Part shown: positions 1 to 64,000 of the stretch, one piece after another
How the letters are laid out: the number at the start of each line of letters is the position of its first letter
Numbering within the stretch: position 1 is the stretch's first letter
Assembly: GCA_905234795.1 (NCBI GenBank)
Contig: CAJOIQ010000011.1
Location: forward strand, 1 to 64,000
Source: an uncultured Bacteroidales bacterium
GTDB taxonomy: Bacteria; Bacteroidota; Bacteroidia; Bacteroidales; UBA932
Length of the DNA: 64,000 nt
Reading direction: 5' to 3'
Translations under genes and position numbers: made by a program
The notes under the pieces: model-generated
Told to the model about the DNA's origin: nothing
Databases searched by the model: none
Seen by the model: the letters and a program-made list of their open reading frames with translations, nothing else

Positions 1-969
1 GCTCCACATACTCACCGCCATTGTTCTTGAACTGGTCACGGAACGTGGCCGTCTGGGAACCCTGGTAGGTATAGTAGCTGGTGCTCCAGCCGGCATACAA
101 GCCAACCGTAGGAAGCAGCGACCATTTGGCGGTATTGAGCTCGCGCTTGGCATTGAGCTCCTGCCAGCTGGCAATCTGAATACCAGGGTTATGCTCCAGG
201 GCAAAATTCACCACAGACTCAGTGGCCACCGGCTCCACCTGCCACACCGGCATCGATGTGTCGATATTCAGTTCCTCATCCACCGGCCAGAACATTAGGT
301 CGGAGAGGGTCATCTTCTGGTCCTGGTACAGATTGTATGTGTTCGTCAGATCATACTGACGGTCTGCCAGATCGGCCTCCATCTGAATCACGTCCGCATG
401 GCCTTTCTGGCCCAGCTCTTCCTGCCTCTTTGCCTTGGCAAGTGCTTGCTCGGCAACGGCCACCTGTTCCTCATACACATCGCAGAGGCGCTTGTAATAG
501 ACCACATTGTAATAGGCCTCCATCACCGCCAGGCAGATATCGGCCTCCACCTGCTTCTCCTGGGAGTCGGCAATGAGCATTCCGGTCTTGGAGATCTTGT
601 AGTTGTTCACTGCCTTGAAGCCGCTGCACTCACGCCGTAATTGTTATGGAACGACGTTGTGTTGAAATACGTATTGGTCTGCGGGTCAATACTGCGGCCG
701 AAGTTGTAGTACGCGTATGTCTGGGCGTTGATCTGCGGGGTAAACAGCGCCAGCGCGGCATCCCGCCGGTCAATCTGCGCATCGCCGACAGCCGCCTGCT
801 GAATCCGAATCTTAGTGGAGTTGGAAATGGCATACTCCATGCAATCGTGCAAAGTCATTACGCCGTCATGCCCGACCTGTTCGGGCATCTCCTGTGCCCG
901 GAGATTTTCGGTCAAGCCGGGAAAGACGAACGCCACAAAAACGAATATGTAAAGTCGTGTCTTCATCAT
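1..969 (-). pseudogene. TolC-family outer-membrane efflux protein, frameshifted and cut by the window edge
   Basis: This is the N-terminal part of a TolC/OMF-type outer-membrane channel for an efflux or type I export pump. A signal peptide (MMKTRLYIFVF..., ending near LRAQ) is followed by the family's DCMEYAISNS...QAAVGDAQIDRRDA segment and YYNFGRSIDPQTN. The first frame stops at 607-609, but the other reading frame continues from about 620 to position 1 without a stop (SGFKAVNNYKI..., EQVAVAEQALAKAKR, LSDLMFWPVDEE, HNPGIQIASW). The join GVSA/SGFK is shorter than in relatives, so some bases, not a multiple of three, seem to be missing. ATG at 967-969 or 964-966 fits the sigma-54 promoter just upstream. 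The rest of the gene, and probably the pump genes, lie to the left of the window. Confidence 0.85.
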
Positions 970-996
970 ACAATGATTTATCACCGTGCCAAATTC

Positions 997-1014
997 TAGC
1001 ACCCGCCGTGCCAA
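997..1014 (-). promoter_or_regulatory. Sigma-54 (-24/-12) promoter of the tolC-like gene
   Basis: Read on the minus strand the sequence is TTGGCACG-GCGG-GTGCT. It has the invariant GG (1012-1011) and GC (1000-999) exactly 10 nt apart and the full TGGCACG -24 box. The predicted transcription start is near 987, giving a leader of about 20 nt before the ATG at 969. A sigma-54 activator gene is present at 14346-15683. Confidence 0.75.
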
Positions 1015-1070
1015 ATGTGATAAAGCATTGATAATGAAGAAGAAATGGTTTTAGCAAGAAATGAAAAAAG

Positions 1071-1118
1071 TGTAAAGTTTACAATACACTTTACAGTTTG
1101 TTGTAAACCCCCTTTACA
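1071..1118. promoter_or_regulatory. Upstream activator sites: TGTAAA/TTTACA palindromes
   Basis: Three elements lie 60-105 nt upstream of the -24 box: TGTAAA-G-TTTACA (1071-1083), a CTTTACA half-site (1089-1095) and TGTAAA-CCCCC-TTTACA (1102-1118). Distance and dyad symmetry are as expected for binding sites of an NtrC-type activator. The same motif recurs at 13447-13475 and 15788-15824, beside the kinase and regulator genes, so that regulator is the probable binder (inference). Confidence 0.6.
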
Positions 1119-1184
1119 CCAACCAAACCCCAACAGACCTAACTAAAACCAAGATTTAGCCCCCTTCGTCCTTATTGTTATCTA

Positions 1185-1490
1185 TTGTTTTTTATCTTTC
1201 CTTTTGGTTTGTACCACATTTGCACCTTTAGGGTAGGGCGTAAAGAAAAATCAGGCAAAACCCCTAAATATTCCCCTGGCTTTACACCAGTTTACACCGC
1301 AGACTTTCCGCCAGTTGAGGTGCCCCAGTATCTCCTGAAACACACCCACATCCCCGCAGCCGTCACCTTCAACCTCTACCTGGACAACAAGGAAGAGTGC
1401 GCCTTCCTCCTGTCCTCCGCCGGCTGCAAAGCCATCATCGACCTCCACGTGGAAGGCATCGTCAACTACGTGGACGGCTTCAACGCCTAG
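1185..1490 (+). other. Possible gene remnant or small ORF, not recognised
   Basis: An open frame of up to 101 codons ends at 1490. Only its last 60 residues or so (from about VEVPQYLLKHTHIP to NYVDGFNA) have the GC-rich third positions of real genes here. The upstream part overlaps AT-rich DNA and further TTTACA motifs (1282-1299). It resembles no family I know. It could be a short protein or the tail of a gene broken when the neighbouring cassettes arrived. No convincing start or promoter is visible. Confidence 0.2.
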
Positions 1491-1527
1491 AAATGGGACT
1501 TCAACGACTAAGACTTTCAATCATTCC

Positions 1528-1562
1528 GTCACTTCCATCAGTTCCGTCAACTGATGGAAGTT
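1528..1562. repeat. Inverted repeat, left copy flanking the Schlafen-type gene
   Basis: A perfect dyad with 12-bp arms CTTCCATCAGTT / AACTGATGGAAG and a 5-nt loop (1532-1560). A near-identical 35-bp copy lies at 3001-3036 in the same orientation, so the two bracket the gene at 1623-2987. It could act as a terminator for anything arriving from the left, or mark a mobile cassette. Confidence 0.65.
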
Positions 1563-1595
1563 GGCTTTTATTCTCCGTATTCCAAATGAATTGAG

Positions 1596-1603
1596 TATAT
1601 TTG
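1596..1603 (+). promoter_or_regulatory. Bacteroidota -7 box (TATATTTG)
   Basis: TATATTTG matches the TAnnTTTG consensus of the main Bacteroidota sigma factor and lies 19 nt before the ATG at 1623. Confidence 0.5.
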
Positions 1604-1622
1604 CAAACCAAGACGGTTCGGT

Positions 1623-2987
1623 ATGATTGACGAAACAAAAGCATTGGAGCTGATTGCCCAGGGAGAAGGCCAGCACGTTGAATTTAAGGAGAGTGTTCCT
1701 TCCAAGGTGAGGGAACTCAGTGAGGAAGTGTGCGCTTTTTCCAATGCCAGCGGCGGCTTTGTCCTTATCGGAGTCAACAACAAGAACGAGTTTGTCAAGG
1801 GGTTCTCCATTGACAATTCCAAGCGGTCCTCCATCCAGGACTCTCTGGATGCCATACAACCTGCGGTCTCCTGCGAGTTCTACCCGCTCACCGTGCAGGG
1901 ACATCCCATCTGGGTCATTGAAGTCCAGGAAGGAGAGAACAAACCCTATGTCGCATCCGGATCCATCTATGTCCGTCGCGGCGCCAACTCGCAGAAGCTT
2001 CGCACTCCAGCCGAAATGCGACAACTATTTGAGGATGCCGGCGCCATGCATTTTGATGAGGCCATCAACAAGTGGTTTCGCATGGAAGACATTTCCGACC
2101 AGGCCGTCAAGGAATTCAAGGAGAAAGCCGGCATCACTTCCACGGCGCCGAATCCCGAACTCATCAAGAATCTGGAACTCCTTGGCCCCAAAGGCGAAAT
2201 GACCAATGTGGTCCCAATGTTCTTCTCCGACGAGTGTGGCAAGCGGATTCCGCAGGCAGTCATCCGCTGCGTCCTCTTCAAGGGGAAAGACAAAGTCCAC
2301 ATCATTGACTCCAAGACCATCGGCGGCCCCATCCTCACTCAGTACAACGAAACTACCAAGTGGCTGAAGCAGCGCCTGGCCGTCGAGTACATAATGGATG
2401 GGTTCAACCCTCGCAAAGAAAAGTGGGAGATTCCCTTGGATGCTATAAAAGAAGCACTTACAAACTCGATTTGCCATCGGGACTATTTCGACACTGCCGC
2501 CAACATCATGGTGGAGCTCTACGATGACCGTCTGGAGATTACCAATCCCGGCGGATTGCTCCCTGTCGTGGCCAAGAACTTCGGACACATGAGCAAGTCC
2601 CGCAATCCAAAGATCTTCGAACTCTTCACCCGGATGGATTTGGTCGAGAAGGTTGGCTCCGGTATCCCTCGAATGGCCGACTTGATGGCGGAGGCCGGGC
2701 TTCCTGCTCCGGAGTACCGGACAGAAGGTTTCTTCACAACGGTTCTTTACAAAGACCAAAGCACTGTAAAGAAAACTGGGAAGGAAACTATAAAGGAAAC
2801 CGAAAAGAAAACGCCCGAACGCATCTTGGAAATCATCAAGGCGAATCCCGGGATAACCGTTTCTGAGATTGCAGATCAGTGTGGCCTTACCTACAACGGT
2901 GCCTATTATCACATTGAAAAAATGAGAAAAAAAGGCATCCTTGCCCATAGGGGCGGTGATAAAGGCGGCGAGTGGGTCATCCTTTAG
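1623..2987 (+). CDS. Schlafen/AlbA_2-type ATP-binding transcriptional regulator
   Basis: This 454-residue protein has the layout of the COG2865 family: an N-terminal AlbA_2 (Schlafen-like) domain at about residues 10-130 (GEGQHVEFKES, GGFVLIGVNN, YVRRGANSQ), a central region, a GHKL ATPase-like segment at about 270-370 (KEALTNSICHRDY, LEITNPGGLLP, RNPKIFELFTRMDLVEKVGSGI), and a C-terminal winged helix (ILEIIKANPGITVSEIADQCGL). Members are usually called ATP-dependent DNA helicase-like or putative regulators and are common in mobile and defence-rich regions; the biochemical function is unsettled. It stands alone with its own promoter and is bracketed by two inverted repeats (1528-1562, 3001-3036), which suggests it travels as a cassette. 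Confidence 0.85.
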   Translation: MIDETKALELIAQGEGQHVEFKESVPSKVRELSEEVCAFSNASGGFVLIGVNNKNEFVKGFSIDNSKRSSIQDSLDAIQPAVSCEFYPLTVQGHPIWVIEVQEGENKPYVASGSIYVRRGANSQKLRTPAEMRQLFEDAGAMHFDEAINKWFRMEDISDQAVKEFKEKAGITSTAPNPELIKNLELLGPKGEMTNVVPMFFSDECGKRIPQAVIRCVLFKGKDKVHIIDSKTIGGPILTQYNETTKWLKQRLAVEYIMDGFNPRKEKWEIPLDAIKEALTNSICHRDYFDTAANIMVELYDDRLEITNPGGLLPVVAKNFGHMSKSRNPKIFELFTRMDLVEKVGSGIPRMADLMAEAGLPAPEYRTEGFFTTVLYKDQSTVKKTGKETIKETEKKTPERILEIIKANPGITVSEIADQCGLTYNGAYYHIEKMRKKGILAHRGGDKGGEWVIL

Positions 2988-3000
2988 ATTTCCATTAAAC

Positions 3001-3040
3001 CATCACTTCCATCATTTTCGTCAACTGATGGAAGTTTTTT
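3001..3040 (+). terminator. Inverted repeat, right copy; probable terminator
   Basis: Near-identical to the repeat at 1528-1562. The arms CTTCCATCA.../...TGATGGAAG are followed directly by TTTTTT on the plus strand, so it can terminate transcription of the Schlafen-type gene that ends at 2987. Confidence 0.6.
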
Positions 3041-3109
3041 CTTCAAATCATATTGCCTACGGGACCTGGGCCTGCATTTCTATACAGCACTATTCTTTTT
3101 TGGCGGCTG

Positions 3110-3787
3110 CTATACATAATCTTTAACCACGTCATAAAAAGCATAGGGCTCCCGGGAATATGCGGCCCACATCTTATCTCCATAGCAGAAGTGCCACCAC
3201 TCACCAGGGTAGTTGACAAAGCCGGCGGCCTTCATGGCTGTTAGGAGGATATGCCGATCCTTCCTTTGTTCCTTAGTGATATCCTTGCATTTAGTCGGGG
3301 TTCTCTTATTATGCTCCAAATACCCAGTACCCATATCCAGCGGCGTTCCATCATCTTTGCAAAGGGTCAGGTCAACAGCGCCTCCAGTTTGGTGCCCGCT
3401 GCCTCCTACACTAGCACTGATTCTGTTCAAAGCTGTTTGAATCTGCAGTTCGTTATAATCCGGATGCGCCTCTGCTATCTCCTTTTTGTCGCGTTCACGA
3501 AGCCGTTCCTGTTTCTTGGGAGAACGGTATAATTCATAAATCAGTAGCTTCAGGCCGATTTCTTTATATACGGCCGCTGCGGCATTCTCCAGCCGTTCTA
3601 TCATTTCTTTGCGGGCATAGTAGGATTCGATGCCATCTGCATAGAGGATATTATCACTATTAGAGTTGACAAGCTCTTGCCCGCACTCTCTAACTTCCTT
3701 CCGATTGATGATCTCTGCAGGAAGAATCTGTCGCAGGCCAAGTCGCAGGAGAACGTGATTATAAAAGACTCTTGTCGTCATTGTCAA
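3110..3787 (-). CDS. D-Ala-D-Ala dipeptidase-like protein (VanX/M15 family)
   Basis: This 225-residue protein of the peptidase M15D (VanX) type would hydrolyse D-alanyl-D-alanine or a similar small peptide. The zinc-site motifs are intact: SGHQTGGAVDLTL (His and Asp ligands, about residues 130-142) and GEWWHF (catalytic Glu and His ligand, about 191-196). An Arg in YRSP, expected in VanX enzymes, is also present. No signal peptide is evident, so it is probably cytoplasmic. The start could be codon 1 or codon 3 (ATG at 3781). It reads in the same direction as the RiPP operon upstream but is separated from it by a broken ORF and gaps, so a role as immunity or processing protein is only conjecture. 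Confidence 0.8.
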   Translation of the reverse strand: MTMTTRVFYNHVLLRLGLRQILPAEIINRKEVRECGQELVNSNSDNILYADGIESYYARKEMIERLENAAAAVYKEIGLKLLIYELYRSPKKQERLRERDKKEIAEAHPDYNELQIQTALNRISASVGGSGHQTGGAVDLTLCKDDGTPLDMGTGYLEHNKRTPTKCKDITKEQRKDRHILLTAMKAAGFVNYPGEWWHFCYGDKMWAAYSREPYAFYDVVKDYV

Positions 3788-3841
3788 ACAGATAATACAG
3801 AAGAAAAGTGCAGAGGGAGCATCGAGATCAGGGCCGTCGAA

Positions 3842-4138
3842 CTATTTCTTATACATGATTTCAAGAAGGGCAGGGCCTGAATAAAGGTATTCTTTGGCTT
3901 CGAAGTCGTTATTGAACAACTTGGATTCACACTGTCTATCTCCTTCAAGAATACTATAGTCAAACTCCTGCCCCGTATGGCTATCCCGAGCTCTCCAACT
4001 ATATCGCTGATTATTTCCTTCAGCAGTCACAAGACAATCTGATATGACCTCCAGATAGTCAATATGGCCAGAAAACAGCTCGCAGAATCTTGCTTCTGGA
4101 TAGATGTCCTAATCAACATATTTACATGGCACTTTCAT
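3842..4138 (-). pseudogene. Small protein gene interrupted by an in-frame TAG
   Basis: A 98-codon frame runs from ATG 4136-4138 (MKVPCKYVD) to the stop at 3842 and is broken only by a TAG at 4109-4111 (codon 10). After it the frame continues as DIYPEARFCELFSGHIDYLEVISDCLV and on to ALLEIMYKK. The encoded protein is acidic and not recognised. A shorter product could start at the ATG at 4030 (62 residues). Either the gene is dead, the base is wrong, or the short form is used. It lies just downstream of the RiPP operon, on the same strand. Confidence 0.4.
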
Positions 4139-4166
4139 ATAACTCTAACAAAAGATAGTGTGAGTT

Positions 4167-4793
4167 CTATTCCATTTCGCTTATTTGCCTGGCGTATCTC
4201 TTCCAACGCTTAGCCTTCTGATAAACGTCACGAGCCCCGTTAGGGATAAGTATTAGGCATTTGTCATCTACGCCAAGTGTGCTGATTTTAGGCGGGTTAT
4301 TACACAACAAGATGAGCTTTTCTACTTTGTTATCAAAAGCTTCCCTTCCTATTAGGCGCACAGTTGAAGGAATAGTTATCTGTTGCAAAGATGAGCAAAA
4401 CAAGAAAGCTTCTTTATCAATGATTTCCAATCCTTCGGGAAGGGAGATGTCCTTGAGGTTAATATTATACGAGAAGGCTCTGACTCCTATACGCTTTATA
4501 CCCGGCTTAACGTCGAAAGATTTAAGACCCCCTTCGTATCTTTCCGGCCCATGAGCCTGTTCCCAATGCCTTTCATCAGTTGAGACAGGAGCAGAATAGA
4601 ACGACGCTATAAAATTGTCAGCAAAAGCAGTCTCATAAACAGCGGCCTCTACTGATGTCTCACGGTCATAGAGAGACAGATAAGTATCCATGTGTACTCT
4701 GCCGTCTTTATCCAGGAACTGCTCATCATGAATTTCCTGATCAGACGAGAATTGAGGTACAGGGCTTCTGAACAGGTTAAATAGTCGTCTCAT
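4167..4793 (-). CDS. Leucine-rich-repeat (BspA-type LRR_5) protein at the end of the RiPP operon
   Basis: This 208-residue protein has no signal peptide. From about residue 90 it has BspA/LRR_5-type repeats: IKRIGVRAFSYNINLKDISLPEGL, IIDKEAFLFCSSLQQITIPSTV, LIGREAFDNKVEKLIL. It ends with a short basic tail (YQKAKRWKRYARQI). BspA-like repeats usually mediate protein-protein binding, often at the cell surface, but the lack of an export signal points to a cytoplasmic partner. Its start overlaps the end of the membrane-protein gene by 17 nt, so it is translationally coupled to the RiPP operon. It could be an immunity or scaffold protein (inference). Confidence 0.7.
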   Translation of the reverse strand: MRRLFNLFRSPVPQFSSDQEIHDEQFLDKDGRVHMDTYLSLYDRETSVEAAVYETAFADNFIASFYSAPVSTDERHWEQAHGPERYEGGLKSFDVKPGIKRIGVRAFSYNINLKDISLPEGLEIIDKEAFLFCSSLQQITIPSTVRLIGREAFDNKVEKLILLCNNPPKISTLGVDDKCLILIPNGARDVYQKAKRWKRYARQISEME

Positions 4794-5757
4794 AGTAACT
4801 CTCGAATTGCTTTTGAACTATTGCTGAATCAAAACTCCAAGCGGCAGCAAGCCACGCAAGGATTCCAGAATTATCCTTATCATCAGTTTTAATGCTCTGC
4901 TCCAAGAGGTTAATATAGTTATCCATCGAGGTCTTCTCCATAAATCCTGAAAGATAATTCCTGAACGTCTCGGAATTCTTCTGTGATAAGGCATCTTTAC
5001 ATTCTTGCAGAGGGCCTATTTTACACAGTTTTGAGTAAAGGAGAACGCCCGTATCATCTTGTTTAGGTGCGACAAAAGAAACACTTTTGAAAGATGCAAT
5101 ATCCTTGTCTTCAACATGCTTGAAATGGTAGTCGATTATGGTAGAAAGAAGATGATCAGCGTAATTGCTGGAATTGTCTTTATTAATGTGATACAGTTCT
5201 ATCAATACTTTTATAGGAGTCTGTAATAAATCAAGCAAATCCCGGTCTGATAAGCTTGTTTGATGGTCTAACTTGTCTATACAAGCATCTATGACAGAAT
5301 CATATTTATTCATTTGATTCTTGAGAGATAACAAGTGAGCATACCTCATTGCATCGTTGCGGTAATCTTCAAGAATGAAACAATCCGCAAATTGGGGCAA
5401 ATAAATAGAACGAAGCAGGTTTTGACTTATTAGGGATCGGTCATTAATAAGTGCTCGTATATAGGACATTTTTCTATAAACAACCTGTATCAGTCGGTCA
5501 CTGACAACAAGTCTATTCTTCTTGTTTGTTCGTTCCACGTTTTTGGCTGTTCTCTTAGCATACAGGTATCCAAGGAAACCAAACACAACACCGAGAACAC
5601 TGGCAATCGCTGCGATGATTGCCATAGTCAGATTCAATTGAACGGTTTGAGGATCTGAGGCTTCCGCTATCTGATTAACCTTGGGGCCGATGACATTCAA
5701 AGTGTCGCTAATACTTTGAAGGATGTCATAATCTGTATTTCCTGGAATAGTTGGCAT
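4777..5757 (-). CDS. Membrane-anchored protein of unknown function, RiPP operon
   Basis: A 326-residue protein that I do not recognise. One strongly hydrophobic segment at about residues 43-66 (MAIIAAIASVLGVVFGFLGYLY) is followed by a basic stretch (AKRTAKNVERTNKKN), predicting a short outside N-terminus and a large, mostly helical cytoplasmic domain of about 250 residues. It starts 1 nt after the second radical SAM gene and overlaps the LRR gene, so it belongs to the same transcript. With no dedicated transporter or protease visible in the cluster, it is a candidate for immunity, sensing or membrane tethering of the maturation complex (inference). Confidence 0.65.
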   Translation of the reverse strand: MPTIPGNTDYDILQSISDTLNVIGPKVNQIAEASDPQTVQLNLTMAIIAAIASVLGVVFGFLGYLYAKRTAKNVERTNKKNRLVVSDRLIQVVYRKMSYIRALINDRSLISQNLLRSIYLPQFADCFILEDYRNDAMRYAHLLSLKNQMNKYDSVIDACIDKLDHQTSLSDRDLLDLLQTPIKVLIELYHINKDNSSNYADHLLSTIIDYHFKHVEDKDIASFKSVSFVAPKQDDTGVLLYSKLCKIGPLQECKDALSQKNSETFRNYLSGFMEKTSMDNYINLLEQSIKTDDKDNSGILAWLAAAWSFDSAIVQKQFESYYETTI

Positions 5758-5758
5758 A

Positions 5759-6970
5759 TTATAAGTATTTTATTTCAAGACATTTAGATAAGAAAAGACG
5801 CATCGCATCACAATATGTCTCCTTATCTTCTGACGACATGTAAACATGCTCTGCATAGCAACCGCCGGCGCAGTGATACTTGGCTGGGCACTCGCTACAT
5901 AATTCAAGAGAATTGTTATGCGAGAATACCCTATGCGCGCTATCGTTGTCAATGGTGCAACCCTGTTCAGAGGCGCTTCCAATCTTAAACTCCTCGAATT
6001 TAGGTTCAAGGTCGGAGGAAACAAAATTACATCCTGTTATATTGCCATCCGCAGCCAAAACAAACTTGCCTTCACAGAAGCGGTCTTGAAGAACTGAGAC
6101 AGCGTTCAAGTACGGGCAGGTCAAGCGGATTCCCAATTCGTCAGCCCTTTGTTTTGCAGCAAAGAAATTGTCTACGAAAGACTGGTAGTAATCTTCTTTT
6201 GAGGCGAACCGGGTGAAACTGTCATTGGGGACGAGCGGTTTGAAGGACACTTGCTCTACTTGAGGAATTGTACGGTGCATCACTTCCATCATTTCACTCA
6301 TGCGGTGAATATTCTCCTCAGTGACAACGGTGGTTATCCCAACATCGACTCCACGGGAAGCATAAATGTTAATATTTCTGGTAACTTCTTCGTAATGACC
6401 GCGGAATTTGTTCTGTGCATCTTCCAATATATCGTATGATGCGCAGATGCCTGCCCCCGTCTTAAGGCAAGTATTAATGATGTCCTCATCAATGATGGAG
6501 CAATTTGTGACGATAGAAATATAGATACCGCCCTCCCGCTTCTGGTTCAAAGCGACAGCATATTCAATGCTCTCCTTAACAACTGGCCAGGAAAGTAAAG
6601 GCTCACCTCCACCTATATAAATCAAGGTAAGTTTCTTCCTGGGAAGCCGGTCTGGCCTTATGAACCATTCTAAAGCCTTTCTGAGCATTGAGGCGCTCAT
6701 CTCCAAAGAAGAACGGCCTTTTGCCGAATAACAGTAAGCACAATGAAAATTACACTTATTGTTCGGCAGGAGCATCAGTGTTCTGAAGGAGTCCGGTTCT
6801 GGAGAAATGTGAAATACCTGGGAGTCCGGGACCTCAGCTATTTCTTTCCTGAAATCATCCACTTCTGACTGGACATCAATGAGCTTTACCCTTTTTTTTA
6901 GGGGCGCGTAGGCCAAAAGCTTTCCTCTATTGGCTCCCGTGGTGATGGGTATTGTAAAAACTTCAATCAT
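5759..6970 (-). CDS. Radical SAM/SPASM peptide-modifying enzyme 2
   Basis: This 403-residue radical SAM enzyme of the SPASM subfamily has the CxxxCxxC cluster motif CNFHCAYCY (C73, C77, C80), a SAM-binding IGGGEPLL segment and a C-terminal auxiliary-cluster region (FVLAADGNITGC... LCSECPAKYHCAGGCYAEH). SPASM proteins of this size typically install thioether, cyclophane or similar links in ribosomal peptides, or mature sulfatases; no sulfatase is nearby. Its ATG overlaps the stop of the RimO-like gene by 4 nt. An N-terminal region of about 65 residues precedes the radical SAM core and may help bind substrate. Confidence 0.85.
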   Translation of the reverse strand: MIEVFTIPITTGANRGKLLAYAPLKKRVKLIDVQSEVDDFRKEIAEVPDSQVFHISPEPDSFRTLMLLPNNKCNFHCAYCYSAKGRSSLEMSASMLRKALEWFIRPDRLPRKKLTLIYIGGGEPLLSWPVVKESIEYAVALNQKREGGIYISIVTNCSIIDEDIINTCLKTGAGICASYDILEDAQNKFRGHYEEVTRNINIYASRGVDVGITTVVTEENIHRMSEMMEVMHRTIPQVEQVSFKPLVPNDSFTRFASKEDYYQSFVDNFFAAKQRADELGIRLTCPYLNAVSVLQDRFCEGKFVLAADGNITGCNFVSSDLEPKFEEFKIGSASEQGCTIDNDSAHRVFSHNNSLELCSECPAKYHCAGGCYAEHVYMSSEDKETYCDAMRLFLSKCLEIKYL

Positions 6971-8244
6971 AAAGCGGCCAGGAGATTTTTATCAGCTTTC
7001 CCACTAATACGTACGTTGTAGAACTCACCAACAGAAAGCTGTTTTTCTGTTCGTATCTTGACAACAGGATCTGCCATCGGAGTGCTGTGCTCGCTTCTCC
7101 CTATATAGTCGTCATCTTGTTTACGATCAATAATAACCCGTACATCTTTTCCGATGGTCTGGTCATTTATTTCATTCAAGACTTGCTTTTGAACAGCAAG
7201 TATGCCAAGCGCCCGTTCTTTCTTAATTTCAGGGCTAATGGAATCAGTATAGTTCTGATGACAGAAACTTCCGACTTGATGAGAATAACGGAAAACCCCA
7301 AGGCGCTCAAACCGCTGTTCCGCAACAAATTGCTTTAGCGCCTCATAATCAGGTTCAGTCTCGCCCGGGTGCCCAACCATGACGGTTGTTCTTAGATAAA
7401 GACCAGGCACTGATTCTCGGATATCTGAAATAAGTTGAGTCAAACTTTCTTTGCTCATACCACGCCTCATTAGTTTGAGCATCTTGGTTTCTGAGTGCTG
7501 TATGGCCATGTCTAGATATTTGCATACGTTTTCCCGCTCACGGATGACAGGAAGTAATTCTTTTGGAAAACCTGACGGATAGGCATAGTGGAGACGAATC
7601 CACTCTATACCAGGCAAGTCTGATATGCGAGAAACAAGTTCGGAGATTCGCTTCTTCCCGTATAAATCCAGGCCATAAGTGGTTAAATTCTGAGCAACGA
7701 GCTGGATTTCTTTTACTCCTTGGGAAGCAAGCCAACGGCACTCTTCCAGAACTCTTTCCATGGGTTCTGACTTTAGGGGACCATTTAAAATGGGCTTAAT
7801 ACAATATGAACAGGGCTGATTGCATCCTTCGGATATCTTGACAAAGGCATAATGTGAAGGGGTTGTCAGATATCGTTTAAGTCCAATAGCCATCCCAATA
7901 CCAAGATCTTGTGGCAGAGTCTCCCAATTGAAATTCCCATATATTTTGTCGACTTCCGGGACAATCTCTGTCAACTTCTCGCCAAGTTTCTGGGAATAGC
8001 AGCCCATTATCCATAGCTGTCCCACACGTCCTTCCTTTTTCATCCGGGCGTAACGGCGAATAGTAGATAATGATTCATCTTCCGCTTCGCCGATGAAACC
8101 GCAGGTGTTGATTATGGCGATATCGGCCGATTGCTCCAGTTCTCCGAAATGAACATCGTGCCCGGCATCTACAAGCACATGCATAAGTCTCTCGCTATCA
8201 ACGAGATTCTTGAAGCATCCGATATTTAGCAGATTGATTCTCAT
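6967..8244 (-). CDS. RimO-like radical SAM methylthiotransferase of the RiPP operon
   Basis: This 425-residue protein has all three domains of the methylthiotransferase (MTTase) family. The N-terminal UPF0004 domain has three cluster cysteines: NIGCFKNLVDSE (C10), NTCGFIGEA (C48) and MGCYSQ (C82). The radical SAM core has EGCNQPCSYC (C141, C145, C148), and a TRAM-like C-terminus follows. Motifs such as LVAQNLTTYGLDLYG and YLDMAIQHSETKML match RimO, which adds SCH3 to an aspartate of ribosomal protein S12. The usual FRG...SR loop after the cluster is changed to LNGPLKSEP, suggesting another substrate. The 4-nt overlaps on both sides place it firmly in the operon. The likely substrate is the precursor peptide at 10900-11016 rather than S12 (inference). 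Confidence 0.85.
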   Translation of the reverse strand: MRINLLNIGCFKNLVDSERLMHVLVDAGHDVHFGELEQSADIAIINTCGFIGEAEDESLSTIRRYARMKKEGRVGQLWIMGCYSQKLGEKLTEIVPEVDKIYGNFNWETLPQDLGIGMAIGLKRYLTTPSHYAFVKISEGCNQPCSYCIKPILNGPLKSEPMERVLEECRWLASQGVKEIQLVAQNLTTYGLDLYGKKRISELVSRISDLPGIEWIRLHYAYPSGFPKELLPVIRERENVCKYLDMAIQHSETKMLKLMRRGMSKESLTQLISDIRESVPGLYLRTTVMVGHPGETEPDYEALKQFVAEQRFERLGVFRYSHQVGSFCHQNYTDSISPEIKKERALGILAVQKQVLNEINDQTIGKDVRVIIDRKQDDDYIGRSEHSTPMADPVVKIRTEKQLSVGEFYNVRISGKADKNLLAAL

Positions 8245-9527
8245 ACGACAGAGCCTATCAATACGCTAGGCGTAACTTCATTAATCAGGACCTGTGCATC
8301 GGCATTGATGGGGAGGTTGTCCTCCGACTTAAACAAAATGGTCCGGAGCCTATGGTCACGGCCGAACAGGAAAGAGCGGTCCGCCGGCCATCGTCCTTCT
8401 ACGATAACGGGGATGGTGCGGCCAATGTCGGCTTTATATGCGGCTTCTTTGATGGCATCTCTGGCTTCAATAATTGCCTTGTAGCGTTCATCTTTCACGC
8501 TTTCCGGTACATCGTCCCGGAATTGTCTGGATGCAGCGGTTCCGTTTCTCATGGAAAAACGGAAAATGTTAATGTCATCAAAACGAAGTTCCCGAATCAG
8601 CGAGAGTGTCTGCTGGAAGTCTTCTTCGGTTTCGTTGCAGAAACCTACCATTATGTCGGTCACGATGGAAATATCAGGAATTTCATGCTTTACAATCTTG
8701 TACCTTTCTCTGTACTGCTCTACTGTGTAGCCCCTGTGCATTCTTCGAAGGACACTGTTCGAGCCGGACTGGACCGGAAGATGAACAACGTGCATGATGT
8801 TGTCATGCCGCTTCATCACATGAAGAATATCATCAGAAAACGTGACGGGATGCGAGGATAAGAATTTGATTCTCAATTCGGGGCAAAGAACCGAAGTTCG
8901 TTCCAGCAAATCGGCGAAGCCATAGGCGTACCTGTCAATAATATGCCCTACAAAAGTCAACTCCCTATACCCTTGATCGGCAATGTTGCGACATTCATGA
9001 AGGATAGATTTCATGTCGCGGCTATGTTCTTTTCCGCGGGTGTAAGGTTCTATGCAGTAAGAGCAATACTGGTTGCACCCCTTCATGATTGTAATAGCCG
9101 CAGTGGTTTTGTCTTCGATTGTGCGCAGAGGGCTGATGTCGGCATACATCTCGTCCAAACAATCCCTGTTCAATACAAAGTGACTCTTCTTGTCGGATAT
9201 CAAATCTGGAAGAGACCGGTATTGATCAGGACCGATAATGATGTCCACAAAGGGATACCTATCAAAAAGGGTTTTATCCAACTGCGTAGCAAAACAGCCA
9301 CAAATGACTATGGTACGACTCTGAAGTCCTTTTTCCGCAATTTGCTCCAGGCGAGAGAATGTTCTTTCATGTCCGATTTCTCTAACCGAGCAGCAGTTCA
9401 GGATAATAACATCGGCATCTTCCATCCGATCGATCTGATTAAAACCTTTGGCTGCGAGAATCGATAGGAGAATCTCGCTGTCGCAGATGTTCATCCTGCA
9501 ACCATATGTTTCTATATAAACGTTCAC
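8241..9527 (-). CDS. MiaB-like radical SAM methylthiotransferase of the RiPP operon
   Basis: This 428-residue MTTase is closer to MiaB than to RimO. It has YGCRMNICDSE (C10), NCCSVRE (C46) and GCFATQ (C78) for the auxiliary cluster, GCNQYCSYCIEPYTRGKEHSR (C151, C155, C158) for the SAM cluster, SSHPVTFSDDIL, and HLPVQSGSNSVLRRMHRGY. MiaB methylthiolates tRNA adenosine-37. Here the conserved LGQNV segment reads VGHIID, and the gene sits between a SPASM enzyme and a RimO-like enzyme with 4-nt overlaps, which argues for a peptide substrate. A diverged second miaB acting on tRNA remains possible. The C-terminus is TRAM-like. Confidence 0.85.
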   Translation of the reverse strand: MNVYIETYGCRMNICDSEILLSILAAKGFNQIDRMEDADVIILNCCSVREIGHERTFSRLEQIAEKGLQSRTIVICGCFATQLDKTLFDRYPFVDIIIGPDQYRSLPDLISDKKSHFVLNRDCLDEMYADISPLRTIEDKTTAAITIMKGCNQYCSYCIEPYTRGKEHSRDMKSILHECRNIADQGYRELTFVGHIIDRYAYGFADLLERTSVLCPELRIKFLSSHPVTFSDDILHVMKRHDNIMHVVHLPVQSGSNSVLRRMHRGYTVEQYRERYKIVKHEIPDISIVTDIMVGFCNETEEDFQQTLSLIRELRFDDINIFRFSMRNGTAASRQFRDDVPESVKDERYKAIIEARDAIKEAAYKADIGRTIPVIVEGRWPADRSFLFGRDHRLRTILFKSEDNLPINADAQVLINEVTPSVLIGSVV

Positions 9528-10831
9528 TTTTTGCCCTGTTTGGCTAAAAGGTACATCTCATATCGCATTTCCATCAGTTGTTCCATATGACTCTTTTCAG
9601 GACAACAATGGTTCAAATGCAATCCTTCATTCCGATTACGGAGGCGCACCAATGGGCATCCGCCACCACAAAGGGCGATAAACTCACAATTGAGACACTT
9701 AGGGTCTCTCGTATAATCGGCTCCTGTAATATAGTCAGCGAAGCCGGCCATATTCTTGATGCCTTCATGAACGTTTCCTAATGTCTGTTCTGGATTCCCC
9801 ACCATTCTCCAACACTTGTATATCTCTCCTTCCGGTCCAATTACAAAAGCAAAGTATTTGCTTCCGACACAACTATGTCTCCTGAATCGAGGGAGGAAAG
9901 ACTTGATTTCGATACCATAACGGTCAAATAGATCCAACGCAAATTGGGCTTTGTAACCGCCCTCTGAAATGTTATGCTCTGGAGAGACACACTCAGAGGA
10001 AAGAAGATCTGAGACAAATCCAGGATAAAGATTCACGCGATCGCTACTTATCTCAGATTTGAAAGAATCATAAAAATCGGCATACATCTCCATGTTACGC
10101 CGGTCTATATTTGTACGTATATCAACGTGGACAGAAGGATTCACCTGAAGAAGATACTTAAGATTCTCCATAATGGTCCTATACGTTGGTTGTCCACCCA
10201 AAAGAGGCCTTCTCTCATTATGGACGGACTCCGGCCCGTCAAATGTGATTTGCACATCATTGATGGCAAGTTCGGCAAACAAATCGGCCTTTTCCTTCGT
10301 AAGCAGATAGCCGTTGGTAACAATCTTGGCAGCATACTCAATACCAAGTGTGAGAAACGCCCGGGAAAGACGCTCAATACTGCCGAAATTTATGAGAGGT
10401 TCTCCTCCGTACCAAGTAACATTTAGTCTTTTAATCTGCTTATTCGACTGTACGAATCTTATGATTGCAACTTCAGTATCCTCGTTCATTGTTACCATCG
10501 GACGCTCCCGCTCATAACAATAGATGCACCCGAAATTACATCCTCTGGTTGGAAGTATGGTAAGTGAAACGTCAGCAGAATTATACTTGTTTTTCAGAAC
10601 ATCTGATAAATAAATGTTCAGGTCATCCTCCTGTCGTTTGACAATTATCCTCGAGGATATCAGAAAATCAGCAAACTTATAGTCTTTATAAGAGTCTGGA
10701 TTATCTTTTAATTCCAGCCATCCTTGGATTTGAGAGTCATCAATTTGGAGAAAAACCTGCGACATGGTGTTATATAGCAGGTATCCGTATTTCTTTGATT
10801 TTGAGAGGATATTGTATTTGGACCAGTACAT
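9524..10831 (-). CDS. Radical SAM/SPASM peptide maturase 1, first enzyme of the RiPP operon
   Basis: A 435-residue enzyme. Its N-terminal 85 residues (SKYNILSKSKKYGYLLYNTMS...) look like the leader-binding segment found in many RiPP radical SAM maturases. Then come TRGCNFGCIYCY (C98, C102, C105), WYGGEPLINF, VTNGYLL and a SPASM domain (HSCVGSKYFAFVIGPEGEIYKCW ... DPKCLNCEFIALCGGGCPL ... HCCPEK). It is the closest gene downstream of the precursor, separated from it by a hairpin, and its stop overlaps the MiaB-like start by 4 nt. Its likely job is a cross-link or other modification at the Cys/Trp/Asp-rich core (inference). Confidence 0.88.
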   Translation of the reverse strand: MYWSKYNILSKSKKYGYLLYNTMSQVFLQIDDSQIQGWLELKDNPDSYKDYKFADFLISSRIIVKRQEDDLNIYLSDVLKNKYNSADVSLTILPTRGCNFGCIYCYERERPMVTMNEDTEVAIIRFVQSNKQIKRLNVTWYGGEPLINFGSIERLSRAFLTLGIEYAAKIVTNGYLLTKEKADLFAELAINDVQITFDGPESVHNERRPLLGGQPTYRTIMENLKYLLQVNPSVHVDIRTNIDRRNMEMYADFYDSFKSEISSDRVNLYPGFVSDLLSSECVSPEHNISEGGYKAQFALDLFDRYGIEIKSFLPRFRRHSCVGSKYFAFVIGPEGEIYKCWRMVGNPEQTLGNVHEGIKNMAGFADYITGADYTRDPKCLNCEFIALCGGGCPLVRLRNRNEGLHLNHCCPEKSHMEQLMEMRYEMYLLAKQGKK

Positions 10832-10852
10832 AGCTATTCTTCAAAATAAATA

Positions 10853-10890
10853 GGGAGCCAAGAATCCATAGTAAAGGATTTTTGGCTCCC
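10853..10890 (-). terminator. Attenuator hairpin between precursor gene and maturation operon
   Basis: A 15-bp stem (GGGAGCCAAAAATCC paired with GGATTCTTGGCTCCC, one mismatch or wobble) and 8-nt loop begin 9 nt after the precursor stop. The stem is followed on the minus strand by the T-rich TATTTATTTTGAAG. It probably lets the precursor be made in excess over the enzymes, by partial termination or by protecting the short mRNA. Confidence 0.75.
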
Positions 10891-10899
10891 ACCCCACAA

Positions 10900-11016
10900 T
10901 TAGAGGCTGAGATCGCCCCAGCACATGTCGCAAACCGAGAGGTTGTGAGCGCTGAACTCATTGATGGAGTTGGCCTCCTGAGCAGCGGCGACGACCTGAA
11001 ATTCAAGAGCTTTCAT
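10900..11016 (-). CDS. RiPP precursor peptide, 38 residues
   Basis: ATG (11014-11016) to TAA (10900-10902) encodes 38 residues. A charged and aliphatic leader starts MKALEFQVVAAAQEANSI and continues NEFSAHNLSV. The C-terminal core is CDMCWGDLSL, with two cysteines, one tryptophan and two aspartates in ten residues. Small size, position just before a radical SAM/SPASM maturase, and the hairpin between them are the usual layout for a precursor and its maturase. The GDL segment resembles the KDL around the S12 aspartate that RimO modifies, and a RimO-like enzyme is in the operon. No classical leader cleavage site such as GG precedes the core. I know of no named family with this sequence. Confidence 0.8.
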   Translation of the reverse strand: MKALEFQVVAAAQEANSINEFSAHNLSVCDMCWGDLSL

Positions 11017-11089
11017 ACTTTTGAATGGTTTTATGTGAGTGCCTACTCTATTCTGGCTTTTCGGCTTCTGCCATTAATATATAAGCGTG

Positions 11090-12286
11090 TTAAGAACAAA
11101 TCTTAAAAACTATTACTGCAATTACAATCCAAAAAATCCATCCAAAAACTTTCGACCAAACAGGAGTGCTAGATTGTTTTGAGGAGCTAACGTTGGAGAA
11201 GGAATGCACGGCCCCGCTTGAGCCATTGAATGATTCTTTCTTTTGAGGCAGGTCATAAAAACCAAGTTTATTATACACATCACGGACTTCCGGAAGAACC
11301 GAACTTGGTGAAGGGACCTTGAAATCTCGCTCATACAAAAGGTCTTTCCTGTTATTACGATGCTCAATGGCTAATTTAATCCAATAATCTGCACTTTCAC
11401 CCCCGCTTATTTTCCCACATTTATACATCTCAGCTATCATCTCATAACACTTCCAGTAGCCCCAGTTTTTACATATTCTGAAATAACTATATGCTTTTTG
11501 ATAGTTAAGATATGGGGATTTTGTGTCATAATATAACAATCCGAGTCCCTTGTTAGCCAACGGATAACTATCAACTATTGCTTCAAGTATTTTTTTAGCA
11601 TATGCAGCATTGGCATCATGGATAAAGGCGTTTTTTGCCAAATGATACATGCCCTGGTGAGTTTCTGCTTCTCTGTAATAACGCTTGGCCAAAGCTAAGT
11701 ATTCCTTAGCCTGTTGTATGTTAATGTCGGAATCATAATACATATCATTATATATGATTCCCATTTGACACGTAGCAATACTATGTCCTTGGTCGGACGC
11801 TTGTCTTAGCCAATACAATGCATCATTGTAAGCCTTAGGGTTTTTTTCTATAAGGTATTTACCATAAATCCATTGAGCCTCTGCCAACCCGGTTTCAGCT
11901 CCTTCTTGAACATATTCAAGCGCTTGCTGAAAGGAATAGTATTCATACTTTAATGCATACAAACGAGCAAGTAAGCATTTCGCTATTAGATTATTCTTGA
12001 ACGGAAGCAAACTGTCAATAGCCTCCTGATGTTGTTTGGCTATTGATGCGTCGGTTCGTAATAATTTGCCGAGATAGATTGAGTCATATGGATAAATGTA
12101 CTTATTATCAAAAGCATCGAATGCTTCTGTTGCATACGATAACTTGACGACTTCGTCAGTCGAATAATGCTTTAGCGCAAAATCTTTTTCTGCAGGGTTA
12201 AGTCCCATAGTCCTTTTACGATATAAATTACTATCTAAATGAAGGCAGAGTAATAAACATGATGCTATTGCAGATCTCCCGCCCAA
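11090..12286 (-). CDS. Sel1/TPR-like repeat protein with C-terminal membrane anchor
   Basis: The frame has 398 codons. The second possible start (ATG at 12208, MGLNPAEKDFALKHYSTDEV) gives 372 residues and avoids the 22-nt overlap with the upstream gene. Sel1-like helical repeats fill the middle (AEAQWIYGKYLIEKNPKAYNDALYWLRQASDQGHSIATCQMGIIY, LALAKRYYREAETHQGMYHLAK). The last 20 residues (VFGWIFWIVIAVIVFKICS) form a tail anchor, so the repeats face the cytoplasm. It precedes the RiPP precursor by 73 nt on the same strand and may share its transcript. Sel1 proteins are usually scaffolds; a role in the RiPP system is unproven. Confidence 0.6.
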   Translation of the reverse strand: MGGRSAIASCLLLCLHLDSNLYRKRTMGLNPAEKDFALKHYSTDEVVKLSYATEAFDAFDNKYIYPYDSIYLGKLLRTDASIAKQHQEAIDSLLPFKNNLIAKCLLARLYALKYEYYSFQQALEYVQEGAETGLAEAQWIYGKYLIEKNPKAYNDALYWLRQASDQGHSIATCQMGIIYNDMYYDSDINIQQAKEYLALAKRYYREAETHQGMYHLAKNAFIHDANAAYAKKILEAIVDSYPLANKGLGLLYYDTKSPYLNYQKAYSYFRICKNWGYWKCYEMIAEMYKCGKISGGESADYWIKLAIEHRNNRKDLLYERDFKVPSPSSVLPEVRDVYNKLGFYDLPQKKESFNGSSGAVHSFSNVSSSKQSSTPVWSKVFGWIFWIVIAVIVFKICS

Positions 12287-12972
12287 GTTGGAAGGTCAAC
12301 ACCTTCAAACATTTCGATATTGAACGAGGCTTTCCCATCCGGAGAGTACATTGCCGCAACAATGTTCATAATGTCAATGAGATAATTACCAAGAGGCTCA
12401 AGTTCAACATCTTGATTGTTTGGATCAAGACCTGCCTTATACTTTTCAGCATGATCCTGAACAGCATTATCTGTCATATGATTGATGAGAGCATAAGCAG
12501 AACTAACCATATTACCAAAGAAAGAGCCCCTTTCAATAGGATCTTTAGTAATCTCAGCCAGTTTCTCTTCACCCAACTTTAACAGCCGTGCTTTTTGGGA
12601 ATACGTTAGGCTATTGTGCAATAGACCAGTAAGCTCTATATTCATTAGAAGGTCCTGGGCGGATTGCTTTGCATTTGATGAAACGTCAATGGCAGCAATA
12701 TCGCTTATGAGGTCATCGTATGATCTCATGGCCGGAGCGCTATCAGAAGATGTCCCTGATGTGGATGCTGCAGGATTATCAGTTGGTACGGGCGCCTGTA
12801 CGGCGTTATTGCCATTATCTTTGCGGAATAAGCCGACTATTAGCCCAAAAAGCGCCTTGATACCAAGCCATAATAGTTTTAGAATCCAGCCACAAACTTT
12901 GAGGAATGCCTTAAAGAGCCATTCAACAATCTCAAGAAACCAACCAAACATAGTGTCAACAACGTCCGCCAT
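12265..12972 (-). CDS. Protein with hydrophobic N-terminal region, function unknown
   Basis: From the ATG at 12972 the product has 235 residues (a longer frame from 13047 adds an unlikely basic extension). Residues 8-49 (MFGWFLEIVEWLFKAFLKV..., ILKLLWLGIKALFGLIVGLF) are strongly hydrophobic, amphipathic and rich in Trp, Phe and Lys, followed by RKDNGNN. A Pro/Thr/Ser linker (APVPTDNPAASTSGTSSDSAP) leads to a soluble helical C-terminal domain (YDDLISDIAAIDVSSNAKQSAQ to FEGVDLPTWAGDLQ). I do not recognise it. It could tether to or insert in membranes. It is the first gene of the minus-strand run that leads into the RiPP operon, with AT-rich composition like the rest of the island. Confidence 0.55.
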   Translation of the reverse strand: MADVVDTMFGWFLEIVEWLFKAFLKVCGWILKLLWLGIKALFGLIVGLFRKDNGNNAVQAPVPTDNPAASTSGTSSDSAPAMRSYDDLISDIAAIDVSSNAKQSAQDLLMNIELTGLLHNSLTYSQKARLLKLGEEKLAEITKDPIERGSFFGNMVSSAYALINHMTDNAVQDHAEKYKAGLDPNNQDVELEPLGNYLIDIMNIVAAMYSPDGKASFNIEMFEGVDLPTWAGDLQ

Positions 12973-13253
12973 AGTAATAATGTTCTTTATCCGACGGACC
13001 CGAGTTCGGAAAGTTAGTAGCACAAAAAAGAAAGTGCGGGCCTCCAATAGCTCTTACTCAGATACTGGGCTCTGGACTGCCTTCGAACGAATAAGAATGG
13101 ATTATGCTCACACTTTCTGCTATAATGTGGGCAAGAACCCATAAAATAGCCAGTGAGAGCGCCTCACTCTTCCCGTTCAAATGAATTGTCCAGATTCAGT
13201 ATCTAGGAATAAGCTAAACGCTTTCTGTATGTATGCTACGCGATGCAGCAATG

Positions 13254-13261
13254 CAAATATA
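13254..13261 (-). promoter_or_regulatory. Possible -7 box for the island operon (TATATTTG)
   Basis: TATATTTG on the minus strand would start a transcript near 13247, with a leader of about 275 nt before the ATG at 12972. The long leader makes the assignment uncertain. Confidence 0.35.
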
Positions 13262-13446
13262 GTGATTTTTTTTGTTTCTTATGCTTTTTGACGGTCCGGA
13301 CAAAAAAATGAAGATTTTTGAAAATTTTTTCGGCCCCAAACACATTTATTTTTGCTCGGATTTCCTTACGAAAACCTCTCCATCGGCCGTATCACATTTG
13401 TACCACGCACCCTATAAACGACTGATTTACAGCAGGGTGTCAAAAA

Positions 13447-13475
13447 CTTTACACTTTCGGGCTTTACACTTTACA
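13447..13475. promoter_or_regulatory. CTTTACA direct repeats next to the kinase gene
   Basis: CTTTACA occurs at 13447-13453, 13462-13468 and 13469-13475, 18 nt beyond the end of the kinase gene. The motif matches the dyads upstream of tolC (1071-1118). Their presence on both sides of the island suggests that the kinase and tolC were once adjacent. Confidence 0.45.
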
Positions 13476-13492
13476 GATTTCTCCTACGGAGA

Positions 13493-14349
13493 CTACCTGA
13501 ATCGCAGCTCAAATACGGTCTGCTGGGCATCACTCCTCACCAACTCAATGCTGCCGTTGTGGTTACGCATAATCTGGCGAGAGATGCTAAGGCCGATGCC
13601 GGAGCCTTCCTTCTTAGTTGTATAGAACGGGATGAAGATTTGCTCCTGAGCAGAAACCGGAATCGGTTCGCCATCATTAGCCACCTGCACAATCACGTCA
13701 TCATCCCTGCCCATCTTGGCCGATATGTCGATGTGCTTTGCCCCCGCCTGCAGGGCATTTTTGATGAGGTTGATGAGGATCTGAGAGATCTGCCCCTCAT
13801 CTGCGTAAATCATTAAATCATCTTCCTCCGGCCGATACTTGCAGGTAGCACCACAGCTGGCGGCGAATTCGCTGTTCAAGCCGATGACACTATCCATCAG
13901 CTCCCGCAAATCCAGCGCCTTGCGGATGGGCTTCGCCACACCCGAGAGTTGCCGGTCTTGGATGAGTCGGAGATGGTCTCCAGGCCCGCCTTGATGTCCA
14001 GTTCGCTGTGGCCGCTCTCATCCACGGACTTGGCCATTGCATCGCTGAGGGATGCGATGGGCGATACCGTGTTCATAATCTCGTGCGTGAGCACGCGGAT
14101 GAGTTTGGTCCATGAATCCTGCTCGTGGGCCTGCCGCTGCTTCTCGAAGATAGTCCGGATACGGTTCAGCGTGCGGTTGAACTTGTTTTTCTCCTGGAAG
14201 CGGAAGTTCAGTTCGCCGTCTTCCAGCGCATCCATCATATAGGCCACCTTCTTGATGTCCTTATGCCTGGTCCTGAGCGTAGCAAGCACCGCCACAACGA
14301 TTGAGACGATGGTACAGGCTCCAACGATATGCCACACAGAGAAGGTCAT
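13493..14349 (-). pseudogene. Sensor histidine kinase of the sigma-54 two-component system, frameshifted
   Basis: The first frame (14349-13897) gives an N-terminal membrane segment (IVGACTIVSIVVAVLATL), a linker and the H-box LTHEIMNTVSPIASLSD. The second frame (to 13493) gives the N-box NLIKNALQAG, VQVANDGEPIP, the F-box IFIPFYTTK and the G2-box GSGIGLSI. They join near 13940: SDSSKT in one frame, RQLSGVAKP in the other. Relatives have about ten more residues here (a segment like LLSFV..YR), so a deletion not divisible by three is likely. The ATG overlaps the stop of the response regulator (ATGA), typical of this NtrB/NtrC-like pair. Function would be phosphorylation of the regulator in response to an envelope or efflux signal. 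Confidence 0.8.
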
Positions 14350-15683
14350 AGCCCGTATTTCTTCAGTTTCGCATAGAGCGTGGGCCGGCTGACACCCAGC
14401 ATCTTAGCTGCAGCGGAGATATTGCCATCGGTGCGGTCCATTGCCTCGCGGACCAGCCTTTCCTCCTCGGCCTCACTCACCGCCTTGATGGTAGTCCCTA
14501 CGGGTAGCTGGATGTCTTTCGCCGTCAGTTCGCTCCCATCAGAAAGAATAACGGCCTTCTCAATGCAGTTCTGCAGCTCCCGGATATTCCCGCTCCATCG
14601 GCCTTCCGTCAGCATCGCAGCAGCATCCGGAGAAATCCCCGTCAAAGGCCGATGATATTTCTCTGCGAAGCGTTCCAGGAACATCTGCGCCAGCGGAACA
14701 ATATCTTCCTTGCGCTCCCGTATGGGCGGCAGGGCAATATGCACGGTATTGATGCGGTAATACAGATCCTCCCGGAATCGGCCTTCGCGGACCAGCTGCT
14801 CCAGGTCCATATTCGTGGCGCAAATCAAGCGTATGTTGATGGGCTTAGCCTCGTTGCCACCCACCCGGACGATGCTCCGGCTCTGGATAGCACGCAGCAG
14901 CTTTGCCTGTAGGTGCAGCGGGATATTGCCGATTTCATCCAGGAACAGTGTCCCGCCATCGGCCTGCTCGAACTTGCCGATGTGATTCGTGTGTGCATCC
15001 GTGAAAGCGCCCTTCACGTGGCCGAAGAGTTCGCTCTCAAACAGCGTCTCCGTAATGGCACCCGCATCAACGGCAACCATAGGTTTCCCGCTCCGGAGGC
15101 TGTGGGCGTGAATCTCCCGCGCCAGCACGTCCTTGCCGGTACCATTCTCGCCGGTAATGAGCACGGTGGCATCCGTGGGCGCAATCTTTTCCAGCGTCTT
15201 GCGGATAGCCTTCATGGCAGAAGACGAGCCCCAGAACATCGGACTCTCCGCCGTCGTGGTCTGCTCCGACCGGGCATCCCGCTTCATTGCCTTCCTGGCC
15301 TTATCCCGGGCTGCAGTGAGAACCTCAATCAGCTTCTCATTGTCCCACGGCTTCACGATGAAATCAAACGCACCACGCTTCATGCCTTCCACAGCCAATG
15401 CGATATCGGCATAAGCCGTAAACAGCACCACTTCCACCTCCGGCACCATCTTTTTGATTTCACCGGCCCAGTACAGCCCTTCATTGCCTGTGTTTATGCT
15501 CGTGTTGAAGTTCATATCAAGCAACACCACGTCAGGGCGGAACTGCTCCAGTGACGAAACAAGAGTCGCCGGCGACGGAATCGTCTTCACCTCCGCAAAA
15601 TGCATCGGCAACAAGATCTCCAGCGCCCGGCGAATCCCCAGGTTGTCATCAACCACCAGTATTTTTCCAACTTTCGAAGCCAT
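14346..15683 (-). CDS. Sigma-54-dependent response regulator, NtrC/AtoC family
   Basis: This 445-residue protein begins with a receiver domain (KILVVDDN, phospho-acceptor Asp in VVLLDMNF, VKPWDN). The AAA+ domain has Walker A GENGTGKD, a sigma-54-contacting loop GAFTDA (a common variant of GAFTGA), Walker B GGTLFLDEIG and the R-finger segment FREDLYYRIN. It ends with a Fis-type helix-turn-helix (NISAAAKMLGVSRPTLYAKLKKYG). ATG 15683 is chosen because MASKVGKILVVDDN is the normal N-terminus; a longer frame from 15755 runs into the promoter region. It presumably activates the sigma-54 promoter at 997-1014, and the palindromes just upstream suggest autoregulation. A weak GG-N10-GA sigma-54-like match occurs at 15716-15729. 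Confidence 0.9.
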   Translation of the reverse strand: MASKVGKILVVDDNLGIRRALEILLPMHFAEVKTIPSPATLVSSLEQFRPDVVLLDMNFNTSINTGNEGLYWAGEIKKMVPEVEVVLFTAYADIALAVEGMKRGAFDFIVKPWDNEKLIEVLTAARDKARKAMKRDARSEQTTTAESPMFWGSSSAMKAIRKTLEKIAPTDATVLITGENGTGKDVLAREIHAHSLRSGKPMVAVDAGAITETLFESELFGHVKGAFTDAHTNHIGKFEQADGGTLFLDEIGNIPLHLQAKLLRAIQSRSIVRVGGNEAKPINIRLICATNMDLEQLVREGRFREDLYYRINTVHIALPPIRERKEDIVPLAQMFLERFAEKYHRPLTGISPDAAAMLTEGRWSGNIRELQNCIEKAVILSDGSELTAKDIQLPVGTTIKAVSEAEEERLVREAMDRTDGNISAAAKMLGVSRPTLYAKLKKYGL

Positions 15684-15787
15684 AATCCAATCAATAATGT
15701 ACGCCCACGCACGAGTCAAATTCCGTTCCACACAACCCAACGCACACAATCCCAATCACTTACGGGATTCCCCATCCCCGCAAAACC

Positions 15788-15824
15788 GTAAAGACTCCTT
15801 ACACCACTGTAAAGAATCTTTACA
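15788..15824. promoter_or_regulatory. Palindromic sites upstream of the sigma-54 regulator gene
   Basis: GTAA-AGACTCC-TTAC (15788-15802) and the perfect dyad TGTAAAGAATCTTTACA (15808-15824) lie about 105-140 nt upstream of the regulator's ATG. The half-site is the one seen upstream of tolC, so these are probable autoregulatory operators. Confidence 0.55.
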
Positions 15825-15844
15825 AAGTTATTACTTTTTCCGAA

Positions 15845-15994
15845 TTACTCATCCTTCAACAAACTCTTCATACTTCTGTCCGCTAACCCGGGATCCAAGA
15901 CACCTGCTTCTTTTGCAAAGTATAGAAGCAATTGCCACAGTTCCTTCACCCGGCTTTCCAGTAAAGCCAGTCTTTCCAATTCATCCTTCATCAT
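15845..15994 (-). CDS. Small 49-residue protein coupled to the HTH gene
   Basis: The frame ATGATGAAGGATGAA... (start 15994) to TAA (15845-15847) encodes 49 residues: MMKDELERLALLESRVKELW, then QLLLYFAKEAGVL and a polar tail ending SLLKDE. The start overlaps the TGA of the upstream HTH gene (AGATGATG), as in translational coupling. The N-terminal part is a likely amphipathic or coiled-coil helix. The function is not known. Its pairing with an excisionase-type protein suggests a leftover of an integrative element. Confidence 0.55.
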   Translation of the reverse strand: MMKDELERLALLESRVKELWQLLLYFAKEAGVLDPGLADRSMKSLLKDE

Positions 15995-16269
15995 CTATTC
16001 CCTCCTTCGGCCACCCATTTCCTCAGGGCGGCGGTCTCAAACATAAGCTTGCTTCCTATCTTATGAGCGCCCGGGACCTTACCCTGGGAATGCATTTGGT
16101 ACAGGCTGTTCTTGCTATAGCCTGTAATCTCTGAGGCTTGCGAGACAGATACTCTTTCCGGGTATTCATATTTCTTCTCGTCCCGCAGTACCTCAAGCAT
16201 CGTCTCACGGACGACGCCCTCCATTTCCTTTTTCATCTTTTCCATCAGTTGTTCAAACAATTCTCTCAT
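15991..16269 (-). CDS. Excisionase-type helix-turn-helix DNA-binding protein
   Basis: This 92-residue protein has a charged coiled N-terminus (MRELFEQLMEKMKKEMEG) followed by a MerR-like/HTH_17 winged helix (VSVSQASEITGYSKNSLYQMHSQGKVPGAHKIGSKLMF...LRKWVAEG). Such proteins serve as excisionases or regulators in Bacteroidota mobile elements. It lies about 460 nt from tRNA-Asn, a frequent integration target, but no integrase is seen, so the element may be degraded. The promoter is unclear. Its stop overlaps the following small ORF. Confidence 0.75.
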   Translation of the reverse strand: MRELFEQLMEKMKKEMEGVVRETMLEVLRDEKKYEYPERVSVSQASEITGYSKNSLYQMHSQGKVPGAHKIGSKLMFETAALRKWVAEGGNR

Positions 16270-16560
16270 GCCTCGTAACCTTTAATATTATACTTCAATC
16301 TCGGCTCCCGTACGGAACTGGCGGCAAGATTAGTGAAGACCTTTGACTAATCCAAATTTCGGAAGGCTGGTCGGACCAAATTTCGGCAAAAAAAAGGGTC
16401 GACCAAAAGTGGAAAAAGGGCAAAGCACATAGCTGGAATTTGGATACTTCGATAAAAGTAGATAGGTTTGCACCAACACTGAAATATGAAGGGGAAGAGT
16501 CGTCAAGTCACAAGATGACTTTGTGGGGAAGTAGAAAAGTGTAGAAGTATAGATTAGTAA
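16270..16560. other. Intergenic region with CCAAATTTCGG direct repeats
   Basis: CCAAATTTCGG occurs at about 16351 and 16378, 27 nt apart, upstream of a good plus-strand promoter (16439-16470). They could be operator sites. No protein gene is supported downstream before the tRNA terminator; a short untranslated RNA from about 16476 to 16716 is conceivable. Confidence 0.35.
16439..16470 (+). promoter_or_regulatory. Bacteroidota promoter TTTG-N20-TAGGTTTG
   Basis: A -33 TTTG (16439-16442) and a -7 TAGGTTTG (16463-16470) are spaced by 20 nt, close to the family consensus. No clear gene follows on the plus strand, so it may drive a small RNA or be unused. Confidence 0.45.
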
Positions 16561-16681
16561 TAGTGTAAACGAAGAAAAGTATGGATCAGTTAGAAGTGTT
16601 CCGGGAGCAACTCAGGAGAAAGCCCGGAGAGACGCAAAAGAAAGAGATGAAAAAAACTGCGACAAAACTGCGACTAAGGCC

Positions 16682-16715
16682 CAAAAGAAAAGCACCTACA
16701 TTTCTGCAAGTGCTT
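16682..16715 (-). terminator. Terminator of tRNA-Asn
   Basis: AAGCAC ... GTGCTT hairpin followed on the minus strand by TTCTTTT, 13 nt after the tRNA 3' end. Confidence 0.6.
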
Positions 16716-16727
16716 GATTCTGAGGAG

Positions 16728-16801
16728 CTCCCCCTGTTGGACTTGAACCAACGACCCTCTGATTAACAGTCAGATGCTCTAACCAACTGAGCTAAGGAGG
16801 A
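16728..16801 (-). tRNA. tRNA-Asn (anticodon GTT)
   Basis: The cloverleaf is complete: acceptor TCCTCCT / AGGGGGA, D-arm AGCTCAGTTGGTTAGAGC, anticodon arm TCTGA-CTGTTAA-TCAGA with anticodon GTT, and T-arm GTTGG-TTCAAGT-CCAAC. CCA is not encoded. Confidence 0.95.
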
Positions 16802-16882
16802 ATTTTACCGCTCTCGTGGAACGGGATTGCAAAGGTACAATCTTTTTTGGATTCTCCAAAGAATTTCTGCAAAAATTTTTAT

Positions 16883-16890
16883 TATCTTTG
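16883..16890 (+). promoter_or_regulatory. -7 box (TATCTTTG) of the HU-like protein gene
   Basis: TATCTTTG matches TAnnTTTG, 25 nt before the ATG at 16916, and supports the downstream start over the longer frame from 16847. Confidence 0.5.
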
Positions 16891-16915
16891 TAAGTCAAAC
16901 GCAGCAGCAGATAAA

Positions 16916-17839
16916 ATGGATATCGACCTCCTGGCCAAAATGGTGAAAGAAGTGGTGATGGACCACGACTCCGTTACCCTTCCCGGCATGGGCAGTTTTG
17001 TGGCGGAACTGGTTCCGGCCAGCTTTGCCGACCGCGGATACACCATTCTCCCGCCTTATCGCAGGCTCTATTTCTCGCCCAAACAGGGGGACGACAATCT
17101 GCTGGCCGCGCTGTATGCCAAGTCCAACGATGTGTCGGAGGCCGACGCCGCCCGCATCCTGGAGAACTTCATTGCCGAGATGAAGGAGGTGCTCAAGCAG
17201 CGAAAGACGCTGGTGCTCACCGGCCTGGGCCGCTTGAGGGCCACCCGTGAGAATCACTTCTTCTTTGTTGCCGACGAAAATCTGGATATCTATCCTGGCG
17301 GCTTCGGCCTGCAGCCCATCTCCCTCAAAACTCACGAGGAAACGCCCGAAGAGGTGGCTGCCGCCGTCTCCAACCTTGCTCAGATTATGGAATCGGAGCC
17401 GGAACCGGAACCGGAACCTGTGAAAGAGGAGGCCAATGCTACGGAAGAGATTGCCGATGCTCCTCAGGAGTCACCGGTGGCCTCTTCTGAATCTGTCGCA
17501 GAGCCCGCTCCCGAGGAGGATGTGCCCTCTGAGGGTGCATCGGCCATCAAATCAGCGCCCGAAGAGGGCACTCCCTCCGAGGAGGAGCCTTCCGTAGAAG
17601 GTACCGAAATTCCGGAGGCTAAAAAGATTGCCGATGCCTCCGTAATTCCGGCACCTTCTACGGAGAAGAAACCTCGGAAGAAATCGAAGTTCTGGCGTGT
17701 ACTCTTTACCATTCTGCTTACTATTATAGTATTGGCGGTGCTGGCCTTTGTGGTGCTGGCTGTACTGGGACACGTGGCGCCGCAGTGGCTGGACCAGTTC
17801 CTGTATTCGGCGGATGAACTTGAAATCCTTCATCCATGA
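16916..17839 (+). CDS. HU/CCDC81-like domain protein with C-terminal membrane segment
   Basis: This 307-residue protein starts at ATG 16916 (MDIDLLAKMVKEVVMDHDSV), just after a -7 box. The N-terminal 140 residues carry two HU-like/CCDC81-type modules (LPGMGSFVAELVPASF, LPPYRRLYFSPK, LTGLGRLRATRENHFFFV). A long acidic, Glu/Pro/Ser-rich linker (about 155-265) follows, then a basic stretch and one membrane helix (VLFTILLTIIVLAVLAFVVLAVLG). Bacteroidota relatives often end in a SPOR domain; here the C-terminus is only a short tail. Its role may be linking DNA or division proteins to the membrane (inference). It overlaps the thioesterase start by 4 nt. Confidence 0.75.
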   Translation: MDIDLLAKMVKEVVMDHDSVTLPGMGSFVAELVPASFADRGYTILPPYRRLYFSPKQGDDNLLAALYAKSNDVSEADAARILENFIAEMKEVLKQRKTLVLTGLGRLRATRENHFFFVADENLDIYPGGFGLQPISLKTHEETPEEVAAAVSNLAQIMESEPEPEPEPVKEEANATEEIADAPQESPVASSESVAEPAPEEDVPSEGASAIKSAPEEGTPSEEEPSVEGTEIPEAKKIADASVIPAPSTEKKPRKKSKFWRVLFTILLTIIVLAVLAFVVLAVLGHVAPQWLDQFLYSADELEILHP

Positions 17840-18579
17840 AACCTGTGAGCCGGGAAGGATACAAGTTCCGTCAGGATGTCTGTATCCCGTGTTATCAGAT
17901 TAATCAAAACGCTTTCCTGCGGCCAGCTGCATTCATGGACCTGGCCCAGGAAATCGCCTATTGGGCGGCCATGGAACTGGGTTTCGGCTATGAAAGCCTG
18001 CATGTGCACCATACCGCCTGGGTGCTGTCCCGCATGCACATTCATTTTACCCGCTTCCCCAAGTGGCAGGACAACGCCTCGCTCTATACCTGGCACAAGG
18101 GTGCCAACGGCCTTTTCTATCTTCGTGACTTCGAACTACTGGATGCCGATGGCTCTCCGGCCGTTCAGGCCACCAGTTCCTGGGTGGTGATTGACGAGAG
18201 AACCCGTCACTTCGTTCGGCCCGACGAATTGCCGCCGTCCCTGGTGCTGGATTACCCGGTGGACGATGCCATCGCGCAGCAGGCGCCCAAGGTGGTGATG
18301 CCGAAGGTCGAAATGACAGAGGCAGGGGAGCATACGGTAGCATATTCCGACATCGATATCATCGGCCACACCAACAATGCCCGTTATGTGGTGTGGGCCA
18401 TGGACTGCCTGCCGCTGGAAGTGGCCGTGCAACCCATGAAAAACTTATATATCAACTTCAACAGGGAAACCACAGCCGGAGAAACGGTACAGCTGTTCCG
18501 GCTGCAGGATGGCAGCGCCTGGTACGTGGAAGGCCGGGTGGACGGCAAATCCTGCTTCGTGGTGAAAATGGAGTATTAG
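17836..18579 (+). CDS. Acyl-ACP thioesterase
   Basis: This 247-residue FatA/FatB-type acyl-acyl carrier protein thioesterase is built as two hot-dog folds. The C-terminal half has the family signature DIIGHTNNARYVVWAMD, where the Asn/His pair belongs to the active site. The N-terminal half has the substrate-tunnel segment ECYEIN-like VCIPCYQINQNAFLRPAAFMDL and WVLSRMHIHFTRFPKW. It would release free fatty acids from ACP in the cytoplasm. The start overlaps the preceding gene (ATGA), so the two are co-translated, and the transporter gene follows after 3 nt. Confidence 0.85.
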   Translation: MKPVSREGYKFRQDVCIPCYQINQNAFLRPAAFMDLAQEIAYWAAMELGFGYESLHVHHTAWVLSRMHIHFTRFPKWQDNASLYTWHKGANGLFYLRDFELLDADGSPAVQATSSWVVIDERTRHFVRPDELPPSLVLDYPVDDAIAQQAPKVVMPKVEMTEAGEHTVAYSDIDIIGHTNNARYVVWAMDCLPLEVAVQPMKNLYINFNRETTAGETVQLFRLQDGSAWYVEGRVDGKSCFVVKMEY

Positions 18580-18582
18580 TTT

Positions 18583-20268
18583 ATGCAAGATCTTTTCTTT
18601 GGCTACGGTATCGCCCATACCATTCTGCTGCTGGCTTTCGTCATCGGCACGGGCCTGTATCTGGGCCGATTCAAGGTAAAAGGTATTTCCCTGGGTTCCA
18701 CATGGATCCTGTTCATGGGTATCCTGATGGGCCATCTGGGCTTCCAGGCCGACCTGGACGTCCTCCATTTCGTGAAAGAGTTCGGCCTTATCCTGTTTGT
18801 GTTTTCCATCGGCCTGCAGGTGGGCCCCGGTTTCTTCCATTCCTTCAAACAGGGGGGCGTGAAGATGAACTTGCTGGCGGTGATGAACATCCTGCTGGCC
18901 GTTGCCGTGACGTATGCCATATCGGCTCTTAGCGGGGAAGACCTCAAGACCATGGTGGGCGTCATGTCCGGCGCCGTCACCAACACTCCAGGTCTGGGTG
19001 CAGCGCAGCAAACCTTCATCGATGTGTCGGTAGCCGGAGGCAGCAGTACCCTGGCGGCAGGGGAAGCTTCCGAGCAGCTGGCATCGGCCTATGCCGTGGC
19101 CTATCCCATCGGCGTGGTGGGCGTCATCCTGGTCATCGTGCTCATGAAGGCCATCTTCAAGATTGACCACAAAAAGGAGCTGGAATTGCTGGAAGCACAG
19201 GCCGATACCACCGAAAAAGCCCGCCGTATGCACGTGGAAGTGGATAACCCCGCCATCTTTGGGAAGAAGCTCACCGATGTCCTGCAGCCCTTCGGCGGGG
19301 ATTTCGTGGTGTCCCGCGTGATGAAAGGGGATGAGATTCTGTTCCCTTCTTCGGACCTTGTGCTGGAAGAAGGAGATAAACTGCTGATTGTGACCTCTCA
19401 GGGTGAGGTGGACCGTATCCGCATCCTCTTTGGAAAGGAAGTGCCGATGCACGTGCAGGACTGGGTGGTGAAGGATCACCACATGGTTACCCGCCGTATT
19501 GTGGTCACCCAGCCCAAACTCACCGGAAAAACCCTGAAGGAACTCATGTTCCGGAGCGTTTATGGGGTGAGTGTCACCCGGGTGGTGCGTGCCGGCGTGG
19601 AACTGGTGGCCAGCAAGGATCTCTATCTCCAGATGGGAGACGCCCTGGTGTGCGTGGGGACCGAAAAGAATATCGAGCAGGTGGCCCAAAAGGTGGGGAA
19701 TTCGTCCGAAGCCCTTAACAAACCTAACCTGGTGCCCATATTCATGGGTATCGTGGTGGGCGTTATCTTCGGTTCCATTCCCCTGAAGTTTCCCGGTATT
19801 CCCCAGGCCATCAAACTGGGCCTGGCCGGTGGTCCGCTCATCATCGCCATCCTCCTGGGACACTGGGGACCCAAGTTCAAGATTACCACTTATACCACAG
19901 CCAGCGCCAATCTGATGATCCGGGAGATCGGCATTTCCCTCTTCCTGGCGGCCGTGGGTATCGGCGCCGGCGGAGAATTCTGGAGCTCCATTGTGGGCGG
20001 TGGCTACTGGTGGATCCTGTACGGCGCCTGCATTACGCTTATTCCGCTCATCATCACCTTTGTGGTGGCGCGTGCGGTGTGCAAGCTCAACTTTTACCAG
20101 ATTTGTGGCCTCATCAGCGGCTCCTGCACCAATCCGCCCGTACTGGCTTTCTCCCAGGGCATGTACGGCAGTGACTACACTTCCGTGAACTACGCCACGG
20201 TGTATCCGCTGTCCATGTTCATGCGCGTCCTGGTGGCTCAGCTTCTCATTTTATTTGCCATGGCTTAA
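18583..20268 (+). CDS. AspT/YidE-type transporter with tandem RCK_C (TrkA_C) domains
   Basis: This 561-residue inner-membrane protein has about five helices in each of two homologous halves (TIGR01625 duplication). Repeat 1 includes GILMGHLGFQADLD and MVGVMSGAVTNTPGLGAAQ; repeat 2 includes GPLIIAILLGHWGP and ICGLISGSCTNPPVLAFSQ. Two TrkA_C/RCK_C domains lie between them (LTDVLQPFGGDFVVSRV...EGDKLLIV and LTGKTLKELMFRSVYGVSVTRV). Family members exchange aspartate/alanine or related anions; the substrate here is unknown. It is in an apparent operon with the thioesterase upstream and the NUDIX gene downstream, with 2-3 nt spacing. Confidence 0.88.
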   Translation: MQDLFFGYGIAHTILLLAFVIGTGLYLGRFKVKGISLGSTWILFMGILMGHLGFQADLDVLHFVKEFGLILFVFSIGLQVGPGFFHSFKQGGVKMNLLAVMNILLAVAVTYAISALSGEDLKTMVGVMSGAVTNTPGLGAAQQTFIDVSVAGGSSTLAAGEASEQLASAYAVAYPIGVVGVILVIVLMKAIFKIDHKKELELLEAQADTTEKARRMHVEVDNPAIFGKKLTDVLQPFGGDFVVSRVMKGDEILFPSSDLVLEEGDKLLIVTSQGEVDRIRILFGKEVPMHVQDWVVKDHHMVTRRIVVTQPKLTGKTLKELMFRSVYGVSVTRVVRAGVELVASKDLYLQMGDALVCVGTEKNIEQVAQKVGNSSEALNKPNLVPIFMGIVVGVIFGSIPLKFPGIPQAIKLGLAGGPLIIAILLGHWGPKFKITTYTTASANLMIREIGISLFLAAVGIGAGGEFWSSIVGGGYWWILYGACITLIPLIITFVVARAVCKLNFYQICGLISGSCTNPPVLAFSQGMYGSDYTSVNYATVYPLSMFMRVLVAQLLILFAMA

Positions 20269-20270
20269 CG

Positions 20271-20867
20271 ATGTTCGACTTAGTATACCCTTCCGAACCC
20301 GCTCCTCTGTATCCGCGTCCCACCAGTGAAAGGCCCGGTCGGCAACCCGTTCCCAGAGGAGAGATCCTTCCCCTTGTGCAGCCCAACGGCCTGGTTTACG
20401 GCCGTGCGGCCCGTGCCTGGTGTCATAGCCCGGAGGGGTGTCATGCCCTGCATCCGGTGGTGCACCTGCACATCGTGGACCGCGAGGGCCGGCTGTACCT
20501 GCAGAAGCGTTCCATGAATAAGCATCTGCTGCCCGGGTATTGGGATACGGCGGTAGGCGGTCATGTGTCCTACGGAGAAATGGCTCAGGAGGCTCTGTAC
20601 CGTGAAGCGGCCGAGGAATTGGGACTCACGGCGTTCAACCCCGTGTTTATTGGCGCATACCCCTTCGAGACCGGCCGGGACTACGAGCAAGTCATCATCT
20701 TTGCCACCGTGGGTCATCCGGACCTGAACCCGGATAATGCCGAGGTGTCCGAAGGCCGGTGGTGGACCTTCGAGGAGATAGAAAAGGCGCTGGGAGAAGG
20801 AATCCTCACCCCCAATTTCGAATGGGAATTCTACCGGATTAGGGAGAAGCTCAAGTCCTTACTCTAA
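20271..20867 (+). CDS. NUDIX hydrolase
   Basis: A 198-residue NUDIX protein. The NUDIX box GGHVSYGEMAQEALYREAAEELGL (about residues 91-114) has the Glu and Arg residues for Mg-dependent pyrophosphate hydrolysis. The VHLHIVDREGRLYLQKRS...LLPGYWDTAVGGHV context is like the IDI/YfcD group, whose substrates vary. It sits 2 nt after the transporter gene and converges on the DUF4922 gene with a 9-nt overlap. Confidence 0.88.
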   Translation: MFDLVYPSEPAPLYPRPTSERPGRQPVPRGEILPLVQPNGLVYGRAARAWCHSPEGCHALHPVVHLHIVDREGRLYLQKRSMNKHLLPGYWDTAVGGHVSYGEMAQEALYREAAEELGLTAFNPVFIGAYPFETGRDYEQVIIFATVGHPDLNPDNAEVSEGRWWTFEEIEKALGEGILTPNFEWEFYRIREKLKSLL

Positions 20868-22277
20868 CTGTCCCCAAGTTTCGTCAATGGCCGCACGCGC
20901 GGCTGCATCGGTTTTTTCGGTAAGGCCGATGTAGGGCTGACGTTGCTCCGGTACATAAACGGGCATCAGATGGGTGAAAGAGCGTCGGATGAGGATGGCC
21001 TGGGCACGCTGCTGTTCCCGGGGGAACTGGGATACCACGCTCAGCAGATAGTCTTCCATCCCCAGCTGGTTGACGGCCCTCACTTTACCGCGCTCTACAA
21101 TGAACTTGAGGGTGCCGGCATAATACCGGGGCATCTGATCGGCATATAAGATAAAGGATGGTTCGGCGAAAAGCGTGGAGATGGTGGCGGCCTCGAAAAC
21201 CAGTTCATCGTAGAGCACGCCGTTGTAGTCGATTCTTCCTTCCTGCAAGGTGACAGTCTGCGGGCCCGCGCCGTCGGAGATAATCTCGAAGCGCATTTGT
21301 TCCCCGGCGCAAATGCCCACCTCGATGCGGGGCTGGGTGCGCACCAGGCGCCACAGGAGGCGCTTTTCTTCTGCTTCACTCAGGGTGACGTCCTCATAAA
21401 TCTGCTGCAGGACTTCGGCGGTGATGCGGGGGAAGTCGGCCACTTCGGGCACCACTACGAATCCGGCCATGTCGGCCGCACCGGGGGAGATGGCAAAATG
21501 GTCCTCTCCCTTGGCGTAATAGCAGGAAGGACGGTTGGCGCCGCGCAGGGTTACCACGGCACGGTATTCGCCCTCGCTGCAGTAGGCAAAGGCATTGAAG
21601 CGGGGCTCGGTTTCCTCGGCCACCAGGTTAAGGCAGTCCAGCAGACGGTAAAACTGGTTGGCCATGGATTTGGCGGTTTGTGCCCTCAGGAAGAAAATGC
21701 CGCGGTTGAAGCGTTTGTAATGGAACAGCTGGGCGTCACGGGTGGCACAGATAAATTCTGCATCCTGCGACTGCCCTCCGGCGGCTACTTCCCGCAAAAT
21801 GCGCTCGGCAGCGCGCTCCAGCGGCATATATCCTTTGGGGCAGGCCTGGAAATGCGCGTGTCCGGGAACGGTTGTGCCGCTGTTGGGACTGTTGTAGAAG
21901 ACAATGTAGTTGTCCAGACTGGCAGCCAGATCCAGCATATCGGGGAAGCGGTGCCAGATGGTTTGCGGCACGTGAAGGTCCCGCGTAATGACCAGATGGT
22001 TGGGGAAAATGGGTGCACGGTTCACCAGGATGTTGTACTTGCGTCCTTTGCGGCCCTCGAAGGGGAGGGTGTGCTGGTGCTCCATGTAGTTTTCCTCACA
22101 CAGCGGACAGCCGTGGTCGAAGATGGGCATGCGTCCGGGATTGGACTGCAGCGTGACCAGGAGACCGCCGTAGGGGAGGGTGCGTGTACGGGCGCTTTTG
22201 AGGGCGCGGTATTTGGCTGCCACCACCGGCCACACGGACAGCTGGTCATGCACGAATTTATCGATGTCTGTTGCCAT
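20859..22277 (-). CDS. DUF4922 (HIT-like) protein with SpoIID-like C-terminal domain
   Basis: This 472-residue protein has a DUF4922 N-terminal part resembling HIT/GalT-like nucleotidyl transferases (residues 1-290), with CPLCEENY, NRAPIFPNHLVITRD and a histidine-triad-like PGHAHFQACP segment. The C-terminal 170 residues contain a SpoIID/amidase-enhancer-like segment: VEVG...FEII, YYAGTLKFIVERGKVRAVNQLGMEDYLLSVVSQFP. No signal peptide is seen, which is odd for a peptidoglycan-binding SpoIID domain. The neighbouring glutamate racemase and muramidase suggest a peptidoglycan or nucleotide-sugar role, but the function is unknown. Its promoter must lie in the short gap shared with murI. Confidence 0.75.
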   Translation of the reverse strand: MATDIDKFVHDQLSVWPVVAAKYRALKSARTRTLPYGGLLVTLQSNPGRMPIFDHGCPLCEENYMEHQHTLPFEGRKGRKYNILVNRAPIFPNHLVITRDLHVPQTIWHRFPDMLDLAASLDNYIVFYNSPNSGTTVPGHAHFQACPKGYMPLERAAERILREVAAGGQSQDAEFICATRDAQLFHYKRFNRGIFFLRAQTAKSMANQFYRLLDCLNLVAEETEPRFNAFAYCSEGEYRAVVTLRGANRPSCYYAKGEDHFAISPGAADMAGFVVVPEVADFPRITAEVLQQIYEDVTLSEAEEKRLLWRLVRTQPRIEVGICAGEQMRFEIISDGAGPQTVTLQEGRIDYNGVLYDELVFEAATISTLFAEPSFILYADQMPRYYAGTLKFIVERGKVRAVNQLGMEDYLLSVVSQFPREQQRAQAILIRRSFTHLMPVYVPEQRQPYIGLTEKTDAAARAAIDETWGQLE

Positions 22278-22315
22278 TACAGCGTAAAGTTACGCATTAT
22301 TTTGCATAATTTGAT

Positions 22316-22323
22316 TAACTTTG
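22316..22323 (+). promoter_or_regulatory. -7 box (TAACTTTG) of murI
   Basis: TAACTTTG ends only 7 nt before the ATG at 22331, implying a very short or leaderless transcript. Confidence 0.5.
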
Positions 22324-22330
22324 TAAAGAT

Positions 22331-23089
22331 ATGGCTACCATCGGCATATTCGATTCCGGCAGCGGGGGACTCTCCGTTTACAGGGAACTGGTAAAACTGC
22401 TTCCCCGGGAGCGTTATATCTATTATTCCGACAATGCCCATTGCCCCTACGGAGAAAAGACCGCCCTGTATATTCAGCGCCGGGCCCGTTTCATCACCGA
22501 ATTCCTGCTGGATAAGGGGGCCGATATCATTGTGGTGGCCTGCAACACCGCCACCGCCGCGGCCATCGCCACCCTTCGTGCCGAATACCCGGATGTCCCC
22601 TTCGTGGGCATGGAGCCGGCCGTGAAGCCCGCTGCCCTGGGAACCCGCACCGGAGTCATCGGCGTTCTGGCCACCGCTGGCACGCTCAAGGGTTCCAAGT
22701 ATCTTAAGACGCGCGGCCTGTATGCCGACGATGTTCGCGTGGTGGAACACGTGGGCCAGGGCTTTGTAGAACTGGTGGAAAACGGTATCCTAGATGGCCC
22801 TGAGGCCGAATCTACCGTCCGTGCCTCCCTGCAGCCCTTGCTGGACCAGGGGGCCGATATCATCGTCCTGGGCTGCACGCACTATCCTTTCCTTCGGCCC
22901 GTCATCGAGCGCATCGCCGGCCCCGGAGTGCAGGTCATCGACCCCGCTCCCGCCGTGGCCCGCCAAACCCTCCGCCTCCTCCAGCAGCACGGCGTCCCCG
23001 TCGGCACCGGCACTTTCTCCGTCCAGCTTCACACCTCCGGGGATCCTCTGGCCCTCGAGCGTATTTTTGCCATTTGCTCAAATGGTTGA
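22331..23089 (+). CDS. murI: Glutamate racemase
   Basis: This 252-residue enzyme supplies D-glutamate for peptidoglycan. The family motifs are intact: IGIFDSGSGGLSV at the N-terminus, YYSDNAHCPYG, the first catalytic cysteine in VVACNTATA (about residue 72) and the second in LGCTHYPFL (about residue 182). Length is normal. It is followed by a palindromic hairpin repeat and then a muramidase-family gene, fitting a cell-wall turnover neighbourhood. Confidence 0.95.
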   Translation: MATIGIFDSGSGGLSVYRELVKLLPRERYIYYSDNAHCPYGEKTALYIQRRARFITEFLLDKGADIIVVACNTATAAAIATLRAEYPDVPFVGMEPAVKPAALGTRTGVIGVLATAGTLKGSKYLKTRGLYADDVRVVEHVGQGFVELVENGILDGPEAESTVRASLQPLLDQGADIIVLGCTHYPFLRPVIERIAGPGVQVIDPAPAVARQTLRLLQQHGVPVGTGTFSVQLHTSGDPLALERIFAICSNG

Positions 23090-23103
23090 TAACCAGCAAT
23101 TTG

Positions 23104-23143
23104 TGTTTTTCTCTTGATCCCGTTGGGTATCAAGAGAAAAAAA
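23104..23143. repeat. Palindromic hairpin repeat, copy 1
   Basis: Arms TTTTTCTCTTGAT / ATCAAGAGAAAAA surround a CCCGTTGGGT centre. Two further copies with identical centre lie at 41531-41576 and 43125-43170. It may serve as a terminator between murI and the next gene. Confidence 0.75.
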
Positions 23144-23156
23144 TAAGTAATTGATA

Positions 23157-24410
23157 ATGAATAAAATGCTAGCTAAGCTCTACATTCTCACGCTCTGCGC
23201 GCTAGCCTTTGCCCTACAAGCCCAGGCCCAGGTGCTCACCGGCATCGACATCCTGCAGGAAAACGGCTTCAAGGAGCTGCGGGGCAAGCGTGTGGGGCTG
23301 GTGACCAACCCCAGCGGCATAGACCGCAACGCCCGTTCCACCATCGACATCCTGTTCGAAGCTCCCCAGGTTAATCTGGTGGCGCTGTACGGCCCGGAGC
23401 ACGGTGTGCGCGGTGATGTCTATGCCGGAGACTATGTGGCCAACAGCACAGATCCTAAGACCGGCCTGCCCGTCTACTCTCTCTATGGCCCCACCCGGGA
23501 GCCTACGCAGGAAATGCTCAAGGGCGTGGACATCATGGTATACGACATCCAGGATGTGGGTGTGCGCTGCTATACCTTCATCTCTACCCTGGGGCTGGTG
23601 ATGCGTGCCTGCGCCAAGGCCGATATCGAAGTGCTGGTCCTGGACCGTCCCAATCCGCTGGGCGGCAACAAGGTGGAAGGCAATTACGTGGAAGACGGCT
23701 TCTATTCCTTTGTGAGTGAATTCCGTATCCCCTTTGTTTACGGCCTTACGGTAGCCGAACTGGCATCCCTCATCAACGAGGAAGGTCTCAACTGCGGCCA
23801 AACAGGGGATCAGGCCCCGTTGCACTGCCGCCTGAGCGTGGTGCCCATGCGTGGCTGGCAGCGTTGGATGCTGTTCCGGGACACGGGTCTTCCCTGGATT
23901 CTGCCTTCTCCCAACATTCCGTCCATGCAGTCGGCCCTGTGTTATGCCGCCTCCGGCATCTGCGGGGAATTCGGCCATCTGAACACCGGCGTGGGGTACA
24001 CCATCCCCTTCGAGACCTTCGCGGCCGAATGGGTGGATGCCGATGCCCTCAAGGAGCGCCTGGACAGCTACAGGATTCCCGGAGTTGCTTTCCGTACCAT
24101 CCATTACAAACCCATTTCCGGCAGCAAGAAAGGCATCCTGATCCACGGCGTCCAGCTCATTTTCACCGACTGGGAAAAAGCTCCGGTATCCTTGACGCAG
24201 TTCTACGTAATGCAGGCTGTGAACGAACTTTACCCCGACCAAAACCCCTATCCGCTCAAGAGCACGCGCATGCCCGATATCGTCTGTGGCACGGATTATG
24301 TGAGAACTACTTTCGGAAAGCGATTGAAAGTAGCCGATATCGTTGATTACTGGAACAAGGATGTAGCGCACTTCCGCTCGGTTTCCCAATTGTATTATTT
24401 ATACCGTTAA
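23157..24410 (+). CDS. DUF1343/NamZ-family exo-beta-N-acetylmuramidase, exported
   Basis: The 417-residue product starts at ATG 23157 (MNKMLAKLYILTLCALAFALQAQAQ), a clear signal peptide. The mature part has DUF1343 hallmarks: TNPSGID, LYGPEHGVRGD, DIQDVGVRCYTFISTL, VLDRPNPLGG, ILPSPNIPSMQSAL and EFGHLNTGVGYTIPFE. The characterised member NamZ removes terminal MurNAc from peptidoglycan fragments. It acts in the periplasm or at the cell surface. The gene follows murI, consistent with muropeptide salvage. Confidence 0.88.
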   Translation: MNKMLAKLYILTLCALAFALQAQAQVLTGIDILQENGFKELRGKRVGLVTNPSGIDRNARSTIDILFEAPQVNLVALYGPEHGVRGDVYAGDYVANSTDPKTGLPVYSLYGPTREPTQEMLKGVDIMVYDIQDVGVRCYTFISTLGLVMRACAKADIEVLVLDRPNPLGGNKVEGNYVEDGFYSFVSEFRIPFVYGLTVAELASLINEEGLNCGQTGDQAPLHCRLSVVPMRGWQRWMLFRDTGLPWILPSPNIPSMQSALCYAASGICGEFGHLNTGVGYTIPFETFAAEWVDADALKERLDSYRIPGVAFRTIHYKPISGSKKGILIHGVQLIFTDWEKAPVSLTQFYVMQAVNELYPDQNPYPLKSTRMPDIVCGTDYVRTTFGKRLKVADIVDYWNKDVAHFRSVSQLYYLYR

Positions 24411-24429
24411 CCGTAAAAACTGAGATGCC

Positions 24430-25815
24430 ATGAGAAAGTTTGTTACCATTGCCACCTCCCTGATGCTGGTATTATCCATGCTCGCTTCAGAGAACATGGT
24501 GGCTCAGACCCGCTCCACCAACGGAAGCCGGTCCACCAGTTCTTCCTCCAGCAGCCGGTCCACCGGTTCCGGCTCTTCTTCTTCCTCCCGGTCCTCCGGT
24601 TCTTCCAGTACCCGGTCTTCCGGCAGCAGCTCATCTGTCCGCTCCTCCGGCAGCAGTAGCAGCACCCGCTCCGGCAGTTCTTCTGCCGTGCAGCAGGACC
24701 GTAATAAGAACAACAGCAGCAGCACCCGGTCTTCCGGCAGCAGCAGTTCTTCTGTCCGTTCCAGCGGAAGCAGCTCCTCCTCTACCCGGTCCTCCGGCAG
24801 CAGCTCTGCGGTGCGTTCCTCTTCTTCCAGTAACAGCGGCAGTTCTACTGTGCGCTCTTCCGGAAGCAGCAGTAGCTCCCGCAGTTCTTCCGGCGTTTCC
24901 TCCAGCAGCAATTCGTCTGTCCGCTCCAGCGGCAGCACCGCGGCCACCGGCGGCAACGTACGTTCTTCCAACGTGAACCGTGACGGCCTGTCGGCCAGCG
25001 GCAGTGACAACAATGTCAAGGAAACCTACAAGGACAATGGCGGCAACTACCGTTATGCCGATGACATGCGCGTGGACAACGACCACAACCTGATGCGCGT
25101 GGCTCCCCGTCACCGCGATGCCATGGACTGGGGCAGGGCCGGCCACTTCTGGAGCGACAAACCTCACTACTATGGATACCGTATCTATAGCCTGCCTGCA
25201 GGTTGGCGCCGCATCAGCCACTGGGGCATTGACTATTATTTCTATGACGGCATCTATTACAGAAGCTTCGGCAACACCTACGTCATCTGCCGTCCTCCTT
25301 TCGGCACTCCTCTGGAGCGCGCCATTGACAGGGCCATCCTGCGCAGCATCCGCTTCGCCTATTACGTAGATACCTACCGTACCTTCAGCCGTACCTTCGA
25401 CTATTATAATGTCATTGCCCGGCAGAACCTGATCATCGCCCAGCAGAACGCCCGTCTGGCTGCCCGGAATGCCGCTTACGCGCTCAACTCCAGCAGGGCT
25501 CTCACCGCCTACGAACTGGCCGAGAAACTGGGCCTTGTCCAGAGTTACGCCTACGCCAACTCCGAGTACTTCTACCAGGACGGCGTGTTCTACACCATCA
25601 GCGCGTCCGGCGTCTATTCCACCATCGTACCTCCTGCAGGTGCTCTGGTAACCTCCCTGCCCGACGACTATGAGGTGATTGTGATGAACGGCATCGAGTA
25701 CTATATGGTAGACAACACCGTATACCGCACCACCCTCTTCGAAGGCATGCCTTACCTGGAGGTCCTGGGCCAGATGTACGGTTCCCTCTACAGCCAGTAC
25801 AACATTTACCGTTAG
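24430..25815 (+). CDS. Exported Ser-rich low-complexity protein with DUF6515-like C-terminal region
   Basis: This 461-residue protein has a signal peptide (MRKFVTIATSLMLVLSMLAS), then about 150 residues (28-180) made almost only of Ser, Arg, Gly and Thr in imperfect units such as SSTRSSGSSSSVRSSG. A folded region of about 270 residues rich in Tyr follows (YYGYRIYSLPAGWRRISHWGIDYYFYDGIYYRS, ICRPPFGTPLER), similar to DUF6515 proteins. At the end comes a repeat of the YYMVDNTVYRT...GMPYLEVLGQMYG type. The Ser/Arg tract is probably an unfolded linker or cell-wall spacer. The DNA of the tract is a codon-level repeat and will recombine easily. A strong terminator follows. Confidence 0.7.
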   Translation: MRKFVTIATSLMLVLSMLASENMVAQTRSTNGSRSTSSSSSSRSTGSGSSSSSRSSGSSSTRSSGSSSSVRSSGSSSSTRSGSSSAVQQDRNKNNSSSTRSSGSSSSSVRSSGSSSSSTRSSGSSSAVRSSSSSNSGSSTVRSSGSSSSSRSSSGVSSSSNSSVRSSGSTAATGGNVRSSNVNRDGLSASGSDNNVKETYKDNGGNYRYADDMRVDNDHNLMRVAPRHRDAMDWGRAGHFWSDKPHYYGYRIYSLPAGWRRISHWGIDYYFYDGIYYRSFGNTYVICRPPFGTPLERAIDRAILRSIRFAYYVDTYRTFSRTFDYYNVIARQNLIIAQQNARLAARNAAYALNSSRALTAYELAEKLGLVQSYAYANSEYFYQDGVFYTISASGVYSTIVPPAGALVTSLPDDYEVIVMNGIEYYMVDNTVYRTTLFEGMPYLEVLGQMYGSLYSQYNIYR

Positions 25816-25834
25816 TTTATAGTTAGATAATGTG

Positions 25835-25873
25835 CGCCCTCCGGCCCGTTTTGGGAACGGAGGGCGTCTTTAT
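25835..25873 (+). terminator. Rho-independent terminator
   Basis: Stem CGCCCTCCG / CGGAGGGCG with a 14-nt loop, followed by TCTTTATAT; 20 nt after the stop of the Ser-rich protein gene. Confidence 0.8.
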
Positions 25874-25890
25874 ATCCACCTGAGCAACTG

Positions 25891-25974
25891 AACTGGCACG
25901 TTTTTGCCGTTTTTCGTTCCAGCTCACTTGCGCTCACAACTCAACTGGCACGTTTGGGGCGGTTTTCGTGCCAG
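25891..25974. repeat. Two 32-bp direct repeats, each a hairpin with AACTGGCACG
   Basis: Copies at 25891-25922 and 25943-25974 start AACTGGCACGTTT and end CGT(T/G)CCAG. The second is a perfect 8-bp hairpin CTGGCACG / CGTGCCAG. Its GG-N10-GC spacing also mimics a sigma-54 promoter, but pncA has its own -7 box further on. Possible operator pair or repeat element. Confidence 0.5.
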
Positions 25975-26000
25975 ATGAATGGGGGTAATGGAAAAATCAG

Positions 26001-26008
26001 TATCTTTG
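26001..26008 (+). promoter_or_regulatory. -7 box (TATCTTTG) of pncA
   Basis: TATCTTTG ends 4 nt before the ATG at 26013; transcription would start almost at the start codon. Confidence 0.5.
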
Positions 26009-26012
26009 CTGT

Positions 26013-26564
26013 ATGAAAGACTGTGCCCTCATCGTAGTAGACATGCTCTACGACTTCATTGACGGTTCCCTGGCGTGCCAGGAGGCCGACAAAGCCGTAG
26101 CCAATACGCTGGCCTATATCAAGGCCGAAAAACCTTCCCCCATTCTGTTTGTCCGGGACCATCATCCCGCAAACCACAGTTCTTTTGCTGCGCAGGGTGG
26201 TCCCTGGCCGCCGCATTGCGTGTGGGGCACCCATGGGGCCGATATCCACGTGGACCTGGCGCCTTATGCCGACGATGACCTCAGCTTTTTCAAAGGAGAA
26301 GACCCTGCAACGGAGCAGTACAGCGGGTTCGAGGGGAAGAATCCCGCCGGACAAAGCCTGCAGGAGGTGCTGCAGCTCATGGAAATTGACAAGGTTATTC
26401 TCTGTGGCATCGCCACCGAATATTGCGTGCGCAATACGGCCGGAGACCTGCTGAAGGCAGGCTTTAAAGTGAGTGTACTGAGGGATTGTCTGGCCTATGT
26501 GGATGCCGAAGGGCACAAAAAAGCCCTCGAGGAAATGGCATCCGAGGGCGTTCGTCTAATCTAA
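26013..26564 (+). CDS. pncA: Nicotinamidase (isochorismatase fold)
   Basis: A 183-residue nicotinamidase that converts nicotinamide to nicotinate in NAD salvage. The catalytic triad is visible: Asp in IVVDMLYDF (residue 10), Lys in SFFKGED and Cys in GIATEYCVRNTA. The metal site DHHPANHSSF and PPHCVWGT is also present, along with the cis-peptide region. Length is normal. The next step, nicotinate phosphoribosyltransferase, is encoded 1.2 kb away, on the other side of prfB. It converges on prfB with a 9-nt overlap. Confidence 0.92.
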   Translation: MKDCALIVVDMLYDFIDGSLACQEADKAVANTLAYIKAEKPSPILFVRDHHPANHSSFAAQGGPWPPHCVWGTHGADIHVDLAPYADDDLSFFKGEDPATEQYSGFEGKNPAGQSLQEVLQLMEIDKVILCGIATEYCVRNTAGDLLKAGFKVSVLRDCLAYVDAEGHKKALEEMASEGVRLI

Positions 26565-27698
26565 GTCATCGGCGTCCGTCACCGCGGCGCCCTTGCCCAT
26601 AAGATAGGTTTTCATAAACTCGTTCAGGTCTCCGTCCAGGACGCCCTGGGTATCGGCCGTGTTGTAGCCGGTGCGCAGGTCCTTTACCAGTTTATACGGG
26701 TGCAGCACGTAGTTGCGAATCTGGGAACCCCATTCGATGCGCTTTTTCTGGCCCTCCAGTTCGGCCTGTTTTTCCTGGCGCTTCTTGAGTTCGATGTCGT
26801 AGAGGCGGGACTTGAGGATGAGCAGCGCACGCTGGCGGTTGTCCTGCTGGCTGCGGGTCTCCGTATTCTCCACCATGATGCCGGAGGGAATGTGGCGCAC
26901 GCGTACGCCGGTTTCCACCTTGTTCACATTCTGGCCGCCGTGGCCGCCACTGCGGAAGGTGTCCCACTCCAGGTCCCCGGGATTGATTTCAATATTGATA
27001 CTGTCGTCCACCAGCGGATACACAAATACGCTGGAGAAGGTGGTCTGACGTTTACCCTGGGCATTGAAGGGAGAGATGCGCACCAGGCGGTGCACGCCGT
27101 TTTCGGCCTTTAAGTAACCGTAAGCGTAATCTCCTTCCACCTCGATGGTAGTGCTCTTGATGCCGGCTTCTTCGCCTTCCAGAAGAGAGGTTACGGTATA
27201 CTTATAACCGTTGCGCTCACACCAGCGGGTGTACATACGCATGAGCATGGCGCTCCAGTCGTTGGCCTCGGTGCCACCGGCGCCTGAATTGATGGTGAGG
27301 ACAGCGCCCAGGTTGTCGCCTTCGTTTCCCAGCATATTGCGCAGTTCCAGGGCCTCCACGGCTTCCACCGCCTGGGCATAGGCGGCGTCCAGTTCTTTGG
27401 TTTCGGCCGTCTCGATGGCCTCGTCATCGGCCCCGCTCAGACTGTCCTTGGCAAAGTCGTACAGCACCTCCAGGTCATCGGCCAGGCCCCGGGCCTTGTC
27501 GAAGTCCGTAATCCAGGACTTGATGCCGGAGAGCTTTTTGAGGAAGGCTTCGGCGGCCTTTGGGTCTCCCCAGAAGTCCGGCGCCAGCGTCTCCTCCGTC
27601 TTGGCAGCCACTTCTTTCCTTTTTCCGGCAATATCCAGGCAGCTGTTCAAGGCAGCCACCCTTTCCTGTAAGTCCTTTATCTGTTCCTGCGTTGTCAT
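26556..27698 (-). CDS. prfB: Peptide chain release factor 2, without programmed frameshift
   Basis: RF2 terminates translation at UGA and UAA. The 380-residue product has the SPF anticodon-like tripeptide (VRISPFNAQGKRQTTFSSV) and the catalytic GGQ loop (SGGHGGQNVNKVETGVR). The start MTTQEQIKDLQERV at 27698 is preferred over an upstream ATG at 27707. The usual autoregulatory +1 frameshift site (CUU UGA within the first 30 codons) is absent: the region reads NSCLDIAGKRKE in one frame with a CTGGAT junction. A TACCTTTG -7 box (27705-27712) lies 6 nt before the start. Confidence 0.95.
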   Translation of the reverse strand: MTTQEQIKDLQERVAALNSCLDIAGKRKEVAAKTEETLAPDFWGDPKAAEAFLKKLSGIKSWITDFDKARGLADDLEVLYDFAKDSLSGADDEAIETAETKELDAAYAQAVEAVEALELRNMLGNEGDNLGAVLTINSGAGGTEANDWSAMLMRMYTRWCERNGYKYTVTSLLEGEEAGIKSTTIEVEGDYAYGYLKAENGVHRLVRISPFNAQGKRQTTFSSVFVYPLVDDSINIEINPGDLEWDTFRSGGHGGQNVNKVETGVRVRHIPSGIMVENTETRSQQDNRQRALLILKSRLYDIELKKRQEKQAELEGQKKRIEWGSQIRNYVLHPYKLVKDLRTGYNTADTQGVLDGDLNEFMKTYLMGKGAAVTDADDLD

Positions 27699-27724
27699 AG
27701 CGTACAAAGGTACGAAATTATCGT

Positions 27725-27732
27725 TATATTTG
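27725..27732 (+). promoter_or_regulatory. -7 box (TATATTTG) of pncB
   Basis: TATATTTG lies 20 nt upstream of the ATG at 27753 in the gap divergent from prfB. Confidence 0.5.
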
Positions 27733-27752
27733 TAGGTACAATTCTATCCAAG

Positions 27753-29258
27753 ATGAACGAAATCAACAACGCCTACGTGTCCGACAAGTACCAGTATACC
27801 ATGGGAAAGTCCTATCTGGAGTGCGGAAAGCAGGACCAGATAGCTGTGTTCAACCTCTTTTACCGCAAGGCCCCGGAGAACAACAACTGGGCGGTGGTGA
27901 GCGGCACCGAGGAAGTGATTGAGATGGTGCAGAAACTGGGTACGGAACCCGAGGAATTCTATGAGAAGTTCCTGCCGGGAGACGCCTACAAGGAGTTTCG
28001 CAAGTACCTGAGCACCATGAAGTTCACCGGAGACGTGTACTGCATGCGGGAAGGGGAGATTGCCTTCCCCAACCAGCCGATTGTAACCGTTGTGGGGCCC
28101 ATGATCCAAGCCCAGGTGCTGGAGACCCCCATGCTGTGCATCCTGAATCACCAGATGGCCGTGGCCACCAAGGCGTCCCGCGTGTGCAGGGCTACCAACC
28201 ATCCCGTTAGCGAATTCGGCTCCCGCCGGGCGCATGGCCCCTGGGCGGCTGTATATGGCGGAAAGGCGGCCCAGATTGCCGGCTGCGCCAGTTCCTCCAA
28301 CATCCTCACGGGCGCCTTCAACGGCGTGCCTTCTACCGGTACCATGGCCCACAGCTTCATCACTTCATACGGCAGCACCGTGGAAGGGGAGCACAAGGCG
28401 TTCTGCGACTACATCAAGACCCACAAGGGAGAGAATCTGATTCTGCTCATCGATACCTACGATACCTTACGCTGCGGCGTGAAGAATGCTATCCGCTCCT
28501 TCAAGGAAAACGGCATTGACGACAACTATCCCTTCGGTTACGGCATCCGCCTGGACAGCGGAGACCTGGCCTACCTTTCCCAGGAAGTGCGCCGTATCCT
28601 GGACGAGCACGGACTCACCCAGTGCAAGATCTTCGCCACCAACGGCCTGGACGAATACCTGATCACGGACCTGGAGCGTCAGGGCGCCTGCATCGACAGC
28701 TACGGCGTGGGTGATGCCATCGCCACCTCCAAGGCCGCCCCCTGCTTCGGCAACGTGTACAAGCTGGTCCAGATTGACGACCAGCCCGTGATCAAGCGCA
28801 GCGAGGACAAGATCAAGCTCATCAACCCCGGCTTCCAGATTACCTGGCGCATTTCGGCCCAGGACAGCGTGAAGGGTCATAAATTCGACGGTTATGTGCA
28901 CAAGGCCGATGTCACCTGCCTGCGCGGGGATGCCATGGACATGGCCCTGCAGCATGGGGAGACGATTACGGTGCGTGACGAGTACGATTCCTACAAGTCC
29001 AAGACCTTCGAGGAAGGCGCCTACGAAGCCCGTCCGCTGCAGCACCAGGCCATCGCCAAGGGCGTGCGCGTGTGCCCCCGGCACTCTCTGGCCCAGAAAA
29101 AGCAATTCTACCAGGACAACCTGCACCACTTCTCCCCGGCCGAGCGCCGACTCATCAACCCCCACTATTACAAAGTGGACATCTCCGACGCTTTGTACGA
29201 TACGAAGATGTCCATCATCGGGAAGCTGGTGAAGGAAATAGAAGAGTTCGAGATATAA
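27753..29258 (+). CDS. pncB: Nicotinate phosphoribosyltransferase
   Basis: A 501-residue type II PRTase of NAD salvage, forming nicotinate mononucleotide from nicotinate, PRPP and ATP. Visible features are the N-terminal DKYQYTMGKSYLECG, the EFGSRRAHGP segment, the phosphorylatable His in STGTMAHSFITSYGS, LIDTYDTLRCGVKNAIRS, and the PRPP-binding GIRLDSGDLAYLS and IFATNGLDEYLI strands. The length fits the longer bacterial group. With pncA 1.2 kb away, the pair converts nicotinamide to the NAD precursor. Confidence 0.93.
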   Translation: MNEINNAYVSDKYQYTMGKSYLECGKQDQIAVFNLFYRKAPENNNWAVVSGTEEVIEMVQKLGTEPEEFYEKFLPGDAYKEFRKYLSTMKFTGDVYCMREGEIAFPNQPIVTVVGPMIQAQVLETPMLCILNHQMAVATKASRVCRATNHPVSEFGSRRAHGPWAAVYGGKAAQIAGCASSSNILTGAFNGVPSTGTMAHSFITSYGSTVEGEHKAFCDYIKTHKGENLILLIDTYDTLRCGVKNAIRSFKENGIDDNYPFGYGIRLDSGDLAYLSQEVRRILDEHGLTQCKIFATNGLDEYLITDLERQGACIDSYGVGDAIATSKAAPCFGNVYKLVQIDDQPVIKRSEDKIKLINPGFQITWRISAQDSVKGHKFDGYVHKADVTCLRGDAMDMALQHGETITVRDEYDSYKSKTFEEGAYEARPLQHQAIAKGVRVCPRHSLAQKKQFYQDNLHHFSPAERRLINPHYYKVDISDALYDTKMSIIGKLVKEIEEFEI

Positions 29259-29260
29259 GG

Positions 29261-29285
29261 CGTTTTTGTTAATTTAACAAAAACG
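29261..29285. terminator. Bidirectional terminator between pncB and the phosphorylase gene
   Basis: Perfect 10-bp palindrome CGTTTTTGTT / AACAAAAACG with a 5-nt loop between convergent gene ends; T-rich on either strand. Confidence 0.75.
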
Positions 29286-29290
29286 GAAAA

Positions 29291-30175
29291 TTACAGCGTG
29301 CTCATGCGGTCCACCGCCAGTTCTACCAGCTTGCGGATGGCCGGTTTGTAGTCCGGGTTGGAGCTCTGGAGATAGCGGTTGGCAATAATGCAGCACACGG
29401 TGGAGGCGTTGTGACCCAGGTGGGCGGCCAGGCCGGCCAGCGGGGAGCTCTCCATCTCGAAGTTGGTGATGCGGTAATCCTGACCGTCGGTGGAGAAGCG
29501 GAAGCTCTCGATGTCCTCCAGCATGTTGGGCATGGCCAGGGGTACGCGGACCACACGGCCCTGAGGACCATAGAACCCGGGAGCGGAAATGGTGACACCC
29601 TTCACGGTAACGTCCTTGAGCAGGTTGATGATCTTGGGAGAAGCCTTCACAAAGTACGGGGAAGGAAGGTAGGGATTCCAGTTCATGTGCTTCTTAAAAG
29701 CCTCTTCAACTTCCGGGATGGTCACCTTTTCACGGTTGGCATACCAGTTCATGACGCCGTCGAAGCCCACGCTGATGTGTGCCAGTACGTAGCTGCCCAG
29801 CGGAATATCGGCGTGGAGAGCGCCGGAGGTGCCGATGCGCAGGATGTTGAGGGACCGGTGCACGGGCTTGACCTCACGGGTTTTGAAATCCACATTGGCC
29901 AAAGCGTCCAGTTCCGTCATGACGATATCGATATTGTCGGGGCCGATACCGTGGGAAATGGCGGTGATGCGCTTGCCGTTGCGCTTGCCGGTGAGGGAAA
30001 CGAATTCCCGGGATTCGTGACGGAATTCGATATCGGTAAGGTATTCTCCAATCATGTCCACGCGGGACGGATCACCTACCATGATGACATTGTCGGCCAG
30101 TTCCTCCGGTTTGACGTGAATGTGGAATACGGAGCCGTCGCCGTTGATGATGAGTTCGGATTCTGGAATTCTCAT
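29291..30175 (-). CDS. Uridine phosphorylase-like nucleoside phosphorylase
   Basis: This 294-residue member of the PNP_UDP_1 family has the phosphate-binding GDPSRVDMIGEYL, ISHGIGPDNIDIVMTEL, the ribose/phosphate loop LRIGTSGALHADIPLGSYV, and TNFEMESSPLAGLAAHLGH, where Glu binds the ribose. It catalyses reversible phosphorolysis of uridine or a related nucleoside in the cytoplasm. The NFEMESS variant is the one common in Bacteroidota uridine phosphorylases; the exact base specificity cannot be read. It is transcribed divergently from the DPP gene. Confidence 0.85.
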   Translation of the reverse strand: MRIPESELIINGDGSVFHIHVKPEELADNVIMVGDPSRVDMIGEYLTDIEFRHESREFVSLTGKRNGKRITAISHGIGPDNIDIVMTELDALANVDFKTREVKPVHRSLNILRIGTSGALHADIPLGSYVLAHISVGFDGVMNWYANREKVTIPEVEEAFKKHMNWNPYLPSPYFVKASPKIINLLKDVTVKGVTISAPGFYGPQGRVVRVPLAMPNMLEDIESFRFSTDGQDYRITNFEMESSPLAGLAAHLGHNASTVCCIIANRYLQSSNPDYKPAIRKLVELAVDRMSTL

Positions 30176-30197
30176 AATGCATGTGGTCTAGTAAGGA

Positions 30198-30226
30198 CAA
30201 ATATAAGAATAATTTTGCTATTTTTG
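30198..30226. promoter_or_regulatory. Divergent -7 boxes between phosphorylase and DPP genes
   Basis: TATATTTG on the minus strand (30198-30205) serves the phosphorylase (ATG 30175). TATTTTTG on the plus strand (30219-30226) serves the DPP gene and fixes its start at 30244. Confidence 0.5.
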
Positions 30227-30243
30227 TGCAAAACCCTTTACAA

Positions 30244-32214
30244 ATGAAAAGAAGACTTCTCGCGGCCGCCCTGCTTCTTTGCATGACCGCCCCCCTCCTC
30301 AAGGCCGATGAAGGCATGTGGCTTCCGGCCCTCATTTCCCAGCGTATCGGTGATATGCAGGCCAAGGGCTTCAAGCTCACCGCCGAGGATATTTACAGCG
30401 TGAACCAGGCCAGCCTGAAGGATGCCGTGGTGCTTTTTGGCAGCGGCTGCACCGGAGAACTGGTGAGCGGCGAGGGCCTGCTGTTCACCAACCATCACTG
30501 CGGTTACAGCTACATTCAGCGGCATTCCTCCGTGGAACACGATTACCTCAAGGACGGCTTCTGGGCACTTACCCGGGCCGATGAACTCCCCAACCCCGGC
30601 CTCACCGTGCGCTTCCTGGAAAGGATGGAGGACGTGACGGCCGTAGTGCTCAAGGGGTACAAGGCCAAGATGACCGAGGACCAGCGGCAGGAACTGGTGA
30701 AAAAGAACGCCAGGAAACTGAGAGACCAGATAGAGAAAGAAGGCAACGGCATCAAAACCAGCGTGGAGGCCCTCTATTACGGCAACCAGTACTTCCTCTT
30801 TGTGTTCCGGGAGTACAGGGACGTGCGTCTGGTGGGCGCTCCGCCATCCTCCATCGGCAAATTTGGCGGAGAAACCGACAACTGGATGTGGCCCCGCCAC
30901 ACCGGGGACTTCTCCATCTTCCGCATCTATGCCGGACCGGACAATCTGCCGGCCGATTACAGCGTGGACAATGTCCCTTATCGGCCCAAGAAGTTTATGA
31001 AAATCTCCACCGCAGGGGTGAAGGAAGGCGATTTTACCTTTGTCTATGGCTGCCCCGGCAGCACGCAGGAGTATGTGCACTCGGAAGCTGTGAGGTACAT
31101 CCAGGACGTGTCTGACCCCGAGAAGATTGCCCTGCGCACCGCCCGGCTCAATCTGATGAAAAAGTACATGGACCAAAGCCAGGCCGTGCGCATCCAGTAT
31201 TCTTCCAAGTACGCCTCCGTGGCCAATGCGTGGAAGAAGTGGCAGGGAGAGGAAAAGGGCCTGCGGAAGAACCTCGTAGTTCCCGTGAAGCAGGAGTACG
31301 AAAAACGCTTTGAGGAATGGGCCGTGGGCACCCGCTATGAAGGATTGACCACCCGTCTGGCCCAGCTCTATGCCGCCCGCAACCCCATCTACCGCGCCTA
31401 CGAATACTATAACGAGACCGTGCGTGCCGTAGAGAAGATTCAGAAGGGCATGGGGCGCGTGGTGCTGGCCAAGGACTACTACCAGCCTATTGACGAGGAA
31501 ATCTTCGTGGCCATGATGGAAGCCTTCGACAAGGCCCTGGACGACAGTTACAAGCCGGCCTATTTCCTGGAAACGCGTGCCGAATTCGGCGGAAACATGG
31601 AGGTGTGGAAGGACAGTGTCTTTGCCAATCCGGAACGGGCCAAGGCCCTTGCGGTGGCCCTGGACAAGCATTATTCCCAGCAAATCGCCCCCGTGGTCAA
31701 GGAACTGAGTCAGTCCATTACGCTGCTGTACCGGGATTACATGCAGGGCCAGATGGAGTTTGAACCTCAGAAGGCCTTCTATCCCGACGCCAACCTCACC
31801 CTTCGCGTCGCCTACGGCAAGGTGGAAGGTTATCAGCCCTTGGATGCCGTTTATTATCGGCCCGTATCCACGCTGAAGGGAATTATCGAGAAGGACAATC
31901 CCGACATCTTCGACTACAACATCCCCCAGGTGCTGCGGGATATCTATGCCCGGGGCGGCTTCCAGGACCAGCCCGTGTGCTTCCTGGCCACCAACCACAC
32001 CACCGGCGGCAATTCCGGCAGTCCGGTCCTCAACGCCGACGGCCATCTCATCGGCATCAACTTCGACCGCGTATGGGAAGGGACCATGAGCGACCTGGTC
32101 TTCGACCCCGAAATCTGCCGCAACATCTCCCTGGACGTGCGTTACCTCCTCTTTGTAATAAAAGAGGTAGGCCATGCGGACTACCTATTCAACGAAATGG
32201 TGTTTGTGAATTAA
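30244..32214 (+). CDS. S46-family dipeptidyl peptidase, DPP11-type (Asp/Glu-specific)
   Basis: A 656-residue exported serine exopeptidase with signal peptide MKRRLLAAALLLCMTAPLLKA. The mature N-terminus DEGMWLPALI is typical of S46 enzymes. The catalytic triad is His in FTNHHCGY, Asp in RHTGDFSIFRIY and Ser in TTGGNSGSPVLN. Counting from the catalytic Ser, the residue that fixes P1 specificity (position 673 in P. gingivalis DPP11) is the Arg in GINFDRVWEG, so release of Xaa-Asp/Xaa-Glu dipeptides is predicted; DPP7 has Gly there. It feeds periplasmic peptide use. The start at 30244 is set by the signal peptide and promoter. Confidence 0.92.
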   Translation: MKRRLLAAALLLCMTAPLLKADEGMWLPALISQRIGDMQAKGFKLTAEDIYSVNQASLKDAVVLFGSGCTGELVSGEGLLFTNHHCGYSYIQRHSSVEHDYLKDGFWALTRADELPNPGLTVRFLERMEDVTAVVLKGYKAKMTEDQRQELVKKNARKLRDQIEKEGNGIKTSVEALYYGNQYFLFVFREYRDVRLVGAPPSSIGKFGGETDNWMWPRHTGDFSIFRIYAGPDNLPADYSVDNVPYRPKKFMKISTAGVKEGDFTFVYGCPGSTQEYVHSEAVRYIQDVSDPEKIALRTARLNLMKKYMDQSQAVRIQYSSKYASVANAWKKWQGEEKGLRKNLVVPVKQEYEKRFEEWAVGTRYEGLTTRLAQLYAARNPIYRAYEYYNETVRAVEKIQKGMGRVVLAKDYYQPIDEEIFVAMMEAFDKALDDSYKPAYFLETRAEFGGNMEVWKDSVFANPERAKALAVALDKHYSQQIAPVVKELSQSITLLYRDYMQGQMEFEPQKAFYPDANLTLRVAYGKVEGYQPLDAVYYRPVSTLKGIIEKDNPDIFDYNIPQVLRDIYARGGFQDQPVCFLATNHTTGGNSGSPVLNADGHLIGINFDRVWEGTMSDLVFDPEICRNISLDVRYLLFVIKEVGHADYLFNEMVFVN

Positions 32215-34575
32215 TCACAGCGCCAGCATAATGTCATTCAGGAGCCCACCGGCCGTTTGGCGGGTGCCGGCTCCTGCTCCTTGTATGAGCATGGGGGAGG
32301 GGTAGTCGCCGGTGGTGATGAGGATGGCGTTGTCGGTACCGCGCAGGCCATACAGCGGACTGTCGGGCCCCACTTCCTGCAGGCCGACGGTGGCGTGCCC
32401 CTCGGCATCCACAGAGGCTACATAGCGCAGTTTGCGTCCGGCGGCGCTGGCGGCGGCATACCGTGCGGCGATATCGGCCGGAATGGGTTCCAGCGTCACC
32501 TGGCTCTCCTCCAGTGGAAGACCGGCCTGACGGCTGAGAATGAGAATCTTCCGCAGTACGTCCTTACCGCTGAGGTCGATGGAAGGATCCGGCTCCGTAT
32601 AGCCTTTCACGCGCGCTTCTTCCACCAGGGAATCCCAGCCGGAACCCTGGTAATGGTCCAGCAGATAGTTCAGCGTGCCGGAAAGCACGGCGTCCATGCG
32701 CACCAGACGGTCTCCGCTCTGGACTACACGGTCCAGGGTGACCAGTACGGGCAGGGCGGCGCCGGCCGTGGTCTCGTAGCGCAGCGCCACACCGGCCTTG
32801 TGGGCGTCCAGCTGCAGGTTGCGGAACTGTGCATACGTCCCCGAGAAAGGAATCTTGTTACAGGCCACCACGCTGTAGCCGCACTGGAAAAGGTCCGGAT
32901 AGCGGAAGCCGATTTCCTCGTTGGCCGTGCAGTCAATGAAAATGGGATTCTCCAGGGAAAGCCCGCACAGGGCGTCAATGTAGGATCCGGGCGTTCCAGC
33001 TTCCAGCAGTTCGCCGGCCTGGGTTAAATCAATCCCCTCTGTATCAATGATATATTTTTTGCTGCGGGCGATGCCGCACACGCGCAGTTCCTTGCCGGAG
33101 CGTTTGGCGATGGCCGCCGCGTTGTCCCGCAGCATGTCCACCAGCGCTTTGCCCACGCGGCCATAGCCGGCAATGAACAGCGGAATCACCTGCGTGGAGA
33201 AGCGGTCGAAGAACTCGTGATGGATGGCGCGGATGGCTTCATCGGCCCGGTCGGAGGGCACAATCACGGAGATATTGCGCTCGCTGGAACCCTGTGCCGT
33301 TGCCCGGACAGGGATGCTGTGACGGCCCAGGGCGGCCAGCATCTGGCCCGTGGCGCCGCTGTGGCCCAGCATGTCGTCGCCAATCACGCACACGATGGAA
33401 AAACCCTTCTCCACCTTGAGCGGATTCAGTTTTCCCAGCGAAATCTCGTAGGCAAAGCAGTCGTCGGCGGCCTTCCGGGCGCGGGCGGCGTCATCGGCCG
33501 ATACCGCTATGCACATGGAGTGCACGGAGGATGCCTGCGTGATGAGGATGATGTTGATACTCTCGCGGGAGAGGGCGTCGAAAAGGCGGGAGCTGAAGCC
33601 CGGAACGCCCACCATTCCGCTGCCTTCCAGGGAGATGAGGGCGATGCCTTCGGAATGGGCGATGCCCACCACGCCGCCGTGGGTGCGGGGCGGATTCTTC
33701 TCCACCACGGTGCCCGGCTCCAGCGGGTGGAAGGTATCCTTCACATAGATGGGAATACCCTCGGCCACCACAGGCTGGATGGTGGGCGGATAGATGACCT
33801 TGGCACCGAAGTGGGACAGCTCCTGCGCGGCGCGGTAGGAGATGAAGGGGATGGGACGGGCCGATGGAACCACTTTGGGATGCGCCGTCATGATGCCGGG
33901 CACGTCGGTCCAGATTTCCAGCTTGCGGGCATGCAGGCCCACGGCAAACAGGGAGGCGGTGTAGTCCGAACCTCCGCGGCCCAGGGTGGCGGGGCGCCCT
34001 TCGGTATCTCGGGCGATGAAGCCCGGCGCCAGGAAGAGTTCGGCATGCACGTGCTGCTGCACGGCTTCGGCAATGCGGCGGTAAGTCTCGGCGGTGTCCA
34101 CCACACCGTCCCGCGTGAGCACCAGCTCCCGTGCGTCCAGCCATCGGCAGGCAATTCCCTGGGAAAGGAACTGGTCCGTGAGGATGCGGGTGCTCAGCAG
34201 TTCGCCGAAGCTTTCCACCGCGCTCAAGCTGGTGGGGGAGAGTTCGCCCACCAGGTACACGCCTTGCACGATGCTTTCCAGCTCCCCGAAGAGCTGGTCC
34301 ACGGCCTGGCGGGTCTTGCCCCGGTATCCTTCCGGCAGCAGCTGGTCGATAATCTGGTGATGGCGGTCCTGCAGGGCCTGCAGTTTCTCCCGGCAGCCCT
34401 GGTCCCGGGCTGCGGCCAGCTGGCCAATCTTGATGAGCTGGTCCGTGCATCCGCTGATGGCGGAACTCACTACCAGGGTCCTGTCCTCTTCCAGGGCCTT
34501 TTTTATGACATCGATGGTCTGAAGCATGGCTTCAGCGCTGGCGACGGAAGTGCCGCCGAATTTTAATACTTGCAT
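32215..34575 (-). CDS. thrA: Bifunctional aspartokinase / homoserine dehydrogenase
   Basis: This 786-residue fusion catalyses the first and third steps from aspartate to homoserine. The N-terminal kinase has KFGGTSVASAEAM, LGRGGSDYTASLFAVGL and WTDVPGIMTAHPKVVP. The middle has two ACT domains for feedback control (ALISLEGSGMVGVPGFSSRLF, SIVCVIGDDMLGHSGATGQM). The C-terminal dehydrogenase has the GYGRVGKALVDML nucleotide fold, FIDCTANEEI and GYTEPDPSIDLSGKDVLRKILIL. It is the last gene of a metY-metX-thrA run (3-nt gap to metX) and ends abutting the convergent DPP gene. Confidence 0.95.
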   Translation of the reverse strand: MQVLKFGGTSVASAEAMLQTIDVIKKALEEDRTLVVSSAISGCTDQLIKIGQLAAARDQGCREKLQALQDRHHQIIDQLLPEGYRGKTRQAVDQLFGELESIVQGVYLVGELSPTSLSAVESFGELLSTRILTDQFLSQGIACRWLDARELVLTRDGVVDTAETYRRIAEAVQQHVHAELFLAPGFIARDTEGRPATLGRGGSDYTASLFAVGLHARKLEIWTDVPGIMTAHPKVVPSARPIPFISYRAAQELSHFGAKVIYPPTIQPVVAEGIPIYVKDTFHPLEPGTVVEKNPPRTHGGVVGIAHSEGIALISLEGSGMVGVPGFSSRLFDALSRESINIILITQASSVHSMCIAVSADDAARARKAADDCFAYEISLGKLNPLKVEKGFSIVCVIGDDMLGHSGATGQMLAALGRHSIPVRATAQGSSERNISVIVPSDRADEAIRAIHHEFFDRFSTQVIPLFIAGYGRVGKALVDMLRDNAAAIAKRSGKELRVCGIARSKKYIIDTEGIDLTQAGELLEAGTPGSYIDALCGLSLENPIFIDCTANEEIGFRYPDLFQCGYSVVACNKIPFSGTYAQFRNLQLDAHKAGVALRYETTAGAALPVLVTLDRVVQSGDRLVRMDAVLSGTLNYLLDHYQGSGWDSLVEEARVKGYTEPDPSIDLSGKDVLRKILILSRQAGLPLEESQVTLEPIPADIAARYAAASAAGRKLRYVASVDAEGHATVGLQEVGPDSPLYGLRGTDNAILITTGDYPSPMLIQGAGAGTRQTAGGLLNDIMLAL

Positions 34576-34578
34576 GGG

Positions 34579-35574
34579 CTATTTCATGATGATGGCCGAC
34601 AGTTTGGCAATTTCCAGAAGGAAGCCGTCGTGGCCGAAGTCCGAACTGATTTCTATGTATTCTGCACCGGGAATCCACCGGCTCCATTCCCTGCTTTCGG
34701 CGGGCGGAAAGATTTGGTCGGTGTCTACCGCCACCACGGTGCAGCGGGCCTGGATGCGGCCCAGGGCCTGTTGGACGCCGCCCCTTCCACGACCTACGTT
34801 GTGGCTGTCCATGGCGTTGCACTGGGTATAATAGCAGTAGGCGTCAAAGCCGCGGCGCAGCAGTTTTTCTCCCTGGTAACGCTCGTAGGAGGCTACACGG
34901 CCGGCGAAAAGGGTGTCGGGATCTTCCTCGGCCTGGGTGCGGCCATACCCCTTGAAGCAGCGGTAGCTGATGAGTGCCTGGGCGCGGGCGCATTTGAGGC
35001 CGGCTGCGCCGCCGCTCAAATCCTTGGCTTCCCGGAATGTGGGGTCGGCCTCCAGGGCCATCCGCTGGGCTTCGATGGTGGCGCCCATGAACGGGGAAAT
35101 GCGGGGAGCGGTGCACAGGAACAACGCCCGGCCAATCCTTTCCGGCTCGGTCACCGCCCATTCTACGGCGTTGAATCCGCCGTTGGAGGCGCCGATCAAC
35201 AGGTCTATCTTTTCAATGCCCAGGTGCTTGCGGACGGCGATGAAGGCGCTCACGGAGTCCCGGATGGTCACCCGCGGGAAGTCCAGCAGCCAGAGCTTTC
35301 CTGTGGCGGGGTTCTCTCGCGCGGGGCTCTCGGAGCCGTAGGAACTGCCCAGCATGTTCACGCACACTACGTAATCCCTTTCCGGGTCGATGGTGCGGCC
35401 CGGGCCCACCATCTCCGGCCACCAGTCTTCCGGATTACTGTTGGCCGTGAGGGCATGGCAAATCCAGATGACCCGTCCGTGCCGCTCCTCCGAGGTATGG
35501 AACACCAGGTGCGCCCCCTTGAGCACGCCCCCGGCTTCCAAAGGAAGGTCTACTATGATTTCGTGTCTACGCAT
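34579..35574 (-). CDS. metX: Homoserine O-acetyltransferase-like enzyme
   Basis: This 331-residue alpha/beta-hydrolase-fold acyltransferase activates homoserine for methionine synthesis. The features are HALTANSNPEDWWPEMVGPGRTIDPERDYVVCVNMLGSSYGSE, the nucleophile elbow GASNGGFNAVEW (relatives usually have GxSMGG), the catalytic Asp in VAVDTDQIFPP and the His in DFGHDGFL. It lies between metY, which uses O-acetylhomoserine, and thrA, which makes homoserine. This supports acetyl rather than succinyl transfer, though the acyl donor cannot be read with certainty. Confidence 0.88.
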   Translation of the reverse strand: MRRHEIIVDLPLEAGGVLKGAHLVFHTSEERHGRVIWICHALTANSNPEDWWPEMVGPGRTIDPERDYVVCVNMLGSSYGSESPARENPATGKLWLLDFPRVTIRDSVSAFIAVRKHLGIEKIDLLIGASNGGFNAVEWAVTEPERIGRALFLCTAPRISPFMGATIEAQRMALEADPTFREAKDLSGGAAGLKCARAQALISYRCFKGYGRTQAEEDPDTLFAGRVASYERYQGEKLLRRGFDAYCYYTQCNAMDSHNVGRGRGGVQQALGRIQARCTVVAVDTDQIFPPAESREWSRWIPGAEYIEISSDFGHDGFLLEIAKLSAIIMK

Positions 35575-36853
35575 TTTCTAAGGCTTGTTGCAAATCGGCG
35601 ATAATGTCTTCGGGGTCTTCCAGGCCGATGGAGAGGCGGATGAGATCCGGGGCGATGCCGGCGGCGCGGAGCTGCTCGTCGCTCAGCTGGCGGTGGGTAT
35701 GGGAGGCGGGGTGCAGCACGCAGGTATGGCAATCGGCCACATGGGTTTCGATGGTGGTGAGCCGGAGGGCGTCCAGGAAGCGGTTGTCAAAGGCGCGGCC
35801 GCCCTTGAGGCCGAAGGCCATCACTCCGCTGCAGCCGTCGGGGCAGTATTTGAGGGCCAGGGCGTGGTGGGCGTCGTTTTCCAGGCCGGGGTAGTGTACC
35901 CAGGCTACTTCGGGACGGTTCTGCAGCCACTGCGCCACCTTGAGGGCGCTCTCGCTGTGCCGGCGGATCCTCAGGTGCAGGGTCTGCAGGCCCAGGTGCA
36001 GATAGAAGGCGTTCTGGGGGCTCTGGGTGCTGCCCAGGTCCCGCATCAGATGGGTGGTGGCCTTTACGATGAAGGCCGCCTTGCCGAACTTCTTGGTATA
36101 GGTAAGACCGTGGTAGGATGCGTCGGGGGTGGTGAGGCCGGGGAATTTGTCGGCATACTGGTCCCAGGGGAAGTTGCCGCTGTCCACCAGGGCGCCGCCC
36201 ACGGATACCCCATGGCCGTCGATGAACTTGGTGGTGGAGTGGGTGACGATATCGGCCCCCCATTCAAACGGGCGGCACAGTACGGGGGTGGCGAAGGTGT
36301 TGTCCACCACCAGCGGCAGGCCGTTTTTGTGAGCCACCTTGGCCCAGCGCTCAATGTCGAAGACCTCTACGCCGGGGTTGGAGATGGTTTCCCCAAAGAC
36401 CAGCTTGGTATTGGGCCGGATGGCGGCCTCAATCTCCTGGTCGCTGGCGTCGGCACCCAGGAAAGTGACGCCGATGCCCAGTTTGGGGAGGCTCACGCCC
36501 AGCAGGTTGAAGGTGCCGCCGTAGATGTTGTTGGCGGCGATGATATGGTCCCCGGCGCCGGCGATGTTAAGCACCGCGAAGAGGTTGGCGGCCTGGCCCG
36601 AGGACGTGAGGATGGCACCTACGCCGCCTTCAAGGTCGTTGATCTGGGCTGCCACGGCGTCTACCGTGGGGTTTTGCAGGCGGGTATAAAAGTAGCCGCT
36701 CTCTTCCAGGTCGAAGAGTTTGCCCATCTGGTCTGACGTTTCATATTTAAAGGTAGTGCTCTGGATGATGGGTAGCTGCCGGGGGGCTCCTTTTCCGGGG
36801 TTATATCCGGCGTGAACGCAACGGGTGTCTATTTTTGCCATATTTTCTGTCAT
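35567..36853 (-). CDS. metY: O-acetylhomoserine sulfhydrylase (PLP enzyme)
   Basis: This 428-residue Cys/Met metabolism PLP enzyme forms homocysteine from O-acetylhomoserine and sulfide. The motifs are TRCVHAGYNPG, LPIIQSTTF, YFYTRLQNPTVDA, SSGQAANLFA, GETISNPGVEVFDI, VVDNTFATP, the PLP lysine in THSTTKFIDGHG, and RLSIGLEDPEDIIADL at the end. The start is either 36853 or the internal ATG at 36841 (MAKIDTRCVH). A TAACTTTG -7 box at 36864-36871 serves it. It overlaps metX by 8 nt and is divergent from an Lrp-type regulator. Confidence 0.93.
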   Translation of the reverse strand: MTENMAKIDTRCVHAGYNPGKGAPRQLPIIQSTTFKYETSDQMGKLFDLEESGYFYTRLQNPTVDAVAAQINDLEGGVGAILTSSGQAANLFAVLNIAGAGDHIIAANNIYGGTFNLLGVSLPKLGIGVTFLGADASDQEIEAAIRPNTKLVFGETISNPGVEVFDIERWAKVAHKNGLPLVVDNTFATPVLCRPFEWGADIVTHSTTKFIDGHGVSVGGALVDSGNFPWDQYADKFPGLTTPDASYHGLTYTKKFGKAAFIVKATTHLMRDLGSTQSPQNAFYLHLGLQTLHLRIRRHSESALKVAQWLQNRPEVAWVHYPGLENDAHHALALKYCPDGCSGVMAFGLKGGRAFDNRFLDALRLTTIETHVADCHTCVLHPASHTHRQLSDEQLRAAGIAPDLIRLSIGLEDPEDIIADLQQALENA

Positions 36854-36863
36854 TTCTTTTCTG

Positions 36864-36995
36864 CAAAGTTATGTTGAGTAGAATAATCTTACAAGAGATT
36901 GTGAAAATTAGGAAAATATTTCTATATTTGCTGTTAATAATAGAAAATGTAGAAAAAAATCGGCTGGAAATGGCCTTTGACAGAATATTATTCTT
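36864..36995. promoter_or_regulatory. Divergent promoter/operator region between metY and lrp-like gene
   Basis: It holds the metY -7 box TAACTTTG (minus, 36864-36871), the lrp -7 box TATATTTG (plus, 36923-36930), the palindrome AGAATATTATTCT ending just before the lrp ATG, and a related AGAATAATCTTA near 36880. The shared AGAATA motif could be the operator of the Lrp protein. No SAM riboswitch was recognised. Confidence 0.5.
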
Positions 36996-37463
36996 ATGAC
37001 AGAAATTGTACTGGACAGCGTGGACCTGCAAATCCTGCGGGCACTGCAGGAAAATGCCCGGCTCACCACCAAGGAACTGGCGGCCCGGGTGAATTTGTCC
37101 ACTACGCCGGTGTTCGAGCGCCTCAAACGGCTGGAACGGGGCGGCTTCATCCAGAAATATGTGGCCGTGCTGGACGCCCAGAAGCTGGGCCGCGGCTTCA
37201 CGGTATTCTGCTCGGTAAAGCTGAAGCAGATGAACCGGGGCGTGGCACGGGATTTTATCTCCGTGATCAAGGATATTCCCCAGGTGGCCGAATGCTACAA
37301 TGTGTCCGGGGAGTATGACTATCTCCTCAAAATCCAGGCTCCGGACATGAAATACTATAATGAGTTTATCATTAATGTGTTGGGAACCATCGATTCCATC
37401 GGCTCCATCCTCTCTTCGTTTGTCATGGACGAGATTAAGAACACCCACGCCCTGTATCTGTAA
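36996..37463 (+). CDS. Lrp/AsnC-family transcriptional regulator
   Basis: A 155-residue protein with an N-terminal helix-turn-helix (LDSVDLQILRALQENARLTTKELAARVNLSTTPVFERLKRLERGGFI) and a C-terminal RAM/AsnC_trans_reg ligand-binding domain (VFCSVKLKQMNRG... VAECYNVSGEYDYLLKIQAPDMKYYNEFI). Its position divergent from metY-metX-thrA suggests that it responds to an amino acid, such as methionine or leucine, and controls that operon and itself (inference). Confidence 0.92.
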   Translation: MTEIVLDSVDLQILRALQENARLTTKELAARVNLSTTPVFERLKRLERGGFIQKYVAVLDAQKLGRGFTVFCSVKLKQMNRGVARDFISVIKDIPQVAECYNVSGEYDYLLKIQAPDMKYYNEFIINVLGTIDSIGSILSSFVMDEIKNTHALYL

Positions 37464-37499
37464 CTATAAGGTATAATTCTTGTTGATATGTGTGTCACT

Positions 37500-38012
37500 A
37501 TGAAGAAAATATTGGTTTTTGCTGCGCTCCTTATGGGCTTGAATGCCGGCGCGCAGAGCTTTGAAAGCACATTTGTACAGACGAAAACCCTTCAGCTGAC
37601 GGGAAAGAAGATTGTCAGTGAAGGTACCATTACCTATACGGAACCTGCCAATTTGGCAATGATCTACTCCAAACCGGACGGAGATTATTTCATCGTGGAC
37701 GGTCCTTTCCTGCGCTTTGACCTGCGGGGAATATCTCTGGACGTGAATACGGACACCAACAAAACCGTCCGTATCCAGCGCAACGCCATCCTTTACGGCA
37801 TCCAGGGCAAATATGAGGATATTGCCAAGGAGATGGATGCCGACTGCGCCGTCACTTCCGTCAAGGGAGGCAAACATGTGGTCATCAAGGTACGCAAACC
37901 GGCCCTTAAGGGTTATACCGGTATGGAACTGGACTATAACGCCAAGGGCCGTATCACCCGCATGGTGCTGGAAGAGGCCGGCGGTATCTCCACTGAATAT
38001 CTGGTCAAGTAG
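37500..38012 (+). CDS. LolA-like outer-membrane lipoprotein carrier/sorting protein
   Basis: A 170-residue exported protein with signal peptide MKKILVFAALLMGLNAGAQ. The mature domain matches the LolA-like fold: FESTFVQTKTLQLTGKKIVSEGTITYTEPANLAMIY, GDYFIVDGPFLRFDLRG and MELDYNAKGRITRMVLEEAGGISTEY. LolA ferries lipoproteins through the periplasm, but Bacteroidota have several LolA-like paralogues and this one is short, so the cargo is uncertain. The ATG at 37500 is used; clpC starts 1 nt after its stop. Confidence 0.78.
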   Translation: MKKILVFAALLMGLNAGAQSFESTFVQTKTLQLTGKKIVSEGTITYTEPANLAMIYSKPDGDYFIVDGPFLRFDLRGISLDVNTDTNKTVRIQRNAILYGIQGKYEDIAKEMDADCAVTSVKGGKHVVIKVRKPALKGYTGMELDYNAKGRITRMVLEEAGGISTEYLVK

Positions 38013-38013
38013 T

Positions 38014-40341
38014 ATGCAGCTCCAAGTATCCGAAGAACTGAACCGGATTATCGCCTATGCGCGGGAAGAAGCCATGCGCACGGGAAGCTACGGAATCGGC
38101 CCGGACCATCTGTTCCTGGGCATCATCCGCCATGAGGAAAACGCTGCCTTCACCACCCTGCAGCATCTGGGCGTGGAACCGGCCGACCTCAAGGCTTTCG
38201 TAGACCAGCGCATCTTCACCAACGAGACCATTCCCTATGAGCAGATAGACCATATCAGCTTCTCCCGTCAGGCGCAGAATGTGCTCAGCATCACCGTGAT
38301 GGAGGCTTCGCGCCTGAAGAGCGCCGCCGCCCGCCCGGAGCACCTGCTGCTGGCCCTGTGCCGCACCACGGAAAGCTACGGGCAGGTATATCTGCGCAGC
38401 CACGGCATAGACTATGGACGTCTGCTGGCCTATATGGAGGACGAAGGCATGTTGCATCAGGACCGCCCCGCCGCTTCCCAGCAGCAGCCGTCCCAGGGCC
38501 CGGATGAGGAGAGGGAAGAGGAGAAGAAACTGGACATCGAGGAATTTGCATACGACCTCACCAAGGCTGCCCGGGAGGGTAAACTGGACCCTGTGGTGGG
38601 CCGTGATATGGAGATTTCCCGCGTCATCGAGATTCTGGGCCGACGGAAGAAGAACAACCCCATGCTCATCGGGGAACCCGGGGTGGGGAAATCGGCCATC
38701 GTGGAGGGGATTGCGCAGAAGATTGCCTCCGGAGACATATCGGCCGCCCTGGCCAAAAAGCGCATCCTGTCGCTGGACATCGCCTCGGTGGTGGCCGGTA
38801 CCAAGTATCGCGGAGACTTCGAGAAGCGCCTCAAGGCTATCATTAAGGAAGCTTCGGAGAATCCGGACCTCATCCTGTTCATCGATGAGTTCCACACCAT
38901 CGTGGGCGCAGGCGGCGCTTCCGGCAGCCTGGATGCGGCCAACATGCTCAAACCGGCGCTGGCCCGCGGAGAATTCCAGTGCATCGGCGCCACCACGCTG
39001 GACGAATTCACCAAGATTGTAGAGAAGGACGGCGCCCTGGACCGCCGTTTCCAGAAGATTGTGGTGGAGGCCACCGGCGTGGCCGAATCCATCGAGATCC
39101 TCAAGCAGCTTCGGCCCAAATACGAGGAATTCCACGGCATCAAATACACCGACGAAGCCGTCGAGGCCGCGGTGCGCCTGACAGACCGCTACATCACGGA
39201 CAAATCCCTGCCGGACAAGGCCATCGACGCCTTTGACGAGGCCGGCTCCATGGTGCGCCTGGCGCTTGCCAAGAAAAAGAGCGGAGCACATCAGGTGGAC
39301 GCCGAGGACATTGCCTCCGTGGTGTCCAAGATGACGGGCATCCCCGTGAACAAGGTGGCCGAAAGCGAGGGCAACCGCATCGTGAAGATGCGCAAGCGCC
39401 TGCAGGAGCGGATCATCGGCCAGGACGAAGCCATCGAGACCGTGGTGCGGGCCATCCAGCGCAACCGCGCGGGCCTCAAGGACCCCCACCGGCCCATCGG
39501 CAGCTTCATTTTCTTCGGCCCCACCGGCGTGGGAAAAACCCAGCTGGCGCGTTCGCTGGCCGAATATCTCTTTGACAGTGAGGAGAATCTGGTGCGCATC
39601 GACATGAGCGAATACATGGAGAAGTTCAGTGTGTCGCGTCTGATAGGTGCGCCTCCGGGTTATGTGGGATATGAAGAAGGTGGGCAGCTCAGTGAGCGCG
39701 TGCGCCGCAAACCCTACTGTGTGGTGCTGCTGGACGAGATTGAAAAGGCCCACCCGGACATCTTCAACCTGCTGCTGCAGGTAATGGACGAGGGCCGGCT
39801 CACGGATAGCAACGGCCGCATGGTGGACTTCAAGAACACCATCGTGATCATGACTTCCAATGTGGGCAGCCGTGAAATTGAAGAATATGGAAACGGGATT
39901 GGCTTTGCCACTTCCGGCAAGAACCTGGACGTGGACCGGCGTTCGGTGGTGGAGAAAGCGGTAAAGAAGGCGTTCCCGCCGGAGTTTATCAACCGCGTGG
40001 ACGGTCAGGTATACTTCCGTTCCCTGGATAAGGAGGCGATAGAACAGATTATCGATATCGAATTGAAAGACCTGCGTGCGCGGGCGCAGGAGGCTGGTTA
40101 CAAGTTAACCATCACTCCTTCGGCCAAGCGTTTTGTAGCCGATGCCGGATACGATCCCGCCTATGGGGCCCGTCCGCTCAAACGGGCCATTGTGCGCTAT
40201 GTGGAGGACCCGGTGTCCGAATTCATCATCAGCGACCGTATCCTGGTGTCCAAGTCCAAGGCCGGCGGGGAACTGCGCACCCTGCGCGTCACCCTGTCCC
40301 CGGACAAGGAATCCACCGTGGTGGAACTGGTTAAAGGCTGA
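38014..40341 (+). CDS. clpC: ATP-dependent Clp protease ATP-binding subunit (ClpC/ClpA type)
   Basis: This 775-residue AAA+ unfoldase begins at ATG 38014 (MQLQVSEELNRIIAYAREEAM). It has a double Clp_N repeat (1-150), an acidic linker, AAA-1 (Walker A GEPGVGKSA, LFIDEFHTIVGAG) and AAA-2 (GPTGVGKTQLARSLAEYLF, VVLLDEIEKAHPDIF). A ClpP-docking loop with IGF is probable (NGIGFATSG), followed by the C-terminal D2-small domain (GYDPAYGARPLKRAI). There is no long ClpB-type middle domain, so it is a protease partner rather than a disaggregase. It shares a likely operon with the LolA-like gene. Confidence 0.92.
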   Translation: MQLQVSEELNRIIAYAREEAMRTGSYGIGPDHLFLGIIRHEENAAFTTLQHLGVEPADLKAFVDQRIFTNETIPYEQIDHISFSRQAQNVLSITVMEASRLKSAAARPEHLLLALCRTTESYGQVYLRSHGIDYGRLLAYMEDEGMLHQDRPAASQQQPSQGPDEEREEEKKLDIEEFAYDLTKAAREGKLDPVVGRDMEISRVIEILGRRKKNNPMLIGEPGVGKSAIVEGIAQKIASGDISAALAKKRILSLDIASVVAGTKYRGDFEKRLKAIIKEASENPDLILFIDEFHTIVGAGGASGSLDAANMLKPALARGEFQCIGATTLDEFTKIVEKDGALDRRFQKIVVEATGVAESIEILKQLRPKYEEFHGIKYTDEAVEAAVRLTDRYITDKSLPDKAIDAFDEAGSMVRLALAKKKSGAHQVDAEDIASVVSKMTGIPVNKVAESEGNRIVKMRKRLQERIIGQDEAIETVVRAIQRNRAGLKDPHRPIGSFIFFGPTGVGKTQLARSLAEYLFDSEENLVRIDMSEYMEKFSVSRLIGAPPGYVGYEEGGQLSERVRRKPYCVVLLDEIEKAHPDIFNLLLQVMDEGRLTDSNGRMVDFKNTIVIMTSNVGSREIEEYGNGIGFATSGKNLDVDRRSVVEKAVKKAFPPEFINRVDGQVYFRSLDKEAIEQIIDIELKDLRARAQEAGYKLTITPSAKRFVADAGYDPAYGARPLKRAIVRYVEDPVSEFIISDRILVSKSKAGGELRTLRVTLSPDKESTVVELVKG

Positions 40342-40459
40342 GTGCGTCTTCCATTTCCAGTCCTAAATCGTCCATCAGATCTTTGAGAGCCTGGAGAGAA
40401 TCGTTGGAGGAAATCATGTTGGAAAGGGTTTCCATGTTACTGTAGTCCGTGTTTCTCAT
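40331..40459 (-). CDS. Small acidic 42-residue protein
   Basis: ATG 40459 to TAA 40331 encodes 42 residues: MRNTDYSNMETLSNMISS, then NDSLQALKDLMDDLGLEMED and a short ALSL end. The last 20 residues form an acidic amphipathic helix. A TACCTTTG -7 box (40485-40492) sits 25 nt upstream, and the codon use is ordinary. It overlaps the end of clpC by 11 nt, tail to tail. No family is recognised. A leaderless bacteriocin or a regulator-binding peptide is conceivable but unsupported. Confidence 0.55.
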   Translation of the reverse strand: MRNTDYSNMETLSNMISSNDSLQALKDLMDDLGLEMEDALSL

Positions 40460-40484
40460 AATACCTTCGTTTTAATTTCTGTTG

Positions 40485-40492
40485 CAAAGGTA
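40485..40492 (-). promoter_or_regulatory. -7 box (TACCTTTG) for the 42-residue ORF
   Basis: On the minus strand TACCTTTGC matches TAnnTTTG and lies 25 nt before the ATG at 40459. Confidence 0.45.
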
Positions 40493-40533
40493 CGGCCATC
40501 TTGTGCCAAACCGTTGCACAAACAAAGTATAAT

Positions 40534-41496
40534 ATGAAAAAAGTCGTACTGTTTTTCCTGATGCTTTCCCTGGGGCTGCTCTCGGCCGCCCAGGAAACGC
40601 CGGTGTTCGCTCCCGGAGAGACCTATCTTTTTGCCGAGAGGGACACCTGCTCCCTGTATCTGGACATCTATCGGCCCACAGAGGGCGCAGAAACCACCTT
40701 TGAGGGCCATTCCAAGCCGGCCATCGTGTATGTGTTCGGCGGCGGGTTCGTCGGGGGACAGCGTGTGGACGATTTCAAGCGTCTGTGGTTCCAACGCCTG
40801 AACGGAGACGGTTACACGGTGGTCACCATCGACTATCGGCTGGGGATGAAGGGGTATAAAGTGGGCAAAGGTCTTTCCGGCCTCAAGAAGGCCAGCGACC
40901 AGTTCTATCTGTCGCAGCAGATGGGCGTGGAAGACCTGTTTTCGGCCATCTCATTCCTGGCCGAGAATAAGGATGAATTGGGTATAGACCCCATGAACCT
41001 GGTGGCGGCCGGCAGCAGCGCCGGTGCCATCATCTCCCTGGCGGCCGAGTATGACATTCTGTGCGGCCGAACCGGCAACCTGCCCGAAGGCTTCCAGTTC
41101 AAGGGCGTGATGTCCTTCGCCGGGGGCGTGGTGAGCCTCAGCGGTGAGCCGAAGTATCTGTCGGCTCCTTGCCCTACGCTTCTGTTGCACGGCACGGCCG
41201 ATAGCATGGTGGCCTATAATAAACTGAGCATGGGCGGCCGGGGCATCTGGGGAAGTGACTTCCTGGCCACCCAGTGGGCCAAAAAGGGCTACACCGGCTG
41301 GTGCATCTACCGTTTCAAGGACCGCCCGCACGACGTCGCGGCCTATATGAGCTATCTCTGGGATATCGAAGAGGCTTTCCTGGAGCAGAACGTGATTCTG
41401 GGTCATCCCCGCACCGTGGATGCCACCGTGGACGACCCCACGCTTCCCACCTGGACCGTCACTCAGTTGGATCTTTCCGCTTACAGCAAACAGTAA
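40534..41496 (+). CDS. Exported alpha/beta-hydrolase (carboxylesterase-like)
   Basis: A 320-residue protein with signal peptide MKKVVLFFLMLSLGLLSAAQ, starting at 40534. The fold features are VYVFGGGFVGGQR (oxyanion region, in place of HGGG), the nucleophile elbow VAAGSSAGAIISL, the Asp candidate in LLLHGTADSMVAYN and the His in FKDRPHDVAAYM. It belongs to the BD-FAE/esterase-lipase group that removes acyl or feruloyl groups from carbohydrates or small esters. The substrate cannot be told. It is followed by the hairpin repeat at 41531. Confidence 0.82.
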   Translation: MKKVVLFFLMLSLGLLSAAQETPVFAPGETYLFAERDTCSLYLDIYRPTEGAETTFEGHSKPAIVYVFGGGFVGGQRVDDFKRLWFQRLNGDGYTVVTIDYRLGMKGYKVGKGLSGLKKASDQFYLSQQMGVEDLFSAISFLAENKDELGIDPMNLVAAGSSAGAIISLAAEYDILCGRTGNLPEGFQFKGVMSFAGGVVSLSGEPKYLSAPCPTLLLHGTADSMVAYNKLSMGGRGIWGSDFLATQWAKKGYTGWCIYRFKDRPHDVAAYMSYLWDIEEAFLEQNVILGHPRTVDATVDDPTLPTWTVTQLDLSAYSKQ

Positions 41497-41530
41497 GCCG
41501 CTTTGTCTTAACTGTTTGTCTATCAGCACG

Positions 41531-41576
41531 TTAAGTTTTTCTCTTGATCCCGTTGGGTGTCAAGAGAAAAACTTAA
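41531..41576. repeat. 46-bp palindromic repeat, copy 2
   Basis: Arms TTAAGTTTTTCTCTTGA / TCAAGAGAAAAACTTAA with a CCC-GTT-GGG centre. It is identical over 46 bp to copy 3 at 43125-43170 and shares its core with copy 1 at 23104-23143. Confidence 0.8.
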
Positions 41577-41611
41577 TTCGTTATATATCAATCAGTTATA
41601 TTGAATCGGAA

Positions 41612-41862
41612 ATGTCCCTTTGAGGGTAGCGGGGTGGCGGGAACACGGTTTTTTGGGCGGTCGCACTCGGTGGAAGGGCCTTGCCGGGCCAATGTCACCT
41701 CTTCCTTTGACCAAGACCTCATCCTTCGCAGATCCACCCTGGTCTCTCCGACTCACCCTTTTCCCAGAGCCCGGCATTCGCTTGCGCGAACCGCCCCTTC
41801 CACCGGCTCCCTTCTTCCCAAAAAACCTATCGTTTCCGCACCCCGCTACCCTCAAAGGACAT
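41612..41862. mobile_element. MITE-like element with long terminal inverted repeats
   Basis: The left end ATGTCCCTTTGAGGGTAGCG continues GGGTG... and the right end, read in reverse, is ATGTCCTTTGAGGGTAGCG, also continuing GGGTG. Similarity extends inward to a shared GGTTTTTTGGG and CGGTGGAAGGG, about 65 bp per arm with small gaps, around a centre of about 110 bp. Open frames of 87 codons occur on both strands but mirror each other and look non-coding. No transposase is present, and no clear target duplication is visible. It lies between palindrome copies 2 and 3. Confidence 0.6.
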
Positions 41863-41906
41863 AAAATTTCAATATTAGTGCATTAAACTAATCAACAAGT
41901 TTTTGA

Positions 41907-41914
41907 TAACTTTG
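41907..41914 (+). promoter_or_regulatory. -7 box (TAACTTTG) of the NERD gene
   Basis: TAACTTTG lies 22 nt before the ATG at 41937. Confidence 0.45.
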
Positions 41915-41936
41915 CAAAAGAGACAATCGTGTTTAA

Positions 41937-42692
41937 ATGGGCGCTATAATTGTCATTATCACAATCTTTATTTACACCGGGCTGATCTCCCTATTCCGGA
42001 GGCTGATTCCGTCTAAGGGCAAGGAAGGAGAAAGAGTTGTGGCCAGGAAGCTGGACCACCTTCCTAAAGACCTGTACCGGGTATTAAACAACGTGACAAT
42101 TCCAACGCCCTAGGGGAGTTCTCAGATTGACCATCTCGTAGTGTCAGTTTTTGGCCTCTTTGTCATTGAAACCAAGAACTACAATGGATTGATATACGGT
42201 GGTGAGCATGCAGAATACTGGACGCAGAATATCTACGGCAATAAGTTTCAGCTGTATAACCCCATCCTGCAGAATGCTGGCCACGTTCGCGCCCTACGGC
42301 GTGTACTGAATGATTTTGAGCCGCTGCAAATACTACCTATTGTCGCCTTTTCCGATAAGGCCCGTGTAAAGGTTAAAGTGGAGGATGCTTGTGTAGTCTA
42401 CTGGAGCCAAATCCGCAAGGTCATCAAACAATTTGAGGAGAAGCATCTCACCTGGTCACAGGTCAACGCCATCTGCGATGCCGTCCAGACCGCACAGATG
42501 GAGCCGAACAAGGAAACCGATAAACAGCATTTGAAGGACATCCAAAATGCCCAAGAGCAGAAGTTTGATGCCATCGCATCTGGACGTTGCCCACGTTGCG
42601 GCAGTACCCTGGTCCTGCGTCAAGGAAAATACGGCAAGTTCTATGGCTGCTCCAACTATCCCCAGTGCAAATTCACGCACCCGGCAGAATAA
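41937..42692 (+). pseudogene. NERD-domain protein with C-terminal zinc finger, interrupted by TAG
   Basis: Read through, this is a 251-codon gene. It has an N-terminal membrane segment (MGAIIVIITIFIYTGLISLF), then a NERD nuclease-related domain (KGKEGERVVARKL, QIDHLVVSVFGLFVIETKNYNGLIYG, FQLYNPILQNAGHVRAL) and a topoisomerase-type zinc ribbon (CPRCGSTLVLRQGKYGKFYGCSNYPQCKF). The only defect is a TAG at 42111-42113 (codon 59), immediately before the conserved QIDH strand. The remaining 183-codon frame lacks the membrane anchor. It has its own -7 box. NERD-zinc finger proteins often occur in defence and mobile regions. It is either dead, misread, or a sequencing error. Confidence 0.75.
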
Positions 42693-42699
42693 AACTGTT

Positions 42700-43092
42700 A
42701 TGACAAAGATTTTTAAGTGATTATTATGTCTTCGAGACAGTTTGATTACTCTTTTGTAAGAGGTTATTGTCTTCCGGGAGCGGAGGTATAGACAATCTTA
42801 CCTGAGTTTTGGCAGTTTAATCGAGGTAAGATCGGCAGTGGTAACGATCTTACCTTGAAATATGGGCGTTTTCTGAAGTAAGATTGCCGAAACTGATTCG
42901 GACCTCTACCTTCCTCCGGGCGTCAGCCCGGCACGCTGACCTCTGAATCAATGTGTGCCGACCTACACCCTCCGGGCAGGGGATGAGACTCCCGTTTTGA
43001 TGATGGCTGAAGTGTAGGTTCCTTGACCGGCCGCTCTTTTTAGTTGGTTTTGCCTCGAAAAACCGACTAAAAAGAGTGGAACCTTTTTTCTT
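42700..43092 (+). ncRNA. Candidate structured RNA: dense hairpins and a terminator, no coding potential
   Basis: About 390 nt between gene ends is packed with dyads. GTCT-TCG-AGAC lies near 42730. Two hairpins share the motif AATCTTACCT...AGGTAAGAT (42798-42841) and GATCTTACCTT...AAGTAAGAT (42850-42887). GTCAGC...GCTGAC lies near 42925 and ACCTACAC...GTGTAGGT at about 42961-43018. The nested hairpin AGGTTCC (CTCTTTTTAGTTGG ... CCGACTAAAAAGAG) GGAACCT ends in TTTTTTC like a terminator (43014-43091). No known RNA class was recognised, and it could instead be a repeat-rich spacer. Confidence 0.4.
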
Positions 43093-43124
43093 GATATAGG
43101 GCTAATTGCTTGAACAGTAGCTAG

Positions 43125-43170
43125 TTAAGTTTTTCTCTTGATCCCGTTGGGTGTCAAGAGAAAAACTTAA
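43125..43170. repeat. 46-bp palindromic repeat, copy 3
   Basis: Identical to copy 2 (41531-41576). It lies about 60 nt beyond the stop of the phosphodiesterase gene and could terminate transcription from either side. Confidence 0.8.
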
Positions 43171-43228
43171 CTATTTAATTATCAATTAATTATTCCACAA
43201 GCGCGACGAACACCGCACGGCGCGGCGA

Positions 43229-44110
43229 TTACCGCACAACCTCGATGAGGCGGTCGGGGTAGTTGGAGATGATGGCATCCACGCCGCAGTCCACCATGCG
43301 CTGGATGTCGGCGGGTTCGTCAACGGTCCAGGGGACCACCTGGATTCCCAGGCTGTGGCAGTAGGCTACGTTTTCCGGGGTGATGGCCTCGAAGTTGGGG
43401 GACCACCACTCGGGCTTGAAGCTGATTTGCGGCAGGATGGCGTAGATGTCGTATTCTTCCTCGGTGAGGTAGGACAGAATGACGGAAGGCCATTTCTGGT
43501 GGATGTATTCCAGGGCACGGGTGTCGAAGGACTGGACGATGAGGCGCTTGCCCAGGTTCTTGGACAGCAGCAGGGGAACGCACACGTCGCAGAACTCTTC
43601 ATAGCCGGGCCAGAGGGTTCCTTCGCCGTCTCCTGCGTAGGACTTAATCTCAATATTATAATTGAAGGGCTTCAGGCCGTGTTCCTTGGTATAGGATTCC
43701 GTGAAATCAATCAGGTCCGTGGCCAGGGGCTTGTGCTCCGGGACCTTGGCCTGCTGGGGCCAGCGCTCCACGAAACGCATTCCCACGTCGTACTTGGCAA
43801 TGCTGTCGTAGGGCATGGTGTACAGGTACTCCTTGGGGTCCGATTCCATAACCAGGCTGCCGTCCGGACGGGTGGAGTAGCGGGGGTGGAAGTAGTTGTC
43901 ATGAGACACCACCACCTGCTTGTCTGCCGATAGCTGGAGGTCGAATTCCAGGGTGTTGATGCCGCTCAGGTCCATGGCGTTCTTCATGGCCGATATGGTG
44001 TTTTCCGGCATGAGACCGGCACCGCCGCGATGGGCCTGCAGGTCAATGGCCTTGTGGCCGCAGGATGCGAACAGGGGCAGCAGGGCTGCCAGGAGTACAA
44101 TGCGTTTCAT
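43229..44110 (-). CDS. Glycerophosphodiester phosphodiesterase, lipoprotein
   Basis: A 293-residue GDPD-family enzyme that releases sn-glycerol-3-phosphate from glycerophosphodiesters. The N-terminus MKRIVLLAALLPLFASCG has a lipobox, so it is probably a periplasmic or outer-membrane lipoprotein. The active-site motifs are present: LQAHRGGAGLMPENTISAM (His/Arg, Glu), NTLEFDLQLSADKQVVVSHD (Glu/Asp, His), a metal-site Glu in YNIEIKSY, and VPWTVDEPADIQRM. It lies 11 nt downstream of the glycerol-3-phosphate dehydrogenase gene, so the two form an operon around glycerol-3-phosphate. Confidence 0.9.
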   Translation of the reverse strand: MKRIVLLAALLPLFASCGHKAIDLQAHRGGAGLMPENTISAMKNAMDLSGINTLEFDLQLSADKQVVVSHDNYFHPRYSTRPDGSLVMESDPKEYLYTMPYDSIAKYDVGMRFVERWPQQAKVPEHKPLATDLIDFTESYTKEHGLKPFNYNIEIKSYAGDGEGTLWPGYEEFCDVCVPLLLSKNLGKRLIVQSFDTRALEYIHQKWPSVILSYLTEEEYDIYAILPQISFKPEWWSPNFEAITPENVAYCHSLGIQVVPWTVDEPADIQRMVDCGVDAIISNYPDRLIEVVR

Positions 44111-44121
44111 GGTTATGTGGT

Positions 44122-45168
44122 TTAGATATTCTCAAAGGTAAACTGTTTCCAGGGGAGATCCTCCATCTTTCCGCTGTCCAGCACGCGGATCACAAACTGC
44201 AGCAGCGGGAAATCGTTCAGGTCCACTTCTCCTTTCCGGGCCCGGATGGTGATGGAATCGGCCAGCCGGCGGATGACCACCAGCGACTCCAGGGTGATGT
44301 CTCCCAGGATGTGCTGGGCTTCCTCGCAAGTCTTGCCTTCTCCCAGCAGCAGGCCCAGCTTGCGCGTACGGGCGCCAGTGGCGGTGACATACAGGTCTCC
44401 GATGCCGATGAGGGTGCTGTCGAACTGTGCGTTCTGCAGCTCCAGCACCTTGATCATCTCTTTCACGGCCTGGGTGAAGACGGCTGCCTGGGAGTTGACG
44501 TGGGCGTCGTCCTCTCCTCCCTGCATCTTGCGGGCATATCCCAATGCCATGGCTACTCCCAGGGCGTAGGCGTTCTTGATGGCCACGGCGGTTTCCAGAC
44601 CGCGGGCGTCGGTGGTGAGGGAAATATGGAACCAGGAGGTTTGCAGAGCGTTTTTCATCATCCTAAGCAAGGCTTTGTCCTTGCCGCAAATGACCACCTG
44701 GGTATGGTCCCGGTGCATGATACCCATGGCGGTTCCCGGCCCGCCCAGCGCATAGATGTTGCGCCGGATGCCGCATTTGCGCAGCTCCCGGATCCAGTAG
44801 TCGGGGAAGGACACCAGCTTGCCGTTACCCAGGTCGGCCAGACCTTTGGCGGCCGACAGGACGGGCATGGCGGGGTCCAGCTGCTTGAGGATGGTGTCCA
44901 GGAACCAGTCCACGCCGAAGGAGGAGATGGCGCCAATGACAAAATCGGAGCCCTCGACGGCCTCCTTCCAGTTTTCACAATAAAAATATTGGGTCCCAAC
45001 GGGGTAGGGGATGTCCAGTTTGGGATGGCGGCCGTCCCGGATACAGGCGTCGACGACCTCTTTATCCACGGGGGTTCCCACAAAGCGGATTTGATTCCCG
45101 TTTTCTGCCGCCACAAAGGCCAGGGCCGATCCGATTTGCCCTATGCCGATGATAGAAATGACTGCCAT
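44122..45168 (-). CDS. gpsA: Glycerol-3-phosphate dehydrogenase [NAD(P)+]-like protein
   Basis: A 348-residue protein of the GpsA family, which interconverts dihydroxyacetone phosphate and sn-glycerol-3-phosphate for phospholipid synthesis. The N-terminal Rossmann motif is GIGQIGSALAFVAAENG. The catalytic region includes VLSAAKGLAD, the substrate/Lys segment AVAIKNAYALGVAMALGYA and GIGDLYVTATGARTRKLG. It is more diverged than the usual housekeeping GpsA (FISTPVDKE-type loop FVGTPVDKEV), so a paralogue is possible. A TAACTTTG -7 box at 45191-45198 drives it, divergent from gyrA. Confidence 0.8.
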   Translation of the reverse strand: MAVISIIGIGQIGSALAFVAAENGNQIRFVGTPVDKEVVDACIRDGRHPKLDIPYPVGTQYFYCENWKEAVEGSDFVIGAISSFGVDWFLDTILKQLDPAMPVLSAAKGLADLGNGKLVSFPDYWIRELRKCGIRRNIYALGGPGTAMGIMHRDHTQVVICGKDKALLRMMKNALQTSWFHISLTTDARGLETAVAIKNAYALGVAMALGYARKMQGGEDDAHVNSQAAVFTQAVKEMIKVLELQNAQFDSTLIGIGDLYVTATGARTRKLGLLLGEGKTCEEAQHILGDITLESLVVIRRLADSITIRARKGEVDLNDFPLLQFVIRVLDSGKMEDLPWKQFTFENI

Positions 45169-45190
45169 AAGTTCGTTTCAAAAAACCATG

Positions 45191-45242
45191 CAAAGTTAGC
45201 GATTTTTTATTTAGTAAATTCCGATTCTTTTTCGTATCTTTG
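45191..45242. promoter_or_regulatory. Divergent -7 boxes between gpsA and gyrA
   Basis: TAACTTTG on the minus strand (45191-45198) for gpsA and TATCTTTG on the plus strand (45235-45242) for gyrA, 26 nt before its ATG. Confidence 0.5.
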
Positions 45243-45268
45243 TATGTTTATAAGGAACTACTTAGAAA

Positions 45269-47796
45269 ATGGATATTAACGAAGAGAAAGACATCCTGGA
45301 AGAGGCCGGCGGAACCGGCTATATCGAGCAGGTAGAGATAGACCACGAGATGCGTTCGGCCTACATCGACTATTCCATGTCGGTGATTGTGTCCCGCGCC
45401 CTCCCGGATGCCCGGGACGGCCTCAAACCCGTACAGCGCCGCGTTCTGTTCGGCATGGACAATATGGGCCTGAGCTATAGCGGACAAACCAAGAAGAGCG
45501 CCCGTATAGTGGGTGAAGTCATGGGTAAGTATCACCCGCACGGAGACTCCAGCGTATACGACGCCATGGTGCGCCTGGGCCAGGAATGGAACCAGCGTTA
45601 TCCGCTGGTGAAGGGCCAGGGTAACTTCGGCAGTGTGGACGGCGATTCTCCTGCCGCCATGCGTTATACGGAGGCCAAGCTGCAGAAGATGGCCGAGGAC
45701 GTCATGGGGGACATGGACAAGGACACCGTGAACATGGACCGCAACTTTGACGACACCCTGGACGAGCCTTCCGTGCTCCCCACCAAGGCTCCGCTGCTGC
45801 TCCTTAACGGTGCATCCGGCATTGCTGTGGGTATGGCCACCAACATGGCTCCCCATAACCTGGGAGAATGCTGTGACGCCATCTGCGCCTACATCGACAA
45901 TCCGGAAATCACCACCGATGAACTGATGCAGTACATCAAGGGTCCGGACTTCCCAACGGGCGGTATCGTCATGGGCAAGGCCGGCATCAAGGAAGCCTAC
46001 GAAACAGGCCGCGGCCGCGTGGTCATCCGTTCCAAGACAGAGATCGAGGTGGACGAACATGGCCGTGAGACCATTGTGGTCACCGAGATCCCCTATATGG
46101 TGAACAAACGGGAGATGATTGAGAAGATTGCCGCCCTGGCCGATGAAAAGCGGGTAGAGGGCATCTCCTACATCAACGACGAAAGCTCCCGCGGAGAAAC
46201 CCGCGTGGTCATCCGCCTCAAACAGGGAACCAACTCCGGCGTGGTGCTCAACCTTCTGTTCAAGTACAGCCCGCTCCAGAGCAGCTTCTCCTTCAACAAC
46301 GTGGCCCTGGTGAAGGGACGTCCCCGTACCCTCAGCCTCAAGGAAATCATCGGCCAGTTTGTGGAATTCCGTCATGAGGTGGTTGTCCGCCGCACCAAGT
46401 TCGAGCTGGACAAAGCCCAGAAACGCGCCCACATCCTGGAAGGCCTGCTCAAGGCCATGGACATCATTGACGAGATTGTCCACATCATCCGCTATGAGAC
46501 CAAGAGCATTGACGAAGCCAAGGCCATGCTCATGGAACGCTATCAGTTCTCCGAGGCCCAGGCATCGGCCATTGTGGAAATGCGCCTGCGCCAGCTGGTT
46601 GGCTTGGAGCGTGAAAAGCTGCAGAACGAGTTCGACGACCTTATGAAGTTCATCGAACGCTGCAACCAGATTCTGGGCAGCGTGGAAGAGCAGTTCAAGG
46701 TGGTCAAGGAGGAAACCATGGACCTGAAGGAACGCTATGGAGACCCCCGCCGCACGGAAATCACCCTGGCCGACGACGAATTCAACCCGGAGGATTTCTA
46801 TGCCGATGAAGACCAGGTGATTACCATCTCCCACCTGGGCTACATCAAGCGCACCCCGCTCACCGAATTCCGCACCCAGAACCGCGGCGGCGTGGGCATG
46901 AAGGGCAGCGCCACCCGTGACTCGAGCACATCTATATCGCCAATACGCACAGCACCATGCTTCTGTTCACCCAGAAGGGCCGTTGCTACTGGTTAAAGGT
47001 ATACGAGATTCCGGAAGGCAACCGCACCTCCAAGGGCCGCGCCATCCAGAACATCCTGATGATTGAGCCCGACGACAGCGTCCGCGCCTACCTCAATGTG
47101 AAGACCCTCAAGGACGAGGAATTCATCAACAACAACTACATCATGATGGTCACCCGCAAGGGCGTGGTGAAGAAAACAACCCTGGAAGCCTATTCCCGTC
47201 CCCGCACCAATGGCGTGAACGCCATCAACATCCGTGAGGACGACGAACTCCTGGAGGCCATCCTCACCAACGGCAACTGCAACATCATGATTGCAGCCAA
47301 CGGAGGCCGTTGCGTAAGGTTCGACGAGACCGAGGCCAGGCCCCTGGGCCGCACCTCCACCGGCGTCCGTGGCATCAATCTTGATGAAGGGGATAATGTG
47401 GTCGGTGTCGTGAGCCAGGATCCCAACGCCGAAGATGCGGCCAAGCACCAGGTGCTGGCGGTCTCCGAGAATGGATTCGGCAAGCGCTCAGACCCCAACG
47501 ATTACCGTCAGACCTCCCGTGGAGCCAAGGGCGTTAAAACCCTGAATATCACGGAGAAAACCGGCAAGCTGGTGGCCATTAAGAATGTCACCGACGAAGA
47601 TGACCTTATGATTATCTGCCGTTCAGGAATGACCATCCGAATGCCTGTCAACACCATCCGTGTTGCCGGACGTGCCACTCAGGGCGTAAAGCTCATCAAC
47701 ATCAAGGAAGGAGATTCCATCGCCGCCGTTTCCGTGGTCGCTCACAGCGAAGAAGAGGAAAGTCAGGCCGCCGAAGGAACCGTCGTAGAAGAATAA
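45269..47796 (+). CDS. gyrA: DNA gyrase subunit A, with a frameshift near 46922
   Basis: GyrA cuts and reseals DNA in supercoiling. The N-terminal frame (to about 46925) has the quinolone-site region [24 protein letters not shown] and the catalytic Tyr in [10 protein letters not shown]. The C-terminal frame (from about 46925) has [20 protein letters not shown] and the beta-pinwheel to 47796. The frames break between SATRD and [10 protein letters not shown]: relatives have a few residues more (such as SDFI), so about 10 nt are missing. As gyrA is essential, a sequence or assembly error is the likeliest cause. A GyrA-box-like QNRGGVG is present. A TPR gene follows, as is usual in Bacteroidales. 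Confidence 0.9.
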
Positions 47797-47815
47797 TTTA
47801 AAACGATTTGATAGT

Positions 47816-49120
47816 ATGAAAAAGTTAGTATTCGCTCTCGCAATGATCTGCTCCCTGCAGCTTGCGTATGCCCAGAAACCCGATTCCGACATGCAGAAGG
47901 CTGTGGAAAAGGCCCGTGAGGCTACTCTGGATGCCAAGAAGGCCGCCAAGCCCGCTACCTGGATCAAACTGGCCGAGGCCTGTTTTAAGGCCTATTCCAA
48001 CCCTACCGCCAACATCACCCAGGGTATCGACAAGAATACCTTCGGCATGATGGTGAAGGAGAAACCCATTTCTGTTGAGACTGTTGTCCTGGACAATCAG
48101 GAGTTCGAGAAATGGACGCTTTCCCACCTGGACGTTTACTTCAACGGCATGGGTATGCTGTCTGTGGTGAATGTGACCAAGCCTTCCGTGGAAGGTGACA
48201 TCCTGATGGAAGCCGCCAAGGCCTACAACAAGGCTTTCGAGCTGGGTGCCAAGGACAAGGATGTCGCTCCCAAGATGAAGGAGATTGTGGACGCCTACTA
48301 TAACGACGCTTTCACTGCCTATCAGCTGGGTAACATGGCCAAGGCCAGCGACCTGTTCAAGAGTGCCGCCGATGCTTCTACCATGGCCCCCAGTGCCGAG
48401 GTGAACAACGACGCCGCCTACAACGCCGCCTTCACCGCCATGCAGGTCAAGGATTACGTCCGCGCCACGGAATATTATGGCAAGTGCCTGGAGAACGGTT
48501 TCCTGAGCGAGGGTAACATCTATGCCAACCTGTCGGAGTGCGCTCTGGCGCAGGCCGATACCCTCAAGGCCAAGAATTATCTGGCCACCGGTCTCACCGC
48601 CTTCCCCGACAACGCCGCCATCCTCACCAACCTCATCAATCTGTACCTGCAGACCAATGAGGATCCTGCCAAGATCGTTGAGCTGCTGGACGAGGCCAAG
48701 AAGGCCATGCCCGACAACCCTTCCCTCTTCTATGTGGAAGGCAACATCTACACAGGCATCAAGAAGTACGACGAAGCTATCACCGCCTACGACAACGGTC
48801 TTAAGATCAACGACAAGTACGACATGTGCTACTATGGCAAAGCCAATGTGGCCCTCAAGAAAGGTGAGGACATCGTTGAGGAAATGAACGCCCTGGATGT
48901 GCGTGAGTGGAAGAAGTACGACGAACTCGCCGCCAAGCTCACCGAGGTTTACATCAGCGCCCTGGAGCCCTTCGAGAAGTGCTATGAGGTTAGCTCCATC
49001 CCCGAGGTGAAGGCTGCCGCCGCCGACTATCTCAAGCGCCTGAACTTCCAGCTGCGTAACGTGGATCCCAAGTACCAGGAAGCCTACGAGAAATGGAATG
49101 GCGTAGTTGCCGCCGAGTAA
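47816..49120 (+). CDS. Exported TPR-repeat protein
   Basis: A 434-residue protein with signal peptide MKKLVFALAMICSLQLAYAQ and tetratricopeptide repeats: EAAKAYNKAFELGA, AYYNDAFTAYQLGNMAKASDLFKSAADAS, AAYNAAFTAMQVKDYVRATEYYGKCLENG, AKNYLATGLTAFPDNAAILTNLINLYLQ and SLFYVEGNIYTGIKKYDEAITAYDNGLKIN. It probably acts as a periplasmic scaffold. It begins 19 nt after gyrA and is likely co-transcribed, a linkage often seen in Bacteroidales. The exact role is unknown. Confidence 0.82.
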   Translation: MKKLVFALAMICSLQLAYAQKPDSDMQKAVEKAREATLDAKKAAKPATWIKLAEACFKAYSNPTANITQGIDKNTFGMMVKEKPISVETVVLDNQEFEKWTLSHLDVYFNGMGMLSVVNVTKPSVEGDILMEAAKAYNKAFELGAKDKDVAPKMKEIVDAYYNDAFTAYQLGNMAKASDLFKSAADASTMAPSAEVNNDAAYNAAFTAMQVKDYVRATEYYGKCLENGFLSEGNIYANLSECALAQADTLKAKNYLATGLTAFPDNAAILTNLINLYLQTNEDPAKIVELLDEAKKAMPDNPSLFYVEGNIYTGIKKYDEAITAYDNGLKINDKYDMCYYGKANVALKKGEDIVEEMNALDVREWKKYDELAAKLTEVYISALEPFEKCYEVSSIPEVKAAAADYLKRLNFQLRNVDPKYQEAYEKWNGVVAAE

Positions 49121-49140
49121 TTTCCGGACTTTTCTTATAG

Positions 49141-49188
49141 ATTTGGTGTGTGAATCCGTGTGATTTGCACACCAAATTTGTATCTTTG
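49141..49188 (+). promoter_or_regulatory. Hairpin and -7 box upstream of phoH
   Basis: ATTTGGTGTG ... CACACCAAAT (49141-49177) is a 10-bp dyad that can end the TPR transcript. It is followed at once by TATCTTTG (49181-49188), 7 nt before the phoH ATG at 49196. Confidence 0.5.
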
Positions 49189-49195
49189 TGACAAT

Positions 49196-50125
49196 ATGAA
49201 GAAGACCATCACGCTGGACGCCATAGACCCCATCGAAATCTACGGGGTGGGCAACAAGATACTCACGGAATTCTGCTCCTACTTTCCTCACCTGAAAGTG
49301 GTGGCACGGGGCAACGAACTCATCCTGGAAGGCCGTGAGAGCGACATTGCCGAATTCAACATCCGCTTTGCCGAGCTGGTGGAGCGCCGTCACCACAAGA
49401 TGAACCTCACCGTGTACGATGTGGAGGACATCTTTTCCGGAACCGGCGGCCAGTCCCGTCCCACGGCCGATGCCGTCATCGTTCACGGAACCGACGGCAA
49501 ACCCATCCGCGCCCGCAACAAAACCCAGCAGGACCTGGTGACGGCCTACTTCGAGCACGACCTCATTTTTGCCATCGGCCCGGCCGGTACCGGTAAAACC
49601 TACATGGCCATCGCCCTGGCCGTGCGTGCCCTCAAGAACCGGGAAATCAAGCGCATCATCCTCACCCGGCCCGCCGTTGAGGCCGGAGAACGCCTGGGTT
49701 TCCTGCCCGGAGACCTGAAGGACAAGCTGGATCCCTATCTCCAGCCGCTCTACGATGCCCTGGCCGACATGATTCCCTCCAAACGGCTGCACGAATTCAT
49801 GGAGGACGGCACCATCCAGATTGCTCCGTTGGCCTATATGCGCGGCCGAACACTGGACCGCGCCTGTGTCATCCTGGACGAAGCCCAGAACACCAACCTG
49901 GGTCAGCTCAAGATGTTCCTCACGCGTATGGGCCCCAGCGCCAAGTTCATCGTTACCGGTGACGCTACCCAGATTGACCTTCCCCACAAGGAAGACAGCG
50001 GCCTGCTCTCCGGCATAAAACTGCTGGATGGCATCAAGGGAATCGCCACCGTCCGGTTCACCAGCGAAGACATTGTCCGTCACCCTCTTGTTACAAAAAT
50101 CGTCAGGGCCTTTGACAAGCAGTAA
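49196..50125 (+). CDS. PhoH-family ATPase
   Basis: This 309-residue protein starts at ATG 49196 (MKKTITLDAIDPIEIYGVG), as set by the -7 box. It has an N-terminal KH-like part and a PhoH ATPase core with Walker A AIGPAGTGKTYMAIALAV, the conserved ILTRPAVEAGERLGFLPGDLKDKLDPYLQPLYDAL, the Walker B ACVILDEAQNTN, and KFIVTGDATQIDLP. PhoH/PhoL proteins are linked to RNA metabolism, often next to ybeY; here no ybeY is adjacent. It would act in the cytoplasm. Confidence 0.92.
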   Translation: MKKTITLDAIDPIEIYGVGNKILTEFCSYFPHLKVVARGNELILEGRESDIAEFNIRFAELVERRHHKMNLTVYDVEDIFSGTGGQSRPTADAVIVHGTDGKPIRARNKTQQDLVTAYFEHDLIFAIGPAGTGKTYMAIALAVRALKNREIKRIILTRPAVEAGERLGFLPGDLKDKLDPYLQPLYDALADMIPSKRLHEFMEDGTIQIAPLAYMRGRTLDRACVILDEAQNTNLGQLKMFLTRMGPSAKFIVTGDATQIDLPHKEDSGLLSGIKLLDGIKGIATVRFTSEDIVRHPLVTKIVRAFDKQ

Positions 50126-50162
50126 AAAAAGCGTATTTTTGTAGTTTAAGGAGGATTACGTT

Positions 50163-50690
50163 ATGAAAAAGACCCTCATATTGCTTTTAGGGGCGGCGGT
50201 GCTCCTGTCCGGCTGCGACTTTGTGCGCACCGTGGCGGGACGTCCCACATCGGCCCAGGTGGAGCAAATCCGCAAGAACAGGATAGCGGCCGAGGAAGCT
50301 GCGCACCAGGCCCGGCTGGATTCTATGGCCAAGGCCGAAAAAGCCATGGCCGAAGCTCTGGCCGCCCGGGAAGCCCATCTGCTGGATTCCCTCACGCAGT
50401 CCAAGGGAACGGTGCTCAATCCGTCCAAGATGGGCGGCCTGTATACCACCAAGCTGGAAAGCAAGTACTATATTATTGTGGGAGCTTTCCGCGTGCGTTC
50501 CTATGCCGAAAGGAAGCTGAACCAGTGCAACGGCGCCGGCTATACGGCCACCATCATCAGCTTCCGTAACGGATTGCTGGCCGTGGCCATTTGCCCTTCC
50601 AACAGCCTGGAAGAGACCCTCAAAACCCTTAAGAAGCTGCGTGGAACAGAGGTTTGTCCCAAGGACGGCTGGATTCTGATGAACATATAA
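50163..50690 (+). CDS. SPOR-domain lipoprotein
   Basis: A 175-residue lipoprotein (MKKTLILLLGAAVLLSGCDF, lipobox LSGC). A helical Ala/Glu-rich stretch (residues 30-80, IRKNRIAAEEAAHQARLDSM...) is followed by a SPOR domain (KYYIIVGAFRVRSYAERKLNQCNGAGYTATIISFRNGLLAVAICPSNSLEETLKTLKKL). SPOR domains bind denuded glycan strands at division sites. It is followed 2 nt later by the M28-like/TonB protein gene, so the two are probably co-expressed. Confidence 0.85.
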   Translation: MKKTLILLLGAAVLLSGCDFVRTVAGRPTSAQVEQIRKNRIAAEEAAHQARLDSMAKAEKAMAEALAAREAHLLDSLTQSKGTVLNPSKMGGLYTTKLESKYYIIVGAFRVRSYAERKLNQCNGAGYTATIISFRNGLLAVAICPSNSLEETLKTLKKLRGTEVCPKDGWILMNI

Positions 50691-50692
50691 GC

Positions 50693-52039
50693 ATGAAGCG
50701 ACTTTTAGCACTGCTGGCCGCCTCCTGGATGGCTGTGGCCGGGCTCAACGCCCAGTACCGCAATCCGGTCCAGGACCTGGAGGACTCGGAGACCGTCCGG
50801 GCCTTCAAGGAGCATGTGGCCACGCTGTCGGCCGCCCAGATGGAAGGCCGCAAGGCCGGAAGCGAGGGGGAGAAGATGGCCGCCGATTATCTGGAAGCCC
50901 AATTGAAGAGCTACGGAATAGACATTCTCTCTTCCGGAGCCGAATTCAAGGTGGCCGGGGCCGATACCCTCACGTCCCGCAACGTGGTGGGTTTCCTGCA
51001 GGGCTGGGATAAAGCCCAGAACGGCCGGTATATCGTAATAGGCGCCCGCATGGACAACCTGGGCATGGATACTTACACCCAGGACGGGGTGCGCCTGAAC
51101 CGCATCTATTATGGCGCCAACGGTAACGCCTCCGGCATGGCCATGCTGCTGGAACTGGCCCGCAAGCTCTCCTATTCCCGTACCCTGCTGCGCCGCAGCG
51201 TGCTGTTTGTGGGATTCGGGGCATCGGCCCAGACCTTTGCCGGCTCCTGGTATTTCCTCAACCGTTCCTTTGCCGCCGACGCCGATAAGATTGACGCCAT
51301 GGTGAACCTGGATATGCTGGGTACCATCGGCAACGGATTTTATGCCTTTACCTCCGGCAACGAGGACCTGAACACTGTGGTGAAAACCCTGCAGGGAGAG
51401 CTGCTGCCCGTCCAGGCCTCTCTCACCAATCATCAGCCCTATCCCGGAGACCACGTGGCGTTCTACGACAAAGAAATCCCTTCCATCCTCTTTACCACAG
51501 GCCGGTATCCGGAGCACAATACCAACCGGGATACGTACAGCATTGTGGATTTCGAGGGAATGGAGAAGGAGCTGGAATATATCTACAGCTACGTGCAGGC
51601 GCTGTGCAACGGGCAAAAGCCGCTGTTCCGCAATTCCGACGCCGTAGAATCCGGCAATCGCGCCGCCGAGGTGTATGCCTATTCCGACGTGGACGTGAAG
51701 CCCCAGTTCCTCAATTCATCCGATCCCCGCACGTTCATGGAACGCTGGGTGTACCCTTATCTCAAATATCCCAAGTATGCCGCCGATAACGGTATACAGG
51801 GACGCGTGCTGGTAGAATTCGTGGTGGACGAGAAAGGGGAAGTGAAGGATGTGAAAGTGGTCAGAGGCATCCACACCAGCCTGGACGACGAAGCCCTTCG
51901 TGTGGTGTCGGCCTCGCCCAAATGGCGTCCCGGACGCCTTCAGGGCAAAAAGGTGAAGGTGGCCCTTACCGTGAGCGTGGAATTCCGCCTGGACAAGGGC
52001 AAAGGTAAGTTTGGAATCAACGGAACAACTATAAACTGA
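50693..52039 (+). CDS. M28-fold protein with lost metal ligands fused to a TonB C-terminal domain
   Basis: A 448-residue exported protein (signal peptide [20 protein letters not shown]). Residues 30-310 follow the M28 aminopeptidase fold, but the key residues are changed. The usual AHYDHLG reads [18 protein letters not shown] reads [17 protein letters not shown], and the catalytic EE reads [13 protein letters not shown]. The later NLDMLG Asp and the EHNTNRDT His remain. The last 90 residues are a TonB_C domain ([34 protein letters not shown]...PKWRPGR). A binding rather than proteolytic role is likely (inference). The stop overlaps the leuS start by 1 nt. Confidence 0.82.
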
Positions 52040-54798
52040 TGGATTACAATTTCTTAGAGATTGAGAAGAAGTGGCAGCAGTGGTGGGCCACCAATAAGAC
52101 GTATAAGGCCGAACTCAACACTGTCAAACCCAAATACTATGTGCTGGACATGTTTCCGTACCCCAGCGGTGCGGGCCTTCATGTGGGGCATCCGCTGGGC
52201 TATATCGCCAGCGACATCTTTGCCCGCTACAAGCGCCTGAAAGGCTTCAACGTGCTGCATCCCATGGGATACGACGCCTTCGGCCTTCCCGCCGAGCAAT
52301 ATGCCATCCAAACCGGTCAGCATCCGGAAAAGACCACGCACGACAACGTGGCCCGTTACCGCAGCCAGCTGGACCGCATCGGCTTTTCCTTCGACTGGGA
52401 CCGGGAGTTCCGTACCTGTGACCCCGATTACTATAAGTGGACGCAGTGGGCCTTCCTGAAGATGTTCGGCAGCTGGTACGACAACGCCGTCCAGAAAGCC
52501 CGTCCCATCGAGGACCTGGTGGCCGCCTTCGAAAAGGGTGGAAGCCAGGCTGTGGATGCCGCCTGCAGCGACGGTCCCGCCTTCAGCGCGGAACAGTGGA
52601 AGGGTTTCACCGAAAAAGAAAAGGCCGATGTCCTCATGCGCTACCGCATTGCCTACCAGGGAGAAAGCACCGTGAACTGGTGCCCGGCCCTGGGCACCGT
52701 GCTGGCCAACGACGAGGTAAAGGACGGCTATTCCGAGCGCGGCGGTTTCCCCGTTTTCCAGAAGAAGATGACCCAGTGGCAACTGCGCGTGAGCGCTTAT
52801 GCCGCGCGTCTGCTGGACGGCCTGGACAAACTGGACTGGACCGATTCCCTCAAGGAAATGCAGCGCAACTGGATTGGCCGCTCCGAGGGTGCCGAGATGG
52901 TGTTTAAGGTGGAGTGCGACGGCGTGCAGCACGACGTGACCATCTTCACCACCCGTGCCGATACTGTCTTCGGCGTTACCTTCATGGTGCTGGCCCCGGA
53001 GAGCGAATGGGTGGCCAAACTCACCTCCAAGGCGCAGAAAGCCGAGGTGGACGCCTACCTGGAGCAGGTGAAGAAGAAGACGGAGCGCGAAAGGATGGCC
53101 GGCAAGGCCGTCACGGGCGTGTTCTCCGGTTCCTACGGTATCAATCCGCTCACCGGAGACAAAGTGCCGGTATGGATTGCCGAATATGTACTGGCCGGCT
53201 ATGGTACCGGCGCCATCATGGCCGTTCCGGCTCACGACAGCCGTGACTATGCCTTTGCCAAAAAGTTCGACCTTCCCGTCATCCCGCTCATCGAGGGGGC
53301 CGATGTGTCCGAGCAAAGCCTGGATGCCAAGGAAGGCATCATGTGCAACAGCGGTTTCCTGAACGGGCTCACCGTGAAGGAGGCCATTCCCGCCGCCATC
53401 GACTACGTGGAGAAACACGGCATCGGCCACCGGAAGGTGAACTTCCGCATCCGCGACGCCATTTTCTCCCGCCAGCGTTACTGGGGAGAACCTTTCCCCA
53501 TCTATTACAAGGACGGCATCGCCACTCCCGTTGACTTCGAGGATCTGCCCCTCACCCTGCCGGAGATCGACCAGTACAAGCCCACCGAGGACGGTCAGCC
53601 GCCGCTGGCCCGCGCCAAGGACTGGACCTATAAGGGATATCCGCTGGAAACCAGCACCATGCCCGGTTTCGCCGGCTCCAGCGCCTATTACCTCCGTTAT
53701 ATGGATCCCCACAATGACCAGGCTCTGGTTTCCCGTGAGGCCGATGAATACTGGCGCAACGTGGACCTGTACGTGGGCGGTACGGAGCATGCCACCGGCC
53801 ACCTCATCTACAGCCGTTTCTGGAACAAGTTCCTCAAGGACCTGGGCTATGTGGTTGAAGATGAACCTTTTGGCAAGCTCATCAACCAGGGCATGATCCA
53901 GGGCCGCTCCAACTTTGTGTACATGATTCCCGGCACCAATAAGTTTGTATCGGCCGGCCTCAAGGACCAGTATGAGACCATTCCGGTGCATGTGGACGTG
54001 AACATCGTGTACAACGACAAACTGGATATGGAGGCCTTCCGCGCCTGGCGTCCGGACTACAAAGATGCCGAGTTCGTGCTGGAGGACGGAGAGTACATCT
54101 GCGGCTGGGCCATCGAGAAGATGTCCAAGAGCATGTACAATGTGGTGAATCCGGACAAGATTTGCGATACCTACGGAGCCGATACCCTGCGTCTGTATGA
54201 AATGTTCCTGGGCCCCATCGAACAGGCAAAGCCCTGGGATACCAAGGGTATTGACGGCGTAAACCGCTTCCTCAAGAAGTTCTGGCGCCTGTTCTGGGAC
54301 CGCGAGAAATGGCTGGTCACCGACGAAGCCCCCACTCCCGAGGAACTCAAGGCCCTGCACAAGCTCATCGGCAAGGAGCAGGAGGACATCGAGCACTTCT
54401 CCTACAATACCACCATATCGGCCTTCATGATTGCGCTCAACGACCTGGGCAACTGTTCCAAGCGCGCCATCCTGGAGCCCCTCACCGTGCTGCTGAGCCC
54501 GTTTGCCCCGCACATTGCCGAGGAACTGTGGCACCAGCTGGGGCACGAGGATTCCGTGGTGTACGCCGCCTTCCCGGAGTATAAGGAAGAACTGGCCGCC
54601 GATAACAGCGTGAATTATCCGGTTTCCTTCAACGGAAAGACGCGTTTCTTCCTGGATGCTCCCGCATCGGCCGCTCCCGCCGAGGTAGAGGCCCTGGTGC
54701 GCGGCCATGAGAAAACGCCGCAGTATGTGGGAGATATGACCATTGCCAAGGTGATTGTTGTCCCCGGCCGAATTGTAAATGTAGTCCTTAAGAAATAG
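52039..54798 (+). CDS. leuS: Leucyl-tRNA synthetase
   Basis: A 919-residue class I synthetase charging tRNA-Leu. It has the HIGH motif as HVGHPLGY ([20 protein letters not shown]), the CP1 editing domain (about 240-430, including [14 protein letters not shown] and [19 protein letters not shown]), the KMSKS loop [14 protein letters not shown] and an anticodon-binding region. A zinc-domain insertion typical of this group ([19 protein letters not shown]) lies near residue 165. Its start overlaps the preceding stop (TGATGG-type junction), placing it in the same transcript. Confidence 0.96.
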
Positions 54799-54804
54799 TT
54801 TCCT

Positions 54805-55785
54805 ATGCCTTTCTCCCTCAAGAAAACCACCTTCACCGTTATCAAGGAATGGCTGCTGGTCACCCTGGGAATCCTCATCTACGTAGGTGGATGGTCCATT
54901 TTCCTCATCCCCAACAACCTGGTGGGCGGCGGCGTATCCGGTATCTCCTCCATGATCCAGTATGCCACCAACGGTGCCATCCAGATGGGTTATTCCTACT
55001 TTGTGCTCAACGCCATCCTCATCGTGGCGGCTGTGCTCATCCTGGGCATGGGATTCGGCGCCAAAACTCTGTACGCCATCATTCTGGCTTCGGTGGCCAT
55101 GCGTTTCCTGCCCGGCCTGGTCCCCACGGAAATCATCAAGCACCTGGCCCTGGACAACGGTAAGCTGCTCTCTGTGCTCATGGGCGGCCTCATGGCCGGC
55201 ATCGGCATCGGCATGAGTATCTCCAACGGAGGCTCTACTGGAGGAACTGACATCATCGCGCTCATCTATACCAAGTACCACAACGTGTCGCCCGGAAAGG
55301 TGATCCTTTTCATCGATTTCGTCATCATCCTTTCTTCCCTGGTGGTCCCTTCCTATGTGGCCGATGTGGATCCCGAGACCGGTCTGGCGCTCCTGGATGC
55401 CGACGGCAAGGCGCTCACGCACCTGATGCCTTTCTACGACAAGATAACCACGGCGCTGTACGGTCTCATCCTGGTCACGGTGAACAGCTATGTGCTGGAC
55501 ATGTACATTTCCGGTTCCCAGCAGAGCGTGCAGCTGTTTATCCTCTCCAATGAGTATGAAAAGATTGCCGATGCCATCACCCACGACCTTCACCGCGGCG
55601 TCACCGTGCTGGACGGCAAGGGCTGGTACACCAAGAAGGACATGAAAGTGCTCATGGTGCTCACCCGCAAGACCGACCTGAATCTGCTGCTGCGTTATGT
55701 GAAGCAGATCGATTCCCACGCCTTCCTGTCCGTAAGCTCTGTAAACGGCGTATACGGCAAGGGCTTCGATACCATCAAGAAATAA
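54805..55785 (+). CDS. YitT-family membrane protein
   Basis: A 326-residue integral membrane protein with about five to six helices (WLLVTLGILIYVGGWSIFLIP, YFVLNAILIVAAVLILGMGFG, LMGGLMAGIGIGMSISNGGSTGGTDIIALI, ILFIDFVIILSSLVV, ALYGLILVTVNSYVLD) and a C-terminal DUF2179 cytoplasmic domain (LSNEYEKIADAITHDLHRGVTVLDGKGWYTKKDMKVLMVLTRK). The family is widespread but its transport function is unproven. It lies 6 nt after leuS. A run of Asp/Glu-rich sequence (VADVDPETGLALLDADGK) forms a loop between helices. Confidence 0.88.
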   Translation: MPFSLKKTTFTVIKEWLLVTLGILIYVGGWSIFLIPNNLVGGGVSGISSMIQYATNGAIQMGYSYFVLNAILIVAAVLILGMGFGAKTLYAIILASVAMRFLPGLVPTEIIKHLALDNGKLLSVLMGGLMAGIGIGMSISNGGSTGGTDIIALIYTKYHNVSPGKVILFIDFVIILSSLVVPSYVADVDPETGLALLDADGKALTHLMPFYDKITTALYGLILVTVNSYVLDMYISGSQQSVQLFILSNEYEKIADAITHDLHRGVTVLDGKGWYTKKDMKVLMVLTRKTDLNLLLRYVKQIDSHAFLSVSSVNGVYGKGFDTIKK

Positions 55786-55841
55786 ACGCTCTCTGACATA
55801 CACAAGGCTAAGCGCCGTTCCGGCCGACTTATCCTTGCCCC

Positions 55842-56345
55842 ATGAACATCCACCTGTTAGTGCTGCTTCTGGCCCTCCTTCTGGCCGCAGCCATAGCCGT
55901 GGGCGTGGTCCTGTATCTGCGCCTGCGCCAAAAGGAGGCCTTTAACGACCAAACGGACAATTTGCCCGTACCCAGTGAAACGGCGGCTATCGATCAGTAT
56001 CTGTACGACAGGTGTTGCCGGTATATGACGGAAAGGCGCCCGTTCCTGGTAGAATCCTTCAATCTCCAGGACCTGGCCAATGCCGTTTTTACCAATAAAG
56101 CATATCTGAGCAAGACCATCAACAACTTTTCGGGGAAAAACTTCCGGCAGTACGTGAACTATTACCGGGTCATGTACGCCATGGAACTCTTCCGGAAAAA
56201 CATGGGACTCCGAATTATCGAGATGGCCCAACTGTCGGGCTTCCATTCGGAGACGTCCTTTCTCAGAAACTTCAAGGAAGTGATGGGAGAGAAACCCAGT
56301 ATCTGGTGCTCCCGTATGCGAAAAAAGTACAGTAAAACCTTTTAG
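55842..56345 (+). CDS. Membrane-anchored AraC-type helix-turn-helix protein
   Basis: A 167-residue protein with one N-terminal membrane helix (LLVLLLALLLAAAIAVGVVLYL), a short linker and an AraC-type double HTH (FNLQDLANAVFTNKAYLSKTINNFSGKNFRQYVNYYRVMYAMELFRKNMGLRIIEMAQLSGFHSETSFLRNFKEVMGEKPS). It resembles the DNA-binding end of Bacteroidota hybrid or TPR-AraC regulators cut down to a minimal form. The signal input is unknown. It is convergent with the RluA gene, with 14 nt between the stops. Confidence 0.8.
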   Translation: MNIHLLVLLLALLLAAAIAVGVVLYLRLRQKEAFNDQTDNLPVPSETAAIDQYLYDRCCRYMTERRPFLVESFNLQDLANAVFTNKAYLSKTINNFSGKNFRQYVNYYRVMYAMELFRKNMGLRIIEMAQLSGFHSETSFLRNFKEVMGEKPSIWCSRMRKKYSKTF

Positions 56346-56359
56346 CAGGTCCGGGGCGC

Positions 56360-57058
56360 TTACCCTTGAATCCCTTTCCAGCTTTCTGGAACAGGGGCGG
56401 TTACATCCACCTCGGTCTTTTTGACGGGGTGGATGAACTGTATACGGCGGGCCATCAGGGAAATGCCGCCGTCCGGGTTGGAACGTTTGGCGCCGTATTT
56501 GAGGTCTCCCTTGATGGGGCAGCCCATGTGGGAGAGCTGACAGCGGATCTGGTGGTGCCGGCCGGTGAACAGCTGGATTTCCAGCAGGAAATAGGGGTCC
56601 GTTGTTTGGATGAGGGTGTATTTGAGTTTGGCTTCCTTGCCGTTTTTGGATACGTAGGATTTGTTCTGGGCCTCGTTGCGGGTGAGGAAGTCCGTGAGAG
56701 TGTCTTCCGTTTTGGGCGGTTTGTTGGCAGTGAGTGCCCAATAGGTTTTGTGGATGTCTCCGTCCCGCAGCATCTGGTTCAGCCGCTCCAGGGCCTTGGA
56801 AGTCTTGGCAAAGACGCACACTCCGCTCACCGGCCGGTCCAGGCGGTGGGGGACTCCCATGAACACCTGCCCGGGCTTGTTGTCCCGCTGCGCAATGAAG
56901 GCCTTGAGGGTCTCGCTCAGCGGCTCATCCCCGGTTTTGTCCCCCTGTACAATCTCTCCGCTGCGCTTGTTGAGGATGAGCAGATGATTGTCTTCGTAGA
57001 GGATACGGTCTGCTATATCCTGATACTCATATAGCTCTATAATCCTGTATATACTCAT
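56360..57058 (-). CDS. RluA-family pseudouridine synthase
   Basis: A 232-residue RNA pseudouridine synthase. The catalytic Asp lies in the RluA motif MGVPHRLDRPVSGVCVFAKTS, followed by KTYWALTANKPP, LLEIQLFTGRHHQIRCQLSHMGCPIKGDLKYGAK and LMARRIQFIHPVKK. No S4 domain is present. The target RNA (23S rRNA or tRNA) cannot be decided. Its -7 box is TATATTTG (minus strand, near 57068), directly after the terminator of the upstream two-component operon. Confidence 0.9.
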   Translation of the reverse strand: MSIYRIIELYEYQDIADRILYEDNHLLILNKRSGEIVQGDKTGDEPLSETLKAFIAQRDNKPGQVFMGVPHRLDRPVSGVCVFAKTSKALERLNQMLRDGDIHKTYWALTANKPPKTEDTLTDFLTRNEAQNKSYVSKNGKEAKLKYTLIQTTDPYFLLEIQLFTGRHHQIRCQLSHMGCPIKGDLKYGAKRSNPDGGISLMARRIQFIHPVKKTEVDVTAPVPESWKGIQG

Positions 57059-57084
57059 ATTAACAGCAAATATAATAAAAAATA

Positions 57085-57112
57085 CAAAGTCCCTCCCCCG
57101 AGAGGAGGGGTT
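57085..57112 (-). terminator. Terminator after the LuxR-type regulator gene
   Basis: CCCTCC ... GGAGGG hairpin (57091-57109). Read on the minus strand it is followed by a T-rich stretch (ACTTTGTATTTTTTATT) that also contains the rluA -7 box. Confidence 0.55.
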
Positions 57113-57125
57113 TTGCCCGAAACAA

Positions 57126-57779
57126 TCACACGCTCACAATTTCTTCGGCAACAGCATGGGCGACACATTCTACTATGCTGTCCAGGCCGAATTTGCCCTT
57201 GATGCGTTCCTTATAGCTGTCTACGGTATTTAAAGAGATTTCCAGAGCGGAGGCAATCTGGGCGTTGCTGTAGCCGGAGGTGGTGAGTTGGAGCACTTCC
57301 AGTTCGCGTGAAGTGAGGCCTTGCGGCTTACGCGAGAGAAGGTTCTCCTGCCCGCCAAAAATTCTGGTGATTTTGACCGAATCTATGGTCTCGCCGAAGA
57401 AGAGGCACTTGCCTGCAGCCACATCGGATATGGCTTTCACGATGGATTCGGGGGCGGAATCTTTCGCAAGATACGCGCTTGCCCCAGAGGAAATGGCCCG
57501 GAGGATATAGGCGGGTTTCTTGTAATGGGACAGCACCAGCGTGCGCACTGAAGGGAATGCTTCCCGGAGAATGCCCAGCAGTGTGAGGCCGTCAGTTTCG
57601 GCCTCCAGGGTAATGTCCACCACGGCAACATCCGTCTCCGGATGGGCATTCAGGTAAGCTACCGCCAATCCGGGGGTTCCCACCGCTTCTACGGATGCAA
57701 AGTTTTTTTCGGCCGACAGGGCCAACTTGAGTCCCATCACAAACACGGCGGAATCTTCTATGAGCAGTACGTTTATCAT
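57126..57779 (-). CDS. NarL/LuxR-family response regulator
   Basis: A 217-residue regulator starting at ATG 57779 (MINVLLIEDSAVFVMGLKLAL); the longer frame is unlikely because it overlaps the kinase. The receiver domain has the acidic pair ED, phospho-Asp in VAVVDITLE, the Ser/Thr in LVLSHYKKPA and Lys in AYLAKDSAPESIV. The C-terminal LuxR HTH is LTSRELEVLQLTTSGYSNAQIASALEISLNTVDSYKERIKGKF. It overlaps the end of the kinase gene by 4 nt (ATGA-type), so the pair is co-translated and cognate. Confidence 0.9.
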   Translation of the reverse strand: MINVLLIEDSAVFVMGLKLALSAEKNFASVEAVGTPGLAVAYLNAHPETDVAVVDITLEAETDGLTLLGILREAFPSVRTLVLSHYKKPAYILRAISSGASAYLAKDSAPESIVKAISDVAAGKCLFFGETIDSVKITRIFGGQENLLSRKPQGLTSRELEVLQLTTSGYSNAQIASALEISLNTVDSYKERIKGKFGLDSIVECVAHAVAEEIVSV

Positions 57780-60487
57780 AAGGTTATCGTTATTACAAGT
57801 CCTCCTTCGGGCCGATTGCGCATTTGCATGCCTGCCCCCATCTTTTCCAGAAGCTCGCGGGTAATGACAAGGCCCAGGCCGTGGCCCCATCCGGCTTCTG
57901 TGTCCTTCATCCCGGGACCGTTGTCGGAGATGACGATCTTAGCCGCTTCGCCCCTGAGAACGACAGCTGTAGAAGGTGCCTTTACGGCATTGTCCAGCAG
58001 GTTCCTCAGGCAGGTCAGGAGCATATTCCGGTCTGTCTGGACAGTGAGACCTTCAGGTATATCCAGCGTTATGATGCCATGTCCTTGAACACTCTCCACG
58101 GCCTCCTTAGCCAAGGCCAGCAGGTTCTCCTCCCTCATCACAGGCTTCAGCATTCCCTTCTGGTTGAGGGACCACAGGAGCAGGTTTTCCAGCAGGGCCG
58201 AAGTGTTGTCGGCCGAAGTGGCGATAGCTTCAAGGCCATCCTTTATCTGCTCCGTGGAAAGCTTATCCACTTTCTCCAGCAGCTGATGCGCAAGGAGCCG
58301 GTAACCCGACACGGGGTTCCTGAGGTCGTGCGAGATGATGGAAAAGAGCCGGTTTCTCATATCCAGTTCTTTCTCCAGCAACCTGCGTTCCCGCAAACGG
58401 ATAATCGCCCAAATAACGGAGGCCAATGCCAGCGCATAGAGCAGGAGGAAAGGCCATTGAAGCCAAAGGGGCCAGGGTGCCCGGATGGTACGAATGGCGG
58501 TTTCTCCGCGATCCCATCTGCCGAAGATGTCGGAGCTCTGCTCCTCCAGGACGTACCGGCCGGGGCGGATATTGTTCTGGAGACTGGTGAAGCGGCCGGA
58601 GATCCATTCTCCGCCGTTCATGCGGTAGCGATGCTGAATCGGCGAGGCCAGGAGCAGATTTCCCGATGCTTTAAGCGAGAGCAGGCTGTCCGGGTGGAAA
58701 ACAGCCGCCCCTTCCGGCCCACCGAAGGCAAGGCGCCCGTCGGACAGGCAGCAGGCAGCTTTTTCGGCATAAATGTCTGAAGGGAACCCCAGAGCTGTTC
58801 TTGCCACACCGATGCTGCCGTCCGTGTCTACGAACCAGAGTCCGTCCTCCGTTCCGGCCCACAGGCGACCACACCCATCGGCAAGGACGGACTGGATGAG
58901 CTTGCCTTCCAGATAACTGCCCCTGGAGGGAGACCAGAGGCCGCTATGGGTAGCTACCCAAAGCGTGCTATCCGGCGCCAGACAAAGGTCTGTAACGTAG
59001 TCATCCGGGATGGTAGAATTGCCTTTATAGTATTTGGTTACCAGCCTGGTATCTTTATCTATGATATTGAGTCCCGCTTCCGTGGTGCCGTAAATCAGAT
59101 TGCCATCGGCATCTTCAATGAGGCGGCTGCCAAGCCGGGAAGAAAGGAAAATATTGGAATCCACCTGCGGGGAAGGGTACCAGAACGGGCTCAGCCATTC
59201 CGGGTCATGGGTTTTTCCGCTTCTCCGGTCCCACTCGTTGATGCCCACGCCTTCCCAGGTAACAACGTAGAAGCGGCCGTCCCGGCTCTCAAGGAAATCG
59301 GTTATCCAGTTGGAGGTGATGCGGTCTCCGGATGCAGCCTTGTTCTGCTGGGCGGGAATGGGGCCGCTCACAGTTCCGCGCCGGAGCTTGCCTTTATTCC
59401 AGATATCAAAGCCTTTGCCGGAATAGAGGCCCATGTATATAGCACCGTTACTGTCCTCATAGAGGGCCGATACAGGGCTGCCCACCGATATCTGGCGGTT
59501 TTCCGGCAGCACAAAGGTGCCATTGTCTGTCGTTCCCACCCATAAGCGCCCGTTGCGGGCTTCCATAAGGGCCGAAACCTTGGGAATGTCAATTGTTTGG
59601 ACCTGCTGCATGGCCGTACTCAGCACAGACAGGCCGTTGTCTCCGCCCACCCAGATATTACCCTGACGGTCTTCAAAGATGCAGTAAAGTTCATGCGAGG
59701 CAACGGAATGGGGATCGTCGGCCGAATGGCGGTATACCACGGTCTGCTCCGGGTGATGGGGATCCACCTGTCCCAGGCCGTAGGAACCGGCGGCCCAGAG
59801 GCGGCCCTTGCTGTCCGTCAGGAGCCGGGCGTGGGAGATGGGCAATTTGCCGTGCGGGATGGTTTTCCCGTCCTCGTACGTGTACAAGATAGAGGTATGG
59901 TCGTCAAACGCGTAGAGCTTGCCCGCGGATTCGGCATAGCTGCCTATGCAGAATCCGCCGTCTCCAAATGGATGTATAACTTTAGGATGGTTCCTGTCTT
60001 CTATGTACTGGAAACGGACAATCCGGCCTGCGGGCCAAAGATTTCCGTCCTGCGCCTCATAGATCTGATAATAAGGATAGTCTCCTTCTGAATATCGCTT
60101 GTCATAAAAGCAGCGGGCCTGCTCATGGATACCGTCCTTGTAATAGAGCTTAAGCATGAGGGAATCGCCAACCGTTGCCCAAACGTAGCCTTCCGAATCG
60201 GCCAGCATGGCCCGGATGCTCCCCTCAGGGCCACCTTCAATCCCAGTTGTAGTCCCTACCCACAACCGGTTGTTTCTATCTACAGCCAGCGACGTGATGC
60301 GCTTGTCGGCGATTACCGTCTGGAAGCGCTCTCCGTCAAAACGGCTCAGTCCGCCGCGGGTGCCCACCCAGAGCACGCCGTCCCGGTCCTGAGTAATAGC
60401 GTACACCGTATTGGACGGGAGTCCGTTCGCCGTGCTGTAGTTTGCAAAACGGGGAAGCAGTGACAATATGAGTGCAAGCAAAAGCAT
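57776..60487 (-). CDS. Sensor histidine kinase with two-component regulator propeller
   Basis: A 903-residue membrane sensor. The N-terminal signal segment (MLLLALILSLLPRFANYST) is followed by about 640 residues of regulator-propeller blades (ITQDRDGVLWVGTRGGLSRFDG, DRQGNIWVGGDNGLSVL, APDSTLWVATHSGLWSP), a Y_Y_Y-like domain (YRMNGGEWISGRFTSLQNNIRPGRYVLEEQ), one membrane helix (WPFLLLYALALASVIWAI), a HisKA domain (LFSIISHDLRNPVSGYRLL) and a HATPase (LRNLLDNAVKAP, ISDNGPGMKD, GHGLGLVIT). Unlike the hybrid systems of Bacteroides it has no receiver or AraC end; the LuxR regulator next door fills that role. The ligand is periplasmic and unknown. Confidence 0.92.
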   Translation of the reverse strand: MLLLALILSLLPRFANYSTANGLPSNTVYAITQDRDGVLWVGTRGGLSRFDGERFQTVIADKRITSLAVDRNNRLWVGTTTGIEGGPEGSIRAMLADSEGYVWATVGDSLMLKLYYKDGIHEQARCFYDKRYSEGDYPYYQIYEAQDGNLWPAGRIVRFQYIEDRNHPKVIHPFGDGGFCIGSYAESAGKLYAFDDHTSILYTYEDGKTIPHGKLPISHARLLTDSKGRLWAAGSYGLGQVDPHHPEQTVVYRHSADDPHSVASHELYCIFEDRQGNIWVGGDNGLSVLSTAMQQVQTIDIPKVSALMEARNGRLWVGTTDNGTFVLPENRQISVGSPVSALYEDSNGAIYMGLYSGKGFDIWNKGKLRRGTVSGPIPAQQNKAASGDRITSNWITDFLESRDGRFYVVTWEGVGINEWDRRSGKTHDPEWLSPFWYPSPQVDSNIFLSSRLGSRLIEDADGNLIYGTTEAGLNIIDKDTRLVTKYYKGNSTIPDDYVTDLCLAPDSTLWVATHSGLWSPSRGSYLEGKLIQSVLADGCGRLWAGTEDGLWFVDTDGSIGVARTALGFPSDIYAEKAACCLSDGRLAFGGPEGAAVFHPDSLLSLKASGNLLLASPIQHRYRMNGGEWISGRFTSLQNNIRPGRYVLEEQSSDIFGRWDRGETAIRTIRAPWPLWLQWPFLLLYALALASVIWAIIRLRERRLLEKELDMRNRLFSIISHDLRNPVSGYRLLAHQLLEKVDKLSTEQIKDGLEAIATSADNTSALLENLLLWSLNQKGMLKPVMREENLLALAKEAVESVQGHGIITLDIPEGLTVQTDRNMLLTCLRNLLDNAVKAPSTAVVLRGEAAKIVISDNGPGMKDTEAGWGHGLGLVITRELLEKMGAGMQMRNRPEGGLVITITL

Positions 60488-60579
60488 ACCTTCACAAAGG
60501 TATCAATTCCTGCCGAATAATCATTGACAATCCGGAATCTTGTGGCGGATTCCACCACAAGGAAAAATGAAAAATAAGG

Positions 60580-60587
60580 TAGTTTTG
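60580..60587 (+). promoter_or_regulatory. -7 box (TAGTTTTG) of the WG-repeat gene
   Basis: TAGTTTTG matches TAnnTTTG and lies 18 nt before the chosen ATG at 60606. Confidence 0.45.
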
Positions 60588-60605
60588 CAGAAAACACTGA
60601 GACTT

Positions 60606-62579
60606 ATGAAAAAGATACTTATCTCTTTTCTCGCTCTATTGACCACATTAAGTGTTTTTGCCCAGGCGGGACTGAGCCAGGGGCAGGCAGTAGGGCAGAC
60701 AACGGCCAACCCCACCTCGCCGGGGAAGAAGCATTGCCCCCACTGCGGCATCACCATGGGAAACGTCACTTACCCCTGGCAGCACGAGACCTGGTGCCCC
60801 TATTACCGGAGCAACGGGTCGGGCGGGAGCAGCAGTTCATCCCTTTCTTCGGCAACGACGGCAGCGGCTATCAGTACGGGAGCTGTTGTGCTGGGAAGCG
60901 CCCTGTCCAGCCTGATTACCGCGGCCATGGACCACAGCAGCGGCGACAACAACTACTACCGGAACGACGGCTTCGGCCAGCAGATTACCTTCCAAACGCA
61001 GTACTACCGGGACGACGACCACACCTGCGTAGTATTGCGGGATCCCAAGACGGGGAAGAAGGGTATCTGGCACAATGCCTATGTCTTTAACCACAAAAGC
61101 GATCCCCAGCCTACCTCCGGATTCTGGATCCTGAAACCGGAATATGAGCAGATATACATGGACCAGTACATGAGCCATCCCTACGCCGTCACCCTCAAGA
61201 AAACCACCAAGAAGGGCATCACCCGGGACGAATGGCAGGTCTATGAATTCGGCCTCGGGAGCATGTGCTATAAGGGTCACGCCACCGTCATATCGCCCTA
61301 TGTCGCCAGCGACGTGGAATTCTCCTTCAAGGCGGCCAAGCTGATGCTGCAGAAGGAAGGGGCCGACGGAAAGCCCGTCTGGGGCCTGTACAAGGTGGCC
61401 AGGGCCGGGGCTGATGAAATCAAGAAGCACCCCATCACCCTCCAGGAGATGGCCGTTCCCCAGCTGGACAGCATCCAGTTCTATGCCGGGCAGTCCATTG
61501 TGTGGAAGGACGGCCTTTGCGGCATCATCGACGACAACGGCAAGGAACTGATTCCTATTAAATATAAGGACGTTGGTACCGTCGTCGGCAATAAGAAGTG
61601 GGCCTGGGCGGTGAACAGCGACGGCGACTGCGGCCTAATCAATACTAAGGGTGAGGTCATCCTTCCCTTCGTCCATTCCAATATGCACGTGGACGAGTAT
61701 GGCGTATCGGCCCGCCGGGAAGGAGAGAGCAAGTACTTCGTATTCCTGAACGATGGTACCCAGACCCCCGCCCTCTATGACGACGTCACTTTTACCAAAG
61801 ATGGTTATGTGTTTGAACAGGACGGCCTGTACGGCTTTGCCAACAATAAGGGAGAGACGGTGCTGGAAGCGGGGTTCGAGAGTATCCAGATTGTGGATCA
61901 TGATCCCGAACTGGTAAAATTCACAAAGGTAAACGACGACTATGTGGGGAAGAAGATGTTCTTTGTCAAAAAGGACGGGAAATGGGGCGTGAAGCACTTT
62001 ACTGACGGGAGCTATCTCATGGAGCCGATGGTACTGGACAGGAGTAAGATACTTTATTATCTGGGGACGCTCAAGACATACGATTTTATGATGATGGAAC
62101 GGGACCAGCGGGACTATTACAGAACCGGCAAGGGTGAATTCGAGACCCAGGCACAGTTCGAGGCCAGACGCTTTGACCCTGCCGCCAATGAAGATTATGT
62201 GCAGAAGCAGATGGCGGATTTTCCGCAGCAGTTCCTTCGGGCTCAGTTGAATCAGGCCCTCAAGTATAACACCGGGATGACCATCAATTGGCACGACTAC
62301 GATGCCGAGCGGGAAGCGTTCCCCTTCTCCAGCAATCTGTCGGCTCTCCCGATCTACTATCTTTCCGTACCCATTGGGGAAGGCCCCGCCTTTAGACAGG
62401 CCCTTTCGTCCCTGCGCACCAAAGACTTGCTGCAGACGGTTAAGGTGTTTATTTACCAGCACTTCGCACAGATTGCCGAAATGGACATAACGCTGCCAGA
62501 CGGCAAGACCTATCATTACGTAAACCCGGGCCTGGAAGGCTACACCGGTCCCATTGTTAACTATTCAGATTTATATTGA
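60606..62579 (+). CDS. Exported WG-repeat protein
   Basis: A 657-residue secreted protein (signal peptide MKKILISFLALLTTLSVFAQ). A CPHCG...WCPYY zinc-ribbon-like segment lies at about residues 38-60, then a Ser/Ala-rich stretch. WG-type repeats follow (KDGLCGIIDDNGKELIPIKYKDV, SDGDCGLINTKGEVILPFVH, QDGLYGFANNKGETVLEAGFESI, KDGKWGVKHFTDGSYLMEPM). The C-terminal domain (KGEFETQAQFEARRFDPA ... AFRQALSSLRTKDLLQTVKVFIY ... ITLPDGKTYHY) is shared with the partial gene at the right edge. The start is set by the signal peptide and the -7 box. WG repeats likely mediate binding; the function is unknown. Confidence 0.75.
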   Translation: MKKILISFLALLTTLSVFAQAGLSQGQAVGQTTANPTSPGKKHCPHCGITMGNVTYPWQHETWCPYYRSNGSGGSSSSSLSSATTAAAISTGAVVLGSALSSLITAAMDHSSGDNNYYRNDGFGQQITFQTQYYRDDDHTCVVLRDPKTGKKGIWHNAYVFNHKSDPQPTSGFWILKPEYEQIYMDQYMSHPYAVTLKKTTKKGITRDEWQVYEFGLGSMCYKGHATVISPYVASDVEFSFKAAKLMLQKEGADGKPVWGLYKVARAGADEIKKHPITLQEMAVPQLDSIQFYAGQSIVWKDGLCGIIDDNGKELIPIKYKDVGTVVGNKKWAWAVNSDGDCGLINTKGEVILPFVHSNMHVDEYGVSARREGESKYFVFLNDGTQTPALYDDVTFTKDGYVFEQDGLYGFANNKGETVLEAGFESIQIVDHDPELVKFTKVNDDYVGKKMFFVKKDGKWGVKHFTDGSYLMEPMVLDRSKILYYLGTLKTYDFMMMERDQRDYYRTGKGEFETQAQFEARRFDPAANEDYVQKQMADFPQQFLRAQLNQALKYNTGMTINWHDYDAEREAFPFSSNLSALPIYYLSVPIGEGPAFRQALSSLRTKDLLQTVKVFIYQHFAQIAEMDITLPDGKTYHYVNPGLEGYTGPIVNYSDLY

Positions 62580-62581
62580 TT

Positions 62582-63244
62582 ATGAAAAAGTTTATTGTTC
62601 TTGCTTTTTCGGCACTTCTTTGCGTTTCTCTGAGTGCCCAGGATAACGGAGGTCTGGGCCAGAAATATGGCGATTATGAAATAAAGATAGGTAAGGGAAA
62701 ATACACCTCGAATTCCCCCGTAACGGCCATTTGGGACAATGCCACCAAGGTTTGGGTGACTTCCCCCATTGTAGACAAGAAGAACCACACCCTGTTCTTC
62801 CTGCCTACCACGGAGGTGACTTTCATCCAGGGTGAAGACTATGTTCCCGAAGCCCAGGGTCTGGTGAACGTGTTCTTCGGCTTCACCTACGGCAAGGGTA
62901 TCGAATATCCCAAAAACAACTGGCTGTGCAAGGGCCACTGCGGGATATTCCGCATCGAGAATGACAAATTGGTTCCCATCGTAGAATCCGGAGGTCTTCT
63001 GGAAAAGGCCTACCTCTGGGAAGCCCGCTACGCCTATTTCAAGGTAGTCCCCAACCATCAGCTTATCATCGGCACCTTCCATCCCGATGACAAAAAGGGT
63101 TACTCCATCTTCAATCTGGAAGGAGAGCGCCTGTATAACGACCTGAAGGATTTCAAATACAAGGACGAGCCCAGCATCAGCATCCAGTTGGAAGACGGTT
63201 CCTGGCACCACCTGGACCCTGCCGACGGATCTATGATTGACTAA
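62582..63244 (+). CDS. Exported protein of unknown function linked to the WG-repeat gene
   Basis: A 220-residue protein with signal peptide MKKFIVLAFSALLCVSLSAQ. It starts 2 nt after the stop of the WG-repeat gene, so the two are co-transcribed. The mature part is rich in aromatic beta-strand-like segments (TAIWDNATKVWVTSPIV, TLFFLPTTEVTFIQGEDYV, LEKAYLWEARYAYFKVVPNHQLIIGTFHPDD) without recognised motifs. It ends SWHHLDPADGSMID. No known family is recognised. It may be a partner of the WG-repeat protein at the cell surface (inference). Confidence 0.65.
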   Translation: MKKFIVLAFSALLCVSLSAQDNGGLGQKYGDYEIKIGKGKYTSNSPVTAIWDNATKVWVTSPIVDKKNHTLFFLPTTEVTFIQGEDYVPEAQGLVNVFFGFTYGKGIEYPKNNWLCKGHCGIFRIENDKLVPIVESGGLLEKAYLWEARYAYFKVVPNHQLIIGTFHPDDKKGYSIFNLEGERLYNDLKDFKYKDEPSISIQLEDGSWHHLDPADGSMID

Positions 63245-63245
63245 A

Positions 63246-63281
63246 ACAAAACAAGCACCCGCGATTCCGTGGGTGCTTGAT
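63246..63281 (-). terminator. Terminator of tRNA-Pro, probably bidirectional
   Basis: AAGCACCC ... GGGTGCTT stem with a 10-nt loop, followed on the minus strand by GTTTTGTTTT. It can also end the plus-strand operon that stops at 63244. Confidence 0.7.
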
Positions 63282-63290
63282 TTCTAGATG

Positions 63291-63363
63291 TCTGGATGAC
63301 TGGACTTGAACCAGCGACCTCCTGGTCCCTAACCAGGTGCGCTACCAACTGCGCTACATCCAG
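63291..63363 (-). tRNA. tRNA-Pro (anticodon reads AGG)
   Basis: The cloverleaf is complete: acceptor CTGGATG / CATCCAG with the C1-G72 pair typical of tRNA-Pro, D-arm GCGCAGTTGGTAGCGC, anticodon arm CCTGG-TTAGGGA-CCAGG, and T-arm GCTGG-TTCAAGT-CCAGT. By the 7-nt loop the anticodon is AGG. Adenosine at position 34 is uncommon in bacteria, so the identity should be treated with care. CCA is not encoded. Confidence 0.85.
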
Positions 63364-63439
63364 AAAATTGGACTGCAAAGATACTACTTTTTTAAGAAAT
63401 TGCAAATAAAAATCCAATAAAATCGCAGGGTCTTATGCC

Positions 63440-64000
63440 TTACTCTATGTGTGCTGTGTAGCTCTTCCCGTCGGGGAGGGTAAAGGTTATATCCTCGAGG
63501 GCAATGGTGTCGTAGCGAATCTGGAATGTAGCGCTCTTTATGGCATCGCCCTTGACGGAATCGAAGGCAGCCTTGAAGGCCTGCGCCTCGTCAATGGGGA
63601 TGGCCAGCGTGAAGCTGTTCCAGCTGCCCGGAGATACGTAGATGGGGAAAAGTTCCCGTTCGGTGTCATATTTCCCCAGGGTAATGGAGTAGCCCTTTGC
63701 ATAAAGCTCCTCCATGTATGTCAGCTGGGCATTGGGGAGTTGCTCCAGAAGATACTCTTTCTGCATCTGAGGATTCTGGGAACGGGCCTCGAAATGCTCC
63801 TGCTTCTCAAATTCACCTTTTTCGGCAATGAATCTGCCAATCTTTTTCCTGTACCAGGGAGTAAAGCCCACGCGGGAATACATGGTCATCACTTCCACCA
63901 CCTGTTCGGGAATCAGATACAGGAAAGGAATCATCACCTTTCCGTCTTCATCGATGGCACCGTACCTGTCCTCCTTTCCGGCCACGACATAGGGATGACC
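63440..64000 (-). CDS. WG-repeat protein, C-terminal part (gene runs off the right edge)
   Basis: An open frame continues past position 64000 (GHPYVVAGKEDRYGAIDEDGKVMIPFLYL is in frame), so only the C-terminal 186 residues are visible. A WG-like repeat (DRYGAIDEDGKVMIPFLY) is followed by the same C-terminal domain as in the protein at 60606-62579: KGEFEKQEHFEARSQNPQMQKEYLLEQLP, YDTERELFPIYV, AFKAAFDSVKGDAIKSATFQIRYDTI and ITFTLPDGKSYTAHIE. It is therefore a paralogue on the opposite strand. Confidence 0.75.
   Translation of the reverse strand, partial: GHPYVVAGKEDRYGAIDEDGKVMIPFLYLIPEQVVEVMTMYSRVGFTPWYRKKIGRFIAEKGEFEKQEHFEARSQNPQMQKEYLLEQLPNAQLTYMEELYAKGYSITLGKYDTERELFPIYVSPGSWNSFTLAIPIDEAQAFKAAFDSVKGDAIKSATFQIRYDTIALEDITFTLPDGKSYTAHIE

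What the first reader, a model, noticed from the sequence alone, without database searches (positions are those of the whole stretch)
4167..11016. Undescribed-looking RiPP operon with four radical SAM enzymes, two of them methylthiotransferases
Seen: on the minus strand, a 38-codon precursor ORF (core CDMCWGDLSL), a 15-bp hairpin, then SPASM radical SAM, MiaB-like MTTase, RimO-like MTTase, SPASM radical SAM, a one-helix membrane protein and an LRR protein, with 4-nt overlaps between the enzyme genes and a 1-nt gap or overlap after. Known: SPASM enzymes cross-link ribosomal peptides; MiaB and RimO add SCH3 to tRNA and to an S12 aspartate. Inferred: a peptide product carrying one or two methylthio groups plus a cross-link, matured in the cytoplasm, with no visible protease or exporter. 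I know of no named RiPP class with this gene content.
Basis: partly seen in the sequence, partly recalled or inferred. Interest (0 to 1): 0.95.

Follow-up and report, generated by a model that had tools for sequence, protein, structure and literature searches.

The report
Peptide operon with methylthiotransferases
A bacterial gene cluster encodes a tiny peptide whose last ten amino acids are identical in all five loci found, beside four radical enzymes predicted to attach methylthio groups and a cross-link to it, which would make it a new type of ribosomal peptide natural product.

Summary
The operon is real. On the minus strand: DUF805b cis-regulatory RNA (11040-11074), a 38-codon peptide gene, a hairpin, SPASM, MiaB-like, RimO-like and SPASM-type radical SAM genes, a membrane protein, an LRR protein. 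The genome has other MiaB and RimO genes besides. Peptide, enzyme order and RNA recur in MAG hRUG909 (93-99%) and in two distant Bacteroidales genomes (enzymes 40-71% identical); a fifth locus is cut by its contig end. All five peptides end CDMCWGDLSL: 7 of 10 core codons vary but no residue does, while 19 of the first 24 residues vary. The cluster MTTases form separate clades and keep their catalytic cysteines; the MiaB-like clade lacks 19 positions invariant in 12 housekeeping MiaBs, and RimO's acidic TRAM domain is near neutral. The two full distant relatives add a third MTTase and aminopeptidases; two relatives carry integrase and mobilisation genes; here the region is a low-GC island. Best reading: a likely mobile RiPP operon whose decapeptide core is predicted to be methylthiolated and cross-linked. 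No chemistry was shown; my paper searches found no MTTase at work in a RiPP operon. Side finding: DUF805b RNA precedes bacteriocin-like peptide genes in Chryseobacterium.

The parts
11040..11074 (-). DUF805b RNA (Rfam RF02914), cis-regulatory RNA family of unknown role, ending 23 nt before the peptide start codon
   Evidence: 49.2 bits, gathering score 35.6, E 2.1e-12; present before the peptide in the other four loci
10933..11016 (-). leader part of the peptide gene (residues 1-28)
   Evidence: variable part: 19 of the first 24 residues vary over five loci
10903..10932 (-). core part of the peptide gene, CDMCWGDLSL (residues 29-38); stop codon 10900-10902
   Evidence: 7 of 10 codons vary, 0 residues vary over five loci
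10853..10890 (-). hairpin between peptide gene and S1
   Evidence: 15-nt arms, 93% complementary; a hairpin is predicted at this place in all five loci (no shuffle control)
9524..10831 (-). S1, SPASM radical SAM enzyme; likely cross-linking enzyme
   Evidence: 71% identical in the distant loci
8241..9527 (-). MiaB-like methylthiotransferase, predicted to act on the peptide
6967..8244 (-). RimO-like methylthiotransferase, predicted to act on Asp35 of the peptide
5759..6970 (-). S2, second SPASM-type radical SAM enzyme
   Evidence: 40% identical and in the same place in L154 and L155
4777..5757 (-). one-helix membrane protein, role unknown
   Evidence: no family; one hydrophobic stretch near residues 38-68
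4167..4793 (-). LRR_5 protein, role unknown
   Evidence: a 33% identical LRR protein lies downstream in L154
3110..3787 (-). M15-family peptidase (D-Ala-D-Ala dipeptidase type), possible member
   Evidence: PF01427 85.3 bits; also in hRUG909; not found by tblastn in L154-L156

Best explanation
This is an operon for a ribosomally made peptide whose conserved last ten residues (CDMCWGDLSL) are predicted to be methylthiolated by the RimO-like and MiaB-like enzymes and likely cross-linked by one or both SPASM-type enzymes. Shown: gene order, RNA element, further MiaB and RimO genes elsewhere in the genome, an invariant core with synonymous drift, a variable leader, and diverged MTTases that keep their catalytic cysteines. 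Inferred: DUF805b RNA controls the peptide gene; the hairpin lets more peptide than enzyme be made; S1 binds the leader and forms a thioether or similar link from Cys29 or Cys32; the RimO-like enzyme puts SCH3 on the beta carbon of Asp35 (a Gly-Asp-Leu site, like the Lys-Asp-Leu site of S12, recalled); the MiaB-like enzyme puts SCH3 on Asp30 or on an aromatic carbon of Trp33. The leader would then be trimmed from the N-terminus by peptidases: in relatives M18 and M42 aminopeptidases and an S9 prolyl-oligopeptidase-family protein, the last fitting the Pro directly before the core there. An invariant product suggests a fixed partner (a metal, an enzyme or a receptor). The operon likely came in by horizontal transfer.
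For: Same order peptide-S1-MiaB-RimO-S2 in L154 and L155, peptide-S1-MiaB in the cut locus L156, whole operon in hRUG909. Core invariant in five loci with 7 of 10 codons varying. Three other MTTase genes in the genome. Cluster RimO-like rows one clade, 100/100; cluster-type MiaB-like rows apart from housekeeping MiaB, 100/100. Nineteen housekeeping-invariant MiaB positions never found in 36 cluster-type rows; mean RimO TRAM charge -8.0 to -0.8. All six cluster cysteines of the MTTase motifs kept; Cys10 is missing only as a gap in 7 of 36 rows. No MTTase by 14 loci with distant S1 relatives. S1 and MiaB database hits share five contig lengths against 0.40 expected. DUF805b before the peptide in five loci as before bacteriocin-like genes. 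Peptidase genes and a third MTTase in relatives.
Against: No modification was shown. The window's MTTases score over NCBI's MiaB and RimO cut-offs, so a housekeeping-type reaction is not excluded; only three RimO positions are lost. Only five loci, two of them 93-99% alike; one database peptide (P0123) ends in LSI, not LSL. No exporter seen; the window lacks the peptidases of its relatives apart from an M15 gene. Structure predictions failed, so an RRE was not tested.
Confidence: 0.68

Rival explanations
1. The MTTases act on S12 and tRNA, not on the peptide: the SPASM enzymes make a peptide that attacks the ribosome, and the extra MiaB and RimO copies would change the producer's own ribosome or tRNA for self-protection.
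For: Both window MTTases pass NCBI's MiaB and RimO cut-offs; DUF805b otherwise often precedes bacteriocin-like genes.
Against: The genome has other MiaB and RimO genes; 19 housekeeping MiaB positions are lost and the RimO TRAM acidity is gone; a third MTTase joins in L154 and L155.
Confidence: 0.1
2. It is a RiPP operon, but the MTTase-type enzymes do other sulfur or radical chemistry on the peptide, for example inserting sulfur as part of a cross-link, rather than adding SCH3.
For: Long stem branches of both cluster clades and a changed Gln-Asn pair at 195-196 of the MiaB-like proteins would allow a new reaction.
Against: All cluster cysteines of both iron-sulfur sites are kept and the sequences stay within MTTase models.
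Confidence: 0.15
3. The short ORF is a regulatory leader peptide with an attenuator hairpin, and the enzymes modify some other protein.
For: A hairpin is predicted between the ORF and S1 in all five loci.
Against: What is kept is a ten-residue motif with synonymous drift, and DUF805b stands before the ORF as it does before bacteriocin-like peptide genes.
Confidence: 0.05

Closest known systems
SPASM-type thioether RiPPs (ranthipeptides, sactipeptides; models TIGR04463, Clo7bot TIGR04334, CefB NF038107, PapB NF047865)
   Same: S1 aligns along most of its length with these maturase models (214.2 bits with TIGR04463); a short peptide gene with Cys stands before it
   Different: Scores far below all curated cut-offs (525 for TIGR04463); two MTTases in the operon; a ten-residue invariant core
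RimO, S12 aspartate methylthiotransferase (TIGR01125)
   Same: Over the cut-off (384.3 against 356.95); all motif cysteines and many RimO positions kept
   Different: Separate clade, extra copy in the genome, TRAM domain no longer acidic, in an operon with a peptide gene
MiaB, tRNA ms2i6A methylthiotransferase (TIGR01574)
   Same: Window copy over the cut-off (377.3 against 355.3); motif cysteines kept
   Different: The L154 copy is below the cut-off (351.1); 19 housekeeping-invariant positions lost; weak TRAM match in the window (17.1 bits against 21)
Grasp-with-spasm operons (gwsG/gwsS)
   Same: On two Elizabethkingia anophelis plasmids such an operon also has DUF805b-type RNA before its peptide gene
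   Different: They use an ATP-grasp ligase, which is absent here, and a GG-leader precursor
Peptide-derived cofactors such as PQQ and mycofactocin (recalled)
   Same: Invariant short core, SPASM enzyme, peptidases that could trim the peptide
   Different: Decapeptide core with two Cys and a Trp, and MTTases; partner proteins of those pathways were not sought

Membership tests
RiPP (general) | Short precursor gene beside tailoring enzyme genes, kept together in relatives | tested here: met
   Five loci, two of them distant and complete
RiPP (general) | Precursor divided into variable leader and conserved core | tested here: met
   Core 0 of 10 residues vary, leader 19 of the first 24
RiPP (general) | Core is modified | not testable with these tools
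   Needs mass spectrometry
RiPP (general) | Leader is removed | tested here: inconclusive
   Peptidase genes in L154 and L155; in the window only an M15 gene 379 nt downstream
Named SPASM maturase families of NCBIfam | Score over the curated cut-off of a maturase equivalog | tested here: not met
   S1 best 214.2 against 525; S2 best 95 against 340; the 25 best of 76 and 65 matches were listed
MiaB (TIGR01574) | Score over 355.3 bits | tested here: inconclusive
   Window 377.3 met, L154 351.1 not met
MiaB (TIGR01574) | Positions invariant in housekeeping MiaB | tested here: not met
   19 positions invariant in 12 housekeeping rows occur in none of 36 cluster-type rows
RimO (TIGR01125) | Score over 356.95 bits | tested here: met
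   Window 384.3, L154 371.1
RimO (TIGR01125) | Acts on ribosomal protein S12 | not testable with these tools
   Indirect: own clade, TRAM charge mean -0.8 against -8.0 in 33 housekeeping rows
DUF805b RNA (RF02914) | Score over the gathering score of 35.6 bits | tested here: met
   49.2 bits in the window, 47.2-49.2 in the other four loci
Grasp-with-spasm | ATP-grasp ligase gene in the operon | tested here: not met
   None among the ten window proteins scanned
Known anti-phage defence systems (PADLOC) | Specific match of operon proteins | tested here: not met
   Eight window proteins scanned: only viperin matches of 21.6-62.1 bits to S1, S2 and MiaB-like, as expected between radical SAM proteins

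The most novel reading that the evidence does not exclude
A mobile RiPP class of Bacteroidota in which repurposed RimO, MiaB and, in relatives, a third MTTase methylthiolate Asp35, Trp33 or Asp30 of one invariant decapeptide that SPASM enzymes cross-link: the first peptide natural product made by methylthiotransferases, kept identical across families because it serves as a shared metal ligand, cofactor or signal. Its 5' RNA, DUF805b, is a pseudoknotted switch shared by bacteriocin-like and modified-peptide genes across Bacteroidota.
Probability: 0.35. Interest if true: 0.93.

Novelty: new variant of a known kind. Interest (0 to 1): 0.84.

Why it matters
Methylthiotransferases are known (recalled) from tRNA and S12 only; a peptide operon with two or three of them would extend the family to natural products and add SCH3 to the tools of RiPP chemistry. 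Precursor and enzymes are small neighbouring genes, so the claim can be tested directly by co-expression. The invariant core points to a conserved molecule shared by distant Bacteroidota; one S1 relative at 69% identity (P0105) stands for 1000 contigs and bears the name Prevotella copri in one source. The link between the DUF805b RNA and bacteriocin-like peptide genes offers that RNA a testable role and a way to find more such operons.

Tried and rejected
Rejected: that the cluster MTTases are the genome's only copies (three further MTTase genes). That S1 relatives at 30-36% identity belong to the same system: no MTTase by tblastn beside any of 14 such loci (11, 3; stretches of 4-20 kb, some ended by their contig). 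A contig length of 8402 shared by a MiaB hit and a genome with a distant S1 relative was a coincidence: L106 has no MTTase. Phages or known plasmids as carriers: two viral-contig scans with S1 found no relative, a DNA pattern of the core none, plasmid and phage searches only relatives below 60% identity and no match to the L154 peptide in plasmids. Two DUF805b-like pattern hits in viral contigs lie inside longer ORFs and were set aside as chance. A second, sub-threshold DUF805b hit in G1290 (25.1 bits) had no such operon beside it. A fixed TAnnTTTG promoter before DUF805b was not seen (5 of 44 sequences). An S12 sequence to check the Asp-Leu site was sought in held loci and not found; that motif is recalled. 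Known defence system: no specific match.

Not achieved: structures of S1 and S2, so no test for an RRE. Loci around the Prevotella copri-type proteins could not be fetched. Family scans covered chosen genes, not every neighbour.

Papers: ten searches of a library of CC-licensed papers; six of them asked for MTTase or methylthio terms with RiPP or precursor terms. Their listings, which showed 3 of 3, 30 of 76, 4 of 5, 15 of 25, 8 of 579 and 4 of 4 papers, named none on MTTases at work in a RiPP operon. Passages found by term were read in PMC10352776 (0 occurrences of methylthio, MiaB or RimO in the main text), PMC8326336 (these terms only in the reference list) and PMC13063428 (12 of 21 places; RimO there as the S12 enzyme). 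All other papers were seen as listings with abstract starts. The 2017 paper that I recall as describing the DUF805 motifs is not held, so its drawing and gene associations were not checked.
Full report
OBSERVATION. The minus-strand genes are there as described: a 38-codon ORF (10900-11016), S1 (9524-10831), MiaB-like (8241-9527, GTG start), RimO-like (6967-8244), S2 (5759-6970), a one-helix membrane protein (4777-5757; one hydrophobic stretch) and an LRR protein (4167-4793). Gaps are 68, -4, -4, -4, +1 and -17 nt. The 15-nt inverted repeat is at 10853-10890. MiaB-like and RimO-like pass NCBI's MTTase subfamily cut-off (390 and 342.7 bits against 251) and the MiaB and RimO cut-offs. S1 carries a SPASM domain over cut-off; S2 matches SPASM maturase models along its length; both are far below the cut-offs of the named maturases listed (25 of 76 and 25 of 65 matches were shown). 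An M15-family peptidase gene (3110-3787) follows 379 nt after the LRR gene.

EXTRA COPIES. The window's genome (G000, 2.29 Mb) has five MTTase genes over the TIGR00089 cut-off: the two here and three elsewhere. Of those, one is 42% identical to the MiaB-like and one 39% to the RimO-like protein; the third is about 23% identical to both. The cluster is therefore not the likely source of housekeeping methylthiolation.

CLOSE RELATIVE. A scan of species genomes with the MiaB-like protein gave 72 loci; one, L001 (hRUG909, an uncultured Prevotellaceae MAG; rumen origin recalled from the name), matches at 93% and carries the operon; the other 71 match at 34-40%, the level of housekeeping MiaB (neighbours examined for eight of those 71). 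Operon proteins in L001 are 93-99% identical, the M15 peptidase 84% over the part held. The same 10,151-base contig appears as G494.

WIDER SEARCH. S1 searches gave, G000 included: 8 of 398 genomes of the window's family at E up to 1e-60, 4 of 400 of its genus at 1e-55, 3 of 144 and 4 of 110 with the database relative P0105 in the more complete genomes of genus and family, and 4 of 393 of the order at 1e-90; the sets overlap. Apart from G000 and G494 all these hits are distant (about 30-36%). The window genus's own RimO is about 49% identical to that of Bacteroides and Prevotella, so I turned to the family of G704, whose RimO is 88% identical to that of Bacteroides finegoldii. There 6 of 398 genomes matched P0105 at E up to 1e-80, three closely (86, 73 and 73%) and three at 36%.

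DISTANT RELATIVES. L154 (G1347) and L155 (G1396) hold peptide-S1-MiaB-RimO-S2 in the same order; identities to the window are S1 71 and 71%, MiaB 51 and 48%, RimO 59 and 57%, S2 41 and 40%. L156 (G1290) holds peptide-S1-MiaB before its contig ends. None of 14 fetched loci with 30-36% S1 relatives shows an MTTase (11, 3). In the protein database the 120 listed S1 relatives (of 1145) and the 120 listed MiaB relatives (of 7993) share five exact longest-contig lengths, against 0.40 expected when lengths are jittered by up to 5%; 0 of 2000 trials reached five. One further equal length (8402), between and a genome contig, proved to be chance.

THE PEPTIDE. The five precursors end in the same ten residues, CDMCWGDLSL. 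Over the five, 7 of 10 core codons vary and no residue does; of the first 24 codons 23 vary at DNA level and 19 in residue. The window and hRUG909 differ little, so four lineages carry most of this. The protein database gave three clusters of 37-38 aa in all: P0121, equal to the window's peptide; P0122; and P0123, which ends LSI instead of LSL. In the three distant loci the core follows Gly-Pro.

MTTASE EVOLUTION. In a 37-row tree (33 other RimOs) the four cluster RimO-like rows form one clade (100/100) on a long branch and group with five RimOs, among them Bacteroides, Parabacteroides and Prevotella (100/96), away from the window genus's own RimOs. In a 48-row tree 36 cluster-type MiaB-like rows stand apart from 12 housekeeping MiaBs (100/100). 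Four of the 36 come from loci with the operon; 32 are proteins that I picked, four of which share a contig length with S1. The program flagged long branches, one of them (P0217) as a possible false join. In the MiaB rows the six motif cysteines are kept; Cys10 is a gap in 7 of 36 cluster-type rows; in RimO rows all four cluster copies keep all six. Nineteen positions invariant in the 12 housekeeping MiaBs occur in none of the 36; Gln195 is His in all 36. For RimO only three positions behave so. Mean TRAM charge goes from -8.0 (range -14 to -1) to -0.8 (-2 to 0) in RimO, and from +3.5 (2 to 6) to +0.9 (-4 to 6, overlapping) in MiaB. I read this as loss of S12 and tRNA binding and gain of a new substrate; that step is inference.

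ADDED GENES IN RELATIVES. After S2, L154 has an M18 aminopeptidase, an M42 aminopeptidase, a third MTTase-type protein in which Pfam finds no TRAM domain, and an S9-family protein; L155 has the M42 and the third MTTase. The third MTTases are 62% identical to each other and about 22-30% to the other MTTases compared; they stay below the TIGR00089 cut-off (227.6 and 210 against 251). A prolyl peptidase beside a core that follows Pro suggests release after that Pro (inference; L155 has the Pro but no S9 gene was seen in the stretch).

MOBILITY. L154 and L156 have a tyrosine integrase and mobilisation genes upstream; a relaxase-like protein in L154 is below its models' cut-offs. I saw none in the parts of L155 and of the window that I examined. 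In the window 4-14 kb has 43% GC against 56% in 16-64 kb (2-kb windows 40-46% and 50-63%). With the RimO tree this points to horizontal acquisition.

DUF805b RNA. This 35-nt Rfam cis-regulatory RNA lies 23 nt before the peptide start (49.2 bits) and 20-23 nt before it in the other four loci. It is the only match over cut-off in each of the five genomes and absent from 14 control genomes (150 of 763-3321 first-look candidates were scored per genome). On two Elizabethkingia anophelis plasmids such an element stands before a GG-leader peptide gene of a grasp-with-spasm operon; the one scanned with Rfam scores 37.9 bits. In 16 Flavobacteriia genomes that I picked (15 Chryseobacterium, 1 Amniculibacterium) the 15 Chryseobacterium have matches over cut-off. 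From 90 loci fetched there, a pattern parsed 80 distinct elements (12 loci did not fit it, one of them below Rfam's cut-off): 77 have an ORF starting 9-46 nt downstream (median 21). By my own pattern 41 of the 80 precede short peptides with a GG-, GA-, GS- or GN-type leader, 17 other short proteins, 19 longer ones, 3 none. Five of five leader peptides tested match NF047798 'bacteriocin-like protein'; longer ones include tail-collar, caspase, trypsin-like and LodA proteins, so the RNA is not confined to peptide genes. Positions 10 and 34 pair in 80 of 86 elements against a shuffle mean of 50.4 and maximum of 60 in 10000, which suggests a pseudoknot that the Rfam model does not draw; many elements are related, so there are fewer independent events. 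For the window this supports the short ORF as a real gene.

MECHANISM. Shown: anatomy, conservation, divergence. Inferred: S1, perhaps with S2, forms a Cys-derived link; the RimO-like enzyme modifies Asp35 in Gly-Asp-Leu; the MiaB-like enzyme modifies Asp30 or Trp33; peptidases trim the leader. An invariant core argues for a product with a fixed partner; the RNA shared with bacteriocin-like genes argues for a role in competition. The two are not reconciled here.

KNOWN OR NEW. The searches listed under Tried and rejected found no paper on MTTases at work in a RiPP operon; the library is a subset of the literature and several listings were capped. I rate this a new variant of a known kind: a RiPP operon with a new class of tailoring enzyme.

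Noticed in passing
L170-L259 (Chryseobacterium), L168 and L169 (Elizabethkingia plasmids): DUF805b RNA stands a near-fixed distance before bacteriocin-like GG-leader peptide genes, tail-collar, caspase and LodA genes, up to 19 matches per genome, with a covarying 10-34 pair.
   Followed up: partly
L154:4118-5353 and L155:4014-5258: A third MTTase-type protein without a TRAM domain, 62% identical between the two loci and far from MiaB and RimO, sits after an M42 aminopeptidase.
   Followed up: partly
L155:11842-15351: Upstream of the operon in G1396: SH3, ThiF (E1-like) and JAB genes of the kind found in ubiquitin-like defence systems.
   Followed up: no
window 3110-12972 against L001: Identity between window and hRUG909 is uneven: RimO-like 99.5%, MiaB-like 93%, M15 peptidase 84%, which looks like recombination.
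   Followed up: no
window 11090-12972: Two genes upstream (one with a weak Sel1/TPR-like match, one with none over cut-off) travel with the operon in hRUG909 at 98-99%; a short stretch like the second gene's start recurs upstream of the peptide in L154 and L156.
   Followed up: no
L106:920-1177: A 34% S1 relative stands beside an 85-aa Cys-rich GG-leader peptide: another SPASM peptide system in the window's family.
   Followed up: no
L154:13582-13929: A YidD-type gene lies just upstream of the peptide gene in G1347.
   Followed up: no
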